Positions 1 to 56,998 of a stretch of DNA of 56,998 nucleotides are shown here, piece after piece. Numbering within the stretch: position 1 is the first letter of the stretch; every line of letters begins with the position of its first letter. The stretch is from Mollicutes bacterium (GTDB lineage: Bacteria; Bacillota_I; Bacilli_A; Izemoplasmatales; Izemoplasmataceae). A program made the translations under genes and the position numbers. The notes under the pieces are model-generated. The model made no database searches and was not told the DNA's origin. It worked only from the letters and a program-made list of their open reading frames with translations. Location: NCBI GenBank assembly GCA_003551005.1, contig PULR01000056.1, forward strand, positions 1-56,998. Reading direction: 5' to 3'.

Positions 1-2564
1 ACACGGAAGGGCGAGCAGGATACATAATCGAGTCCCGCCCGGTGGAAGAAATCGATGCTGTCGGGGTCGCCGCCGTGTTCGCCGCAGATGCCGACGATGA
101 GGTCCTGGTTGTTCTCCTTGCCTCGTTTCGTCGCGGTCTCGACGAGTTCGCCGACGCCGCGCTGGTCGACTGAGGCGAAGGGGTCGTAATCGAGAATCTT
201 CAGTTTCTGATATTCATTCAGGAACTTGCCGGAGTCATCGCGGCTGAAGCCGAAGGTCATCTGGGTGAGGTCGTTGGTGCCGTAGCTGAAGAAGTCCGCC
301 TCGCGAGCCACTTCGTCGGCCACAAGCGCGGCGCGCGGAGTTTCGATCATGGTGCCGACAAGGTATTCGAGCTCGACGCCGGCTTTTTTGATCAGCTCAT
401 CGGCCGTCTGCTTGATGGTGTCGCGCAGATAAGTGAACTCGCCGACGGTGCTGATGAGGGGGATCATGATTTCGGGCTTGACGGTGATGCCTTCCTTGGC
501 GACCTCGATTGCCGCCTCGATGATGGCTCTCGCCTGCATGACGCTGATCTCGGGATAGGTGACGGCGAGACGGCAGCCGCGATGGCCGAGCATGGGGTTG
601 AATTCATCAAGGTTGTCGAGTGCGCGGTTGAGTCGTTCTTCGCTTACTCCGAGGTCCTTGGCTACCTGCGGCACTTCGTCCCGCTCGGGGAGGAATTCAT
701 GCAACGGCGGATCGAGCAGGCGGATGGTGACATGTTTATCATCCATCACGCGGAAGATCTCCTTGAAATCCTTGAGCTGATGCGGGAGCAGCTTTTCTAG
801 AGCTTTTTCACGCTCTTCTTGGTTCTCGGCGATGATCATCTCACGGACATTGGTGACGCGGTCGCCTTCGAAGAACATATGCTCCGTGCGGGCGAGACCG
901 ATGCCTTCGGCGCCGAAGTCAAGCGCAATCTGGGAATCGCGCTCGTTGTCCGCGTTGGCCTTGACGCCGAGGTCCTTGACTTCCTTCGCCCATTCGAGGA
1001 TGGTACGGAATTCCTCGCTGAATTCGGGAAGCTTGGTGTCGATCTTGCCGGGATAGATCTTCCCGGTCGAGCCATCGATGGAGAAGAACTCGCCTTCCTC
1101 ATAGGACTGACCGGCGATGGTCATCAATCCGTTCGCTTCATCGACAAGCACCTCGCCGGCTCCGGAGACGCAGCTTTTACCCATGCCGCGGGCGACAACG
1201 GCCGCGTGGGAGGTCATGCCGCCGAGCTGGGTGACAAAACCTTCCGCGGCGATCATGCCTTCGATGTCCTCGGGGCTGGTCTCCTTGCGGAAAAGCAGGA
1301 CTTTCTCGCCTTCTTCCGCCATCTCCGCTGCGCGGTCGCTGCTGAAGACGATGCGGCCGGTCGCAGCGCCGGGGGAGGCGGCCAGTCCGGTCGCGACAGC
1401 CTCGGCCTGCTCGAGGGCGTCCTCGTCAAAGACCGGATGCAGTAGCTGGTCGATCGAGGCGGTATCGACACGCTTGATCGCTTCTTCCTTGGTCAGGATG
1501 CCATCACGCTGCATGTCGACGGCGATCTGGACAGCGGCTTGCGCGGTCCGTTTGCCGGTGCGTGTCTGCAGAATGAAGAGCTTGCCGTCCTCGATGGTGA
1601 ACTCGACATCCTGCATGTCCTTGTAGTGCGCCTCTAGGGTGTTGAGGATGTCGATGAGCTCGTCATAGAGTTCCGGACGTTTATTTCCAAGTTCCTGAAG
1701 GTCCATCGGCGTACGAACGCCGGCGACAATGTCCTCGCCCTGTGCATTGAAGAGGAATTCGCCCCAGACCTTGTTCTCGCCGGTCTTGGGATCGCGGGTG
1801 AAGAGCACGCCCGTACCGGAATCGCCGCCGGTGTTGCCGAAGACCATTTCCTGGACGTTGACGGCGGTGCCGAGGTCGTGGGGGATCTTGTTGTGTTCGC
1901 GGTAAGCGCGAGCACGCGGGGTGTCCCAGCTGCCGAAGACGGCGTTGATGGATTTATACAGCTGCTCCATCGGATCCTGCGGGAAGCTCTCACCGAGCTC
2001 TTTTTGATAGATATCCTTGAACTGCTCGGTGATCTCCTGCCATTCTTCCGCCGTGATGTCGGTGTCGTTTTCGTAGCCCTTTGACTCCTTGAGTTGTTCG
2101 ACTACGTCGTCGAAACGCTTCATCTCGACGCCCATGACGACATCGGCGAACATCTGGATGAACCGACGGTAGGCATCGTAGACAAACCGAGGATTGCCGG
2201 TCTTCTTGATCATGCCTTCGGCGACGTCGTCGTTCATGCCGAGGTTGAGGACGGTATCCATCATGCCCGGCATCGAGATCTTCGCGCCGGAGCGAACCGA
2301 GACGAGCAACGGATTCTCCCGGTCGCCGAATTGTTTTCCGGTCTCCTTTTCAAGTTTCTTCACATAGGTCTTGACGTCGTCGATCAGCTCCTGTGAGTTC
2401 TGCTGATTGTTCTTGTAGTATTCGATGCACATTTCGGTGGTGATGGTGAAACCGGAAGGAACGGGAACGCCGAGCCGCTTCATCTGCGAGAGGTTTGCAC
2501 CCTTGCCGCCAAGCAGCGCTTTTTGATCCTGGGTTCCTTCGCCGAACATGTAGATTCGCTTCAT
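1..2564 (-). CDS. ppdK: Pyruvate, phosphate dikinase (C-terminus cut by window edge)
   Basis: PPDK interconverts pyruvate + ATP + Pi and PEP + AMP + PPi in the cytosol. The visible 854 codons read without a stop to base 1, so only about 20 residues of a roughly 875-residue protein are missing. The N-terminal ATP-grasp domain begins MKRIYMFGEGTQDQKALLGG. The phosphohistidine domain has GGMTSHAAVVARGMGK, with the swivelling catalytic His. The C-terminal PEP/pyruvate barrel shows GLARTEHMFF, GTNDLTQMTFGFSRDD and GICGEHGGDP. The ATG is preceded by AAAGGTG and by its own promoter. It appears to be transcribed separately from the rnf unit, which ends at a terminator just upstream. In this setting it would turn fermentation-derived pyruvate into PEP, or act glycolytically with PPi; the sequence cannot decide the direction. 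Confidence 0.97.
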   Translation of the reverse strand, partial: MKRIYMFGEGTQDQKALLGGKGANLSQMKRLGVPVPSGFTITTEMCIEYYKNNQQNSQELIDDVKTYVKKLEKETGKQFGDRENPLLVSVRSGAKISMPGMMDTVLNLGMNDDVAEGMIKKTGNPRFVYDAYRRFIQMFADVVMGVEMKRFDDVVEQLKESKGYENDTDITAEEWQEITEQFKDIYQKELGESFPQDPMEQLYKSINAVFGSWDTPRARAYREHNKIPHDLGTAVNVQEMVFGNTGGDSGTGVLFTRDPKTGENKVWGEFLFNAQGEDIVAGVRTPMDLQELGNKRPELYDELIDILNTLEAHYKDMQDVEFTIEDGKLFILQTRTGKRTAQAAVQIAVDMQRDGILTKEEAIKRVDTASIDQLLHPVFDEDALEQAEAVATGLAASPGAATGRIVFSSDRAAEMAEEGEKVLLFRKETSPEDIEGMIAAEGFVTQLGGMTSHAAVVARGMGKSCVSGAGEVLVDEANGLMTIAGQSYEEGEFFSIDGSTGKIYPGKIDTKLPEFSEEFRTILEWAKEVKDLGVKANADNERDSQIALDFGAEGIGLARTEHMFFEGDRVTNVREMIIAENQEEREKALEKLLPHQLKDFKEIFRVMDDKHVTIRLLDPPLHEFLPERDEVPQVAKDLGVSEERLNRALDNLDEFNPMLGHRGCRLAVTYPEISVMQARAIIEAAIEVAKEGITVKPEIMIPLISTVGEFTYLRDTIKQTADELIKKAGVELEYLVGTMIETPRAALVADEVAREADFFSYGTNDLTQMTFGFSRDDSGKFLNEYQKLKILDYDPFASVDQRGVGELVETATKRGKENNQDLIVGICGEHGGDPDSIDFFHRAGLDYVSCSPFR

Positions 2565-2609
2565 ATACTTCACCTTTCTTATCGAGTTTTGTTGCATAAG
2601 CCGTCTATT

Positions 2610-2638
2610 ATTATACCATCGGCATTTGCGATTTTCAA
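2610..2638 (-). promoter_or_regulatory. Promoter of ppdK
   Basis: On the minus strand a TTGAAA (2638-2633) and a perfect TATAAT (2615-2610) are separated by 17 bp, about 45 nt upstream of the ppdK start. This is a textbook sigma-A-type promoter. Confidence 0.8.
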
Positions 2639-2679
2639 CTGTAACGGACGCGATGAGCGCATAACGACGGGACGGACAG

Positions 2680-2693
2680 TGATAACGCTTACA
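2680..2693 (+). promoter_or_regulatory. Candidate CcpA cre site upstream of ppdK
   Basis: TGATAACGCTTACA matches the cre consensus TGNAANCGNWNNCA at 13 of 14 positions; its reverse complement TGTAAGCGTTATCA differs by one base from the Bacillus amyO box. It is centred about 83 bp upstream of the predicted ppdK start point, outside the promoter core. That position would suit activation rather than roadblock repression, but this is inference. Confidence 0.45.
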
Positions 2694-2700
2694 GATGGCG

Positions 2701-2727
2701 CAAAAGAAAAGGACCGGTGGCCGGTCC
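2701..2727 (-). terminator. Terminator of the pgcA-rnf operon
   Basis: Minus-strand hairpin GGACCGG-CCA-CCGGTCC (2727-2711) is followed by TTTTCTTTTG. It starts at the rnfB stop codon, so it ends the rnf transcript and separates it from ppdK. Confidence 0.85.
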
Positions 2728-3032
2728 TATTTCGATACGTCGATGATCGTCCCATCCTCGTTGGGATGGTCTTTCAAGTAAGCGATGATTGCGTCGTAGT
2801 GCTTGTCGTTGCCCGGCTTGCAAAGCGTCAGGCGCTCGACCTCCCCTTCGACGATAGCTTCGGCGAAGGGTTCGCAGCCCGGATACCCACAGGCTCCGCA
2901 ATCAAGGCCCGGAAGACGGTCGCGCACGCCGGCGATGCGAGGGTCTGCATCGACAGCCAGGGCGTCAGCGGCGATCGCGAGCCCGAACCCGAGCACGCCG
3001 CTGAGGATGGCGAGTGTCAAGAGTTCTGCCAT
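2727..3032 (-). CDS. rnfB: Minimal RnfB: electron-transport complex subunit with only the N-terminal Fe-S domain
   Basis: RnfB is the cytoplasmic-facing iron-sulfur subunit of the Rnf ferredoxin:NAD+ oxidoreductase. This one has 101 residues: an N-terminal membrane helix (about residues 3-22), then the conserved CGACGYPGC motif with a fourth Cys at 71 (C45, C48, C53, C71), the usual [4Fe-4S] site. It ends with a short charged tail. The ferredoxin-like double-cluster domains that usually follow are absent, and a terminator sits right at the stop, so it is not cut by the window or an obvious frameshift. The ATG lies one base after the stop of the 55-aa gene and behind GGAGGAGG. The subunit receiving electrons from ferredoxin may therefore be RnfC or a separate protein. 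Confidence 0.88.
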   Translation of the reverse strand: MAELLTLAILSGVLGFGLAIAADALAVDADPRIAGVRDRLPGLDCGACGYPGCEPFAEAIVEGEVERLTLCKPGNDKHYDAIIAYLKDHPNEDGTIIDVSK

Positions 3033-3033
3033 G

Positions 3034-3201
3034 TCAATCCTCCTCCATTCGCTGTTTGAAACCGCAGCTGTAGTTCATGCAGGACTCGCAGGCCTCCGAG
3101 GAGGGAGCGGCATCAACCGGTTGCGGCGTACGCCGGTTGAGAAGGTAGGTGCCGAGATACAGCGCGATAATAATGAAGACTGTTGCAATCGCGGGCCACA
3201 T
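3034..3201 (-). CDS. 55-aa single-pass membrane protein with a CxxCxxxxC motif, inside the rnf operon
   Basis: This small gene fills the gap between rnfA and rnfB. Its ATG overlaps the rnfA stop (TGATG), and its TGA is one base from the rnfB ATG, with the rnfB Shine-Dalgarno inside its last codons, so translation is almost certainly coupled. The product starts MWPAIATVFIIIALYLGTYL, one membrane helix (about residues 3-22), then a Pro/Ala linker and Cys38-x2-Cys41-x4-Cys46 near a charged C-terminus. The layout (one helix plus Cys tail) recalls NqrM, which helps mature Na+-NQR, and the FeoB-associated Cys-rich membrane proteins. I do not recognise a family by sequence, so a role in Fe-S or flavin assembly of Rnf is inference. 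Confidence 0.75.
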   Translation of the reverse strand: MWPAIATVFIIIALYLGTYLLNRRTPQPVDAAPSSEACESCMNYSCGFKQRMEED

Positions 3202-3806
3202 CAGACGATCCCCTCCAGACCGAGGAACGCCAGGGCCATGATGCCGGCGACCACCAGCGAAATCGGAATGCCCTTCCAGGCGGTGGGGACATCGGCGGCC
3301 TCGAGGCGTTCACGAATCGTCGAGAAGGCGAAGATGACCAGCGCGAAGCCCAATGCCGCGCCGAAAGCGCTGCTCGTCGCGACCAGCATCCCTTGGCCGA
3401 CACCATATTCCGCCGCATAGCCTTCCCGGATGTTCGTCTCGGCGATACCGAGGATCGCGCAGTTGGTCACAATCAGCGGCAGATAGATGCCCAGCGCCTT
3501 GTAGAGCTTCTTGCTGGCTTTCTTGATGAACATCTCGACCAGCTGCACGAGCGAAGCGATGATGAGGATGAAGGCGATGGTCGAGATGTAGGTGATCTCG
3601 AACGGTTCCAGCACGAAATAGTAAAGTAGATACGTCAGAATCGAGCCGACGACCATGACGAACATGACCGCGGCGCTCATCCCGATGGCGGTCTCGGATT
3701 TCTTGGAGACGCCGAGGAACGGGCACACGCCGAGGAAGCGCATCAACACGACGTTGTTGATCAGCATCGCGGAGACGATGGCGACAAAGAATACAGTCGG
3801 ACTCAT
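3201..3806 (-). CDS. rnfA: RnfA, integral membrane subunit of the Rnf complex
   Basis: Highly conserved membrane subunit, 201 residues (family about 190-200), with six predicted helices. Diagnostic segments are NNVVLMRFLGVCPFLGVSKK near the N-terminus and TNCAILG in the middle, each carrying one of the Cys residues thought to hold an intramembrane [2Fe-2S] cluster shared with RnfE. Its ATG overlaps the rnfE stop by ATGA, and its own stop overlaps the 55-aa gene. It forms part of the ion channel of the ferredoxin-driven Na+ or H+ pump. Confidence 0.96.
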   Translation of the reverse strand: MSPTVFFVAIVSAMLINNVVLMRFLGVCPFLGVSKKSETAIGMSAAVMFVMVVGSILTYLLYYFVLEPFEITYISTIAFILIIASLVQLVEMFIKKASKKLYKALGIYLPLIVTNCAILGIAETNIREGYAAEYGVGQGMLVATSSAFGAALGFALVIFAFSTIRERLEAADVPTAWKGIPISLVVAGIMALAFLGLEGIV

Positions 3807-4546
3807 GCGCTACCACCTTCCATGGCCTTGCGTCGCTTGCGCTCGGCCGCTTGCTGCTTCTTCTTCTCGATCCAGCGGTCCCTGGCTATCTTCCTGCGGT
3901 GTTGCCTGTGCTGGCCGATGGCGTTGAAGATGGCGAGCCACACACCGATGACAATGAAGCCGCCGGCGGGTCCGACGAACACTTCCATGCTGAAGGGCGC
4001 TGCCTCGAGGCCGATGATCGAACCTTCGAACCCGAGCGGGAGATAGACGCCATAGGCGAGCTCACCGGTCGCCAGGAATTCGCGGGTCGCACCGATCAGC
4101 GCCATGGCGAGGCCGAAGCCGAGCGACATGCCGAGTCCGTCCAGCGCACTGCGGCCGACGTTGTTCTGTGAGGCGAAACTGGTCGCCCGTCCCATGATCA
4201 GACAGTTCGCGACAATCAAAGGGATGAAGATGCCCAGCGAATCATAAAGCGGGGGCGAGATCGCCTCGGTCCCCAGATCGACGATGGTGACGAACGTCGC
4301 GATGATGACGATGTAGGCGGGAATCTTGATCTCCTCGGGGATGAAATTCTTGAACAGCGAGACCACGATGTTGCTCGCGGTCAGCACGAAGATGACGAGA
4401 ATCCCCATGCCCACACCGGTTTCAAGAGAACTCGTGACAGCGAGCGCCGGACACAGGCCGAGCAGGAACACGAAGATGGGGTTCTGCTGGATGAGGCCTT
4501 TAGTGAAGACGCTCAACTTACCGGCATCCTTCTTCTTTTTGGCCAT
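3803..4546 (-). CDS. rnfE: RnfE, integral membrane subunit of the Rnf complex
   Basis: Membrane subunit homologous to NqrD and paralogous to RnfA. The sequence shows NPIFVFLLGLCPALAVTSSL and IVANCLIMGRA, the two conserved Cys-bearing helices that mirror those of RnfA. It has 247 residues from the ATG at 4546 (a GTG two codons upstream is also possible). That is somewhat longer than usual because of a strongly basic, cytoplasmic C-terminal tail of about 35 residues (RKIARDRWIEKKKQQAAERK). It overlaps the end of rnfG and the start of rnfA. Confidence 0.95.
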   Translation of the reverse strand: MAKKKKDAGKLSVFTKGLIQQNPIFVFLLGLCPALAVTSSLETGVGMGILVIFVLTASNIVVSLFKNFIPEEIKIPAYIVIIATFVTIVDLGTEAISPPLYDSLGIFIPLIVANCLIMGRATSFASQNNVGRSALDGLGMSLGFGLAMALIGATREFLATGELAYGVYLPLGFEGSIIGLEAAPFSMEVFVGPAGGFIVIGVWLAIFNAIGQHRQHRRKIARDRWIEKKKQQAAERKRRKAMEGGSA

Positions 4547-4548
4547 GC

Positions 4549-5961
4549 TCACTCATCCTCCCTCTCGGCGTGATAATCAAGCGCAGCCTTGACGATGTCG
4601 TTGACTGAGTGACCGGCGGTCGTCGCACCGGAGAAGACACTGTCAATCTCCCCCTCATCAATCGGGGCGTCGATGCCGCGGAACATGGAGATTTCCTCTT
4701 CAAGCATGTCGCTGGCGAAGCCGCTTTCCTCATCGGAATTGATGATGACGTTGTTGACCACGCCGTCCGTATCGATCGAGACGGACAGGTTGAGCGGACC
4801 GCCTTCATAGTCGCCGGAAAGCGGATCGGTGTCGATTTCACCGGTGTAGACGTTGCCGAGGCGCTCATCGTCTTCATCATAGTAGGGTGTGTAATCAATC
4901 AACGGCTCCTCGTCGATGTCGACGGTCTCGCCCTTGCTGGATGCCCAGCGGAACAGTTGTCGCAGTTCGCGCTGTTCGTCGCTTTCCTGGCAACGGACGA
5001 TGGCCTGCTCGATGAGGTGGTTGATGGTCTCGTCATAGACGGTCTCCTCATAATCGAGGTCGATATCATGGATGGATTCACCTTCATACGCTTCATATTT
5101 CTCGAGCGCCTCGAGCTTCTCCTCGCTGGCGCGGTCCGGACGGGCCGCCTTGACACCATAGAAAATCTCCTCGAAGATGGCGACGTGCAGATGAATTGTG
5201 CCGTGCTCGTTGTCCATCTCGGCCGGATAGATGTGGCCGAGCAGTTCCTCATCACCGTCATAGATGGCCCGACGGGAATCGATGCAGCCGAGCGCATAAT
5301 CGTAGACGACTTCATAACTGTCCGCATCCGGGAAGATGCGACGGTAGTCCGCAAGCGCCCGGTCGGCGGCGATGTTCTCGCCCGTCAGGTTGACGGCGCT
5401 GCGGATGGATCCGTAGGTGATGGTCGCACCGGTCCGGCCGTCGTAGAATTCGACGTCCTGGATGTTTTGTCCGATGAAATCGTCAAGATGGTTGTCCTTG
5501 ATGCGCTGTACGTAGTTGGGGGTGTTCTCCGTGCGGGCGATGGCGACCTCGATAATCTCGCCGTTCATGTCAACGGCGACGAGCGTGCTGATCTCCCCGT
5601 GTTCGTTGACATCATCGACCCGGAAGACCTGTCCGATCTGGTTGCCATCTCCGTCATAGACTTCCGCGCGTTCATGAACGGCTTCATCTTCCACACAGAA
5701 GAAATGCACTTCCCCGATTTTCTGCCGGTCGGCGTCGTAGCCTTTTGCTTCACGACGACAATAGACATCACGAGGCTCTTCATCGACATCAAGGGAGTCG
5801 GGCTTTTCCAAATCGAAGATTTCAAAGTATAGTTCGTGCTCCTCACGAAGACGGTTCTCGCGGATGACATCCTCCGTCGCCTGGTTCACGGCGACAATGC
5901 TCAACCCGCTGGCCGCTCCGATAATGAGAAGTACCAGGGCAATGCGAAGCTTATTCAACAT
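4549..5961 (-). CDS. rnfG: Enlarged RnfG with three FMN_bind-like repeats
   Basis: RnfG is the membrane-anchored, outward-facing subunit carrying a covalently attached FMN. It usually has about 180-220 residues; this one has about 470. After one N-terminal helix (about residues 5-30) come three related stretches opening IGQVFRVDDVNEHGE, LLGHIYPAEMDNEHG and RLGNVYTGEIDTD. The first is followed by DGRTGAT and the third by VFSGAT, the Thr-flavinylation signature; no such motif follows the middle copy. The protein is very acidic, fitting an extracellular domain. Start chosen at ATG 5961, spaced properly from AGGTG; an upstream GTG at 5970 lies inside that RBS. It overlaps the end of rnfD by 11 bases. 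The first two blocks have Cys residues near their starts (VYC, HFFC, LGCID), whose role is unknown. Confidence 0.9.
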   Translation of the reverse strand: MLNKLRIALVLLIIGAASGLSIVAVNQATEDVIRENRLREEHELYFEIFDLEKPDSLDVDEEPRDVYCRREAKGYDADRQKIGEVHFFCVEDEAVHERAEVYDGDGNQIGQVFRVDDVNEHGEISTLVAVDMNGEIIEVAIARTENTPNYVQRIKDNHLDDFIGQNIQDVEFYDGRTGATITYGSIRSAVNLTGENIAADRALADYRRIFPDADSYEVVYDYALGCIDSRRAIYDGDEELLGHIYPAEMDNEHGTIHLHVAIFEEIFYGVKAARPDRASEEKLEALEKYEAYEGESIHDIDLDYEETVYDETINHLIEQAIVRCQESDEQRELRQLFRWASSKGETVDIDEEPLIDYTPYYDEDDERLGNVYTGEIDTDPLSGDYEGGPLNLSVSIDTDGVVNNVIINSDEESGFASDMLEEEISMFRGIDAPIDEGEIDSVFSGATTAGHSVNDIVKAALDYHAEREDE

Positions 5962-7210
5962 AGTAAACACCTACATTCGTGATCAGGATAGCCAAGGCGA
6001 CCACAGCGGCGAAAATCAGCACGCTGCGGGCGCTGAATCTATTTCTCGACCACCGGGGATAATCGATGGCCGGACTGAACATGTTCATGAAGACGATGGC
6101 GAAGACCACACCTTCCGGGAGGTTGCCGAACAACCGGATCAGGAAGGTGAGCACGCCCAGGCCGAAGGCGAAATAAATCCGTCCAGGGCGGGTCACCGGG
6201 ATGCTGATCGGGTCGGTGGCCATGAATACGGCCCCGAAAAGCAAGCCGCCGGAGAGCACCTGTGCGAGGGGGAACCAGAACCCAAGTCCCTGCGTCCACA
6301 TGACGCTGAGGGAAAGCACCAGCACAGTGCCCACGTAGGTCAGCGGCACGAACAGGTCGAAGGACTTGCGAAGGGCCAGATATAGACCGCCGACAAGGAT
6401 GAGCAAGGCGCTGGTCTCGCCCAGCGAACCGGGCAGTCCGATACCGGTGAAGAGGGCTGTATAGCCGTACGTCTCGACAATCTGCTGGTTCGCGAGGTTT
6501 TCGTTGAGAGCGGTCAGCACCGTCGCGCCCGCTTCCGCGTCGACGAAGGCCTGATACCCGAGAGCCGTACCGAAACTCAGGGTGACGAACACCCTGGCGA
6601 AAGCGGCCGGGTTGAATATGTTCTGGCCCAGTCCCCCGAAGATGAGCTTACCGAGCAGGATACCCGCGACGCCACCGGTGATGGCCATCCCGAGCGGGAT
6701 GACATCGGGCAGCGTCAGACCGTAAATGATGCCGCTCGTGATGACGCTGAAGTTGCCGAGCGTAAACGATCGGTTGAGCAGGCGGAAGGACTTGTTGGCC
6801 TTCCGGGGAGCTTGCTTGTTCTCTTCGCGAAGCTTCTCCTTGAGCTTGGGCAGCTCCTCGCGGTAAGTCTCCATGAAGGAATCATACGCTTCCTTCGCGG
6901 CGTCGCTTTTCTTCTCGCGCAGCTCTTTTCGCAGTTGCGCCTTGTCAAGCTTCAGATCACGGATTTTCTTCTCCGTGTCGCTTTTCGCCTCACGACGACG
7001 CTCAAGCCAGTCGACCACTTGATAGTAGACATATTCGGTCGCCACCATCGAGAGGACGGCCGCGAGCAGAATCCAAAGCGCATCCAGACCGTGCTGATAG
7101 ATGGCGAAGAGGACCAGCGGCGTGAGCGCGATGCTGACATCGCCCATAAACCGCGAGACGCGAGCTTTCGGATTTCTCAGATGTGGTGCGTTCTTCGTCA
7201 CGATTTCCAT
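5951..7210 (-). CDS. rnfD: RnfD with a large charged insertion between the first helices and the core
   Basis: RnfD is the NqrB-like membrane subunit with a covalent FMN. Residues about 150-419 form the core: GGLGQNIFNPAAFARVFVTL, AEAGATVLTAL (Thr of GAT is the likely flavin site, about residue 230), and PGSLGETSALLILVGG. It has 419 residues against the usual 310-350. The extra length lies at about 68-145, between the N-terminal helices and the core: a highly charged Lys/Glu/Arg segment predicted as coiled coil (for example KKIRDLKLDKAQLRKELREK). It lies four bases after the rnfC stop behind AGGTG. Confidence 0.94.
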   Translation of the reverse strand: MEIVTKNAPHLRNPKARVSRFMGDVSIALTPLVLFAIYQHGLDALWILLAAVLSMVATEYVYYQVVDWLERRREAKSDTEKKIRDLKLDKAQLRKELREKKSDAAKEAYDSFMETYREELPKLKEKLREENKQAPRKANKSFRLLNRSFTLGNFSVITSGIIYGLTLPDVIPLGMAITGGVAGILLGKLIFGGLGQNIFNPAAFARVFVTLSFGTALGYQAFVDAEAGATVLTALNENLANQQIVETYGYTALFTGIGLPGSLGETSALLILVGGLYLALRKSFDLFVPLTYVGTVLVLSLSVMWTQGLGFWFPLAQVLSGGLLFGAVFMATDPISIPVTRPGRIYFAFGLGVLTFLIRLFGNLPEGVVFAIVFMNMFSPAIDYPRWSRNRFSARSVLIFAAVVALAILITNVGVYYVE

Positions 7211-7214
7211 GTTT

Positions 7215-8513
7215 TCACCTTACCTGCCTTTTGCCTTCTCTGCAGTAATCCGTCACGTGTATTTTCGATGTGCAGACGTATGCACACAATCCGCATTCAA
7301 TGCAGCGGTCCGCCTCGAGCTGCTGCAGGGCCTTCTTGTCACCGCGCTTGACGGCGTTCATGATCGAGACGGGCTGGATGTCCACCGGGCAGCTGTAGAT
7401 ACAGGAGCCGCAACGGACGCAGGGCTCCTCGACGTGCTCTTCATCCTCAATCACCAGGATGGAGACGGTCGTGGGCACGACGGCGACATCGACATCCGGA
7501 GCCGCAACACCCATCATCGGGCCGCCGAGGACCACGTTGCCCTGCTCGACATCCTCGCGGAAACCTCCCGCAAGGTCGATCAGCTCCCTGACGGAGGTCC
7601 CCACACGCACACGAACAAGAAGCGGGTTCTTGAGGGCGTCCCCGTTCACCGTGACGAACCGCTTGAGAATGGGGCGGTTGTACTTGACGGCTTCATAGAT
7701 GTGTGCGCATGTAGAGGCGTTGAACCCGAGAATGCCGTATTCCATCGGCAGCGTCCCGACCGGGACCTTGGTGCCGACAGCGGCTTCAAAGGTTGCATTC
7801 TCCCAGCCCTGGGGATAATAATCCGCGACCTTGGCGAGCTGCATGTTCATCCCCTCGAAGCGCCCGAGCTCCTTCTCGACGGCTTCGACGAGGGCGCCTT
7901 TCGTGCTCTTGACGGCTACGACGCCACGCTCGGCGCCGACGGCACGCATGATGTAGCTCAACCCCCGCAGCATCTCCTCTGCTTGTTCCTTAATCAGGTA
8001 ATAGTCACTCTGCAGATAGGGTTCACACTCGACGCCGTTGACGACGACGGTGTGGATATCATGCCCGCTCGTCATCTTGATGTAGCTGGGGAATCCGCTG
8101 CCACCAAGACCGACGATGGCGTTGTCCTTGACAATTTCAACGAACTCATCCTTCGAAAGTGCGGATATTTCCTCTTCGGTGCGTTCACGCATCCCTTCGG
8201 CGGGAGTGTCCTGATAATCGTTACGCACTTTGAGGAACGGGCGTTTCTCGCCTTGCTCGTCCGTCATCTCGACGGTATCCACGACGGTGCCGCTCACCGT
8301 GGAGAGGATGGGCTGTTCGAAGAACTTGCCCCTGCGCATTCCGAGGCGTTGAGCGAGCGCGACGTCGTCGCCTTCCTCAACCTCGAGCTCATATTCGGCG
8401 CAGCGGCCGGTCCTAAGCGGCAGGAACACATATTCGGGGTCGACAAACCGCTGCGCAGGCAGCGCTCTATCGATCTGTTTATAATCATTGATCCGCTTAG
8501 TTCTACCAATCAT
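7215..8513 (-). CDS. rnfC: RnfC, NADH/flavin- and Fe-S-binding subunit of the Rnf complex
   Basis: Peripheral cytoplasmic subunit where NAD+ is thought to be reduced; 432 residues, normal for the family. Visible are the flavin/NADH-binding GLGGSGFPSYIK, the NGVECEPYLQSD motif, and two [4Fe-4S] motifs, CVRCGSCIYSCP and CIECGLCAYVCTSK, near the C-terminus. Start taken as ATG 8513, six to seven bases after AAGGGTG; a GTG at 8522 is inside that site. It begins 12 bases after the pgcA stop, so it probably shares the pgcA transcript. Because RnfB here is so short, this subunit may carry most of the soluble electron-transfer chain. Confidence 0.96.
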   Translation of the reverse strand: MIGRTKRINDYKQIDRALPAQRFVDPEYVFLPLRTGRCAEYELEVEEGDDVALAQRLGMRRGKFFEQPILSTVSGTVVDTVEMTDEQGEKRPFLKVRNDYQDTPAEGMRERTEEEISALSKDEFVEIVKDNAIVGLGGSGFPSYIKMTSGHDIHTVVVNGVECEPYLQSDYYLIKEQAEEMLRGLSYIMRAVGAERGVVAVKSTKGALVEAVEKELGRFEGMNMQLAKVADYYPQGWENATFEAAVGTKVPVGTLPMEYGILGFNASTCAHIYEAVKYNRPILKRFVTVNGDALKNPLLVRVRVGTSVRELIDLAGGFREDVEQGNVVLGGPMMGVAAPDVDVAVVPTTVSILVIEDEEHVEEPCVRCGSCIYSCPVDIQPVSIMNAVKRGDKKALQQLEADRCIECGLCAYVCTSKIHVTDYCREGKRQVR

Positions 8514-8525
8514 GCTATGCACCCT

Positions 8526-10232
8526 TCACTGTTTTGGTTTGTGCGGTTCCACGCGTTTTATGATTTCCGATTCCATGTTTTCAAGCGCCCGGTCGGCGGC
8601 ATCTATGGAATCAGCTTTGACATTCAGATAAATCTTGAGCTTGGGCTCGGTTCCGCTAGGACGGAGCACGAACCAGCAATCGTCGGTGTAGATATATTTG
8701 AGGACGTTCGAGACCGGATAATCAAGCGGGCGTTCCTCTTCGTTCTCGATGCGGACGCCTTCGCGGTAATCCTCCTGCACGAGCAGGTCACGTCCGATCA
8801 ACGTACGAGGCGGCTGCTTCCGGAAGTCGGCGAGGATATTCTCGATGGCTTCCTTGCCTTCGCGCCCTTTGAGGACAACGTTGATCAGCTTATCACGGAA
8901 TGCGCCGTAGGTCTGATACAGCTTATCAAGATAATCCACCATCGTCCTGCCCTCGCGCTTGAGCGCATCGGCAAGTTCAGCTGCGAGCAGTGCCGCCTGG
9001 ATGCTGTCCTTGTCGCGGACGATGTCACGGAGGACGTAGCCGTAGCTTTCCTCATACCCCATGATGAACGTCTGGTCCGCATCTTCTATCTGGCGCATCT
9101 GTTCACCGATGAACTTGAAGCCGGTCAGCGTTGAAATAACTTCCATGCCATAGCTGCGGGCGATGGTAGCACCGAACTCACTGGTCACGACCGTGTTGTA
9201 GACACCCCCCGCTTCGGGGAGGATGCCACGCTCCTTACGTCGGGAAAGGATGTAGTCAATGAACAGTGCGCCGGTCTGATTGCCGCTTAGGAACTCGTAT
9301 CGTCCTTCGTGTCTCGCCATGACCGCCAGGCGGTCGCCATCCGGGTCCGTGGCGATGAGCAGGTCCGCGCCGATTTTCTCGCCGAGCTGCTTGGCCAAAG
9401 CGAAGGCGGAAGGATTCTCGGGATTCGGAGAATCCACCGTCGAGAAATCCGGGTCCGGTTCCATCTGTCCATCCACCGTGTGGACCTCGAAACCGTTCTC
9501 TTCAAGCGCACGACGGCCGATTTCACCGGCGGCGCCGTGCAAGGGTGTGAAGACGACCTTGAGTTGTTTCTTGGCATCCTTTGCGAACTGTACATCGGAC
9601 ACGGCATCAAGATAGGCATCATCCATCTCACGGCCCAGCTCGTTTAGCAAGCCCTCTTCCCGCGCATCCTCGAGCGGCTTGGTGTCGATGGATAAATAAT
9701 CTTCAACGCTTTCGACCTGGTCGATAACCTGATCGGCCAGGGAAGGGACGAGCTGACAGCCATGCTCATCATACATCTTGACGCCGTTGTATTCCGGCGG
9801 GTTGTGGGAAGCGGTGACCATGATGCCGCCGGCTGCGTTGAGCTTGCGGACGGCGTAGGAGAGCATCGGCGTGATGCGAAGCTCCTCGAAGGCGTGCACG
9901 ACGAATCCGAGGGCGGTGAGGACGCCGATGGCGGCTTCGGTGAAGGCCTTGCTACCTCTGCGGTTGTCATGTGCGATGGCCACGCCCCGCCTAGTGGCGT
10001 CGGAATGGCGCTCGAGCAGGAACTGCGCGTAGCCATAGACAGCCTTGCGGACCGTATAGGTATTCAGCCGGCTGTTGCCAGGACCGACGATGCCACGCAT
10101 GCCGCCGGTGCCGAATGCCAGATCTTCCGCGAAGGCCTCCTCGATTTCCGCTTCATTCATGGATTTCAGCGTTTCCTTCGTCTCGGGGTCGATCGATGGA
10201 TGTTCAAGCCATTGTTTGTATCTGCTGTTCAT
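8526..10232 (-). CDS. pgcA: Phosphoglucomutase / phosphomannomutase (alpha-D-phosphohexomutase)
   Basis: Interconverts glucose-1-phosphate and glucose-6-phosphate (possibly mannose phosphates), linking glycogen and envelope-sugar synthesis to glycolysis. It has 568 residues, typical of the Bacillus PgcA group. It shows the metal/active-site segment GGIMVTASHNPPEYNGVKMY (phospho-Ser in TASHNP), the Mg loop ATDPDGDRLAV, sugar-binding GYEESYGY, and phosphate-binding LRPSGTEPKLKIY. Start chosen at ATG 10232 behind GAAAGGGGGGACACG; an in-frame codon 54 bases upstream lacks an RBS. It is the first gene of the unit that continues into rnf. A mutase heading an Rnf operon is unusual and may simply be chance adjacency. 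Confidence 0.96.
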   Translation of the reverse strand: MNSRYKQWLEHPSIDPETKETLKSMNEAEIEEAFAEDLAFGTGGMRGIVGPGNSRLNTYTVRKAVYGYAQFLLERHSDATRRGVAIAHDNRRGSKAFTEAAIGVLTALGFVVHAFEELRITPMLSYAVRKLNAAGGIMVTASHNPPEYNGVKMYDEHGCQLVPSLADQVIDQVESVEDYLSIDTKPLEDAREEGLLNELGREMDDAYLDAVSDVQFAKDAKKQLKVVFTPLHGAAGEIGRRALEENGFEVHTVDGQMEPDPDFSTVDSPNPENPSAFALAKQLGEKIGADLLIATDPDGDRLAVMARHEGRYEFLSGNQTGALFIDYILSRRKERGILPEAGGVYNTVVTSEFGATIARSYGMEVISTLTGFKFIGEQMRQIEDADQTFIMGYEESYGYVLRDIVRDKDSIQAALLAAELADALKREGRTMVDYLDKLYQTYGAFRDKLINVVLKGREGKEAIENILADFRKQPPRTLIGRDLLVQEDYREGVRIENEEERPLDYPVSNVLKYIYTDDCWFVLRPSGTEPKLKIYLNVKADSIDAADRALENMESEIIKRVEPHKPKQ

Positions 10233-10271
10233 CGTGTCCCCCCTTTCATCAACTCTTTCGTAAACAGTTGT

Positions 10272-10300
10272 ATTATAACTTATCATGCATGCTTTTTCAA
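10272..10300 (-). promoter_or_regulatory. Promoter of the pgcA-rnf operon
   Basis: Minus-strand TTGAAA (10300-10295), 17-bp spacer, TATAAT (10277-10272), 40 nt before the pgcA start. No other promoter of similar quality is evident between pgcA and rnfB. Confidence 0.8.
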
Positions 10301-10340
10301 CAGCCGCAGAAACAAAACCAGACCGCCTGGGCAGGCCCCG

Positions 10341-10379
10341 GAAAAGAAAAACGCACGCATCGGGGTCGCGATGTGTGCG
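10341..10379 (-). terminator. Terminator after the peroxiredoxin gene
   Basis: An imperfect 10-bp stem (10379-10352; one mismatch) is followed on the minus strand by TTTTTCTTTTC. It separates the peroxiredoxin gene from the pgcA promoter. Confidence 0.75.
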
Positions 10380-10409
10380 CCTGCTTGAAATATTTACAAT
10401 CTCTTCAGC

Positions 10410-11000
10410 TCATTCGTTCTCAGGGCCGACGAAGCCTTCCCCTTCCTTCCAGTTGCAGGGGACCATCTTGCCGGCAATCTCCTGTTGGAAGACTTCCAGC
10501 GTGCGCAGAACTTCATCCACATTGCGGCCGCCCTCGCCGTGGTTGACGTGCGCGGCCTTCAAGATGCCGTTGGGGGCGATGATGAATGTGCCTCGCCAGG
10601 CGACGCCCTTCTCATCATCCAGAATGCCATAGGCCTCACTCACATCGTGGGTGTTGTCGGAAGCATGGATGTGATTCAGACGCCCCAGGTTCCCACTCTC
10701 CTGCCAGGCGAGGTGACTGAAGACGGAGTCGGTCGAGGCGGCGACCAGTGTCGCGCCTTTCTCCGCGAATGCATCCTTCAATTCGTTGAAGCGTTGAATC
10801 TCCGTCGGGCAGACGAAGGTGAAATCCAGCGGATAGAAATAGAGCACGACCCATCTGCCCTCATCAAGCAGCGAATCAAGCGTGACGGTACCGAAACGTT
10901 CGGTCCCCTCTCCTTCAGGCAGGACAGCGTCCATTTCGAATTTCGGAGCCGGTTTGCCGACCTTCGCGCCGGTCACATAGAAATCGTTGTCATATTTCAT
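10410..11000 (-). CDS. Typical 2-Cys peroxiredoxin (AhpC/Prx1 family)
   Basis: Reduces hydrogen peroxide and organic peroxides. It has 196 residues with the peroxidatic motif PLDFTFVCPTE (C64) and the resolving Cys in VPCNW (C182), so the disulfide-linked dimer type. No AhpF-like reductase or thioredoxin gene is adjacent, so its electron donor is not shown. RBS GGAGGG lies before the ATG. It has its own promoter and terminator, so it is probably monocistronic. It would protect the oxygen-sensitive Fe-S enzymes encoded nearby. Confidence 0.96.
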   Translation of the reverse strand: MKYDNDFYVTGAKVGKPAPKFEMDAVLPEGEGTERFGTVTLDSLLDEGRWVVLYFYPLDFTFVCPTEIQRFNELKDAFAEKGATLVAASTDSVFSHLAWQESGNLGRLNHIHASDNTHDVSEAYGILDDEKGVAWRGTFIIAPNGILKAAHVNHGEGGRNVDEVLRTLEVFQQEIAGKMVPCNWKEGEGFVGPENE

Positions 11001-11014
11001 GCGTTCATCCCTCC

Positions 11015-11043
11015 ATCATAGGCTTTACTTTCAGGATAACCAA
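11015..11043 (-). promoter_or_regulatory. Promoter of the peroxiredoxin gene
   Basis: Minus-strand TTGGTT (11043-11038), 17-bp spacer, TATGAT (11020-11015). It lies between the glgP stop and the peroxiredoxin ATG. I see no terminator here, so glgP readthrough into this gene is possible. Confidence 0.6.
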
Positions 11044-11070
11044 GCGCTTGCGCGGTAGCAAACAGGATGC

Positions 11071-13464
11071 TCAGCTTTTCTTCGGCAGCTTCCAGATGTC
11101 CCGGACATAATCCTCGATGGTGCGGTCGGAAGTGAAATAGGCGCTGCGGGCGATGTTGGCGAGGCAGATGCTCGCGAAACGGCGGCGGTCCCGATAAAGA
11201 TCGTTGACTCTCTCATGCGCCTCCCGGTAGGATGGAAGGTCCTTGAGGACGAAGAAACCGTCCTCGCCGAGCAGGTTGTCCCGGAGTTCTGTGAACTCAT
11301 CGCGGGGCACTTTCGAGAAGAACCCGTTCGTCAGCATATCCACGGCGGTGCGGATCTCTCCGTCGGATTCATAGACCGCGCGGGGGTCGTACTCGCCGCT
11401 TTCCTTCAACGCGGTGACCTCCTCGCTGTCCATGCCGAAGATGACGATGTTGTCCTCGCCCGCCAGCTCAGCAATCTCGACGTTCGCCCCATCGAGCGTG
11501 CCGAGCGTGAGGGAGCCGTTCATCATGAACTTCATGTTGCCGGTGCCGCTCGCTTCCTTCGTCGCGGTCGAGATCTGCTCGCTCACATCGGCGGCGGGGA
11601 TAATCTGTTCGGCGTAGGTGACGTTGTAGTTCTCGACAAAGACAACCTTGAGGTAGTCCTTCGTCTGCGGGTCGTTGTTGATGTGCTGGCCGATGGTGTT
11701 GATCAGCTTGATGACTTTCTTTGCGTAGTGATAGGAAGCGGCCGCCTTCGCGCCGAAGATGAACGTATGCGGCACGTAGTTCCTGCGGAAATGCACATCG
11801 TTCTTCAGGCGGTTGTAGACGATGAGGATGTGGAGCGCATTCATGAGCTGTCTTTTGTATTCGTGCATGCGCTTGATCTGCACATCAAAGATGCTTTCGG
11901 GGTCGATTTTGACGCCCTGTTCGCGTTCAATGCGCTTGGCCAGCCGGTTCTTGTGCTCTTGCTTGATCTTCAGAAACCGCTCCTGCGTAGCGGCATCGTC
12001 GATGTAGTCCTCCAGCGCCTCGAAAGAGAGCGGCGTCTTATCATAATCGGGATCGATCCCGCGCATCAGCTCGTGAAGCTCTGGGTTCATGTGCTTGAAG
12101 AACCGACGGTGGGTGACGCCGTTGGTCTTGGCGTTGAACTTCTCGGGGAAGAGCGTGTAGAAGTCCTTCATCTCGAACCGCTTGAGGATATCGGTGTGCA
12201 GTTTGGCGACACCGTTGACGCTGAAGGAACCGACAATAGCGAGATGCGCCATGCGAACCTCGCCGTCATCGACAATGGCGAGCTCGCGGATCTTGCCGTG
12301 GTCATAGCCCGCTTCGCCGAGCCACTCGGTGTAGCGGCGGTTGATCTCCTCGATGATCTGAAACACCCTGGGCAGGGTCGGCTGAAGCAGACTGACCGGC
12401 CAGCGCTCGAGGGCTTCGGCGAGAATGGTGTGGTTGGTGTAGGCGCAGGTCTTCTGCGTCAGCCGCCACGCATCCTCCCACTCATAGCCGTAATCGTCGA
12501 TCAGCGCCCGCATCGTCTCGGGAATGATGAGGGCGGGATGGGTGTCGTTGATCTGGAAGACGTGCTTCTCGGGGAGGTCGGCGAGGGTCCCATGAGCCGA
12601 CAGGTGGTCGGCGAGGATTCTCCTTACACCGGCGGCGGAGAAGAAATACTGCTGCTTGATGCGCAGAATCTTCCCTTCCTCGGTGGTGTCGTCAGGATAG
12701 AGGAACCCGCTGATCTGGCGGATCTCTTCGTTGTACTCGAAAGGATGCACATCTTGCGGATAGACATCCGTAGCCTCGGCGTTCCAAAGGCGCAGCGTGT
12801 TGACGATTCCGTTCGTCTCACCGGGGATGGGGACGTCGTAGGGGACGGCGCGGATGATCTCTTCCGGATCGTGATGCGCCGTTTCGCCGTCAAAATCCAC
12901 GCTGCCGCCGAAAGGGATGTCGACGGCGGCCTGTTCGCGACGGATCTCCCAGGGATAGCCATCCTTCAGCCAGTCATCCGGTTTCTCGCGTTGATAGCCG
13001 TCCTTGAAGTACTGCTCGAAGAAGCCGTAGCTGTAGCGGATGCCGTTGCCGTGCCCGCGATAGCCAAGCGAGGCGATCGAATCCAGGAAACAGGCTGCCA
13101 GACGCCCCAGTCCGCCGTTTCCAAGCCCCGCATCGACTTCCTGATGCTCGATGGCCTCGAGGTCGAGGCCGAGTTCGTCGAAAGCCTCCTTCACGGTGTC
13201 GCGGATGCCGAGATTGTAGAGGTTGCTGGTAATGAGACGGCCCAGCAGGAACTCCATCGAGAAATAATGCAGTTCCTTGCGGGGATTCTCCTGTTGCGCT
13301 TGTTCGTTCTCGACCCAGAGCCCGCTCATGGCTTCAAAAGTCATCTCGGCCAGGGTCTTGTAGGCGTCCTTCTGCGAGGCGGCGTCGAAGGCCGTCGCAC
13401 GATGGCGTTCAAGCCGGTGCTTGAAATGTTTCTTGAATGTCGATTTGTCCTTGAAAAGATCCAT
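11071..13464 (-). CDS. glgP: Glycogen phosphorylase
   Basis: Phosphorolyses alpha-1,4-glucan to glucose-1-phosphate with pyridoxal phosphate. It has 797 residues from the ATG at 13464, usual for the GT35 family. It shows HYFSMEFLLGRLITSNLYNL, DAGLGNGGLGRLAACFLDS, and the PLP site EASGTGNMKFMMNGSLTLGT with the Schiff-base Lys near residue 645. It is the last gene of the glg unit, 44 bases after the glgA stop. The start is slightly uncertain: AGGAG is 11 bases from this ATG, while a GTG at 13476 sits directly on it. Confidence 0.96.
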   Translation of the reverse strand: MDLFKDKSTFKKHFKHRLERHRATAFDAASQKDAYKTLAEMTFEAMSGLWVENEQAQQENPRKELHYFSMEFLLGRLITSNLYNLGIRDTVKEAFDELGLDLEAIEHQEVDAGLGNGGLGRLAACFLDSIASLGYRGHGNGIRYSYGFFEQYFKDGYQREKPDDWLKDGYPWEIRREQAAVDIPFGGSVDFDGETAHHDPEEIIRAVPYDVPIPGETNGIVNTLRLWNAEATDVYPQDVHPFEYNEEIRQISGFLYPDDTTEEGKILRIKQQYFFSAAGVRRILADHLSAHGTLADLPEKHVFQINDTHPALIIPETMRALIDDYGYEWEDAWRLTQKTCAYTNHTILAEALERWPVSLLQPTLPRVFQIIEEINRRYTEWLGEAGYDHGKIRELAIVDDGEVRMAHLAIVGSFSVNGVAKLHTDILKRFEMKDFYTLFPEKFNAKTNGVTHRRFFKHMNPELHELMRGIDPDYDKTPLSFEALEDYIDDAATQERFLKIKQEHKNRLAKRIEREQGVKIDPESIFDVQIKRMHEYKRQLMNALHILIVYNRLKNDVHFRRNYVPHTFIFGAKAAASYHYAKKVIKLINTIGQHINNDPQTKDYLKVVFVENYNVTYAEQIIPAADVSEQISTATKEASGTGNMKFMMNGSLTLGTLDGANVEIAELAGEDNIVIFGMDSEEVTALKESGEYDPRAVYESDGEIRTAVDMLTNGFFSKVPRDEFTELRDNLLGEDGFFVLKDLPSYREAHERVNDLYRDRRRFASICLANIARSAYFTSDRTIEDYVRDIWKLPKKS

Positions 13465-13508
13465 AGTACTGCTCACTCCTGAGAAAGTATGGTTGTGTGC
13501 TGGATTTA

Positions 13509-15905
13509 TTAGACCATGCTCTGATAGATCTCAAGCATCTTCTGCGCCTGCTTCTCGAGGGAGAAATCCCGTCGCATCGCGCGACGCTGCATGCGCTCCC
13601 AGTCCTCGCGGCGCTCCTTGAAGACCCGATAGGCATCTTCAAGGCGGGCGAGGAGGTCGGCGGAATCGTAGTTGAAAAAGGTGAAGCCCGTCCCCTCCTT
13701 GGTGATGGGGTCGTAATCCTCGACGCTGTCGGCGAGACCGCCGGTCAAGCGCACGAGCGGCAGCGTCCCATACCGCATGGCGATCATCTGCGAGAGTCCG
13801 CAGGGCTCGACGCGAGAGGGCATCAGATAGCAATCCGAGCCGGCATAGATGTGGTTCGGCTGCGCGGAGTCGTAGCCGATGTTCAACCGCACCTGGCGCG
13901 GGTGGCTTTCCTTGAGGCCCTTGAGAGCATCGATGTGCTCCTGTTCACCAGTGCCGAGCAGCACGAACTGCGCATCGTCGTGTCGCTCGAGGAAATCCGA
14001 CATCGCGTCGATGAGGATGGGGAACCCCTTTTGCTCGGTGATCCGGCTGACCATGCCCACGATGAACCGGTCCACACCCAGCGGCAAGCGCATCAAGCGC
14101 TGCAGATAGAGCTTGTTCTCCGTTTTCGGCGAAAGGTCGCCGGGATGATAGGGGGCTAGGATGAGCGGGTCGTTGCTCGGACTGTGTTGCTTGGAGAGAC
14201 CGTTGAGGACCCCGTGGAAGTCTCGTTCCCGCTTGAGCAGCGGCTGGGTCAGATTCTTCCCGTAGTATTCGTACCGCAATTCGTCACGATAGGTCTCCGA
14301 GACCGTCGAGAGTTTCGTCGCGTTCTGGATGCCCTCTTCAAGAAAGTTGACGACGGGTTTGCCTGGATCCTGCGCGTAGGCTTCCGCGAGCGTATCAGGG
14401 GTGCAGATGCCCTGGTAGTCGATGTTGTGGATGGTCAGCAGTGTCGGCGGATGCTCCTCCCCTTCCAAAAGGGCGGGCAGGAGGCCCGTGTGCCAATCGT
14501 GCAGATGCAGCAGATCGAAAGGACCGATGGAACCGAGAACTTCCCGCACGGCGAAGTTGAAGAAGGCGAACCGTGTACAATCGTCCTCGTAGCCATAGAG
14601 CGCATCGCGCTCGAAGAACCCGAAATGCTCGATGAAATAGAAGCGGACCTTCTCGCGGAGGATGTTGTATAGACGAATCTTTCTCGTCTCGCCGGCGAAG
14701 GTGAACGTCAGGGTGTCAAGGTACCCGAATGTCTCCGCATGTTTTTCCTTCACCTGTTTGTAAAGGGGCAGGATGACCGACGTTTCAACCCCCTGCTTCG
14801 AGAGAGCCTTGGACAGACCATCGACCACGTCCGCCAGCCCTCCCGTCTTGGCGTACGGGTAGGCCTCGGCGGCCACCAGCAGAATGGAAAGACCGCTCTG
14901 GTCGGTGATGATTTGATTCTTCTCCGTGACATAAGGACTCTGCAGCGTGCCCTGCAGCACAGCATCCTGCTTGACCACGGTGTTCTTATCGAGGATGACG
15001 TGATCAAGCTGCGCCCCGGCTTCGACGAAGGCGTTGTTCATCAGGACGGAACGCCGGACGACCGCGTGCTCCTTGATGGTCACATCACGACCGATGACGC
15101 TATCGGAGATATCTCCCGAAAGCTGCGCCCCGGCCGCGACCATTACGTTGCTGAGACGGGCGTTCTTGAGGTAGCGGGCCGGCGGCGCCGTCTTCTCTTT
15201 CGAGATGATGGGCCGGTCCGGTTTGAAGATAGTCTGGCCGATCTCGAACTTCAGCATATCCAGATTGGCCCGCAGGAAAGCCGAAGGATTCCGTATCAGC
15301 TTGGTATATGCCTGGTGAACGATGGTGTTGACCTTCAATTTCGGTTCACGCCACACCAGATCGTTCATCGTCTTGTAGGGGATGACATCGTAATCCCTGA
15401 TATATCTCAGCAGCAACTCTTTCTGCGTGATGAAGGTCCTTAGACGACGGGTCTCGCTCATGATCTCGCTGATGTCCGCCTGCGAGTCGATGTGTTCCTG
15501 AAGCGCCGCCTCGAAGTCGATGTTCCACACAATCTGTGCGGTGGTGAGCAGCACATATTTCTGGGTGCTCCGCTTGAAATACTCGATGTGTTCGTGCATC
15601 CGCTGGAAGGTGAGCATCTCTCCCTGCGGCATCACGAGGTTCTTGGGCGGCAGGACGAAAAGGCCATCGCGACGGCGGTCTAGATTCCACCGCTTCCCGC
15701 TGCCCACGTGATCCTGCAGACTGCGGTAGTTCCCCGATGGGAAAAGAGCGACGGTGGTCACCCCGGAATTGAGCAGATTCGAAAGCGTGAAATCAATCAA
15801 ACGGAATTTCCCGGCAAAAGGCAGCGCGCTCGGCGTCCGATGCAGGGTCAGCTTCTCGAAGGATTCACGGCTCTGCGCGTCGACGACCGCGAAGAGATTA
15901 ATCAT
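13509..15905 (-). CDS. glgA: GlgD-GlgA fusion: ADP-glucose pyrophosphorylase-like domain joined to glycogen synthase
   Basis: The C-terminal part, from about residue 341, is a GT5 glycogen synthase: LLVAAEAYPYAKTGGLADVV with the ADP-glucose-binding KTGGL, then LHLHDWHTGLLPALLEG, GMVSRITEQKGFPIL and MPSRVEPCGLSQMIAMRYG. The first 335 residues are a GlgD-type pyrophosphorylase paralogue: PFAGKFRLIDFTLSNLLNSG, DHVGSGKRWNLDRRRDGLF, and a C-terminal left-handed beta-helix (SDSVIGRDVTIKEHAVVRRS). In the usual operon order glgB-C-D-A-P these are separate neighbours; here the frame is continuous. GlgD subunits are normally regulatory partners of GlgC. The gene overlaps the glgC stop by 8 bases. An alternative start lies two codons upstream. 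Confidence 0.93.
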   Translation of the reverse strand: MINLFAVVDAQSRESFEKLTLHRTPSALPFAGKFRLIDFTLSNLLNSGVTTVALFPSGNYRSLQDHVGSGKRWNLDRRRDGLFVLPPKNLVMPQGEMLTFQRMHEHIEYFKRSTQKYVLLTTAQIVWNIDFEAALQEHIDSQADISEIMSETRRLRTFITQKELLLRYIRDYDVIPYKTMNDLVWREPKLKVNTIVHQAYTKLIRNPSAFLRANLDMLKFEIGQTIFKPDRPIISKEKTAPPARYLKNARLSNVMVAAGAQLSGDISDSVIGRDVTIKEHAVVRRSVLMNNAFVEAGAQLDHVILDKNTVVKQDAVLQGTLQSPYVTEKNQIITDQSGLSILLVAAEAYPYAKTGGLADVVDGLSKALSKQGVETSVILPLYKQVKEKHAETFGYLDTLTFTFAGETRKIRLYNILREKVRFYFIEHFGFFERDALYGYEDDCTRFAFFNFAVREVLGSIGPFDLLHLHDWHTGLLPALLEGEEHPPTLLTIHNIDYQGICTPDTLAEAYAQDPGKPVVNFLEEGIQNATKLSTVSETYRDELRYEYYGKNLTQPLLKRERDFHGVLNGLSKQHSPSNDPLILAPYHPGDLSPKTENKLYLQRLMRLPLGVDRFIVGMVSRITEQKGFPILIDAMSDFLERHDDAQFVLLGTGEQEHIDALKGLKESHPRQVRLNIGYDSAQPNHIYAGSDCYLMPSRVEPCGLSQMIAMRYGTLPLVRLTGGLADSVEDYDPITKEGTGFTFFNYDSADLLARLEDAYRVFKERREDWERMQRRAMRRDFSLEKQAQKMLEIYQSMV

Positions 15906-17031
15906 CGTCATCGCCCCCCAGCGCCCAGAGCCGTTCGTTATCGACCGCTTCCGGCCTATCGAAGCGGATGGACATCCCCGGCATCACCATCGTCCCTTCA
16001 AGCACGATGGCGTTCTCCACCGTGGCATCCTCGCCGATGGTCACATCCGGGTGCAGGACGCTGTTCCTGACGAGGGCGTCATCCTTGATGAAGACACCCT
16101 CGGAGAGGATGCTGTGGATGACGCTGCCACGGATGAGGCAGCCATCGCTGATGAGACTGTCGTGGACCGAATCCTCGCACATGATGTGGTGCGGCGGCTG
16201 GTTGCTGGACTTGGTATGGACGGGGCGTTTGCGGTAGTCGTTCAGCTTGAGAAGGCCGGGATGGTCCAACACTTCCATATTGGCCTGATAGAGACTGTCG
16301 ATGGTCCCCACATCCCGGAAATAACCTTCATAGGGATAGACGTTGATCTCATAACCTTCCGAGAGCGTCTTGGGTATGATGTCCTTGCCGAAGTCGAAAC
16401 CTTCCTCGAGGTCTTCGGAAAGTGCACGCTTCAGGGCTTCACGGTTGAACAGATAGACCCCCATGGAGGCGAGCGACCCTTTCGGGTCTTCGGGTTTCTC
16501 CTCGAAGCCCTGCAGCCGGTTCGACGCATCCATCTCGATAACACCGAAACGCGAGAGGTCCGCATCGGGGTAGAAACCGGCGATGGTATAGTCCGCGCCG
16601 CTTTTCTGGTGGTGCGCAAGCAATTTCCGGTAATCCATCTTATAGACATGGTCGCCCGAGAGGATCAGCACCCACTCCGGATCGTAGCGGTCGATGAAGC
16701 GGAGGTGCTGTCGGATGGCGTGTGCGGTTCCCTTCTGCCACTTCTCACCCTCGAACGAGGTATAGGGCGTGAGGAAATGCACGCCGCCGCGGACAAGGTC
16801 GAGATCCCAGCTGGCGCCGTGCCCGATATAGTCCATCAGGCTGTGGGGCTCGTATTGTGTCAGGATGCCCACGGTATCGATACCGGAGTTCGTGAGGTTG
16901 CTCAGCACGAAATCGACCAGCTTATACTTCCCCGCGAAGGGGACCGCCGGCTTGGCCATCCGCCGGGTGATGGGCTGAAGACGCGTGCCTCTCCCGCCCA
17001 CAAGCAACATGGCGACGATGGATGGCTTCAT
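15898..17031 (-). CDS. glgC: Glucose-1-phosphate adenylyltransferase (catalytic subunit)
   Basis: Makes ADP-glucose from ATP and glucose-1-phosphate, the committed step of glycogen synthesis. It has 377 residues: the nucleotidyltransferase signature VGGRGTRLQPITRRMAKPAV, PFAGKYKLVDFVLSNLTNSG, the catalytic region LSGDHVYKMDY, FEEKPEDPKGSLASMG, and a C-terminal beta-helix ending in an acidic tail. Start at ATG 17031 behind GGGAGGGTTAAG, one base after the glgB stop. Its probable partner, the GlgD-like domain, is fused to the next gene. Confidence 0.96.
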   Translation of the reverse strand: MKPSIVAMLLVGGRGTRLQPITRRMAKPAVPFAGKYKLVDFVLSNLTNSGIDTVGILTQYEPHSLMDYIGHGASWDLDLVRGGVHFLTPYTSFEGEKWQKGTAHAIRQHLRFIDRYDPEWVLILSGDHVYKMDYRKLLAHHQKSGADYTIAGFYPDADLSRFGVIEMDASNRLQGFEEKPEDPKGSLASMGVYLFNREALKRALSEDLEEGFDFGKDIIPKTLSEGYEINVYPYEGYFRDVGTIDSLYQANMEVLDHPGLLKLNDYRKRPVHTKSSNQPPHHIMCEDSVHDSLISDGCLIRGSVIHSILSEGVFIKDDALVRNSVLHPDVTIGEDATVENAIVLEGTMVMPGMSIRFDRPEAVDNERLWALGGDDDD

Positions 17032-17032
17032 C

Positions 17033-18889
17033 TTAACCCTCCCATCTGAGGACCGTGATGCTAAGAGCCGGAAGCAGCACCTCAAGCGACTGCGGACGGC
17101 CGTTGGCCGGGTGGGGCCGGCTCTTGATGGGCAGGCCGTTGTAGAGGCCGCTGCCGCCGTAGATTTCCTTGTCGCTGCCGATCAGCTCGCGGTAGGTGCC
17201 TTCCCTGGCCACGCCGACACGGAAGCGTTCATGGACGTTCGGCGTGAGGTTGAGCAGAATCAGAAGCTCACTTCCCCGGCCGTCGCGGCGGATGAAGCTG
17301 AAGATGCTCTGCTCGGCATTGTCGGCATCGATCCATTCGAAGCCCGCCGGGTCGTGGTCCCGCTCATATAAAGCCGGCTCGTGGGCCACGACGTGGTTGA
17401 AATCCCGTACAAAACGCCGGGCCGCCGCGTGCATCGGATATTCCAGAAGGTGCCAATCGAGCTCCTCGTCGTCCTTCCATTCATGCATCTGCGCGAATTC
17501 TCCGCCCATGAACAGCAGCGTCTTGCCGGGATGGGTGAAGAGATACCCCATCAGGGCGCGATAATTCGCGAATTTCTGCCAGTAATCCCCCGGCATCTTA
17601 TCCACGAGCGAACGCTTGCCGTGGACGACCTCGTCGTGGGAGAAAGGCAGGATGAAATTCTCGCTGAAGGCGTACATCAGGGAAAACGTCAGCTCGTCGT
17701 GGTGATGCTTGCGGTGGATGGGGTCACGGGCGAAATACGTCAGCGTGTCGTTCATCCACCCCATGTTCCATTTGTAGTTGAAGCCGATGCCGCCCTGCTC
17801 GACCGGGTGGGTGACTTTCGGAAAGGCGCTCGAGTCCTCGGCGGCGAGAATCGCGTGTTCGCGGAAGGCGAATACGCGCTTCGAAAGCTCCCGCAAAAAG
17901 CCGATGCCGCCTTCGTTGACCCCTCTGTCGGGCTCCCCCTTGTAATAGAGGATGTTCGAGACCGCATCCAGACGAAAGCCGTCTATGTGGTAGACGTCCA
18001 TGAAGAAACGCGCGCAGGAGATCAGGAAGCTGCGGGTCGGGCCGGTCCCGAGGTCGAGGTTCGCCGTGCCCCAGACTTCGTTCTCCCGGATGTCCGCATC
18101 GTCGTATTCATAAAGGAACGAGCCATCAAAACGGTACAGCCCGTGCGCATCCTTGCAGATGTGTCCGGGGACCCAGTCCAGCAGGACGCCGATGCCGGCC
18201 TGATGACACCGGTCGACGAAGGCCATGAAATCGTGCGGGCTCCCATAGCGGGAGGTCACGCTGAAATACCCCGTCCCCTGATAGCCCCAGGAGCCATCGA
18301 AGGGATGTTCCATCACCGGCATCAGCTCGACATGGGTGAAACCCTGCTCCTTGAGGTAGGGGACGAGAAACTCGGCCGTCTCCTTATAGCTATGGAAGGA
18401 TCCGTCCGGCTTGCGCATCCAGGTTCCCAGATGCAGTTCGTAGATGGAGACCTGCGTTTGATAGGGCGGGGTCGTTGCCTGTTGTCGCAGATAGTCGTCA
18501 TCACCCCATGCGTATCCTTCAAGGTCGACGACGACGGAAGGTGTATCCGGCCGCAGAGCACTATAGAAAGCGTACGGGTCGGCCTTGTACAGACGCTCCC
18601 CCTCAGGCGTCTCGATCGCGTATTTGTAGTGCTCCCCGAGCAGATTCCCCGGAATCTCGACGCCGAACATCCCATCCGCTTCAAGGGGCTCCATCGGATG
18701 CGCGCCCAGCGCGTAATCGTTGAATGACCCGACGACATCAATGCGCCGTGCATTCGGCGCGTAGACGGTGAACCGGACTTTCCTGACCTCGCCGGTCTCA
18801 TCCTTGATAGGATGGGCGCCGAAATGCCGGTAGGCGTCAATCAACTCACCCTGGTTCAAGTAATAGGCCGTCTCGGGCGAAAAACGCAT
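17033..18889 (-). CDS. glgB: 1,4-alpha-glucan branching enzyme
   Basis: Introduces alpha-1,6 branches into glycogen. It has an N-terminal CBM48 domain (about residues 20-115), then the GH13 barrel with YELHLGTWMRKPDG, DWVPGHICKDAHGLYRFDGS, nucleophile Asp in DGFRLDAVSN (about residue 308), acid/base Glu in AILAAEDSS (about 351), and LPFSHDEVVHGKRSL. About 618 residues, normal length. Start placed at ATG 18889 behind ATGAGGGATTCG; an ATG at 18901 overlapping the recX stop is possible but has a poorer RBS. First glg gene of the unit. Confidence 0.96.
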   Translation of the reverse strand: MRFSPETAYYLNQGELIDAYRHFGAHPIKDETGEVRKVRFTVYAPNARRIDVVGSFNDYALGAHPMEPLEADGMFGVEIPGNLLGEHYKYAIETPEGERLYKADPYAFYSALRPDTPSVVVDLEGYAWGDDDYLRQQATTPPYQTQVSIYELHLGTWMRKPDGSFHSYKETAEFLVPYLKEQGFTHVELMPVMEHPFDGSWGYQGTGYFSVTSRYGSPHDFMAFVDRCHQAGIGVLLDWVPGHICKDAHGLYRFDGSFLYEYDDADIRENEVWGTANLDLGTGPTRSFLISCARFFMDVYHIDGFRLDAVSNILYYKGEPDRGVNEGGIGFLRELSKRVFAFREHAILAAEDSSAFPKVTHPVEQGGIGFNYKWNMGWMNDTLTYFARDPIHRKHHHDELTFSLMYAFSENFILPFSHDEVVHGKRSLVDKMPGDYWQKFANYRALMGYLFTHPGKTLLFMGGEFAQMHEWKDDEELDWHLLEYPMHAAARRFVRDFNHVVAHEPALYERDHDPAGFEWIDADNAEQSIFSFIRRDGRGSELLILLNLTPNVHERFRVGVAREGTYRELIGSDKEIYGGSGLYNGLPIKSRPHPANGRPQSLEVLLPALSITVLRWEG

Positions 18890-18897
18890 CGAATCCC

Positions 18898-19677
18898 TCA
18901 TTCCATCTGCTTTTTAATCGAATCGTACGTGAACCCTTCCCGCAGGAGCTTCGAGATCAGACGCCTGCGACCGGAAGGATCCTCCAGATCGTAGCGGTCC
19001 TTCAGTTTCTCGATACGCGTCTCAAGCAACGCCTCTTCATCGATATCGTCGGCAGCCTGTGACGCAAGATCCTTCGCCGCATCTTCGCAGACGCCATAAT
19101 TGAAGCCGCGACGGACGCAAGTCTCCATCAGGCGCCGCTTGAGCTTCGCAAGCGGGAGACGCTTCGTAGAGCGGAGCTCTGATTCGAGCAAGGCGCGGGC
19201 GTTTTTCCGTTCCGCCTCGGCGTCGTAGTGCGCGAGCGCCGCCTCGATTTCCTCGGCGGCGAAGCCCCGCTCGAGAGCGCGCTGCCGCAGCAAACACGGA
19301 CCGGGACGGCCGCGTTCGAGGGCGTCTTCGACGAGGCCCTTCAAGGCGGCGTAATCATCAAGATAGCCGTGCTCGCGTAAATAATCGATCGCCCGCCCGG
19401 CGGTGTCGGCATCGCTCTGCTTCAGGAGCGAATCGTGGATTTCCCGCTCGGAGCGGGGCTTGCTCGCAAGCATCGTAAACGCCTTATCAAGCGCCGTGTA
19501 ATAGGCATCGTCAGCCTTCAATGCACGCAGGGCTTCATCATCGAGGGGTTTGTGCTTGAGAAGGTCGTGCTGGATCGCCGCCTCCTGGTGAATCGAGAGC
19601 ACGCGTTCGCCCGAAGGCGTGGAGAGGGTCAGCCGGAACCGCTTCCCCTTCGCCTCGAGCTTCCTGATCTTGTTCAT
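18898..19677 (-). CDS. recX: Regulatory protein RecX
   Basis: RecX binds RecA filaments and restrains recombinase activity. It has 259 residues, the longer Bacillota form, made of repeated three-helix modules. It shows ALDKAFTMLASKPRSEREI, LREHGYLDDYAALKGLVEDA, and a C-terminal SGRRRLISKLLREGFTYDSI. Its ATG overlaps the ctpA stop by ATGA. recA is not nearby; its place between a protease and glycogen genes suggests transcriptional convenience rather than function. Confidence 0.93.
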   Translation of the reverse strand: MNKIRKLEAKGKRFRLTLSTPSGERVLSIHQEAAIQHDLLKHKPLDDEALRALKADDAYYTALDKAFTMLASKPRSEREIHDSLLKQSDADTAGRAIDYLREHGYLDDYAALKGLVEDALERGRPGPCLLRQRALERGFAAEEIEAALAHYDAEAERKNARALLESELRSTKRLPLAKLKRRLMETCVRRGFNYGVCEDAAKDLASQAADDIDEEALLETRIEKLKDRYDLEDPSGRRRLISKLLREGFTYDSIKKQME

Positions 19678-21122
19678 TCGTCAAAATAATCCTTCGCGAA
19701 CTGCAGCTGGTAGTCGTTGCTCAAATCGGTCCGATACTCGAGAATCACCTCGGAGAGTGCCGCCGCGGTGGCCTCGTCGACCTCGCCCGTGATCTCGAGG
19801 TCGTGTTCGTTCTGGAAGTCTTCGACCGCTTCGCGCGTATCTTCGTCGAAATAGCCGTCTTCCCGGATATCCGCGCCGAGGGCGTTGAGGATGGCCTGGA
19901 CGTTCTCATTCTCCGTAGCGACCGTGTCGTAGGTCAGGGGCTCTCCGTCTCGTAGATAGACATTGTAGGCGTAGAGATAGGGGTTCTGCTCGACAATCTC
20001 GGTGGGTTCCACGTACTCGATGTCGCCATCAATCCGATCCACCCATTGCCCGCTCGGTGTCAGCCAGCGGCCGAGCGAGACGTTGACATAGCTGCCGCTG
20101 GAGAGCTCGATCGGCTGTTGCATGGTGCCCTTGCCGAAGGAGGGTTCGCCGAAAACCTCATAGCCACCCTTCTCTTTCATTCCGGCGGCGAACACTTCGG
20201 AAGCGCTCGCGCTGCTGCCGTTGATGAGGGTGACGATGTCGTAGTCCCTGGCCTCCTCGCCGCTGGCGTCGTAGTCGATGCTCACCCATTCGCCACCGAC
20301 ACGCTGCTCGATGGTGAACATCGGCTGTTCGCCCTCGGTGAGAAACATATCGAGGATATCATCGACAGCGGCCAGATAGCCGCCGGTGTTGTCGCGCAGA
20401 TCAACGATGAGCCCGTCGATGCCGTCGTTTTCGAGTTCGTCGAGCGCTTCTTCGCTCAAGGCCGCCGTCTGCTCACCGAACGAGTTAATCTCGAGATGGC
20501 CGATGGTCCGTCCATCGACCTCAAAGGTGTCGTGGACGACGGTGGGGTTGGGAATCGACTCCCTCTCCATCGTGAAATAGATGATCTCTTCAGTGCCGGG
20601 TCGCTCGACGCCGACTTCGACCGTCGTACCCTCTTCACCGAGCAGCGATTCGATTCGTTCGTGGTAGGGACGGTCGCTATAGTCATCCCCGTCGATGTGG
20701 GTGATGACGTCGCCGGGCATCATGCCCGCCCGTTCAGCGGGGGAGTCGGTCCAGACCTTGGTGACGACGGGGTCCTCATCGACACGTTCGATGGTGATGC
20801 CCACACCGACGAATTCCTCGCCGAGGTCGTCACGGAACTGCTGGCGTTCTTCCTGAGTCATGTAGTTCGTATGCGGGTCGTCAATGGCGTCGAAGAGTCC
20901 GCGCAAGGCGGCTTCGTAGAGCGCTTCATCGCTCAAATCCTGGTAGTGGTTGTCCTGCAGGGCCTCGAGAACCTCTTCAAAAACCTCCGCGTTGTAGTTG
21001 CCGTCGAGATCGTTCTCGTTGGGGCCGTTGCCGGGGTCGTCATTGACGTTCCAGTCCAGCTCGCAGGCCGATAGCGTCACAGCCGAAATCAGCAGTGTGA
21101 AAAGTACGAAAAGGCGTTTCAT
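19674..21122 (-). CDS. C-terminal processing protease (S41), lipoprotein with PDZ and peptidoglycan-binding domains
   Basis: Secreted serine protease of the CtpA/CtpB type, 482 residues. MKRLFVLFTLLISAVTLSAC is a lipoprotein signal with the acylated Cys at 20. PDZ domain at about 100-185 (SPAERAGMMPGDVITHIDGD). S41 catalytic domain at about 200-365, with the Ser in NGSSASASEV (S306) and the general-base Lys in FGKGTMQQPI (K331). C-terminal PG_binding_1 domain at about 400-455 (DGYFDEDTREAVEDFQNEHD). The acidic linker after the Cys is Asn/Asp-rich. It is probably anchored to the outer face of the cytoplasmic membrane. The substrate is unknown. Confidence 0.93.
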   Translation of the reverse strand: MKRLFVLFTLLISAVTLSACELDWNVNDDPGNGPNENDLDGNYNAEVFEEVLEALQDNHYQDLSDEALYEAALRGLFDAIDDPHTNYMTQEERQQFRDDLGEEFVGVGITIERVDEDPVVTKVWTDSPAERAGMMPGDVITHIDGDDYSDRPYHERIESLLGEEGTTVEVGVERPGTEEIIYFTMERESIPNPTVVHDTFEVDGRTIGHLEINSFGEQTAALSEEALDELENDGIDGLIVDLRDNTGGYLAAVDDILDMFLTEGEQPMFTIEQRVGGEWVSIDYDASGEEARDYDIVTLINGSSASASEVFAAGMKEKGGYEVFGEPSFGKGTMQQPIELSSGSYVNVSLGRWLTPSGQWVDRIDGDIEYVEPTEIVEQNPYLYAYNVYLRDGEPLTYDTVATENENVQAILNALGADIREDGYFDEDTREAVEDFQNEHDLEITGEVDEATAAALSEVILEYRTDLSNDYQLQFAKDYFDE

Positions 21123-21124
21123 GG

Positions 21125-22009
21125 TTACTCATCCTCCCATCGAATGGAAAAATCTCCTTGTATCTCGCTTGCGGGCGAGGCGAACACGAACGCCGCGGGA
21201 TCGACGTCCGCGATGATGTTGCGGATCTTGTAGTACTCCTCCCGGGTGATGACACTGACGACCATGGTCTTCTCCTGCAGGGTGAAGCCGCCCTGGGTGG
21301 GCACCAGGCTCACACCCCGTTCGAGTGCATCGTAGATCAGACGCTTCATCTCGGCGGGCCGGTCGGTCACGATATGGACGGCTTTTAGGCTCTGCTTGCC
21401 GAGGACGACGAAATCCGCAAGCCGGCCGCTGACCGCCATCGCGATCAAGGCGTAGAGCCCCATCGTGATACCGGTGTCGGCATAGAAAGCGACGACCCCG
21501 GAGAGGATGATCGCGCCGTCGACAAGATAAAGCGCGACCGAAAGCGGCAGACGTGTGTAGCGATGGATGATCTTAATGGGGATGTCGCCGCCACCGCTCG
21601 TACCGCCGTAGCGGATCACGGTCCCGAAGCCCAGACCGAGCACCACGCCGCCGAAGACTGCATAAAGCAGCAGGTCATCCTCCATCCTCAGCTGCGGGGA
21701 GAACTCTTCGAGAAGAAAGAGCACACCCGGAAACAGCAACGATCCATAGACACTGCGGGTGAAGGCCTTTCTGCCCAGCAGAAAGAAACATAGCACCAGC
21801 ATCAAGACGTTCAGGCCGCCGGTCACATACGAGACGCGCACACCCGTGAGTGCGTTCACGAGGACCCCCACGCCGCTGACGCCGCCGATGACCAGCCCGG
21901 CGGGCATGATGAAATAATACAAGCCCGAGACCATCAGCACGATGCCGACGGTGATGCCGACATAGCGCTGCAGGAACGTCAGTTTACGCAGACTGGTCGG
22001 TTGTGCCAT
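21125..22009 (-). CDS. YitT family membrane protein with C-terminal DUF2179
   Basis: A 294-residue protein: about five to six membrane helices (starting GITVGIVLMVSGLYYFIMPA, with the family motif GGVSGVGVLVN), then a soluble DUF2179 domain (ITREEYYKIRNIIADVDPAAF). Start fixed at ATG 22009 by GAAAGGAGGGCCCCG; the open frame extends upstream into prfB but without an RBS. It overlaps the prfB end by 26 bases. The molecular function of YitT proteins is unknown; a transport role is often suggested. Confidence 0.93.
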   Translation of the reverse strand: MAQPTSLRKLTFLQRYVGITVGIVLMVSGLYYFIMPAGLVIGGVSGVGVLVNALTGVRVSYVTGGLNVLMLVLCFFLLGRKAFTRSVYGSLLFPGVLFLLEEFSPQLRMEDDLLLYAVFGGVVLGLGFGTVIRYGGTSGGGDIPIKIIHRYTRLPLSVALYLVDGAIILSGVVAFYADTGITMGLYALIAMAVSGRLADFVVLGKQSLKAVHIVTDRPAEMKRLIYDALERGVSLVPTQGGFTLQEKTMVVSVITREEYYKIRNIIADVDPAAFVFASPASEIQGDFSIRWEDE

Positions 22010-23111
22010 CGGGGCCCTCCTTTCTCGAAGCATACCGAAGGTAGGAGCGGATGAAGGCTTCGAGTTCGCCATCAAGGACCTTCTGCGCCTGGGAGCTTTC
22101 TTGCTGCGTACGGTGGTCCTTGACCATGGTATAAGGATGGAGCACATAGGAGCGGATCTGCGAGCCGAAGGCATTGGCCACATCCTGGCCGCGAAGCTGC
22201 TCGATCTCTTCCTCGCGCTTCTGTGCCTCCAGGCGGTGCAGCTTGGCCTTGAGGATCTTCATCGCCTGCTCGCGGTTCTTGATCTGGGAGCGTTCGTTCT
22301 GACAGGAGACCGTGATCTCCGTCGGGAGGGGCGTGATCCGCACCGCCGAATCGGTGGTGTTGACACTCTGCCCGCCGGCGCCGCTTGAACGGTAGGTGTC
22401 GATGCGGAGATCCTCGTTTTTGATCTCGACATCGACCTCGTCGTCGAGCGAGGGGATGACGACGACACCGGCGAAACTCGTGTGCCGGCGGTTGGAGGAA
22501 TCAAAAGGCGAGAGCCGGACCAGCCGGTGCACACCATGCTCGCTTTTGAGCTTACCATAGGCGTACTCCCCTTCAATCGTCACGGTCGCCTGCTTCAGGC
22601 CGGCTTCGCTGCCGTCTTGGTAATCGTTGACGGTGAAGCTGAACTGATTCGCTTCCGCATAGCGACGATACATCCGATAGAGCATCGACGCCCAGTCGTG
22701 GGATTCGGTGCCACCGGCACCGGGGTGGATCTCCAGCACGGCGTCGTTCTGGTCGTATTCCCCGGAAAGATAGAGCATCGTCTCGGTCGAGGCGAGGTCG
22801 CGTTCCAACGCGGCGACGTCCGCATCCAGCGAGGGTACCGACTCGCCCATCTCGAGCAGCTCGATCGCGACGGCGAGGTTTTCCATTGAATCCTTGAGCG
22901 ACCGGTAGGCGTCGAAGCGCTTCTTGAGTCCTTTGAGATGGCGGATGGTCCGCTGGGCCCGTTGGTGGTCGTCCCAGAAATCGTTGGCGTAGGTCTCGGC
23001 TTCGAGCTTTTCAATGCGTGTTTTCAAAGCATCGACATCGAGGATGGCCTCAATGTCACTGATGCGACGTGCGAAAGATTCGTAGTGTTGTCTGGCTTCG
23101 TGGAGTTCCAT
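21984..23111 (-). CDS. prfB: Peptide chain release factor 2, without the programmed frameshift
   Basis: RF2 releases the peptide at UGA and UAA. It has 375 residues with the stop-codon-recognition tripeptide SPF (about 201-203) and the catalytic GGQ loop SSGAGGQSVNTTDS (about 246-248). Many bacteria need a +1 frameshift at an in-frame UGA near codon 25; here the N-terminal frame reads straight through (DIEAILDVDALKTRIE), with ATC CTC GAT where that site would be, so the feedback control is absent. ATG 23111 is preceded by TAGGTGAA, which includes the secA stop codon, so translation is coupled to secA. Confidence 0.96.
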   Translation of the reverse strand: MELHEARQHYESFARRISDIEAILDVDALKTRIEKLEAETYANDFWDDHQRAQRTIRHLKGLKKRFDAYRSLKDSMENLAVAIELLEMGESVPSLDADVAALERDLASTETMLYLSGEYDQNDAVLEIHPGAGGTESHDWASMLYRMYRRYAEANQFSFTVNDYQDGSEAGLKQATVTIEGEYAYGKLKSEHGVHRLVRLSPFDSSNRRHTSFAGVVVIPSLDDEVDVEIKNEDLRIDTYRSSGAGGQSVNTTDSAVRITPLPTEITVSCQNERSQIKNREQAMKILKAKLHRLEAQKREEEIEQLRGQDVANAFGSQIRSYVLHPYTMVKDHRTQQESSQAQKVLDGELEAFIRSYLRYASRKEGPDGTTDQSA

Positions 23112-23120
23112 ACCGTTCAC

Positions 23121-25625
<2,505 letters not shown>

Positions 25626-25654
25626 CAATCTTCACCTCGTGTTTAATCAACAAT

Positions 25655-25683
25655 ATCATAACACATGAATGCCTGATTCGAAA
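25655..25683 (-). promoter_or_regulatory. Promoter of secA
   Basis: Minus strand: TTTCGA (25683-25678), 17 bp, TATGAT (25660-25655), with an extended -10 TG one base upstream. It lies 30 nt from the secA start. It is the only promoter-like site between the hpf terminator and secA. Confidence 0.55.
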
Positions 25684-25700
25684 GCAAGAAAGCCCTCGAT

Positions 25701-25730
25701 AAAAAAAGCGCGACGGCAGGTCCGTCGCGC
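25701..25730 (-). terminator. Terminator of hpf
   Basis: Minus-strand stem GCGCGACGG / CCGTCGCGC (25730-25708) followed by seven T, ten bases past the hpf stop. A strong intrinsic terminator. Confidence 0.92.
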
Positions 25731-25740
25731 CCGTCAACAG

Positions 25741-26280
25741 CTACTCGGTCTCAATTACGGCGTAGTCGCCGTCGTCTCGCAGATAGAGCACATGCACCTG
25801 CTTAGTCTCCTGGTCGCGATAGATATAGAAATCGTGACCAAGCATCTCAAGCGCGGTGATGGCTTCGTCCGTGGACATTTCTTCAAGCTGGTGCTTCTTG
25901 TGTCGGACGGGCCGTCCGACAAGCTCCCGCTCGAGCGCTTCCAAATCGACGTCTTCGTTGAAAAGGTCCTTGACGCCCTCGCGTTTGCGGAGACTGCGGT
26001 TGATACGGGTTTTATGCTTGCGGATCTGCCGTTCAAGCTTGTCGACTGCTAGATCGAGAGCGGCGTACATGTCCTCTTCCTTTACTTCGGCCCGCATGGT
26101 GAATACCTTGGTGGGAATCGTGACCTCGACCTTGTGGTGGTCGGGATAGGTCGAACAGACGACCGTCGCGTCGAGGTCCTCCTTGAAGTAGCGTTCGAGT
26201 TTCGTAAGCTTGTCGATGGCATACGCTTCGATGGCATCAGTGACGACGAAATTCTCCTTGCCGCGTACTTCAATATTCAT
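25741..26280 (-). CDS. hpf: Long-form ribosome hibernation-promoting factor
   Basis: Dimerises 70S ribosomes into inactive 100S particles in stationary phase. It has 179 residues: an N-terminal beta-alpha-beta domain (MNIEVRGKENFVVTDAIEAY; KVEVTIPTKVFTMRAEVKEE) and the C-terminal dimerisation domain (HDFYIYRDQETKQVHVLYLR) that marks the long form. Start at ATG 26280 behind GAAGGAGAGGATACC; an upstream extension of the frame is not convincing. In Bacillus hpf follows the comF genes, and here a ComFC-like remnant lies just upstream. Confidence 0.96.
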   Translation of the reverse strand: MNIEVRGKENFVVTDAIEAYAIDKLTKLERYFKEDLDATVVCSTYPDHHKVEVTIPTKVFTMRAEVKEEDMYAALDLAVDKLERQIRKHKTRINRSLRKREGVKDLFNEDVDLEALERELVGRPVRHKKHQLEEMSTDEAITALEMLGHDFYIYRDQETKQVHVLYLRDDGDYAVIETE

Positions 26281-26310
26281 GGTATCCTCTCCTTCTATCG
26301 TTGTGTATTC

Positions 26311-26316
26311 ATTATA
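26311..26316 (-). promoter_or_regulatory. Putative -10 element of hpf
   Basis: A perfect TATAAT on the minus strand, about 30 nt before the hpf ATG. The only good -35-like hexamer (TTGACT) is just 14 bp away, so the promoter may rely on an activator or an alternative sigma factor. Confidence 0.4.
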
Positions 26317-26357
26317 ACATATATATCCGCAGTCAACGACGCAAACAACCATCCTTA

Positions 26358-26735
26358 TCACGCTTCATCAAGAGCTGACAGGATGCGCTCGAGCGCCCCG
26401 ATCGTCAGTGGCTGTTCCGCATGCACCCAAAGATCCTCAAAAAGCGCGGCAAGAAGTCTCCACACAACCTCCTGCAAGGGTTGCTCCCCCCACCTCACAA
26501 ACACCACCCATGCATTCTTCTCGACGATGTGACGGCAGATGGACGCCAGATGCGGCGGCGCAGGGGGATGAGAAAAACAACTGTGCGAAAGCGAACCGGT
26601 GGAAAGTGGAAGGACGGCCAGTTCGAGCGGCTCGCTCAAGGCCTCCCGGCAAGAGCGGCAATCCCTGGGCAGTTCAAACAACGTCGCGAAGGTGATCTCC
26701 CGGCGGATTCGCCCGCCGCAGCTTCTGCACAACAT
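26358..26735 (-). CDS. ComFC-like zinc-ribbon protein, apparently lacking the phosphoribosyltransferase domain
   Basis: A 125-residue ORF opening MLCRSCGGRIRREITFATLF, with a second CRSC at about residue 26. This spacing and the I-T-x-x-x-LF segment resemble the N-terminus of competence protein ComFC. The usual phosphoribosyltransferase core with its D-D-T/S motif is absent; the rest is a short Trp-rich segment of unknown fold. The position upstream of hpf matches the comFC-hpf order of Bacillota. The ATG sits directly behind the butyrate kinase terminator and has no clear RBS, so expression is doubtful; it may be a decayed gene. Confidence 0.45.
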   Translation of the reverse strand: MLCRSCGGRIRREITFATLFELPRDCRSCREALSEPLELAVLPLSTGSLSHSCFSHPPAPPHLASICRHIVEKNAWVVFVRWGEQPLQEVVWRLLAALFEDLWVHAEQPLTIGALERILSALDEA

Positions 26736-26772
26736 AAAAACACCACCCGTCCGTGATAATACGAACGGGTGG
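26734..26772 (-). terminator. Terminator after butyrate kinase
   Basis: Minus-strand stem CCACCCGT / ACGGGTGG (26772-26743) followed by GTTTTT, 12 bases beyond the buk stop. The U-tract runs into the start codon of the ComFC-like ORF. Confidence 0.85.
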
Positions 26773-26783
26773 TCGGGATTGCT

Positions 26784-27863
26784 TCAATATTCCTTCGGTT
26801 CGATCCTTCCCTCAAGGTAGGCCTGCATGTTGAAAGCCATGGATTTCAGTTCATTCTCGCCGGGATAGATGGTGATGTCTCCGAGATGATCGATGGTCTC
26901 GATCAACGGCTGGACGAAGTCCTGGTTGTAGGCGAGGCCGCCGGTGATGATGATGGCGTCGAGACTCCCCGCCGTGACGGCGTGCAGGGCGCCGATCTCT
27001 TTCGCAATCTGATAGACCATGGCACGGACGACCCGGTCCGCCTCGACCCGGTTCTCATTGAGCATGTCGCTGACTTCCTCGGCATCCTTTGTATTCAGAT
27101 AGGAGAACATGCCGCCATAGCTGCGGACAAGTTTCTTCAGCTCTTTTTTTGTGTGCCCCGCGAAGGCCATGTCAATGACCCCCGCGACGGGCAGCGAGCC
27201 TGCCCGCTCCGGACTCATCGGGCCATCACCGTCAAGGGCGTTGTTGACATCAACGACGCGTCCCTGCCTGTGCAGCCCGACACTGATGCCGCCTCCTAGA
27301 TGGGCGACGATGAGCGTCAATTCTTCGTAATCGAGCTTTTTTTCATCGCTGTATTTGCGGGCGACGGCTTTCTGGTTCAAGGCGTGGAAAATGCTGCGGC
27401 GTTCCACGCCGTTCAATCCCGAAAGCCTGGCCACATCGTCGAGTTCATCGACGAAGACGGGATCCGCGATATAGGCGGGCTTGCCAACTTGCTCGGCAAG
27501 TGCACGGGCAATCAATCCACCGAGGTTTGATGCGTGCTCACCGTGTTCATGGTTCTCGAGCTCTTCCTTCATCCGGTCGTTGACACGATACAGACCACTC
27601 TCGATCGGTCGTAGCAACCCTCCGCGTCCGATGAAGCCGTCGATGGATTCAAGCGAGACTTCATACTCCTCGAGAAACTCTTCGATGAGGCGCTGGCGCA
27701 TGGGCAGCTGTTCGGCGAGGGTCTCAAGCTGCAGCATCTCCGAGCCGTTGTGACGGATGGTCGTCTTCGCGAAAGGACGGATTTCATCGAAGAACGGGCT
27801 CTGTCCGTCGAAGACGGCGACCTTCGTGCTCGTCGAGCCCGGATTGATCGTTAGAATCCGCAT
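26784..27863 (-). CDS. buk: Butyrate kinase (or branched-chain fatty acid kinase)
   Basis: Transfers phosphate from an acyl phosphate to ADP, giving ATP plus the acid. It has 359 residues of the acetokinase family: ILTINPGSTSTKVAVFDG at the N-terminus, then LIVAHLGGGISVGLHRQGRV and IIITGGLAYNQDFVQPLIE. Because it ends an operon for branched-chain 2-oxoacid oxidation, isovalerate, isobutyrate or 2-methylbutyrate are more likely products than butyrate. The partner phosphate acyltransferase (Ptb) is not in the window. Start at ATG 27863, shortly after the upstream stop; the RBS is weak, suggesting coupling. Confidence 0.94.
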   Translation of the reverse strand: MRILTINPGSTSTKVAVFDGQSPFFDEIRPFAKTTIRHNGSEMLQLETLAEQLPMRQRLIEEFLEEYEVSLESIDGFIGRGGLLRPIESGLYRVNDRMKEELENHEHGEHASNLGGLIARALAEQVGKPAYIADPVFVDELDDVARLSGLNGVERRSIFHALNQKAVARKYSDEKKLDYEELTLIVAHLGGGISVGLHRQGRVVDVNNALDGDGPMSPERAGSLPVAGVIDMAFAGHTKKELKKLVRSYGGMFSYLNTKDAEEVSDMLNENRVEADRVVRAMVYQIAKEIGALHAVTAGSLDAIIITGGLAYNQDFVQPLIETIDHLGDITIYPGENELKSMAFNMQAYLEGRIEPKEY

Positions 27864-27867
27864 CGAA

Positions 27868-28410
27868 TCAATCCGCCGCAAGTTCCATCCCCGCATCGAA
27901 CGCGCGGGTGTTCATCTCGAGCAGTTTCTGCTTCTCTCCCGTGAATCGTTCCTTGAAGACCTTGAGCAGCGACTCGCGCGAGAAGATTCCCGATGCCTTC
28001 ACATAAGCGCCGAGCATCACCATGTTGGCGACTTTCAGGTTGCCGATCTCAAGAGCCTTCTGGTTGGCGTCGACCTTGATGATGCGCACATCGTCGCGCA
28101 AATCCTTCTCCTCGACGAGGCTGGTGTTGACCACCAGCACCCCGCCCTCCTTGAGCTTGCCTTGAAACTTTGCAAGCGAAGGATGGTTGAGGATGAGCAG
28201 CGAATCCGGCACGGAGACCACCGGAGAGTTGATGGGGTGGTTATCGAAAACAACCGAGCAGTTCGCGGTCCCGCCGCGGGTTTCGGGTCCGTAGGAAGGA
28301 AACCAGGTGGTGTGCATCCCTTCGTGGGTGGCGGCCTGCGCCAGCAGCTGCCCCATGAGCATGACACCCTGGCCGCCGAAGCCGGCGATGATCACCTTCT
28401 CTTCAGTCAT
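27868..28410 (-). CDS. 2-oxoacid:ferredoxin oxidoreductase, gamma subunit
   Basis: The 180-residue gamma subunit binds and positions CoA in the 2-oxoacid:ferredoxin oxidoreductase. It opens VIIAGFGGQGVMLMGQLLAQ and has the signature SYGPETRGGTANCSVV. It overlaps the beta-subunit gene by 8 bases and is preceded by AAAAGGAGGAGGAAG. With the neighbouring beta, alpha and ferredoxin-like genes it makes the four-subunit VOR-type enzyme. Confidence 0.94.
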   Translation of the reverse strand: MTEEKVIIAGFGGQGVMLMGQLLAQAATHEGMHTTWFPSYGPETRGGTANCSVVFDNHPINSPVVSVPDSLLILNHPSLAKFQGKLKEGGVLVVNTSLVEEKDLRDDVRIIKVDANQKALEIGNLKVANMVMLGAYVKASGIFSRESLLKVFKERFTGEKQKLLEMNTRAFDAGMELAAD

Positions 28411-29164
28411 CTTCCTCCTCCTTTTCAGGGTCCTTGAAGACCCCGAGGGGATAGTAGGGAATCATGTTCTCCACCGCCCAATCCAAGGATTCCCTGGGCT
28501 GGATGCCCCAGTTGACCGGACACGTGGAGATGAATTCGACGAGCGAGAACCCTTTGCCTTTCATCTGGGTGTCGAAGGCTTTTTCGAGGGCTTTCTTGGC
28601 TTTGCGCACATGCTTGGGGTCATGAACGCTGACGCGTTCGAGATAAGCGGCTCCGGGCACGGTTGCGAGGAGCTCGCTGACACGCAAGGGCTCACCGGTG
28701 CCCTCCTTCTCTCGGCCGAAGGGGGAGGTCGTCGTCTTCTGGCCGATGAGCGTCGTGGGCGCCATCTGACCCCCGGTCATGCCATAGATGGCGTTGTTGA
28801 CGAAGATGACGGTGATGTTCTCCCCGCGGTGCGCGGCGTGCACGGCTTCCGCGAGACCAATCGAGGCCAGATCCCCATCGCCCTGGTAGGTGAAGACGGC
28901 GTGGTTTTCACGGACGCGCTTGATGCCCGTCGCAACCGCCGGCGCACGCCCATGGGCAGCCTGCTGCATGTCACAGTCGAAATAAACGTAGTTGAGCACG
29001 CTGCAACCCACACTCGCCACGCCGATCGCCTCCCCGATGAGGCCCTGTTCGGTCAGGACCTCGCCGACGAGCTTGTGGATGATGCCATGCGTACACCCCG
29101 GGCAGTAGTGGAATTCGCGGTCCGTCAGCCCCTGTTTCGGACGATAGACAGTATCGCTGTTCAT
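28403..29164 (-). CDS. 2-oxoacid:ferredoxin oxidoreductase, thiamine-diphosphate-binding beta subunit
   Basis: Holds thiamine diphosphate and a [4Fe-4S] cluster. It has 253 residues: FHYCPGCTHGIIHKLV (two Cys), VGCSVLNYVYFDCD, then the ThDP/Mg motif YQGDGDLASIGLAE with NNAIYGMTGGQMAPTT. It overlaps the alpha gene stop by ATGA, with AAGGAGG for its own translation. Confidence 0.94.
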   Translation of the reverse strand: MNSDTVYRPKQGLTDREFHYCPGCTHGIIHKLVGEVLTEQGLIGEAIGVASVGCSVLNYVYFDCDMQQAAHGRAPAVATGIKRVRENHAVFTYQGDGDLASIGLAEAVHAAHRGENITVIFVNNAIYGMTGGQMAPTTLIGQKTTTSPFGREKEGTGEPLRVSELLATVPGAAYLERVSVHDPKHVRKAKKALEKAFDTQMKGKGFSLVEFISTCPVNWGIQPRESLDWAVENMIPYYPLGVFKDPEKEEEDD

Positions 29165-30234
29165 GCGGCATCCTCCTTTTTCAGGATCGCTTTCGCCTTC
29201 TCGATGAACTCTTCAGGCTCGGGCACCACGCCCCCGGTACGCGCGTATAGATCGAGGTGGTAGCGACCCTGATTGACAATCTTCACATCCTGGTGCATCT
29301 GCCCGAGGCTCATCTCGAGCGTGAGCAGGGTATGGACGGTATCCGGGAGCTTCTTGAAGGCGTTTTCGGGGAAAGGCCAGAGGGTGATGGGACGGATCAT
29401 TCCTACCTTGTATCCCTCTTCACGAAGCGACTCGACGGCGCTGCGGGCGATGCGGGCGGTCGAGCCGTAGGCAATGAAGACCAGTTCGGCGTCTTCGGTT
29501 TCGAGCCGCTCGTAACGCTGTTCGTTCTCGACCATCCGGTCGTATTTTTCCTTGAGTGCCAGGTTGTGTTCCTCCAGCTTGTTGGGATCGAGATGCAGCG
29601 AGACGATCGTGTTCGCCTTACCCCGTCGACCGGCGTCGCCATCCGTCGCCCATTCCTTGCGCTCGCGCTGTTTTGAATCCGGTGTGCGTTCGAGGTCGAC
29701 GGGCTCCATCATCTGCCCGAGCAGACCATCGACGGCGATCATGACCGGATTGCGATAGGCGTCGGCCTTGTCGAAGCTCTGCTTGATCAGATCGACCGCT
29801 TCCTGAAGGTTCTCCGGTGCGTAGGAAAGCAGGTGATAATCGCCGTTGCCCCCGCCGCGAGTGATCTGGTTGTAATCCGCCTGGGAAGGCTGGATGCCTC
29901 CAAGACCGGGTCCTCCGCGCATGACGTTGATGATGACGCAGGGGACCTCGCTGCCGGCGAGGTAGCTGATGCCTTCTTGCTTGAGGGCGATACCGGGACT
30001 CGAAGACGAGGTCAAAACCCTCGCGCCGGCGCCCCCGGCGCCATAGACCATGTTGATGGCGGCGACTTCACTCTCGGCCTGGACGAACACTCTGTCTTCT
30101 TTCGCCATGTGCTCCGAGAGATATTCGGGTATTTCATTCTGCGGTGTGATCGGATAGCCGAAGAACGCATCGCATCCGCCTTTGATGGCCGCTAGCGCCA
30201 TCGCTTCGTTGCCTTTCATCAGGACTCTGGACAT
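29161..30234 (-). CDS. 2-oxoacid:ferredoxin oxidoreductase, alpha subunit (VorB-type)
   Basis: Pyrimidine-binding alpha subunit, 357 residues. Segments such as FFGYPITPQNEIPEYLSEHM, SSSSPGIALKQEGISYLAGS and NVMRGGPGLGGIQPSQADYN are typical of the branched-chain (3-methyl-2-oxobutanoate/valine) class. C-terminal transketolase-like domain from about residue 240 (ELVFIAYGSTARIARSAVES). Start at ATG 30234 after AAAGGGAGTGAAATC. Linked dehydrogenase and kinase genes support 2-oxoisocaproate or 2-oxoisovalerate as substrate, giving acyl-CoA, CO2 and reduced ferredoxin. Substrate specificity is inferred. Confidence 0.93.
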   Translation of the reverse strand: MSRVLMKGNEAMALAAIKGGCDAFFGYPITPQNEIPEYLSEHMAKEDRVFVQAESEVAAINMVYGAGGAGARVLTSSSSPGIALKQEGISYLAGSEVPCVIINVMRGGPGLGGIQPSQADYNQITRGGGNGDYHLLSYAPENLQEAVDLIKQSFDKADAYRNPVMIAVDGLLGQMMEPVDLERTPDSKQRERKEWATDGDAGRRGKANTIVSLHLDPNKLEEHNLALKEKYDRMVENEQRYERLETEDAELVFIAYGSTARIARSAVESLREEGYKVGMIRPITLWPFPENAFKKLPDTVHTLLTLEMSLGQMHQDVKIVNQGRYHLDLYARTGGVVPEPEEFIEKAKAILKKEDAA

Positions 30235-30247
30235 GATTTCACTCCCT

Positions 30248-30475
30248 TTAGGCTTTCTTGAACCGTTCAACGGTGATCACGTTGTCCGGGCACATCATCG
30301 CACAGAACGAGCAGGCGATGCATTGCTCGGGGTCGGTGACGTAGAGCGGCGTGTATCCTTTCTTGTTGGTCCGGCTTTCATCAAGCGCAAGGATATCGAC
30401 CGGACATGGCTCAATGCACAGACCGCAGCCTTTGCAGCGGTCTTCTTCAATCAGGATCCTTCCTTTCGCTGCCAT
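30248..30475 (-). CDS. Ferredoxin-like delta subunit of the 2-oxoacid oxidoreductase (2x[4Fe-4S])
   Basis: A 75-residue ferredoxin domain with two complete cluster motifs, CKGCGLCIEPCP and CIACSFCAMMCP. It carries electrons from the oxidoreductase to free ferredoxin and so to Rnf. ATG 30475 follows AGGAGGTACGCC, 16 bases after the ATPase stop. Fused or separate delta subunits of this size are standard in VOR/KOR enzymes. Confidence 0.93.
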   Translation of the reverse strand: MAAKGRILIEEDRCKGCGLCIEPCPVDILALDESRTNKKGYTPLYVTDPEQCIACSFCAMMCPDNVITVERFKKA

Positions 30476-30491
30476 GGCGTACCTCCTTTTT

Positions 30492-31139
30492 CTACAGCCA
30501 TTCTGGGGCGAGGTAGCGTTCAAGCGCGCGCACCTCGCCGGCGAAAGCGCGTGTGATCGGCACTTTCGAGAGATGGAACGTATAACGGATCGGCAGGTCG
30601 AGTGTGTCGGAGACCGTGCGCAGAATCCGCTCGCCCTCGGCGAGCGTCTCCTCGGTCGTCTCCTCCATCAGATTCGTGTTATTGATAAGACCATCAACCT
30701 TGATGCCGCCCGCACCCTCGAGTCTGCTGATGAGCTGTAGGATCGCCTCCGGGGTGTCGAGCCCGGGACGCATGGTGTTGACCACCAGCAGACACTCGAC
30801 GTGATGCTTGTCGATCACGTCGGTGTATTGGCGCATCAGCCGTGCGCCGGAGGGGCCGCCGCCGAGGTCGTAGACGGCGCGCATCGACGGGGAGACGAAC
30901 GGTGTGCGGGCAGCGGCGCTGATCGTCGGCAGATCGCTGTTGAGGGATTGTTCCGGTGTGCCTTCAATCAACGCGATCCCTTCCTCCTCAAGCAAAGCGT
31001 GGACACTCCGGGAGCGGAAGTACGGATTCACGATGTCGAGGTCGACGAGCTTGTCGACCCCGGCATCGATAGCGAGGTTGATCGCGATCTCCGACTTCCC
31101 CGAACCGGAGTGTCCACACAGCATGACAATCCGCTTCAT
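30492..31139 (-). CDS. P-loop ATPase encoded within the branched-chain 2-oxoacid oxidoreductase operon
   Basis: A 215-residue soluble NTPase with Walker A CGHSGSGKSEIAINLA, a ParA/MinD-like switch region (LVDLDIVNPYFRSRS) and AVYDLGGGPSGARL. It resembles the CobQ/CobB/MinD/ParA superfamily. Its ATG overlaps the dehydrogenase stop (TGATG), so it is translated with the operon. A role in metallocluster insertion or assembly of the oxidoreductase is plausible by analogy with other deviant Walker ATPases, but I do not recognise a characterised homologue. Confidence 0.8.
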   Translation of the reverse strand: MKRIVMLCGHSGSGKSEIAINLAIDAGVDKLVDLDIVNPYFRSRSVHALLEEEGIALIEGTPEQSLNSDLPTISAAARTPFVSPSMRAVYDLGGGPSGARLMRQYTDVIDKHHVECLLVVNTMRPGLDTPEAILQLISRLEGAGGIKVDGLINNTNLMEETTEETLAEGERILRTVSDTLDLPIRYTFHLSKVPITRAFAGEVRALERYLAPEWL

Positions 31140-32215
31140 CAACGGTTGATATAATTCGCGTGGATCTTATCGATCTCGTCGATGCGTTTACGGGCGAAGA
31201 TCTTCGCCGCCTCCTGCGTGGTCGCCTGATTCTCGCGGGCGAGGCGGTAGATCTCCAAAAGCCTGTCATGGATGCCCTGGATTTCATTGAAGGCTTTTTC
31301 GCGGTTGTATCCTTCTTTTGCAAGTTCGTGCGAGACATTGATGAGGCCGCCGGCGTTGATGACGAAATCCGGAGCGTAGAGGATGTCGCGCTTTTGCAGC
31401 GCGGCTCCATGCTTGTCCTCTTCTTCAAGGACGTTGTTCGCGGTGCCGCCCACGATGTCCACCTTCAGCCTCGGGATGGTATCGTCGTTGATGACGGCCC
31501 CGAGCGCGCAGGGTGCGAACACATCGACATCCAGATCATAGATGTCATCGGGTTCGACGAATTCCACATCGGGGTATTTCTTGCGGATCTTCTGGATGTG
31601 GTTGTCGTTGATTTCCGTGAAATAGATGCGCTGGGCGCCGGCGTCGAGGAGATAGCCGATCAGGTAGTCCCCTGTCTGCCCCGCGCCTTGAACGGCATAG
31701 GAGTACTTCGAAACATCGTCGTCGCCGTACTTCTCCTGAAGCGATGCCCGGATGCCGTGGAAAGCGCCCCAGGCCGTGGCCGGCGAAGGGTTCCCGCTTT
31801 TTTCGGGGATGGCGACGACGTGATCCGTCTCCATGTTGATATATTTCATGGCTTTCGCGTCCGTGTTGACATCGGGCGCGGTGATATAGCGGCCCCCTAG
31901 GGTCTGGACATAGCGGCCGAAGGCACGGAAATACGCTTCACCCTTGACTTTTTCGGGATCGCCGATCAGCACGCTCTTGCCGCCGCCGAGATTGAGCCCG
32001 GCACAGGCCGCTTTGTAAGTCATTCCTCTCGCGAGACGGAAGACATCGAGCGTGGCTTTTTCCTCGTTTTCGTAGGGCCATAACCGTGTGCCCCCGAGCG
32101 AGGGCCCAAGAGCCGTGTTGTGAATGCAGGTGATACCTTTGAGCCCGGTGCTTTCGTCATGGAAGAAAACCAGTTGTTCATACCCATGCTTTTCCATGTC
32201 CTCGAACTTCTTCAT
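31139..32215 (-). CDS. bcd: Leucine/valine (branched-chain amino acid) dehydrogenase
   Basis: NAD-dependent oxidative deaminase of the Glu/Leu/Phe/Val dehydrogenase family, 358 residues. Catalytic segments are LGGTRLWPYENEEKATLDVF, AACAGLNLGGGKSVLIGDPE (active-site Lys) and APDVNTDAKAM. The Rossmann NAD fold starts at SYAVQGAGQTGDYL. Start at ATG 32215; RBS GGGAGG is a rather long 11 bases upstream. First gene of the operon bcd-ATPase-fd-VOR-buk, supplying 2-oxoacids from Leu, Val or Ile to the oxidoreductase. Confidence 0.94.
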   Translation of the reverse strand: MKKFEDMEKHGYEQLVFFHDESTGLKGITCIHNTALGPSLGGTRLWPYENEEKATLDVFRLARGMTYKAACAGLNLGGGKSVLIGDPEKVKGEAYFRAFGRYVQTLGGRYITAPDVNTDAKAMKYINMETDHVVAIPEKSGNPSPATAWGAFHGIRASLQEKYGDDDVSKYSYAVQGAGQTGDYLIGYLLDAGAQRIYFTEINDNHIQKIRKKYPDVEFVEPDDIYDLDVDVFAPCALGAVINDDTIPRLKVDIVGGTANNVLEEEDKHGAALQKRDILYAPDFVINAGGLINVSHELAKEGYNREKAFNEIQGIHDRLLEIYRLARENQATTQEAAKIFARKRIDEIDKIHANYINR

Positions 32216-32268
32216 GAATCTGCAAGCCTCCCTATAGAATGTTGGAGCCATAATTTAAACGCTCAATA

Positions 32269-32283
32269 ATGAAAGCGTTTTAC
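32269..32283 (+). promoter_or_regulatory. CcpA cre box at the bcd-VOR-buk promoter
   Basis: ATGAAAGCGTTTTAC fits the strict cre consensus WTGAAARCGYTTWNN at every defined position. It covers roughly +1 to +15 of the predicted transcript, the classic position for repression by CcpA. It is also half of an inverted repeat AAACGCT-N10-AGCGTTT (32257-32280). Confidence 0.7.
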
Positions 32284-32289
32284 GCCCTG

Positions 32290-32318
32290 ATTATATCATG
32301 CCCGCGGGGTAGATGCAA
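32290..32318 (-). promoter_or_regulatory. Promoter of the bcd-VOR-buk operon
   Basis: Minus-strand TTGCAT (32318-32313), 17-bp spacer, TATAAT (32295-32290). It lies 75 nt upstream of the bcd start, just after the leuS terminator. Confidence 0.78.
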
Positions 32319-32336
32319 CGTCTATCATCAAGCCAT

Positions 32337-32360
32337 GAAAAAGGGCCCGCGATGGGCCCT
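32337..32360 (-). terminator. Terminator of leuS
   Basis: Minus-strand stem AGGGCCC / GGGCCCT (32360-32342) with a five-base loop, followed by TTTTTC. It lies five bases beyond the leuS stop codon. Confidence 0.9.
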
Positions 32361-32364
32361 GAAT

Positions 32365-34767
32365 TCATTTGGCGACGACGTTTACCAGCTTGTCGGGGAC
32401 GACGATGACTTTCACAATCTCCTTGCCGTCTGTGAACTTGCGTACGCGCTCATTCTCGAGCGCAAGCGTTTCAAGCCGTTCCTGCTCCATTCCCTTCGGC
32501 GTTTCGATGCGGTCGCGAACCTTGCCGTTGACCTGCAGGACGATTGTCACGCGTTCCTCTTCAAGCATCGCCTCGTCGGCCCGGGGATAATCCGCAAAGA
32601 CGAGCGGGTCGTTGCCCAGGCGCTCGTTGAGCTCCTCGGCGAGATGCGGCGCGAAGGGGTTGAGCAGCTTGAGGAACGTCGTGAACGTCCCGGCATCGAT
32701 GGAATCCTGCTTGAGCGATTCGTTGACGAACGTCATCAGTTTCGAGACGGCGGTGTTGAACTTGCTGTTCTCGATGTCTTCATCGACGCCGGCGATGGTA
32801 CGATGCAGCTGTGCCTGCAGCTGCTCATCGGGCTCGACGTCGTCGAGGTTCTCATACAGCCGCCAGACCTTGTCAAGAAACCGGCGGGCGCCCTTGACAC
32901 CGCTTTCGCTCCAGGGGGTGGATTCGGCGTAGTCCCCGATGAACATGATGTAGACGCGCAGCGTGTCGGCGCCATAGGTCTCGATGACATCGGCCGGGTC
33001 GACGACGTTGCCTTTGGACTTGCTCATCTTGTTGCCGTCAGGACCGAGGATGAGACCTTGGGCGGTCCGTTTCTTGAACGGTTCCTTCGTGGGGACAGCG
33101 CCGATGTCGTAGAGGAACTGATGCCAGAAGCGGGCGTAGATGACGTGGCGGGTGACGTGCTCCATGCCGCCGTTGTACCAGTCCACATTCAGCCAGTACT
33201 TCAGCTTGTGGTAATTGGCGAGTTCGCTGTCGTTGTCTGGGTCGATATAGCGCAGGAAATACCAGCTGCTGCCGGCCCACTGCGGCATCGTATCGGTCTC
33301 CCGGCGGGCGGCGCCTCCACAGGAGGGGCAGGTGGTGTGGACGAACGATTCGATATTCGCAAGCGGGCTCTCGCCGTCCGCGCTCGGTTCAAAGTGCTCG
33401 ACATCCGGGAGTTCGACCGGAAGGTCCTCCTCGGGAACGGGAACCATGCCGCACGCCTCGCAGTGGACGATGGGGATCGGTTCCCCCCAGTAGCGCTGGC
33501 GGTTGAAGGCCCAGTCCTTCATCTTGTAGTTCACGGACCGCTTGCCGAGGTTGTGCTTCTCAAGATGCTCGTTCATCGTCTCGATCGCCTGCTGCACATC
33601 CAAACCGTCGAGGAAATCGCTGTTGACAAGCTCGCCTTCCTCGACGTCGGTGTAGGCGGCCTGCTCGATATCCCCGCCTTTGATGACTTCGATGATCGGC
33701 AGATCGTGTTCATGGGCGAACGCATAATCGCGCTCATCATGCGCCGGGACGGCCATGATGGCGCCGGTGCCGTAATCCATCATCACATAGTCCGCCACAA
33801 AAATCGGAATGGCATCACCCGTCAACGGGTGTTCGGCTTCGAGGCCTTCGATGCGGACCCCGCTTTTGTCCTTCGAAAGCTCCGTCCGTTCGAATTCGCT
33901 CTTCTCGCGGGCTTTCGATTGATATTCACGAATCGCCTCGAGATTCTCGATGCGGTCGGCTTCGGCTTCGATGAGGGGGTGTTCCGGAGCGATGACCATG
34001 AAAGTCGCGCCGAAGAGGGTGTCGGGACGGGTCGTGAACACGTTGAGGCTCTCTTGGGACCCGCGCACGGGGAAAGTGACCTCCGCTCCCTCGCTGCGGC
34101 CGATCCAGTTCTGCTGCTCGCGTTTGATGCGCGGGAGGGTCTCGAGCTCCTCAAGACCTTCAAGCAGCCGGTCGGCATACTTCGTGATCCGCAGGAACCA
34201 CACGTCCTTCTCCTTCTGCACGACCTGGCTGCCGCAGCGGTCGCACTCACCGCCCTGCGATTCCTCGTTGGAGAGGACCACACGGCAGGAAGGACAGAAA
34301 TTGACACTCGTCGTATCACGATAAGCAAGCCCCCGCTTGAACATCTGCACGAAAATCCACTGCGTCCACCGGTAATAATCCGGATCTGTCGTATCGACGA
34401 CACGGGAGAAATCGAAACTGAAACCATAACGCTTGAGCTGTTCGGTGAACACCTCGATGTTCTGATCGGTCACCTTGCGGGGATGGACGTTCTTCTCCAT
34501 CGCATAGTTCTCAGTCGGCAGGCCGAAGGCGTCGAATCCGATGGGGAAGAGAACGTTGTAGCCCTCCATCCGACGTTTGCGGGCGACGACCTCGAGGCTG
34601 GTGTAGGCGCGGATGTGTCCAACATGCATGCCGGTCCCGGAAGGATAGGGGAACTCGACCAGCGCGTAATATTTCGGTTTCTCGCCGAAATCCTTGGCAT
34701 GGAATGCATCGGAAGCATACCAGCGTTCCTGCCATTTCCCTTCAATCTGTTTCGGATCGTAAGCCAT
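32365..34767 (-). CDS. leuS: Leucyl-tRNA synthetase
   Basis: Class I synthetase of 800 residues. It has the HIGH-type motif PYPSGTGMHVGHIRAY, a zinc-like domain (NFCPSCRVVLSNEE, CDRCGS), the CP1 editing domain (about residues 220-410, TTRPDTLFGATFMVIAPEHP) and the KMSKS loop GNKMSKSKGNVVDP. Start at ATG 34767 after GAGGAGAGTGGTTTTC. Expression is controlled by the T-box leader immediately upstream. Confidence 0.98.
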   Translation of the reverse strand: MAYDPKQIEGKWQERWYASDAFHAKDFGEKPKYYALVEFPYPSGTGMHVGHIRAYTSLEVVARKRRMEGYNVLFPIGFDAFGLPTENYAMEKNVHPRKVTDQNIEVFTEQLKRYGFSFDFSRVVDTTDPDYYRWTQWIFVQMFKRGLAYRDTTSVNFCPSCRVVLSNEESQGGECDRCGSQVVQKEKDVWFLRITKYADRLLEGLEELETLPRIKREQQNWIGRSEGAEVTFPVRGSQESLNVFTTRPDTLFGATFMVIAPEHPLIEAEADRIENLEAIREYQSKAREKSEFERTELSKDKSGVRIEGLEAEHPLTGDAIPIFVADYVMMDYGTGAIMAVPAHDERDYAFAHEHDLPIIEVIKGGDIEQAAYTDVEEGELVNSDFLDGLDVQQAIETMNEHLEKHNLGKRSVNYKMKDWAFNRQRYWGEPIPIVHCEACGMVPVPEEDLPVELPDVEHFEPSADGESPLANIESFVHTTCPSCGGAARRETDTMPQWAGSSWYFLRYIDPDNDSELANYHKLKYWLNVDWYNGGMEHVTRHVIYARFWHQFLYDIGAVPTKEPFKKRTAQGLILGPDGNKMSKSKGNVVDPADVIETYGADTLRVYIMFIGDYAESTPWSESGVKGARRFLDKVWRLYENLDDVEPDEQLQAQLHRTIAGVDEDIENSKFNTAVSKLMTFVNESLKQDSIDAGTFTTFLKLLNPFAPHLAEELNERLGNDPLVFADYPRADEAMLEEERVTIVLQVNGKVRDRIETPKGMEQERLETLALENERVRKFTDGKEIVKVIVVPDKLVNVVAK

Positions 34768-34793
34768 GAAAACCACTCTCCTCAATCGTGCGG

Positions 34794-35005
34794 AATAAAA
34801 AAACCTGTTCACGCATAAGGGCGAACAGGTCGCGGTACCACCTTAATTTTTAGCTCTCGCCCTTAACGCGGACACACGGCACGGTTGCCACACCGCGCAG
34901 CTCGACGGACGAGTTCGCGCGTCCCGACCTTAGTTCACACCGGCCACTAAGTCTCTGCGTGAGGGGGTGGGCGCTACTGCTTCCGTTTCATCGCCTTTGT
35001 GCTGT
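34794..35005 (-). promoter_or_regulatory. T-box riboswitch (leucine-type) upstream of leuS
   Basis: The minus strand contains the hallmark T-box AAGGTGGTACCGCG (34844-34831), directly followed by a terminator hairpin. Further upstream is a Stem I-like segment with GATGA, AGAGA and GGTGTGAA elements. A CTC (34913-34911) in GAACTCGTCC is the likely leucine specifier codon. Uncharged tRNA-Leu would stabilise the antiterminator and switch on leuS. The specifier assignment is inferred by position, not by a computed fold. Confidence 0.9.
34797..34830 (-). terminator. Regulated terminator of the leuS T-box
   Basis: Minus-strand stem ACCTGTTC / GAACAGGT (34830-34803) followed by TTTTTTT. Its 5' arm immediately follows the T-box sequence, so the two structures are mutually exclusive. 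Confidence 0.9.
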
Positions 35006-35011
35006 ACGAAT

Positions 35012-35040
35012 ATCATAGCACATCGGCAGGCGTGCTTCAA
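35012..35040 (-). promoter_or_regulatory. Promoter of the leuS leader
   Basis: Minus-strand TTGAAG (35040-35035), 17-bp spacer, TATGAT (35017-35012). Transcription would begin near 35005, just before the Stem I sequence. Confidence 0.65.
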
Positions 35041-35043
35041 GTT

Positions 35044-35877
35044 TCATTTGCGGGCGCGTTTCTGGATTTCGAAGGCGAGCCGGCTCGTCTGCCGGAACGC
35101 GATGAAAAGCAGGATGATGAACAGAATCAGATTCAGCCCGCCGAAGAGATACTCGGCGAACGTATTGAAGATGAGCACCAAAAACAACAGCGTCGATGCA
35201 TACGTCATCATCACGAACATCTGCCTGAAGGGGACCATCGGCAGACGGCGCCGGATGAGGAAGGAGTTGAGCAGCACGAAGATGTTGAAATAGAAGATAC
35301 CGATCAGCAGGCTCGAGAGAATAATGGGCGTCCCCCAAAGCGGCCGGTATCGGAGAATCTCATTATCGACGGCATTGAACAAGGAGGTGAAGAACGCATC
35401 CTCTTCCTCCTGGGTCTCATAGTCGAAATCCAGATTGTGGACATCCTCATGCAGCGATTCGATCGGTCTCTCGATCTGCAAGGGAGAGCCGATACCGCCC
35501 AAGAAGAAATGGACGGACTCCCCGTGGAGCACGACCTTCGGTCCGGCGCCTTCAAAAGCGTCCACATCCAGCGTGTCATGGCTGTCGATGTGATACGTCA
35601 CAGCGCCATCATCGTAGAGCATCTCGCGAATGGGCTCCGCGCAGCTGAGCTCGGCATTCTCGACCTCGCAGGAGGCGGTGGGCCGTGTGAATTCCTGGCG
35701 GATCTCCTCTTGCTGGCTGTAGCCGAGCCCGTCGTAGGAGAGGATGCTGACGGTGGCCGGTGTAGCCATGATGATCGCGAAGAAGAACATATATCCAAGC
35801 GCGGCGATCACGCGGTCGCGCCGGAAGCGGATGAGTGTGTGCGGCGCGACGAGCGCCGAGCGGAATCTTTCAAGCAT
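35044..35877 (-). CDS. DUF1189-like integral membrane protein
   Basis: A 277-residue protein: one N-terminal helix (VIAALGYMFFFAIIMATPAT), an outward-facing acidic domain of about 130 residues, then three C-terminal helices (TPIILSSLLIGIFYFNIFVL; FVMMTYASTLLFLVLIFNTF; LNLILFIILLFIAF). This topology and the P-x-T start of the outer loop resemble the DUF1189 family of Bacillota, whose function is unknown. Two Cys flank the outer loop start (SCEVENAELSC). RBS AGGTGG before ATG 35877; an in-frame start 60 bases upstream lacks one. It ends just before the leuS promoter, with no terminator seen, so readthrough into the T-box is possible. Confidence 0.75.
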   Translation of the reverse strand: MLERFRSALVAPHTLIRFRRDRVIAALGYMFFFAIIMATPATVSILSYDGLGYSQQEEIRQEFTRPTASCEVENAELSCAEPIREMLYDDGAVTYHIDSHDTLDVDAFEGAGPKVVLHGESVHFFLGGIGSPLQIERPIESLHEDVHNLDFDYETQEEEDAFFTSLFNAVDNEILRYRPLWGTPIILSSLLIGIFYFNIFVLLNSFLIRRRLPMVPFRQMFVMMTYASTLLFLVLIFNTFAEYLFGGLNLILFIILLFIAFRQTSRLAFEIQKRARK

Positions 35878-35917
35878 GCTACCACCTGCAGTCGTGGATT
35901 TGGTCTTTGTTTCATGT

Positions 35918-35926
35918 ATTATAACA
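35918..35926 (-). promoter_or_regulatory. Extended -10 promoter of the DUF1189-like gene
   Basis: TGT-TATAAT on the minus strand, about 40 nt before the start codon. No good -35 at the right distance, so it depends on the extended -10. Confidence 0.55.
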
Positions 35927-35953
35927 CAAATTTTCAACGAGGCCGAACATCCA

Positions 35954-35962
35954 TGTTAGAAT
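35954..35962 (+). promoter_or_regulatory. Extended -10 promoter of the radical-SAM gene
   Basis: TGT-TAGAAT on the plus strand, 22 nt before the ATG at 35984, divergent from the DUF1189-like gene promoter. No clear -35. Confidence 0.45.
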
Positions 35963-35983
35963 AGCACAAAGGAGGTGCCCGCG

Positions 35984-36901
35984 ATGGACAACAAGCGCTA
36001 TTACACACTGGATCGGGCTTTCAAGGAGCGTTACGGCAAGAAAGTCTTCAAAGTCCCCTTGAACGGTGACTTCACCTGTCCGAACCGCGACGGAGTCAAG
36101 GCCTACGGGGGCTGCACATTCTGTTCGCCTTCCGGTGGCGCCGACTTCAACGCCCCCGCGTCCTTACCGCTCGCTGAGCAATATCGGCGCGTCGTCGAGA
36201 TGCTCGAGAAGAAATGGCCGGATGCCTGCACCATCCCCTACTTCCAGGCCAACACCAATACCTACGCCCCCATCGGCGCGTTGAAAAAACTCTACGACGA
36301 GGCGCTTTCGCTCGATAAGCGCATCGTCGGCCTGCATGTCGCCACCCGCTGTGATGCGCTCGATGAAGAGAAAGCCTCGCTGCTGGCCACATATGCCGCC
36401 CAGACCGACCTCACCGTCGAGCTCGGGCTGCAGACCATCAACGAACAGACCGCCCGACGGATCAACCGCGGTCATGACCTCTCGTGCGTCGAACAAGCCG
36501 TTGGAATGCTCAAATCACGCGGCATCCCCACCGTGCTGCATCTGATCAACTCCCTGCCCGGCGATACCCGCGAGGATATGCTGAGGGCGGCGGAATATGT
36601 GAACGCCCTCGATGTCGAGGGTGTCAAGATCCACATGCTGCACGTGATGGAGAATACCCCTATCGCCGATTCCTACCGGGCCGGCGAATTCGACCTGCTC
36701 GATCTAGACAGCTACGTCGAGGTGGTAATCGCCCAGCTTGAACGGCTGCATCGCGATATCGTCATCCACCGCCTGACCGGAGACGCACCGCGGGAGACGC
36801 TGATCGCTCCGCAATGGACGGCGAAGAAATTCGTCGTCCTCAATGAAATCGACAAACGCATGCGGCAACTCGATACCTATCAGGGCCGCCTCGCCCCGTG
36901 A
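35984..36901 (+). CDS. Radical SAM protein, TIGR01212 (YhcC/YtqA) family
   Basis: A 305-residue radical-SAM enzyme. The cluster-binding motif is in CPNRDGVKAYGGCTFC (Cys-x9-11-Cys-x2-Cys arrangement), followed by ELGLQTINEQTARRINRGHD and HLINSLPGDTREDML, all characteristic of the YhcC/YtqA group. The substrate of this family is not established; tRNA or protein modification has been suggested. Start at ATG 35984 behind GGAGG; an in-frame GTG is inside that RBS. The only gene on this strand for 50 kb. Its last 22 bases overlap the convergent glycosyltransferase gene. Confidence 0.92.
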   Translation: MDNKRYYTLDRAFKERYGKKVFKVPLNGDFTCPNRDGVKAYGGCTFCSPSGGADFNAPASLPLAEQYRRVVEMLEKKWPDACTIPYFQANTNTYAPIGALKKLYDEALSLDKRIVGLHVATRCDALDEEKASLLATYAAQTDLTVELGLQTINEQTARRINRGHDLSCVEQAVGMLKSRGIPTVLHLINSLPGDTREDMLRAAEYVNALDVEGVKIHMLHVMENTPIADSYRAGEFDLLDLDSYVEVVIAQLERLHRDIVIHRLTGDAPRETLIAPQWTAKKFVVLNEIDKRMRQLDTYQGRLAP

Positions 36902-38016
36902 TCGTCGCAAGCTTGTTTGAACATCGCTTCCAGGCCGTCCACGCTTTTCTGTAGCGAGAACCAGTCGGCATATCGCAGATAGTGCCGGGAAAGCTGTTTT
37001 CGCAGGGAGCCATCCTCCAGAAGACGGTCGATCTGCCTGGCTAGACTGCGGGGGTCTCCAGAAGTGAAACGGTTGGCTTCGCTCAGAGCGAACTGACCGG
37101 TCGCACTCTTCTTCGAATCCGAGATGATGGGCACGAGCCCGCAGGCCATGGCCTCGAGGCAGGCAATCGCTTCAATCTCCACATCCGAGGCATGCACATA
37201 GAGCTCACAGACGTTCATCAGATCGATCAGTGCATCTTTATTGAAAAAGCCGATCTCCGGGCGATGGGTGAGTTGCTCACCCCGCCGTGCGAGTTTGCCT
37301 TGCATCGGCCCCTGCCCCGCCAGGACAAGCTGAATGGAGGTCTCATGCCGGCTGCGGGCGACGGCGTCGATGAGCACATCCTGACGTTTCTCCCTTGAGA
37401 GCCTGCCGACCATGAGCACCAGCTTCCGCCCCGCGAATCTCGCGGGCTTTTTTGTCTGCCGGGGGCGGAACTCCTCCGCGACGCCGTTGGAGATGACATG
37501 AAGCTGCGCGCGGTATCCCCTGCGCAACAGGTTCGAGCGGATCATCTTGCTGGGACAATGCACATGCGTGAAACGGTCGTAGAACCGTCGATAGGTCCTG
37601 TAGAGCAGCTCGTTCACCGCTTCCACCTTCCCAAGGCGCAGCGTCGAGGTGATATTCTCCGGCTGTAGATGGAATGCCGCCGTGCTCGGTTTTTCAAGAG
37701 CGTCCGCAATCCGCTTGCCGCGGCGGCTCAGTTCGAAGGGCAGCATGAAATGCACCAGGTCACTTCTGCGGATCTCGCGTTCAAGGACGGCATCGTCGGG
37801 ATGGGCGAGAAACATCCCCTGCCGCTTGCAGAGCTGATAGAGGAACGGATAGCGCTTGATGCCCGTGGGAACAGCGTATTCTTCGCCCGGATCGTCGCCG
37901 CAGACGACACGCACCTGGTGGCCGCGGGATTGGAGGCTGCGGAGCATCCGCGAGGCGGAGGCCGTCGTTCCGTTCTTCGAATGCCTGAACTGGTCGATGA
38001 CGAAGAGAATCTTCAT
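36880..38016 (-). CDS. Glycosyltransferase family 4 protein
   Basis: A 378-residue GT-B glycosyltransferase. N-terminal acceptor domain MKILFVIDQFRHSKNGTTAS; C-terminal nucleotide-sugar domain with LVLMVGRLSREKRQDVLIDA, and VHASDVEIEAIACLEAMACG containing the GT4 Glu-x7-Glu signature. Likely transfers a sugar to a lipid or polymer; substrate unknown. Its ATG overlaps the upstream stop by ATGA, putting it last in the glutamate/citramalate operon, though the function gives no clear link. Its end overlaps the convergent radical-SAM gene. Confidence 0.87.
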   Translation of the reverse strand: MKILFVIDQFRHSKNGTTASASRMLRSLQSRGHQVRVVCGDDPGEEYAVPTGIKRYPFLYQLCKRQGMFLAHPDDAVLEREIRRSDLVHFMLPFELSRRGKRIADALEKPSTAAFHLQPENITSTLRLGKVEAVNELLYRTYRRFYDRFTHVHCPSKMIRSNLLRRGYRAQLHVISNGVAEEFRPRQTKKPARFAGRKLVLMVGRLSREKRQDVLIDAVARSRHETSIQLVLAGQGPMQGKLARRGEQLTHRPEIGFFNKDALIDLMNVCELYVHASDVEIEAIACLEAMACGLVPIISDSKKSATGQFALSEANRFTSGDPRSLARQIDRLLEDGSLRKQLSRHYLRYADWFSLQKSVDGLEAMFKQACDDHGARRP

Positions 38017-38672
38017 TCCTCCGCCTCCTCGTAGACAATATCAGGGAACGCTGCTTCAAGCCGTTCACAGGGATAGTTTCGATCCAGGAACTCTCCATAA
38101 GGCGTCCGCGGCTCCAGCCCCTCCCGTCGTTCACTCTGGCGCAGAAGCGCGGTGTAGGAAAGCGTCATGTTCACCAGGAAGAATGCGCTCAACCCAAACG
38201 CCGTCCAGCTTGACGCACGTTTGGGTAAGGCTTCATAAGCCCGTTCAAGATGAGGAAAGGCCACATGGACCATGAAGAAGCCGAGCAGTCCCCAGAAAAG
38301 CGCATAGGGCAGCGTCGTGCGGCCGTTGATGTTGAGGAGGCGGTCGTGGTAGTCCCAGGAGACTCCGCCGGTGAGCTGTTCCTGCGCCGCGTTCGCCAGG
38401 TATTCGAACCCTCCGCCGAGCACCGCTCCGATGAGCACAGCCGCATACGGCCGGCGAATCGGGCGAAGCGCCAGCAGCATCAACACATAGCCGATTCCAT
38501 ACAGCGGGTTGAAGGGACCGTGCACGACACCGGAGCGGTTTTCGTAATACCCCTCGACGACGAAGTGCAACACCTCTTCATACCAAGTGCCGACCAGCGC
38601 CCCCACTGTAAAAGCGGCAAGCAGCTTTCCGAAGGAAAGACCGCCCCTCATATCCGCATTTTCAATCTTCAC
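38013..38672 (-). CDS. CmpB-type putative ABC-transporter membrane protein (PF06541-like)
   Basis: About 219 residues with five to six membrane helices. The conserved signature NRSGVVHGPFNPLYGIGYVL and EYLANAAQEQLTGGVSWDYH match the Bacillota CmpB-like family (putative ABC transporter, type IV). No ATPase partner is nearby and the function is unknown. GTG 38672 lies nine bases from GGGAGG; a GTG two codons earlier is also possible. It overlaps neither neighbour by more than a few codons and sits within the operon. Confidence 0.82.
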   Translation of the reverse strand: MKIENADMRGGLSFGKLLAAFTVGALVGTWYEEVLHFVVEGYYENRSGVVHGPFNPLYGIGYVLMLLALRPIRRPYAAVLIGAVLGGGFEYLANAAQEQLTGGVSWDYHDRLLNINGRTTLPYALFWGLLGFFMVHVAFPHLERAYEALPKRASSWTAFGLSAFFLVNMTLSYTALLRQSERREGLEPRTPYGEFLDRNYPCERLEAAFPDIVYEEAEE

Positions 38673-39939
38673 GCGCACGCCCCTCCCTTTGCATCAAGCC
38701 CCCGATGCGGCCGAAGAAGATCTCGAGCGCCAGCAAATCGGCCGCTCCCCCGGGCGAGACACCCTGGCGCTTGAGTCGCTCGTGCGCCGCCAGCATGAGA
38801 GGTTCAGGTCCGTCCTCGACGGCCCCGGCAAGTTCCTGGATGTCCTTGCGGGCGGCCTCGCCATGACGCAGAAGCGTCGTGTCCTCGGTTCTTGCCAGAA
38901 TCCGGAACAGCTTCTGCAGGCGACTCTCCTCCTCCCGGGGGAACCAGGCGAAGATGCTGTCGACCCCGCGTTCGGCCTCCCCCCGGACACCCCGCATGCC
39001 GCGGGCCTTGTAGGCCTTCAGACCGTTTGTATCCCCTTCAGCGGCCTTTGCGAAGTCGCGCGCACTCAAGGTGCGGGCCTGCTCTGCGACAGCCCGCCGC
39101 ATCGAGGCGTACCCCCCGCCCCGCCAGATGGCGCGTGCGGAGTGGGCGATCGCGAGACCGAAAAGAAAGTTCGCACCCTTGTGCGTGTTCACACCGGCCT
39201 TGGCATACATCGTCTCCTCCGCCCGGCGTCCGATCGGACGCAGCGATTCAAGACGGCCATCCAGCCCGGCGCGGGCGTACTCTACAAAAAAGGGCCGCAA
39301 GGCGGCGATGGATGCGAGGAAATGGGAAATGTTCATATCCGCGTGCCGCCCACAGTCGCGGGAGCTCACCAGCGCAAGGGAAGGATAGGTGAACGTTTCC
39401 TGCCGCAAGGCCAGGCAGGCCTCCTCGGCGAGGGCGCGGGCGAGATGTTCGCAAACGGCTTGCCGCATCTGATTGTTGAAGGTGTGGGGGTCGTGTCTGC
39501 GGCTGCGGGCGCAGACCTTCGCCGCATCCCCACAAAGCGGACAGCGGCGCGGCTTCAGATTGAGCGCCTTTCTCGAAAGGCGTCCGTTTTCGGTGACGAG
39601 GTCGAGGTCGATGTAGGCGCCGAGGGGATGCTGTGCCTCCAGCGTGGTCAAAAGGCGCTTGGCGGCGAAGGGGTCCGTCTGCACACCGAAAAGGGAGGCC
39701 TCCCCGTCCGCGCTGTTGAAGGATTCACAAAAGGGAGGATGAAGCAGTTGACGCACCTGGGAAGTGAACAGACGGACGAGCAGGGAGGTCTCCGGGCTTT
39801 GTTTCTCGAGTCCGGGACGGTTGGCGGTGACGGAGATGGCACCGGCGTGCGCCCCGGCGATCTCGGCAAGCCGCTGTGAACGCTCGCAGCGGGCCCGGAG
39901 GAGCTCAGTGACGGCGGTCGGTTCGCTTGATCTGTTCAA
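38662..39939 (-). CDS. citXG: CitX-CitG fusion: citrate-lyase prosthetic-group transferase and synthase
   Basis: Bifunctional maturation protein of 425 residues. The N-terminal CitX part (about 1-165) attaches the phosphoribosyl-dephospho-CoA group to the acyl carrier protein; it shows ISVTANRPGLEKQSPETSLL, YIDLDLVTENGRLSRKALNL and CPLCGDAAKVCARSRRHD. The C-terminal CitG part (about 190-425) makes triphosphoribosyl-dephospho-CoA; it shows AGVNTHKGANFLFGLAIAHS, ARGMRGVRGEAERG and GVSPGGAADLLALE. Starts at TTG 39939 (no closer ATG), inside the end of citC. Such fusions are known in other bacteria. Confidence 0.93.
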   Translation of the reverse strand: MNRSSEPTAVTELLRARCERSQRLAEIAGAHAGAISVTANRPGLEKQSPETSLLVRLFTSQVRQLLHPPFCESFNSADGEASLFGVQTDPFAAKRLLTTLEAQHPLGAYIDLDLVTENGRLSRKALNLKPRRCPLCGDAAKVCARSRRHDPHTFNNQMRQAVCEHLARALAEEACLALRQETFTYPSLALVSSRDCGRHADMNISHFLASIAALRPFFVEYARAGLDGRLESLRPIGRRAEETMYAKAGVNTHKGANFLFGLAIAHSARAIWRGGGYASMRRAVAEQARTLSARDFAKAAEGDTNGLKAYKARGMRGVRGEAERGVDSIFAWFPREEESRLQKLFRILARTEDTTLLRHGEAARKDIQELAGAVEDGPEPLMLAAHERLKRQGVSPGGAADLLALEIFFGRIGGLMQREGRARED

Positions 39940-40918
39940 TGACCTGCTTTCCTTTCTCGCTTTTCAGATACGCTAGCGTGGCCTCGGGAACATAAGGCCG
40001 GATGGCCTCCAGACCGTTCTTCCTGAGCAGTTTTCGGACGGTTGAGGCGCTGATGGGACGGGAATCGAGAGTCTTGCGGTCGATGGTCCGCAGCGAACTG
40101 CCGAGATAACGGGCCATGGTCTCGTTGTAGACACGCGTCATCGGGCTGTAGGGTTCATCGCCGACATAGCGCGCAACAATGTTGAACGCGGGCATGTAGT
40201 GCTTCTTGAAGGTAAGTACGTCGATGAGGGCATGGGATTCGTCGATGTCGTGTTCTTCTGATGCGAAATACTTGGGAAAGGTCGCATAGGAGACGAGATA
40301 CCGACCTGTGGGCAGGACAGTGATGCCCTTGCGTTCGCCGATGGCCTCATGGATGATGGCAAAGCGGTCCTTGAAGGGAAAGAACGAGCGGTCCTCGCTC
40401 ACGACGAAGACAAGAACCTGCGAATAATCCGCCCCGGCTTTTTCAATGAGATGGAGATGCCCCTTGGTGAGCGGGTTCGCGTTGATGACAACGGCGGCCT
40501 TCGCCTTCCCATCGAGACCGTACTCCTCCCGGAAGGTTTGCAGCTCGCGCTTGATCGAACCGCCGAATTCGAGGAAGGAGACGTTCATGGTGCTGACAAT
40601 CGGTGTAAAGCCGAGAGAGGCGAAGATGGCCTCGTGCTCGGGAGAAGCATACGCGAACAGATGGGCGATCCCATCGGCTTCGAGTTCCTTGATGAGACGA
40701 CTCATCAACCGATTGAGCACGTTTTTCCCGCGATAGGCCTCGCGGACCGCGACGCACTTGATGATGTCGTTGGCGGCCGAGGCGGTGGCAAGGATGCCCT
40801 CCTCACCCCGGACCACGAGCGTGCGGTCGATGTCCGCTTCATAACGAAGGTGGTGGCGTTTCAAAAAGGCACGGACCGCTTCGCGCTCCTCGGGAAGCAC
40901 AACTTCTCTAATCTCCAT
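39905..40918 (-). CDS. citC: [Citrate (pro-3S)-lyase] ligase
   Basis: Acetylates the thiol of the lyase prosthetic group with acetate and ATP, turning the lyase on. It has 337 residues: an N-terminal GNAT-like domain (VAVREAYRGKNVLNRLMSRL) and a C-terminal nucleotidyltransferase domain with VINANPLTKGHLHLIEKA and RTIDRKTLDSRPISASTVRK. ATG 40918 follows GGCGGGTTGAAT and lies three bases beyond the citF stop. It overlaps citXG by 35 bases. Confidence 0.95.
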   Translation of the reverse strand: MEIREVVLPEEREAVRAFLKRHHLRYEADIDRTLVVRGEEGILATASAANDIIKCVAVREAYRGKNVLNRLMSRLIKELEADGIAHLFAYASPEHEAIFASLGFTPIVSTMNVSFLEFGGSIKRELQTFREEYGLDGKAKAAVVINANPLTKGHLHLIEKAGADYSQVLVFVVSEDRSFFPFKDRFAIIHEAIGERKGITVLPTGRYLVSYATFPKYFASEEHDIDESHALIDVLTFKKHYMPAFNIVARYVGDEPYSPMTRVYNETMARYLGSSLRTIDRKTLDSRPISASTVRKLLRKNGLEAIRPYVPEATLAYLKSEKGKQVIEQIKRTDRRH

Positions 40919-40920
40919 AT

Positions 40921-42315
40921 TCAACCCGCCTTTCGATAAAGGGTATCCTGAACATCGCCCCGGCGGCCTTCCACGATGCCGATGGCGTCGCCTCTGGTGA
41001 TCGGCTTCGGTCTCCCGGTATACGCATGCGCGCTTTGCATCAGCGTCTCGATATCCACCACGGGGAGCCCGGCGGCTTTCAGACGCCCGGCGAGCTTGTC
41101 GTTGGCGGGATGGACGGCGATGCCGCGCTCACTCACCAGACAATCGATGTGTTCACCCGAGGTGGTCTTCGTGAAGAGGCGCTCTTGAATCAAAGGCGTG
41201 CGGCCGCGGAAGAGCGGCGCGACGATGATGGCGAGCTTACTGTCTTCAGCGGTGTCCGAATGACCCCCGCTGCCGCCGATCAGATTGCCGTAGGAATCGG
41301 TGGTCACGTTGACGTTGAACCCGGTATCGACTTCACTGGCGCCGAGGATGACGATATCAAGATCCTTGATTACCCGCGAAGCGTTCGTGGGATCGGCATA
41401 ATCCCCGGCGCTGATGGGGATGTGCCCGGTGTTGCGCTGAAGACTGCCGATTGCTTCCTCATCGAAGCACTGGACATCGTAGAGTTTCTCCACGAGATTT
41501 CTCTCGAGGGCCTTTACATGCGGTGCGGCGATGCCGCCCGAGAAGAAGGAGGCCTGCGTCCCCGTCGCGGCGAGCATGTCGTTGAACTGCTCGGTAATCG
41601 CTAGGCTGATACCTCCGGCACCGCTTTGAAAGGAAACGCCGTTGCGCAACAGACCGCTGTGGCGGATGACCTCGGTGGCCATGCGGGCGATCTTCAATCC
41701 CAGCGGATCGCGGGTCACTTCGAGCGTGCCGCTGACGATGCCGCCCGGATCGCCGATTGAGGGAAGCCTGAGTACGTGATCGGTGTGCGAAGCGGACAAC
41801 TGGCCGGGCACGGGGAAATCTTCGAGGCTGTCGGTGATCAGTACGGAGCGCTTCGCGCAAGCATGATCCTCGACGGCGTATCCGAGACTGCCGCAGGCGG
41901 CCGCCCCGTAGATGCCTGAGCCGTTTCCCTCCGCATCGACGGCGGGGGTTGCGAGGAACGCCACATCGATGGCGTTCTCACCCTGCAGCACCGCCCGGGC
42001 GCGTCCCCCGTGCGTCTGCATCGTGAATTCGCCCCGCAGCTTCCCACGGGCGATCTCCTCGGCGACCGGGCCGTTTACATAATTGGTCGTGACGTGCCGG
42101 ATGGTCCCCTCCTCGATGCACGCCGCCGCTTCGGTGTGAACAGGAAAAAGGGCCGAGGCGTATAGATGCAGGTCCTTCAGACCACGCCTGCGCAAGGCGG
42201 CCAGCACCTCGTTCATCACGGCATCGCCGTTGCGCAGGTGATGGTGGAAGGACACGCGCATCCCGTCTCGAAGCTCGAGAACATCGAGCAATGCTTCTAG
42301 ATCGTCAGTCCGCAT
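40921..42315 (-). CDS. citF: Citrate/citramalate lyase alpha subunit (acyl transferase)
   Basis: CoA-transferase-like alpha subunit that moves the substrate onto the acyl carrier protein. It has 464 residues, slightly shorter than the common 500-520, with the N-terminus trimmed. It shows VSFHHHLRNGDAVMNEVLAA, SDYSG-like GNLIGGSGGHSDTAEDSKLA and VSERGIAVHPANDKLAGRL. The position next to methylaspartate ammonia-lyase implies (S)-citramalate as the true substrate. ATG 42315 behind AGGAGGCGG; another ATG lies one codon upstream. Confidence 0.94.
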   Translation of the reverse strand: MRTDDLEALLDVLELRDGMRVSFHHHLRNGDAVMNEVLAALRRRGLKDLHLYASALFPVHTEAAACIEEGTIRHVTTNYVNGPVAEEIARGKLRGEFTMQTHGGRARAVLQGENAIDVAFLATPAVDAEGNGSGIYGAAACGSLGYAVEDHACAKRSVLITDSLEDFPVPGQLSASHTDHVLRLPSIGDPGGIVSGTLEVTRDPLGLKIARMATEVIRHSGLLRNGVSFQSGAGGISLAITEQFNDMLAATGTQASFFSGGIAAPHVKALERNLVEKLYDVQCFDEEAIGSLQRNTGHIPISAGDYADPTNASRVIKDLDIVILGASEVDTGFNVNVTTDSYGNLIGGSGGHSDTAEDSKLAIIVAPLFRGRTPLIQERLFTKTTSGEHIDCLVSERGIAVHPANDKLAGRLKAAGLPVVDIETLMQSAHAYTGRPKPITRGDAIGIVEGRRGDVQDTLYRKAG

Positions 42316-43138
42316 CATCCGCCTCCTTTTTCAAGGCTTTGTAGCGCTTCGCACGTTCAAGCAGCTGCTTGGCCTCCTCAAGGACGGGACGGTCCACCAT
42401 CCTGCCATCAAGAGAGAAACGCACCTCGCCCGTCTGTTCATGACGCTCGACGATGCGTCTGGCCTCTCGGATCCGTTCCTGTGAAGGGGTGAAAGCCGCA
42501 TTCAAAGGGGGGACCTGGTTCGGATGAATCGCGCACTTGGCGTCGAAGCCGAGCGCGACCGATCGCTTCAGGTCTGTTTCGAACCCTGCATCATCAGACT
42601 CGGCATAAGGCGTGTCGATGGCCTCGATACCATACGCCCTCGCCGCCATGAGCAGACGGCTGCGTGCGTAGAGCAGCTCGATGCCGCTTTCTGTGGGGTG
42701 TGCATGAAGCGCCGCCCGCAGATCGACCCCGCCAAGAATCAGTCCATCAACCCCTGGATCCCTCGCGAGGTCCGAAAGCTCGAGAAACGCCGAAGGGGTT
42801 TCCACAAGCGCGAGCACGGACCATTCTTCTCCATCGAGCTGTTCACGCAGACTGGCCAGCGTCTGGATAGAGGCCTTCGGCAGCACCACTCCGTGGATGG
42901 GCAGCCCGTCGAGAATCGAAAAGTCGCGCGCCAGGGCATCGGCGTTGACACGGACATAAGCCGGCTGCGAGGGAGGATGCGTCTGGAGGAACGACCGGAC
43001 GAGCTGACGCGCCTCATCCTTCTCTTCAAGAGAGACGGCGTCCTCGAGATCGAAAATAAGCGCATCGGCCTCGAAGACCTCCGCATGCTGCAGCATCCGC
43101 GGGACGTTTCCGGGCACGAAGAGATAAGATCTAGCCAT
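42305..43138 (-). CDS. citE: Citrate/citramalate lyase beta subunit
   Basis: Cleaves the acyl-ACP-bound substrate to acetyl-ACP plus a 2-oxoacid (oxaloacetate from citrate or pyruvate from citramalate). A TIM barrel of the CitE family, 277 residues: SYLFVPGNVPRMLQHAEVFE, ALIFDLEDAVSLEEKDEARQ (metal-binding region), and GFDAKCAIHPNQVPPLNAAF. ATG 43138 is preceded by GGGAG and overlaps the citD end by eight bases; its own end overlaps citF. Confidence 0.94.
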   Translation of the reverse strand: MARSYLFVPGNVPRMLQHAEVFEADALIFDLEDAVSLEEKDEARQLVRSFLQTHPPSQPAYVRVNADALARDFSILDGLPIHGVVLPKASIQTLASLREQLDGEEWSVLALVETPSAFLELSDLARDPGVDGLILGGVDLRAALHAHPTESGIELLYARSRLLMAARAYGIEAIDTPYAESDDAGFETDLKRSVALGFDAKCAIHPNQVPPLNAAFTPSQERIREARRIVERHEQTGEVRFSLDGRMVDRPVLEEAKQLLERAKRYKALKKEADDAD

Positions 43139-43397
43139 CGTGCAGCTCCCGGTAACGTTCAATCGCCGCGATCAGCCTGGCACGGATGGTGAAATCCAGG
43201 GCGCCCTGGTCCTTGCAGCGGACGTAGACAGATTGAACCCCCATTTCCTCGAGGGTATCTGAGATGAGTGTGTGGATGTGTTCGTAGAAAGCCTCATGTA
43301 CATCAGTCTCGAGGTCGATCTCGAGCTGTTCCGATGGTTCGAGACGGATCAAGCAGTCGCTGGATTCCAGACTCCCGGTCGTCACGGTCTCCTTCAC
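43131..43397 (-). CDS. citD: Citrate/citramalate lyase acyl carrier protein (gamma subunit)
   Basis: An 88-residue carrier that bears the phosphoribosyl-dephospho-CoA arm. The TGSLESSDCLIRLEP segment corresponds to the family's modification site, with the acceptor Ser at about residue 13 or 14. GTG start, seven bases from an AGG, one base after the mal stop. Its place between mal and citE ties the lyase to the methylaspartate pathway. Confidence 0.93.
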   Translation of the reverse strand: MKETVTTGSLESSDCLIRLEPSEQLEIDLETDVHEAFYEHIHTLISDTLEEMGVQSVYVRCKDQGALDFTIRARLIAAIERYRELHDG

Positions 43398-43398
43398 G

Positions 43399-44646
43399 TT
43401 ATCGCCTGCCTTCTATGAGCGCCTTCGTGCGCCGCATGTGATTCTTGACAATCATGATGCCCTCGTCGGTGCCCATGCCCGGTTTCGCCAGACACTGCTT
43501 CGCGTTACAGGCCATCGCGATCGAGGTGGTGACCTCGGCGCTGATGTTGGTTTCGTTGCAAGAACCGCCGCTGTAGGCGCCGACCCCTTTCCGCAGGCAA
43601 TAGCGGAGCGCCTCGATGGTGTTGTTGACGCCACCGAGGTCGGGGGTCTTGACCTGCACCATGTGCGCGGCGTCCTCATCGGCGAAGTATTTGACATCCT
43701 CAAGGGTGTTGCACCATTCATCGGCGACGATCTCCACGTGGCAATCGGGGTCGTCGTCGATCCGCTGTTTGAGAGCCTTCAGGGCATCCTTCGTCTCTTC
43801 TCTCGAACCTTTGTCGATCGGACCCTCGATGCGGAGGGAGAAGGGCGAAGCGGTCTGCGAAAGCTCCCGGAGGTAACGGTGGACCTTGTCGATGTCGTCG
43901 TCGAAGATCATGCCCACGGTCCCGTAGACATCGATGTGAAGGACGGGATGATAATCGGGAGAAGGGCGTTTCGTCAAGATGCGTTGCCGGAGCCATTTCA
44001 CATACGACTCCAGCAATTCGCCCCGGGGACCGAGTTTGTTCTTGACGCTATTGATCAACGCATGCGGAAGCACGTCGACTTGCTTCATGATCATCTTGTC
44101 TACGTTGTTGTAGCGGTCATCACCGGTCTGGGCGAACAGGGGAATGAGGTGATATTCATCGCCCTTGATGTCGTATTCCCGGCGCACGACTTCGCTCATG
44201 GTGATTCCGTTCGCCTTCGCGGTGGCTTCGAGAAGCGCCTGGGTGATGCCATACCGCAGAGCGGTATGGATGGTTCTCCCTTCGACTGTGAACGAATCAA
44301 AATATTCCGCGTTCTCCCGGAACCGCCTGACATCGAGTCCAAGCAGTGCCGGGGTCAGGTGCCGCTCGAAGAACCGGGCGGCTTCCGCCGCGCTGAAAAG
44401 CGGGTCCCGTCCGGCCGCTCCGGAATACTGCACGGCGACGGCATCGCCATAGGCGATCATGTCGTTTTCAAGAATGAACATGATCGACAGTGTCTCGCCG
44501 GCCTGTCGGATGGCGTCGAACTTCTCTGTCACGGGCTTGCCGAGGTAGGTGAAATGATCCAGCTCCGCTCCTTGCTTGATTGCGGACTGATCGTCGTAGT
44601 AGAAACCGGTGTAGCCTTCGGAGAGAATGACGTTCTTGATTTTCAT
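43399..44646 (-). CDS. mal: Methylaspartate ammonia-lyase
   Basis: Eliminates ammonia from (2S,3S)-3-methylaspartate to give mesaconate. It has 415 residues of the enolase superfamily: [29 protein letters not shown] and [14 protein letters not shown] (metal ligands), [12 protein letters not shown], the catalytic Lys in [19 protein letters not shown], and [18 protein letters not shown]. It overlaps the glmE stop by ATGA, with AAAAGGAGC for initiation. Confidence 0.97.
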
Positions 44647-46130
44647 GGTGTTGGATGCTCCTTTTTATTCTGTGTCGCGATCGAAGCGCCGACCAGACGG
44701 CCCCGGGAGACGGCATAGATGTCGTCAATGGTCATCTGGAAATCCACTTGACGGCTTTCCTGGTCCGCCCGGTTCTCAAGCGCGTCTCGATGATAGGTCT
44801 TGATTTCGTCATTGAAAGGCAGATTGCCGAATTCGAGGATGCGGATGTTCCCCTTGGCGTCCCGTGCCGGCAGAACCTTGCCGGCGTTGATCTGGCTCGG
44901 CGCGAAGGGGACATCGAGAACGCCGGCCTTGAACGCCTTGACAGTCCCCTCGGCAAGGTCGCCCTTGCCGATATTCAAGGTCGCATAAAGCAGGGCGTTG
45001 ACTTCCTGCTTGATCAGGTTCTTCTCCGCCTCGAGAGCGTTCGAGGGCGGCTGGCGCTGTTCTCTGAGCAGCCCCGTCACCATCTTCGAGGCCCTGAGTC
45101 CTTCGGCATTCGCTTCTTTGGTGGGGATGCCCTCCGATTCATGGGGCGACTTGGTGATCATCTTCGTCGCTCCTCCAAGGGACGCGACGGCTGAGGCGAG
45201 AGAAATAATCCCCATCGCCTTGGATTCATCCTTGGGGAAACCGCCCATCCACTGATGGAAAACCGTTGTCACGTGAACGTCTTCGTATCCGAAGAGCTTA
45301 AGGTAGTAGGTGGTCAAAGATTCGAGGGTTTCGAGGGCGGCGACGTCCTGCACGATGTTGCCGCACTGCCCATAGCCGACAGTGATGCTCTTGACACCCT
45401 GTTCGGCCGCCAGCAAGGCTTCAATGATGGCCACCGTATGCGTGATGCTCGGCGGCACGAGCGTTCCCGTCAGAGGTCCGAAGGGTTCGCGATTGATGAT
45501 GACGCCGGCCTCCGCGTATAGACCCACCAGACGGTCGATGTATTGCCAGTAGCGGAGGGTGTCCTCCAAAGAGATGCTTTTGGCGTAGGGGATGTTGTAG
45601 GAAATCCCGCCGCCCTCGTTCGAGGTCCAGCCGCCGGCGTGGATGATCTCCGAAAGCAGCCTGGCGTCCGGGGTGCCGTGCCTGGCCTGAACTGGCCGGC
45701 TGACGGCCTGCAAGACCTCATAACAGGCTTCCGCTCCGTGATTGACGGCGGGAAAACCGTTGAGCAGCGACCGCTTCTGCTTCTTCGATTGCTTGATTGC
45801 ATCGGCGGCGAGCGAATAACGATTCTGCCGTGTATAGGAATCGATTGTCGAAGGCAGAAGGTCGGCCTCGCCATGGTCGGCAAGAAACCGAAGCAGCTCG
45901 ATGTGCTGATCAATCAGCGCGACGCCGGCGCGAGGCTGCGTCAGCGTCACGCCTTCTTCCTTCGCCCGCTTCAGAACACTGGCGAAATCCTTCTCTTCAG
46001 GAATCGATTTCAAGCGTTCAATGGCGTTTTCAATCTTGAGTGCCTTTGCAGAGCCGGTTTCCCACTGCGCGAGCACTTTTTCGCGTGTCTTGTGGAACTT
46101 TTCTTCGGAAAGCTTCTTGTTCTTGATCAT
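44643..46130 (-). CDS. glmE: Glutamate mutase epsilon (E) subunit
   Basis: Catalytic barrel subunit of adenosylcobalamin-dependent glutamate mutase, converting L-glutamate to 3-methylaspartate. It has 495 residues (family about 485): [60 protein letters not shown] and [20 protein letters not shown] are diagnostic. RBS TAGGAGATTCGAC before the ATG. It is the partner of GlmS; reactivation is by GlmL. Confidence 0.97.
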
Positions 46131-46140
46131 GTCGAATCTC

Positions 46141-47535
46141 CTATACCAAGTGACGTTTCATCAACTTGAGGGCGAGGCGGGGGTGTTTCTGCGCCAGCAG
46201 CCCCATCGCGTGCATGATGTATTGCTCATCGATCAGGAAGTCGCAGTCGGTCGGGCGCAGCTCGAGTTTCTTCGAACTTTTATGTTCAACTTCGTGAAGG
46301 ATTCCTTTGGGATCTTCCGCGTTGATCAGGATTCCTCCGGTCCCGATGACATATTGAATGTCGGTGAGGTCCTTGCCGGTCTGGTAATACATATTGCCAA
46401 GCGGCGTGTAGACGACCTCGACTTGTCCCACGTGGCGGCTCATCGAATAATCCGTGCAGATTCGGGCGAGTGCGTGGTCGAATTCACGCTCCTCATCAGT
46501 ATCCGGCAGATAACCGATCTCCTCGTGCCGCTTCTTCACGGATTTCTCGATGTAGTCCTCATCGGCCTCCTGTTCGCCATTCTCGTAATACTGACGGAAC
46601 TCATATGGCGAAACGAGACTAAGCAGGGCGTTGGCACTGTGACGGACGCCGAGGTCTCCTTCGACCGTGCGTTTCGCAAATGGTTCCTGAAGCCCCTTGA
46701 GGATAACTTCGGCCCGCTTGGGGACCCCTTCGCCGATAGTGTGGACATCCGTAGTCGCTCCGCCGATGTCGAGCACGACGAGGTCTCCGTATCCTTCCAT
46801 CTCCTCATATCCCTTGGAAAGCAGTTCGGCGGCTTGGAGGACCGCCTCCGGCGTGGGCATGATAAATTCGCCGATCTTCTCTTCGGCCTGCTTGATGCCC
46901 TTGCCTTCGATAATCTTGGTGATGAAAATCTGACGGATGACATCCTTCGCCGGTTCAACGTGGAGCTTTTGCAGTTTCGGCATCACATTGTCGACAATGT
47001 AATGCTCGATATCGGTCTTTTGAAAAATCTGTGCCACTTCATCGGCGGCGTCCTTGTTACCCGCAACAATGATCGGCACGTCGAGGCCGGCTTCGGCGAG
47101 CTGCTTCGCATTGTGCAGGATACATTCCTTGTTGCCGCCGTCCGTGCCTCCCGCTAGGAGGATGATGTCGATGTCCGCTTGCTTGAGCGTCTTGATTTCT
47201 TTCTTGCCGAGATGATGGCTGAAGACATGCTCCACGAGCGCACCAGCTCCGAGACATGCCCGCTTGGCCGCTTCGGCGGTCAATTCCTCGACCAGTCCGA
47301 TCGCCGCCATCTTCAAACCGCCGGCTGCCGAGGAGCAGGCGGAGACGGCATCGATCTCACCCATCTCCGGATGGGCTTTACGGAGTTTCTCCAAAGCGAC
47401 CTGGAACCCTTCGTTCACGTCGGTGCGGATTGTCGTCATCGCCCGGGAAGTCCCGATTAGTTTCTCCGCTTCGAGATCGACAGCCGTCAGCTTCGTATAG
47501 GTGGATCCGAAATCGACCAGCAATTGGACGCTCAC
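46141..47535 (-). CDS. glmL: Glutamate mutase-associated protein L (MutL/GlmL, reactivase-like)
   Basis: An actin/Hsp70-fold ATPase encoded beside glutamate mutases, thought to help reactivate the cobalamin enzyme. It has 464 residues: [20 protein letters not shown] (phosphate 1 motif), [40 protein letters not shown], and [18 protein letters not shown] (phosphate 2). GTG start overlapping the glmS stop. Confidence 0.95.
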
Positions 47536-47936
47536 TTGGACAGATCCCCCTTCAAATCTTCCGCTGCCTGTTCGATATCGGCACCCGGAGGATAGACACG
47601 GTCGAACCCCATTTTCTTGAAACGCTGTTCCACTTCCTTGAAATCCTGCTTACCGACGACGATGTTCCCACCGACATAGAGCTTGACGTGCGACAGGCCG
47701 GCCTCGACACAGTTCTCCTTGAAATACTTGCAATCCATTTCGCCGTGGCCGTAAAGAGAGGACACCAGAATGGCCTCTGCATCCGTCTCGATGGCCGCGT
47801 TGATAAAGTCCTCCTGGGAACTGAGGACGCCGATGTTGACGACGTCGAAACCTTTCTCCGTCAAAACGTGTTCAATGATTTTGTTACCGACGGCATGGAC
47901 GTCGGCTCCGATGACGCCAATGACTACCGTGTGCAT
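47532..47936 (-). CDS. glmS: Glutamate mutase sigma (S) subunit, cobalamin-binding
   Basis: A small cobalamin-binding Rossmann protein of 134 residues. The B12 motif D-x-H-x-x-G is present as GADVHAVGN (Asp12, His14, Gly17), and [14 protein letters not shown] matches the lower axial region. The gene overlaps the upstream 58-aa ORF by 13 bases. Not related to the glucosamine-6-phosphate synthase that shares the name glmS. Confidence 0.96.
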
Positions 47937-48100
47937 ACAAACCAGTCCTTGTGTTCATTAGAAGCCACAAGAAAAAGGATAATTTCACTGCGTAAATCAT
48001 CCTTCTCCAGCGTCTTTGAAGTATAGCGAAAAGCGGCGGTTCCACAGACACAGACCTCCAGATGATTAGCATCCGAAACAATGCCGGGAACTTTTTCCAT
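47924..48100 (-). CDS. Putative 58-aa protein at the head of the glutamate mutase operon
   Basis: An ORF opening [20 protein letters not shown] and ending DWFVCTR. It starts at an ATG seven bases behind GAAAGGCGG and overlaps the glmS start in a different frame, so it may couple translation to glmS. It contains three Cys (VCVC and VC) and is otherwise unrecognised. It could be a real small protein or a leader peptide. The alternative longer ORF in another frame here has no RBS and looks spurious. Confidence 0.5.
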
Positions 48101-48131
48101 CCGTTTACCGCCTTTCGAAACGCGCTGGTGT

Positions 48132-48145
48132 TGTAAACGCTTTCT
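48132..48145 (+). promoter_or_regulatory. CcpA cre box at the glutamate-fermentation operon promoter
   Basis: TGTAAACGCTTTCT matches TGNAANCGNWNNCA with a single mismatch at the end; read on the minus strand, TAGAAAGCGTTTACA misses the strict cre consensus at one position. It lies just downstream of the -10, about +3 to +16, which would block transcription. Confidence 0.6.
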
Positions 48146-48154
48146 ACATTACTT

Positions 48155-48182
48155 ATTATACGCTTATTGGGCGAATTTTCAA
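48155..48182 (-). promoter_or_regulatory. Promoter of the glutamate-fermentation operon
   Basis: Minus-strand TTGAAA (48182-48177), 16-bp spacer, TATAAT (48160-48155). It drives the 58-aa ORF, glmS and probably all genes down to 36880. No cobalamin riboswitch is apparent in the short leader. Confidence 0.75.
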
Positions 48183-48236
48183 GCCCTTCAGAGGTATTTG
48201 TAACAAGAAACGGTTTGTATGTCAACCGCTTCCGGA

Positions 48237-48265
48237 AAATAAAAAAAGAGCGTCCTGGACGCTCT
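48237..48265 (-). terminator. Terminator of the pgpA/pseudo-HD-GYP/LemA-like unit
   Basis: Minus-strand stem AGAGCGTC / GACGCTCT with a three-base loop (48265-48247), followed by TTTTTTTATTTT (running to 48237 and just beyond), just after the LemA-like stop. Confidence 0.92.
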
Positions 48266-48269
48266 TCAT

Positions 48270-48755
48270 TCAGCCGAAATAAGTCTTTTCCTCGAAACCG
48301 ATGCGACCGGCGATCAGCCGCATTGGAAACGCGCGGATGAAATGATTGTACTGCAGGATCTTCGAGTTATACTTCAACCGAAGGGTCTGCAAGGTCTCGA
48401 AGCGACGCTTGAGCTCCGGCGCCGCCTCCTCATCGCTTTCCTCAAGCGAGACATAGAGAGTCTTCAAGGCCTTGAAGACAGCCTGACGCTCCTCTAGGGA
48501 AAGCGTGCGGAAACTGCTTTTCGTGACTCGGTCGATGCGGTTGAGATAGTCGTAATCGTCGTAGTGACTGAAAAGCGACGCATTCTTAGCATACGCGGAA
48601 GCGGTCTCGAATAGCGCCTTGTGAAAATTCAGCTCGAGGCGGGCCACCTCGGACCACAGCTTCAGCATCCGGTTGCGTCTGTTCAAAAGCAACACCAGAC
48701 CGGCGATGAGAAGCAGCACGATAACCAGTATGTCTATCCACGGTTCATACAGCAC
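48270..48755 (-). CDS. Small LemA-like membrane protein
   Basis: 161 residues: an N-terminal helix (ILVIVLLLIAGLVLLL), a helical domain, and a C-terminus LKYNSKILQYNHFIRAFPMR-LIAGRIGFEEKTYFG that carries the LemA pattern (YN..I..YN..I..FP..L.A...GF). It is a little shorter than typical LemA (about 185). GTG start eight bases behind AGGAGG, 12 bases after the HD-GYP-like stop. The function of LemA proteins is unclear; co-transcription with a membrane signalling-like protein is the main clue. Confidence 0.78.
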   Translation of the reverse strand: MLYEPWIDILVIVLLLIAGLVLLLNRRNRMLKLWSEVARLELNFHKALFETASAYAKNASLFSHYDDYDYLNRIDRVTKSSFRTLSLEERQAVFKALKTLYVSLEESDEEAAPELKRRFETLQTLRLKYNSKILQYNHFIRAFPMRLIAGRIGFEEKTYFG

Positions 48756-48767
48756 AACGGAACCTCC

Positions 48768-50318
48768 TCATGCCAGCTTCTGCTGCTGTCGTTGATAATA
48801 GTTTTCGAATTCCCGGTTATATTTGATGAAGCGATCCAGAATGTAGGGTTCGAAATAGTCCTTGAACTCCAGCTCGAGCAGCTCCACGGCCCGTTTGTGA
48901 GTGAGGGCGGTCTTGTAGTTGCGGGGCTGCCGGAGAATCTCGTAAATCTCCGCAAGCAGTATGATCTGGCCCTCCTGCGTCCGCTGAATCCGTTTCATGC
49001 GCTCCGTGAAGGCCTTGTCCGCCGTCTTCTCGAAATGAGCGCGGACAATGTCCTCGCTTTTTTGATTGAGCTGCAGGCGCTTGATGATGACGCTGCCGAG
49101 GATGGTCTTGTCGCGGATGACCTGGTAGTCCTTTTCATCAAGGACTTCCTTATCCTCGTATTCGACAATCGAGAGGTCGTCGATGCGGTCGATGTGAATC
49201 TTCGAATAATCGTAAATCTCGCTGCAGACGCTCGGACTGAGGCCGAGCACGTTTCCTAGGCGGCTCGCCAGCTCGGCGACCCGCTTGGCAGCGTGACGTC
49301 CCTCCGCATGCGAGCGCGGTCCGAAAACGCCGATGACATCGAAGACATCACCGACAACAGCCTTGAAGTCCGATTCCATGTCGCGACGCTTGAGCAGCTC
49401 CTCCTTGCGCTTGTTGTTCATCATCTCACCGATCGCGACCGAGGAATACAGCGCAATGTGGAAGATGACAAGCACGAGGGTCCGTAGAAGGATGTCGATG
49501 GTGACAGAGGGATTCTCGATAATCAGATAGTCGAAAAGCGTCTGGATGGAGTCTGCATAATTGTATAGCGGGTACATGATGGTGACGTGGACGATCGTCA
49601 TCAGCACCAGGACCCATTTGAACAGAATTCTCAGCAGCGTCGCGTTTTGATAGAGCGCGATGACGATGAGGGCGAAGTAGACCAGTCCGTATCCCGCAAG
49701 CGTGATCGACAGCCCGCCTTCGGTCCCAGGGGCCACGCCGACACGCAGCTTGATGTAGACACCAATCGAGGCCAGCAGGATATAGACGCTGGCGATGTAC
49801 ATCGCCATCTGCTGCTTGAGGAGGGTCCGGGGCCGTTCGCGGATAATCCGTTTCAAGGTGGTGTTGATGGCGAACATCAACACCCCGAACCCGAAGATGA
49901 CGATGTAGTTGGGATCCTGTGAACCCAGAAGGGTGAAGATCAGGAAAACGGCGTTGGTCACGATGAGGATGTTCTTGATGACGCGGTTGCGTCGATACAG
50001 GACGCTTTTCTCATCTAGGATGTCGACGCCTGACTCGAAGTGGAACTTGTCCCGGGCGCGCTTCACTATCCGTTTATAGATGATGCGCAGGCGTTTTTTG
50101 AGGATTGAAGGCTTGCTTCGCTTCTTTGGCTTGTCCGTGCTGGAGTAGCTCTTGATCCGTTCAACGACACTCTTGAAAAAGAGGGCGATCCTATCGATCC
50201 GGGTCGTCCGGTTCGGGTCCTCCTCCTTTTTCAGCGTCTCGACATATTCCTTCAGTTCGTCGGGGTCGCTATCAGCCTTCTTGAAGAAATCTTCGAGATC
50301 CCGTTCCTTCTTGGCCAT
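48768..50318 (-). CDS. Membrane-anchored degenerate HD-GYP domain protein
   Basis: 516 residues. A basic cytoplasmic N-terminus (1-110), about six membrane helices (115-295), then a cytoplasmic domain (about 320-500) with the order of an HD-GYP phosphodiesterase: AEGRHAAKRVAELASRLGNV, IYDYSKIHID where LHDIGKI is usual (HD changed to YD), AHFEKTADKAF where HHERxDGxGYP is usual (first His and GYP lost), LLAEIYEILRQPRNYKTALT for IADxYDALTxxRxYrxAlx, and YFEPYILDRFI. Several metal ligands are therefore missing. It probably cannot hydrolyse cyclic-di-GMP and may act as a sensor or scaffold. ATG 50318 after CTAGGAAGTGATCGC, 11 bases beyond pgpA. Confidence 0.8.
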   Translation of the reverse strand: MAKKERDLEDFFKKADSDPDELKEYVETLKKEEDPNRTTRIDRIALFFKSVVERIKSYSSTDKPKKRSKPSILKKRLRIIYKRIVKRARDKFHFESGVDILDEKSVLYRRNRVIKNILIVTNAVFLIFTLLGSQDPNYIVIFGFGVLMFAINTTLKRIIRERPRTLLKQQMAMYIASVYILLASIGVYIKLRVGVAPGTEGGLSITLAGYGLVYFALIVIALYQNATLLRILFKWVLVLMTIVHVTIMYPLYNYADSIQTLFDYLIIENPSVTIDILLRTLVLVIFHIALYSSVAIGEMMNNKRKEELLKRRDMESDFKAVVGDVFDVIGVFGPRSHAEGRHAAKRVAELASRLGNVLGLSPSVCSEIYDYSKIHIDRIDDLSIVEYEDKEVLDEKDYQVIRDKTILGSVIIKRLQLNQKSEDIVRAHFEKTADKAFTERMKRIQRTQEGQIILLAEIYEILRQPRNYKTALTHKRAVELLELEFKDYFEPYILDRFIKYNREFENYYQRQQQKLA

Positions 50319-50329
50319 GCGATCACTTC

Positions 50330-50893
50330 CTAGAGGTCGAAATCGAGCTGGATCTCCTTATAGCGCGGGTCCTTGCGAGCCTCTTTTTCATTTGCGATCT
50401 GCGCTACACGGGTCGATGAGGCGGCGGCGATGGCGCCGACGATGTCATCGAGAAACGTGTGGCAGACAGTCTCGTCTTCTTTTCCCTGGGTGTTCAGCTT
50501 CTCGATAATGAGCGGCTTGTTCACATCAATGTCTCCGAAATTGGTCTTGCCGATGGTTCCGAACAGTCCGGCCAGTTCAAGCCCGAACAGTTCGTCGATA
50601 CCGAACAGGCCGAGGTCATTGTGCAAAATTTCCCTCAATGGTTCGCGAATCCGATTCTCCTCGGTCAGCCGGTCAATCTCGGCGCCGAGCTGGAGAATGT
50701 GGAAGGTGTCACGCAGCGAGAGAATCTTCTCGACGGACTCCACACAATCCTGCCTGGATACGTCTCCGGCCCATTTGGATTGCTGCTGATAGGCGATCTC
50801 GGCGATGTCGTCGACGGACACCCCGCGCTCCTCCAGGGTCTCGACGTTCATTCGGAGCATTTCATTCCGGCTGAACAGGGAACGTTTGGACAT
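50330..50893 (-). CDS. pgpA: Phosphatidylglycerophosphatase A, YutG type
   Basis: A soluble-looking 187-residue PgpA-family protein like Bacillus YutG. Evidence: NVETLEERGVSVDDIAEIAY, IREPLREILHNDLGLFGIDE, ELAGLFGTIGKTNFGDIDVN, and the strongly conserved CHTFLDDIVGAIAAASSTRV. It would dephosphorylate phosphatidylglycerol phosphate during lipid synthesis. ATG 50893 is preceded by GAAGGAGACATTCAC. First gene of a three-gene unit. Confidence 0.92.
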   Translation of the reverse strand: MSKRSLFSRNEMLRMNVETLEERGVSVDDIAEIAYQQQSKWAGDVSRQDCVESVEKILSLRDTFHILQLGAEIDRLTEENRIREPLREILHNDLGLFGIDELFGLELAGLFGTIGKTNFGDIDVNKPLIIEKLNTQGKEDETVCHTFLDDIVGAIAAASSTRVAQIANEKEARKDPRYKEIQLDFDL

Positions 50894-50917
50894 GTGAATG
50901 TCTCCTTCTTCTTGGGT

Positions 50918-50939
50918 TGGGTTCGTTTTCAACATTATA
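50918..50939 (-). promoter_or_regulatory. Possible pgpA promoter with a weak cre-like box
   Basis: TATAAT on the minus strand (50939-50934) without a convincing -35. Immediately downstream TGAAAACGAACCCA (50931-50918) fits the loose cre pattern TGNAANCGNWNNCA. The loose pattern is expected by chance a few times in a window this size, so the box is weak evidence. Confidence 0.35.
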
Positions 50940-50974
50940 GCACTTTTATGGCGAAAAGAAAACGTCCGGGAGCC

Positions 50975-51901
50975 TCAAGCATTCTCACAGCGTCCGCCCA
51001 TGATGAAAAGCTCCCGACCTCGGCCGTTCATGAAATCCTTGGTATCCATCGGCCGCTTGGCGGGAGGCTGCACACGCAGCAGCTCCAAAGCACCCTCGGC
51101 GGTGGCGATCGCCACCCTGCCCTTGCCAGGATGGAGAATCGTTCCGGGGTCGGCTTCCCGATCAAGGGTCTTAGCGTCCAGAACCTTGATCCGTTCACCC
51201 CCGACAACGAGGAACGCTCCAGGGTCGGGATTGAAGGCGCGGACCTTGCGCTCGAGTTCCAGCGCCGTGCGGTTGAAATCCAGCGCACCTTCCTGCTTCT
51301 TGACTTTCGGCGCATACGTGGCCTGTGAATCATCCTGCGGGGTAGGCTCGAGCGTGCCCTTGTGGATATCGTGCAAGTGTGCCCGTAACAATCGACAACC
51401 CGCTTCGATGAGCTTCTCGGTGAGCGTCCCCTTCGTCTCCCGGCTGTCGATGGGGACGACTTTCGAAGCATAGACCGGTCCGGCATCCATTTTCTCTGTC
51501 ATGGCCATCAGACTCACGCCGGTCTGTTCATGACCCGCCTCGATGGCGCGTGTGATCGGCGCCGCTCCTCTTAATGAAGGCAGCAGGCTGGCGTGTACGT
51601 TCAGCGCCAACGGCACCTTCTTTAGAATGGAAGCCGGCAGGATGTCCCCGTATGCAACAGTGAGCAGCACGTCCGGTTCCAACGCTTCAATGGTGCGGGC
51701 TAGTTCGGCGGAGCTGTTCGGCTGCAGGCAATCGATGTCGAGGCGTTCGGATTCCTGCTTGAGCGGCGGAGCCTGGCGTCTGCGGCCTCTGCCCCGACGC
51801 TTGTCGGGACGGGTGACGACAAGCTTCACATCGCCGAGCTCAAGCGCTGCGGACAAGAATGGAACACTGAACTGCGAGGTGCCCATGAAGATGATGTCCA
51901 T
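50975..51901 (-). CDS. fmt: Methionyl-tRNA formyltransferase
   Basis: Formylates initiator Met-tRNA using 10-formyl-tetrahydrofolate. It has 308 residues: IIFMGTSQFSVPFLSAAL, the catalytic VHASLLPSLRGAAPITRAIE (Asn-His pair) and MTEKMDAGPVYASK (Asp), plus a C-terminal OB-like domain. ATG 51901 behind AAAGGAGTGACCATT, 20 bases after the priA stop. Usually next to def and priA in Bacillota; def is not seen here. Confidence 0.96.
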   Translation of the reverse strand: MDIIFMGTSQFSVPFLSAALELGDVKLVVTRPDKRRGRGRRRQAPPLKQESERLDIDCLQPNSSAELARTIEALEPDVLLTVAYGDILPASILKKVPLALNVHASLLPSLRGAAPITRAIEAGHEQTGVSLMAMTEKMDAGPVYASKVVPIDSRETKGTLTEKLIEAGCRLLRAHLHDIHKGTLEPTPQDDSQATYAPKVKKQEGALDFNRTALELERKVRAFNPDPGAFLVVGGERIKVLDAKTLDREADPGTILHPGKGRVAIATAEGALELLRVQPPAKRPMDTKDFMNGRGRELFIMGGRCENA

Positions 51902-51921
51902 AATGGTCACTCCTTTGTCGC

Positions 51922-54252
51922 TCAGAATATACGAGGGTAATGGTTGAGGCTCAACCGCTCGCTTTTCGGGTCCATCCCGGCTTGTATATCGCTCAGGGCC
52001 TCGGCCAGCGCATCGGCATCTTCGTGACGGACGATGAGGGACCAGCGCAGGTATCCACCCTGCTTGCGGATGAAAGGCTGGGTGGGTCCGAGCACATCGA
52101 ACATCGACAGCTTCTGTTTGGTCTTCAACGCCCGTCGATAGGCGACGCGGTCATCTTCGGCGGCGAGAAGCACCTGCGAAAGCCGGGCGAACGGCGGCAC
52201 TCGGGAGAGGCGTCGAAAGCGCAGGTCCCGTTCATAGAAGCGCTTCGTGTCCCGGTCTAACACCATCTGCAAAACTGGATGGTGTTTTTGATAGGTCTGG
52301 ATGAGCACGTCACCCCGGGTGTCACGCCGGCCGCTTCTGCCGGCGATCTGCATCAACAAGGAAAAGGTCTCGCTCTCCGCGTAGAAGCTGGGCACGTGAA
52401 GACCCATATCAGCGCTCAGCACCCCGACCAGCGTGACCTTCTCGAAATCAAGTCCCTTGGCGATCATCTGCGTACCGATCAGCACATCCCCTTCCGTCTC
52501 GAAACGATGGAGGATCTCCTCATGGGCTTGCTTACGCTGCGTTGTATCCCGGTCCATGCGAAGAATCGAAGCTTCCGGGAACCACTCCCGCAAAGCGGTC
52601 TCGACTCGCTCGGTACCGACACCCATGAAACGGATGTGGGGGCTTTTGCAGGATGGGCACTGTTTCGTCATCGGCTGGGCGTGGCTGCAGTGATGGCAGA
52701 CGAGACGGTCGCTGTGGCGGTGATATGTCAGCGAAATGTCGCAGTCGGGACATTTGACGACATGCCCGCAGGCACGACAGAGGACGAACTGGGCATGGCC
52801 CCGCCGGTTGAGCAGCAGCAACGTCTGCTCCTGCCTGTCGAGGCGGGATTGAATGGCCTTTTGAAGGTCCCGGGAGAACATCGAGGTGTTGCCATCCTTG
52901 AATTCCTGCTTCATATCGATGAGCCGGAGTTTCGGCTCACGACTGAAAAGCGCCCGTTGTCTGAGCCTCAGATATTCATAGTAGCCTTCCCGGGCGAGAT
53001 GATAGCTTTCCGTCGAAGGGGTCGCGCTTCCTAAAAGCACCGGACAGCGATGGGTCCTCGCCCGTCTGGAGGCGACGTCCTTCGCATCATAAGGCGGCGC
53101 TTCCGACTGGATGTAGGTGTCGCTGTGCTCCTCGTCAAAAACAAACAGCCCGATATCCTCAAACGGGGCGAAGACGGCGCTCCTGGCGCCGACGACGAGC
53201 TGCGCCTCGCCGCGTTGCATCCGGCGCCACTCGTCGTATTGCTCACCCACCGTCAAGCCGCTGTGATAGACGGCCACAGTACTCCCGAATCTCGCTTTGA
53301 AGCGAGCGGTGATCTTCGGCGTCAGGGAGATCTCCGGGAGCAGCACCACGACCTGCCGTCCCGCATTCAGCACGCGGGCGGAAAGCTCAAGGTAGATCTC
53401 CGTCTTGCCGCTGGAGGCGACGCCATGCAGCAGGTAGGTCTGAAAGACGTCGAGTCGGCTGGCGATTACATCGAAGACCTGCTGTTGCGTTTCGGTGAGC
53501 GTCACGTCTGTATCCTCAAGTGCATAGAGAGTCTGTTGTTCGCGGTAACGCTCCTTTGAAAAGGATTCAACAACCTCCTGTCGCATCAAGCGTGAAAGAG
53601 AGTCATGCGAAGCGTCGGCGGCCTTGAGAAGCTCCGCTTTCTCAATCGGTTCATCATGCTCTGCAAGTATGTCGACAAGTGCCTGCTGCTTCGAGCCTCT
53701 CAAGCTTTCGGGGTGCTTCTTCAGCCGTATGTAGTCGACCGTCTTCGCATATTCCGTCTGACGTAGACGCACATCCTGTTCAAGGAGGCCATCGGAAAGC
53801 GCCTGATGCACCAGTCGACTCTTCGTTTTCAGGGCGCCTTCGTAAGGCACGGGCTTCTTAGTCGGGAAGAATTCACGCAGTTCTTCCGGCAGGGCCGAAC
53901 AATCACGCGGAATCAGCCACACACGCGTCCGCATCGACAAAGCCCTCGGCAACATCGCCGAGAGGTACCTGACGCGCGGATGCAGGTGCCGCCGGGAGAG
54001 CGTGTCTGCGAGCGACAGACGTTCCTGGTCTAAAGGCGGGCGCAGGTCGAGCACCGAACGGATCTCCTTCAACCGCTCCAGTCCGCTACTCGTTTTCAAA
54101 CCGGTTACGTAGCCGGAAAGCACGCGCGGACCAAAAGGGACTTCCACGCGCTGCCCCGGCTTCACGGCATCAACAAGCGTTCCCGGCACCACGTAGTCGA
54201 ACGTGCGGTCCAGATGCCAGTGCGGAATGTCGATGAGCACTTCTGCAATCAT
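51922..54252 (-). CDS. priA: Primosomal protein N' (replication restart helicase PriA)
   Basis: Superfamily 2 helicase that reloads the replisome at stalled forks. It has 776 residues: N-terminal DNA-binding domain (EVLIDIPHWHLDRTFDYVVP; FGPRVLSGYVTG), Walker A LLHGVASSGKTEIYLELSAR, DEEH, a zinc-binding insertion with four CxxC pairs (CRACGHVVKCPDC; CHHCSHAQPMTKQCPSC), and MQIAGRSGRRDTRGDVLIQT. ATG 54252 is nine bases from GAGGG; an ATG two codons earlier has no room for an RBS. 10 bases after the HAD gene. Confidence 0.97.
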   Translation of the reverse strand: MIAEVLIDIPHWHLDRTFDYVVPGTLVDAVKPGQRVEVPFGPRVLSGYVTGLKTSSGLERLKEIRSVLDLRPPLDQERLSLADTLSRRHLHPRVRYLSAMLPRALSMRTRVWLIPRDCSALPEELREFFPTKKPVPYEGALKTKSRLVHQALSDGLLEQDVRLRQTEYAKTVDYIRLKKHPESLRGSKQQALVDILAEHDEPIEKAELLKAADASHDSLSRLMRQEVVESFSKERYREQQTLYALEDTDVTLTETQQQVFDVIASRLDVFQTYLLHGVASSGKTEIYLELSARVLNAGRQVVVLLPEISLTPKITARFKARFGSTVAVYHSGLTVGEQYDEWRRMQRGEAQLVVGARSAVFAPFEDIGLFVFDEEHSDTYIQSEAPPYDAKDVASRRARTHRCPVLLGSATPSTESYHLAREGYYEYLRLRQRALFSREPKLRLIDMKQEFKDGNTSMFSRDLQKAIQSRLDRQEQTLLLLNRRGHAQFVLCRACGHVVKCPDCDISLTYHRHSDRLVCHHCSHAQPMTKQCPSCKSPHIRFMGVGTERVETALREWFPEASILRMDRDTTQRKQAHEEILHRFETEGDVLIGTQMIAKGLDFEKVTLVGVLSADMGLHVPSFYAESETFSLLMQIAGRSGRRDTRGDVLIQTYQKHHPVLQMVLDRDTKRFYERDLRFRRLSRVPPFARLSQVLLAAEDDRVAYRRALKTKQKLSMFDVLGPTQPFIRKQGGYLRWSLIVRHEDADALAEALSDIQAGMDPKSERLSLNHYPRIF

Positions 54253-54262
54253 GCGCATTCCC

Positions 54263-55045
54263 TCATTTCAGGAAACCATAGGCTTCAAGCGCACGGGCGA
54301 TGCCGTCCTCCCCGCAGGGCGCAGTGACGTAGGAGGCCACCTGCCGGACAGCTTCAGGGGCATCACCCATCGCGATCGAATTGGGGATTTTCGCCAGCAT
54401 CTCCTTGTCGTTGTTGCCATCGCCGAAGGCGTAGGCTTGTTCGAACGGGATGTTGAGATGGTCGAGGACCACCCGGATGCCGTCGACCTTGCTCTTTTGG
54501 GAATAGAGAATATCGAAGCCTTCTTCGAACCACGGCACCACGTGGAAATCTCCTAGCGTCTCATAGATGGGACCGGCCTCGCGGTTATGGGTGAACACCC
54601 AGAGCTGATAGATCTCGTCGTGCTGCTCGTGGGCGGGGTCGACTTCGGGCAAAGGCAGGCATTGTTCCTTGAAGCGTCTTCGGATCGGGGCATTGATGGC
54701 GCGGATGCTGTGCTTGCGTTTGCCGAGCATGCCATAAAGCAGCCGATTGCTCTCAAGCGTGGCTTTTGCACGTAGCACATCGGGTGTGGGCATCGGCTGA
54801 TCATGAAGAATCTCATCACCGAGATAGACAAGCTGTCCATTGACGGTGATCAGCACCTCGAAAAACGGAAGAATCTCCTCGACGACATCCAGCATGTAGC
54901 GCGCTCTTCCCGTTGCGAGCGCAAGGATGGTGTCCTCGCGGTTTCGAACGCGACGCAGGGCGTCAATTGTCGAATCCGGTACGGATCTGATACGATGGTC
55001 GAAGAGTGTGTGGTCGACATCGAAGAACAAGATGTACTTTTTCAT
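54263..55045 (-). CDS. Cof-type HAD-superfamily phosphatase
   Basis: 260 residues with HAD motif I FFDVDHTLFD, motif II-like LALATGRAR, Lys in YSQKSKVDGIR and motif IV AYAFGDGNNDKEMLAKIPNS followed by SIAMGDAPEAVRQVA. The C2-type cap lies between about residues 85 and 185. Family members dephosphorylate sugar phosphates or cofactors such as pyridoxal phosphate; the substrate is unknown. It starts the unit with priA and fmt. Confidence 0.93.
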   Translation of the reverse strand: MKKYILFFDVDHTLFDHRIRSVPDSTIDALRRVRNREDTILALATGRARYMLDVVEEILPFFEVLITVNGQLVYLGDEILHDQPMPTPDVLRAKATLESNRLLYGMLGKRKHSIRAINAPIRRRFKEQCLPLPEVDPAHEQHDEIYQLWVFTHNREAGPIYETLGDFHVVPWFEEGFDILYSQKSKVDGIRVVLDHLNIPFEQAYAFGDGNNDKEMLAKIPNSIAMGDAPEAVRQVASYVTAPCGEDGIARALEAYGFLK

Positions 55046-55067
55046 TGTCTATCACCTGCTGATGAAA

Positions 55068-55076
55068 ATTATAACA
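55068..55076 (-). promoter_or_regulatory. Extended -10 promoter of the HAD-priA-fmt unit
   Basis: TGT-TATAAT on the minus strand, 22 nt before the HAD gene ATG. No clear -35. Confidence 0.55.
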
Positions 55077-55084
55077 CAAAACCT

Positions 55085-55113
55085 TTGGTAATTTGGCTGA
55101 AATAAGCTATAAT
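55085..55113 (+). promoter_or_regulatory. Promoter of RNase J
   Basis: Plus-strand TTGGTA (55085-55090), 17-bp spacer, TATAAT (55108-55113), about 58 nt before the ATG, divergent from the HAD gene promoter. Confidence 0.7.
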
Positions 55114-55171
55114 GGAATGAAATCACCTTTCGATACTTAAATGCTTTACAGATTCACAGGAGGACGCAATA

Positions 55172-56848
55172 ATGCAAAACTTTTTGAAGAAGCACGAAGT
55201 CGGTGTGTTTGCATTAGGCGGACTTGGTGAAGTTGGGAAAAACATGTACTGCGTGGAGTACCAGGATGAGATCGTCATCATCGATGCCGGAATCATGTTT
55301 CCGGATGACGAGCTGCTCGGCATCGACTACGTCATCCCGGACTACACGTACTTGCAGGAGAACGAGCACAAGATCAAAGGCCTCTTCATCACGCACGGCC
55401 ACGAGGACCACATCGGAGGAATCCCTTGGCTTCTCCGGCACGTGAAGGTCCCGAAAATCTACGCCAACGGACTCGCGGTTGGACTCATCAAGAAGAAGAT
55501 GCAGGAACACCGCGGCATCCACTACAACCTGCTCGAGTTTTTCGAAAACGACATCATCCGCTTCAACAACCTGAAAGTCAGCTTTTTCAGGACAAACCAC
55601 TCGATTCCAGATTCGCACGGCATCGTCGTCAAGACCCCGCAGGGCAAGATTGTCCACACGGGGGATTTCAAGTTCGACTTCACCCCCACCGGCCCCGACG
55701 CCGATTACGCAAAGATGGCCCGTCTTGGCAGCGAAGGGGTCCAGCTTCTGCTCAGCGACTCCACGAACGCCGAAGTCGAGGCCTTCACGAAAAGCGAGAC
55801 CACCGTCAGCGAGAACATCCGGGATATCTTCTCGCGCATCGACGGCCGCGCGGTCATCGCGACATTCGCCTCGAACGTCTATCGAGTCCAGCAGATTATC
55901 GAGGCCTCCATCGCGACGAACCGGAAAGTCGCCGTCTTCGGCCGCAGCATGGAGCGAACCATCGAGGTCGGCCAGGAGATGGGCTACATCGAGGCCCCGC
56001 ACGGGACCTTCGTCGGAGCCCGGGCCCTCAAGCACTTCAACCCCGAGGAGATCACTATTCTCTGTACCGGTTCCCAGGGTGAACCGTTCGCCGCGCTCTC
56101 GCGTATCGCCAACGGCTCGCATCGACAAATCAAGGTCCAGGATGGCGACACCGTCATCTTCTCCTCCAGTCCCATCCCCGGAAACAAGGCCTCGATCAAC
56201 CGCACCATCAACCAGCTCTTCAAACGCGGCGCCGACGTCATCGTGCACTCCCCTCTGAGCGACACCCACACCAGCGGGCATGCGGGGGCCGAAGAGCTCA
56301 AGCTGATGCTCAAGCTCATGAAGCCTCGTTTCTTCATGCCGGTGCACGGTGAATTCCGCATGTTGAAAAAACACGCTCAGACCGCCGTGGCTACCGGACT
56401 GCGGGAGGATCGCACCTTCGTTCTTGATAACGGCGATGTCCTCGCCCTCTCCGGCGGCAGCGCCCGCATCGCCGGAAACATCCGCGCACAGAGCGTCTTC
56501 ATCGATGGCAAGGGTATCGGGGACATCGGCAACGTGGTGCTCCGCGACCGGCGCATCCTGAGCGAGGACGGTCTTCTCACCACCATCATCACCATCGACA
56601 AGGAAACCCGGCAGCTCATCGACAAACCTGTCATCGTCTCACGTGGGTTCGTCTACATGAAGGACCACACTGAACTCACCAATGAGATCAGCCACATGGT
56701 CAACCAGCATGTCGAGGAACTCATCAAGCGTAAGCAGGACGTTCCGGTGCCGACCATTAAAAAAGAGGTCACCAACCTCCTCAACGATTACATCTACACC
56801 AAGACGGAGCGCAGTCCGATGATCCTCCCCGTTGTCGTCACTGTCTGA
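55172..56848 (+). CDS. rnjA: Ribonuclease J
   Basis: Beta-CASP metallo-beta-lactamase ribonuclease with 5'-exo and endo activity, central to mRNA decay in Bacillota. It has 558 residues: the metal motif LFITHGHEDHIGGIPWLLRH, HTGDFKFDFTP, SDSTNAE, the beta-CASP region (IATFASNVYRVQQIIEAS; GRSMERTIEVGQEMGY), PVHGEFRMLKKHA and a C-terminal domain. ATG 55172 after AGGAGGACGCAATA. No terminator is visible before the insertion sequence that begins 31 bases past the stop. Confidence 0.97.
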   Translation: MQNFLKKHEVGVFALGGLGEVGKNMYCVEYQDEIVIIDAGIMFPDDELLGIDYVIPDYTYLQENEHKIKGLFITHGHEDHIGGIPWLLRHVKVPKIYANGLAVGLIKKKMQEHRGIHYNLLEFFENDIIRFNNLKVSFFRTNHSIPDSHGIVVKTPQGKIVHTGDFKFDFTPTGPDADYAKMARLGSEGVQLLLSDSTNAEVEAFTKSETTVSENIRDIFSRIDGRAVIATFASNVYRVQQIIEASIATNRKVAVFGRSMERTIEVGQEMGYIEAPHGTFVGARALKHFNPEEITILCTGSQGEPFAALSRIANGSHRQIKVQDGDTVIFSSSPIPGNKASINRTINQLFKRGADVIVHSPLSDTHTSGHAGAEELKLMLKLMKPRFFMPVHGEFRMLKKHAQTAVATGLREDRTFVLDNGDVLALSGGSARIAGNIRAQSVFIDGKGIGDIGNVVLRDRRILSEDGLLTTIITIDKETRQLIDKPVIVSRGFVYMKDHTELTNEISHMVNQHVEELIKRKQDVPVPTIKKEVTNLLNDYIYTKTERSPMILPVVVTV

Positions 56849-56879
56849 GATTCCTGCTTATGAAGAAAGGCACCGCATG

Positions 56880-56998
56880 TGAACCGCTCCCCGTCAAGTA
56901 GACAGTGGAAATAATTAAACAGATGCCAAGGCCTGATTCCGATATTGCATCGGGGTCAGGCCTTTTAATGCAGGTGAAAAGCGTTGCGTGTTATAGAA
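56880..56998 (-). mobile_element. 3' end of an IS3-family (IS150-like) insertion sequence, cut by the window edge
   Basis: The boundary is marked by TGAACCGCTCCCCGTCAAGT starting at 56880, which begins with TG and resembles IS150-group terminal repeats (TGxACC..CCCC....GT.GACA). The transposase end is read inward from the right edge. The other end and any target duplication lie outside the window. Confidence 0.75.
56915..56998 (-). CDS. IS3-family transposase, C-terminal fragment
   Basis: The last 27 codons and the TAA stop of a DDE transposase enter from the right edge: FYNTQRFSPALKGLTPMQYR followed by NQALASV. The YN..R.....L.G.TP..YR pattern is the standard end of IS3/IS150 OrfB. The rest is outside the window, so intactness cannot be judged. 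Confidence 0.85.
   Translation of the reverse strand, partial: FYNTQRFSPALKGLTPMQYRNQALASV

Follow-up and report, generated by a model that had tools for sequence, protein, structure and literature searches.

A membrane protein with a degenerate HD-GYP domain conserved across several orders of Bacilli

HD* is a membrane protein whose cytosolic domain descends from the HD-GYP phosphodiesterases that break down cyclic-di-GMP (c-di-GMP), and that domain has lost catalytic residues throughout the family. HD* is probably a pseudoenzyme that acts at the membrane as a receptor or scaffold, and it may have a link to phospholipid synthesis. It is described here from a stretch of 56,998 nucleotides (the window), contig C15 in a genome of 1.35 Mb; the nearest relatives of this genome are Ca. 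Izimaplasma and Mollicutes metagenome-assembled genomes (MAGs).

The protein begins with a variable soluble stretch of about 90 residues, which is followed by six hydrophobic helices and then by the C-terminal domain. A six-helix membrane part in front of an HD-GYP domain had been proposed in the first-pass annotation, and hydropathy agrees, with peaks at residues ~113-131, 137-155, 171-189, 203-221, 231-249, and 272-290. The full-length model has a mean pLDDT of 52 and is usable for the helix count only. Positive charges are concentrated in the loops that should face the cytosol, and from this both termini are predicted to be cytosolic. The six-helix part has no significant match in Pfam or NCBIfam. 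The features are collected in Table 1.

Table 1. Coordinates in the window of HD*, its parts, and two adjoining genes
Feature	Position	Strand	Basis
HD*, pseudo-HD-GYP membrane protein, 516 aa	48768..50318	minus	ORF and orthologues
Six-helix membrane domain, residues 112-299	49422..49985	minus	Hydropathy peaks; helices in low-confidence model
Juxtamembrane helix, residues 300-330, with family-invariant R304, E307, R311, F326	49329..49421	minus	Alignments
Degenerate HD-GYP-derived domain, residues 338-510	48789..49307	minus	Profile and fold matches
H375-I376, HD motif position, D lost	49191..49196	minus	Alignment, profile-profile
K404, replaces metal ligand His (PmGH H250)	49107..49109	minus	Alignment
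H428-F429, replaces HH pair (PmGH H276/H277)	49032..49037	minus	Alignment
F437, replaces GYP tyrosine	49008..49010	minus	Alignment
E457, replaces metal ligand Asp (PmGH D305)	48948..48950	minus	Alignment
PgpA-family phosphatase gene, 11 bp upstream of HD*	50330..50935	minus	Pfam PgpA, 46.7 bits
LemA-like one-helix protein, judged an incidental neighbour	48270..48755	minus	Pfam LemA, 29.1 bits, 43 C-terminal residues only; rate and synteny

Descent of the cytosolic domain and loss of its ligands

The C-terminal domain of HD* is an HD-GYP domain by descent. In NCBIfam it matches the NosR-family HD-GYP phosphodiesterase at 5.6e-9, and against Pfam HD_5 it reaches 26.4 bits, just under the gathering score of 27.2 (28.9 bits in the genome scan). 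When a family profile of 31 orthologues (alignment A2) was compared with the PDB, the best relative was PmGH (E 1.2e-10), over the entire domain. Set against 17 intact HD-GYP domains taken from this and related genomes, the profile reached a probability of 99.4% in hhalign (E 5.5e-22) over residues 338-510. A model of residues 303-516 has a mean pLDDT of 61, so that its fold match is usable and its residue geometry is not; the first eight Foldseek matches of this model are all HD-GYP structures. With VIA-align, the HD-GYP chains 9rbz, 4mcw, 9rc0, and 4r8z match it at Z 8.3-9.2 compared to 7.8 for PgpH, values that are weak if taken alone since the model is helical but that settle the fold in combination with the sequence profiles. 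The HD-GYP fold pattern first noticed in the letters alone is thus borne out by profile searches, and structure prediction likewise finds an HD-type fold with HD-GYP structures as its top matches.

In PmGH, three irons are held by eight side chains, and activity is all but lost when H221, D222, H250, H276, or H277 is replaced by alanine (PMC4159591). The equivalents of these five residues in HD* are H375, I376, K404, H428, and F429. The protein in the window keeps only the H221 and H276 equivalents, with E457 standing for D305, and it has AHFEKTADKAF where HHExxDGxGYP is expected. Four positions, namely the HD Asp (D222), the a8 His (H250), the second His of HHE (H277), and the GYP Tyr (Y285), were scored across the family. 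The expected residues are found at these positions in 0 of 70 HD* orthologues, compared to 19 of 19 intact HD-GYP paralogues with all four.

Broken motifs had also been described in the first-pass annotation, in part correctly. The HD motif is broken, but only in its Asp, since the His (H375) is kept; the motif had been read as "YD," which cannot stand because Y369-D370 lies six residues upstream and out of register, and the aligned position is H375-I376 in "KIHID." Similarly, the reading of HHE as AHFE holds for the second His, which is gone (F429), but one His of the pair (H428) is kept. The absence of GYP is confirmed by F437 at the Tyr position and by the lack of this Tyr in all 70 orthologues.

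The ligands that remain differ between groups. The equivalents of H189, H221, H276, and D305 are kept in the Acholeplasma-like sequences L076, L078, L081, and L082, whereas nearly all ligand positions are lost in HD* of family group f10. One initial loss, shared by all, was thus followed by more erosion that took differing directions. HD* is predicted to be unable to hydrolyse c-di-GMP, and it probably has some other job than c-di-GMP breakdown. The sequences give strong support to the original idea of a membrane protein with a dead HD-GYP domain as its base, and what they show is a conserved family, not an isolated case.

Distribution and constraint

Within the order Ca. Izemoplasmatales, a match to HD* is present in 88 of 90 genomes and in all 33 good genomes, although in a few incomplete genomes among the 88 the best match is merely a distant HD-GYP protein. 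In a sample of the class, 112 of 395 genomes match at E<=1e-10. Full-length profile matches (E<1e-110) occur in this sample only in family groups f1-f3, f10, f12, f16, and f22, and no further match appears until 1e-19, the level at which ordinary HD-GYP proteins set in. Group f5 is a further carrier. We take f12 to be Acholeplasmataceae and f10 to be Haloplasmatales/Turicibacter, which is a guess. Outside its own order, HD* is found in five other family groups of the class, and it is degenerate in 70 of the 70 sequences checked. A search of viral contigs for more HD* sequences found none. In a phylogenetic tree, 31 members of the family split from 19 HD-GYP domains with a support of 100/100; this single clade, together with the shared losses, argues that catalysis was lost once and early. 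HD* has one origin, followed by inheritance that roughly follows the family groups.

In the genus g9, whose genomes are small, HD* seems to be decaying. The frame is broken in G056 by a frameshift near residue ~420 (L137, G056:C13:61-1569), and G055 and G057 have neither an HD* match nor a linked pgpA. These three MAGs are 81-89% complete and the two genes are adjacent, so their joint absence is weak evidence, and MAG error or incompleteness may be part of the cause. Being missing or broken in this genus, HD* is not strictly essential.

Elsewhere, the gene is well preserved. Between the window and L003, the identity of HD* is 82%, compared to 89% for PgpA, 88% for GlmS, 82% for GlmL, 76% for MutE, 56% for both PriA and LemA, 52% for HAD, and 50% for Fmt. 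HD* thus evolves at the pace of GlmL and far more slowly than its neighbours PriA and Fmt. The best-conserved stretches are the juxtamembrane helix at residues 300-330 (mean conservation 0.93, alignment A1) and residues 401-432. Residues that are invariant in the family include R304, E307, R311, F326, R414, Y459, R463, and F497 (A2), none of which is an HD-GYP ligand. Among Izemoplasmataceae, pN/pS is about 0.16-0.23; dS is saturated, and dN/dS is therefore not claimed. A recent pseudogene is ruled out by this ratio, by the intact frame in nearly all genomes, and by key losses that are common to all families. The slow evolution and the conserved stretches argue that HD* is no useless remnant, and the constraint on it equals that on working enzymes.

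A role in binding and its alternatives

The preferred reading is that of a membrane receptor or scaffold. The metal centre and the GYP lid of an HD-GYP enzyme were lost in a single event, in a forebear common to several orders of Bacilli, and HD* would work by binding. Sensing or anchoring is the probable task of the membrane part, while the invariant juxtamembrane helix would pass the state on and the pseudo-catalytic domain may dock partner proteins or a small ligand.

Dead relatives of c-di-GMP enzymes are usually viewed as receptors within c-di-GMP networks, and degenerate EAL and GGDEF proteins can serve as c-di-GMP receptors. By analogy, HD* could still bind c-di-GMP in its pocket without metal and signal, which we consider quite improbable. 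Most carriers do have rich c-di-GMP systems (15 GGDEF and five EAL matches in the window genome), and R466 and K469, which correspond to the guanine contacts R314 and K317 of PmGH, are kept in many orthologues. However, most other pocket positions vary, and the R314 position itself is K, Q, or T in many sequences. HD* is also kept in G058 (96% complete), G089 (97%), and G229 (99%), from three family groups, which have no EAL match and no HD-GYP match besides HD*. Each of them has a single GGDEF-like protein with a degenerate signature (RLQGILF or RISGxxF for RxGGDEF). Since no catalytic-looking c-di-GMP enzyme is present in these three genomes, the function retained there cannot depend on c-di-GMP. 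As for c-di-AMP, its cyclase (DAC) was found in 14 of 15 genomes tested; in G089, a carrier of HD*, it was not detected.

A second degenerate c-di-GMP-type membrane protein was seen at G000:C51:26992-28128 (L134:4990-6138, minus strand), L136:6762-7889, and L135:5005-6618. It is made of membrane helices, a PAS-like part, and a GGDEF domain without the signature. It is present in 103 of 395 genomes of the class, and its gene adjoins the c-di-AMP cyclase gene or lies no more than about 3 kb from it in 13 of the 14 genomes with a DAC match. A DHH domain seems not to fit into an ORF of this length, which sets the protein apart from an ordinary GdpP; regulation of CdaA is a possible role. Common to Acholeplasma-like genomes is a protein of ~1000 residues with weak GGDEF and/or EAL matches (L109 in G294:C65, G098:C62:13506-14147, and G241:C1:1333747-1334385), and it may be degenerate as well.

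Less probable again is a new active site, in which H375, H428, D/E457, H474, R414, E422, and R463 would bind one metal or another substrate and carry out new chemistry. Several polar residues are indeed invariant in the family, and the four Acholeplasma-like sequences keep the ligand equivalents named above. Against this, the bridging HD Asp is absent in all sequences, the retained set varies by family down to the near-complete loss in f10, and no His/Asp set is conserved throughout.

Several known systems come close to HD*. With the HD-GYP phosphodiesterases (PmGH, 4mcw; PA4781, 4r8z; the RpfG class), HD* shares the HD five-helix core and the C-terminal helices, as judged from profile and fold matches, and a largely kept "RxYK" region, but it lacks the HD Asp, the a8 His, the second His of HHE, and GYP, and it adds a six-helix membrane part of no known family. 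The degenerate HD output domains termed HDOD have lost catalysis and play a regulatory role, usually in a soluble signalling context. HD* is likewise HD-derived with catalysis lost, but it is a membrane protein; the Pfam scans reported no HDOD match, an absence that is weak evidence. The PgpH-type 7TM-HD c-di-AMP phosphodiesterases resemble HD* in joining membrane helices to a cytosolic HD domain, although the fold match is weaker (Z 7.8), the sequence is nearer to HD-GYP, and HD* lacks both their large extracellular domain and their catalytic residues. No 7TMR-HDED or 7TM match was found in Pfam at E<=1, and there is no long extracellular segment between the helices. Bd1817 of Bdellovibrio is an unconventional, inactive HD-GYP protein that has no phosphodiesterase activity and no GYP Tyr (PMC4159591). 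Bd1817, however, keeps a binuclear iron centre, whereas the ligand set of HD* is gone and its family is core in several orders.

No description of HD* was found in the literature searched. Inactive HD-GYP proteins such as Bd1817 and degenerate HD output domains are already known; HD* is unusual in that an inactive form belongs to the core genes of several orders, evolves slowly, and does not depend on c-di-GMP. HD* outlives the c-di-GMP system, and the role of a lone pseudo-phosphodiesterase can therefore be tested in culturable Acholeplasma-like or Izemoplasma strains.

Gene neighbourhood

The ancestral gene order is priA-fmt-pgpA-HD*-metK. The pgpA gene lies 2-41 bp upstream of HD* in 44 of 45 informative loci of f1, f2, f3, f5, f12, and f16, and in f5 it still adjoins HD* though fmt is no longer adjacent. 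Given linkage this tight in six family groups, the process most likely to involve HD* is membrane phospholipid synthesis, and a link to it via pgpA is proposed with low confidence. The f22 genomes tested keep HD* and have no PgpA match, f10 keeps HD* and has only distant PgpA paralogues with the linked orthologue absent, and G091 has PgpA without HD*; the two are thus not an obligate dedicated pair. It is doubtful, though worth stating, that a dedicated receptor made from a dead c-di-GMP phosphodiesterase became independent of c-di-GMP and, in Bacilli with thin walls or none, regulates phospholipid synthesis through PgpA or whatever replaces it.

The genome has two PgpA-family genes, since another paralogue with about 40% identity is encoded a few genes away from the c-di-AMP cyclase locus (L134:1770-2279, minus strand; G000:C51:23781-24224).

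Least probable of all is that HD* is coupled, as a scaffold or regulator, to MetK or to general housekeeping, with the pgpA link as inherited gene order only: metK is downstream of HD* in seven family groups, overlapping it or within 14 bp in f2 and deep f1 and in place even in f10, where all other neighbours differ, but a SAM riboswitch between the two genes in f16 and f10 loci indicates separate control there and weakens metK as an operon partner, and in f5 and the window's own clade metK has moved away and HD* was not lost.

LemA was considered as a partner and rejected on synteny and on its fast rate. It touches HD* in 10 of 23 f1 loci, thus in just part of the window's own family, and in none of the other groups examined, and its identity is 29-56% where that of HD* is 56-83%. 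The pgpA/HD*/LemA trio arose when metK left. The three-gene module suggested in the first-pass annotation is therefore not supported in that form, with metK in that place elsewhere and no pgpA match in f22. A conserved gene set survives in part, in that pgpA is tightly linked and slowly evolving in six family groups, but LemA is incidental and the pgpA linkage is absent in f22 and f10.

Directly after the locus in the window's clade are genes resembling those of glutamate fermentation by the methylaspartate route (42305-47936, minus strand), and they include GlmS, GlmL, MutE, a methylaspartate ammonia-lyase-like gene, and a citrate-lyase-like gene.
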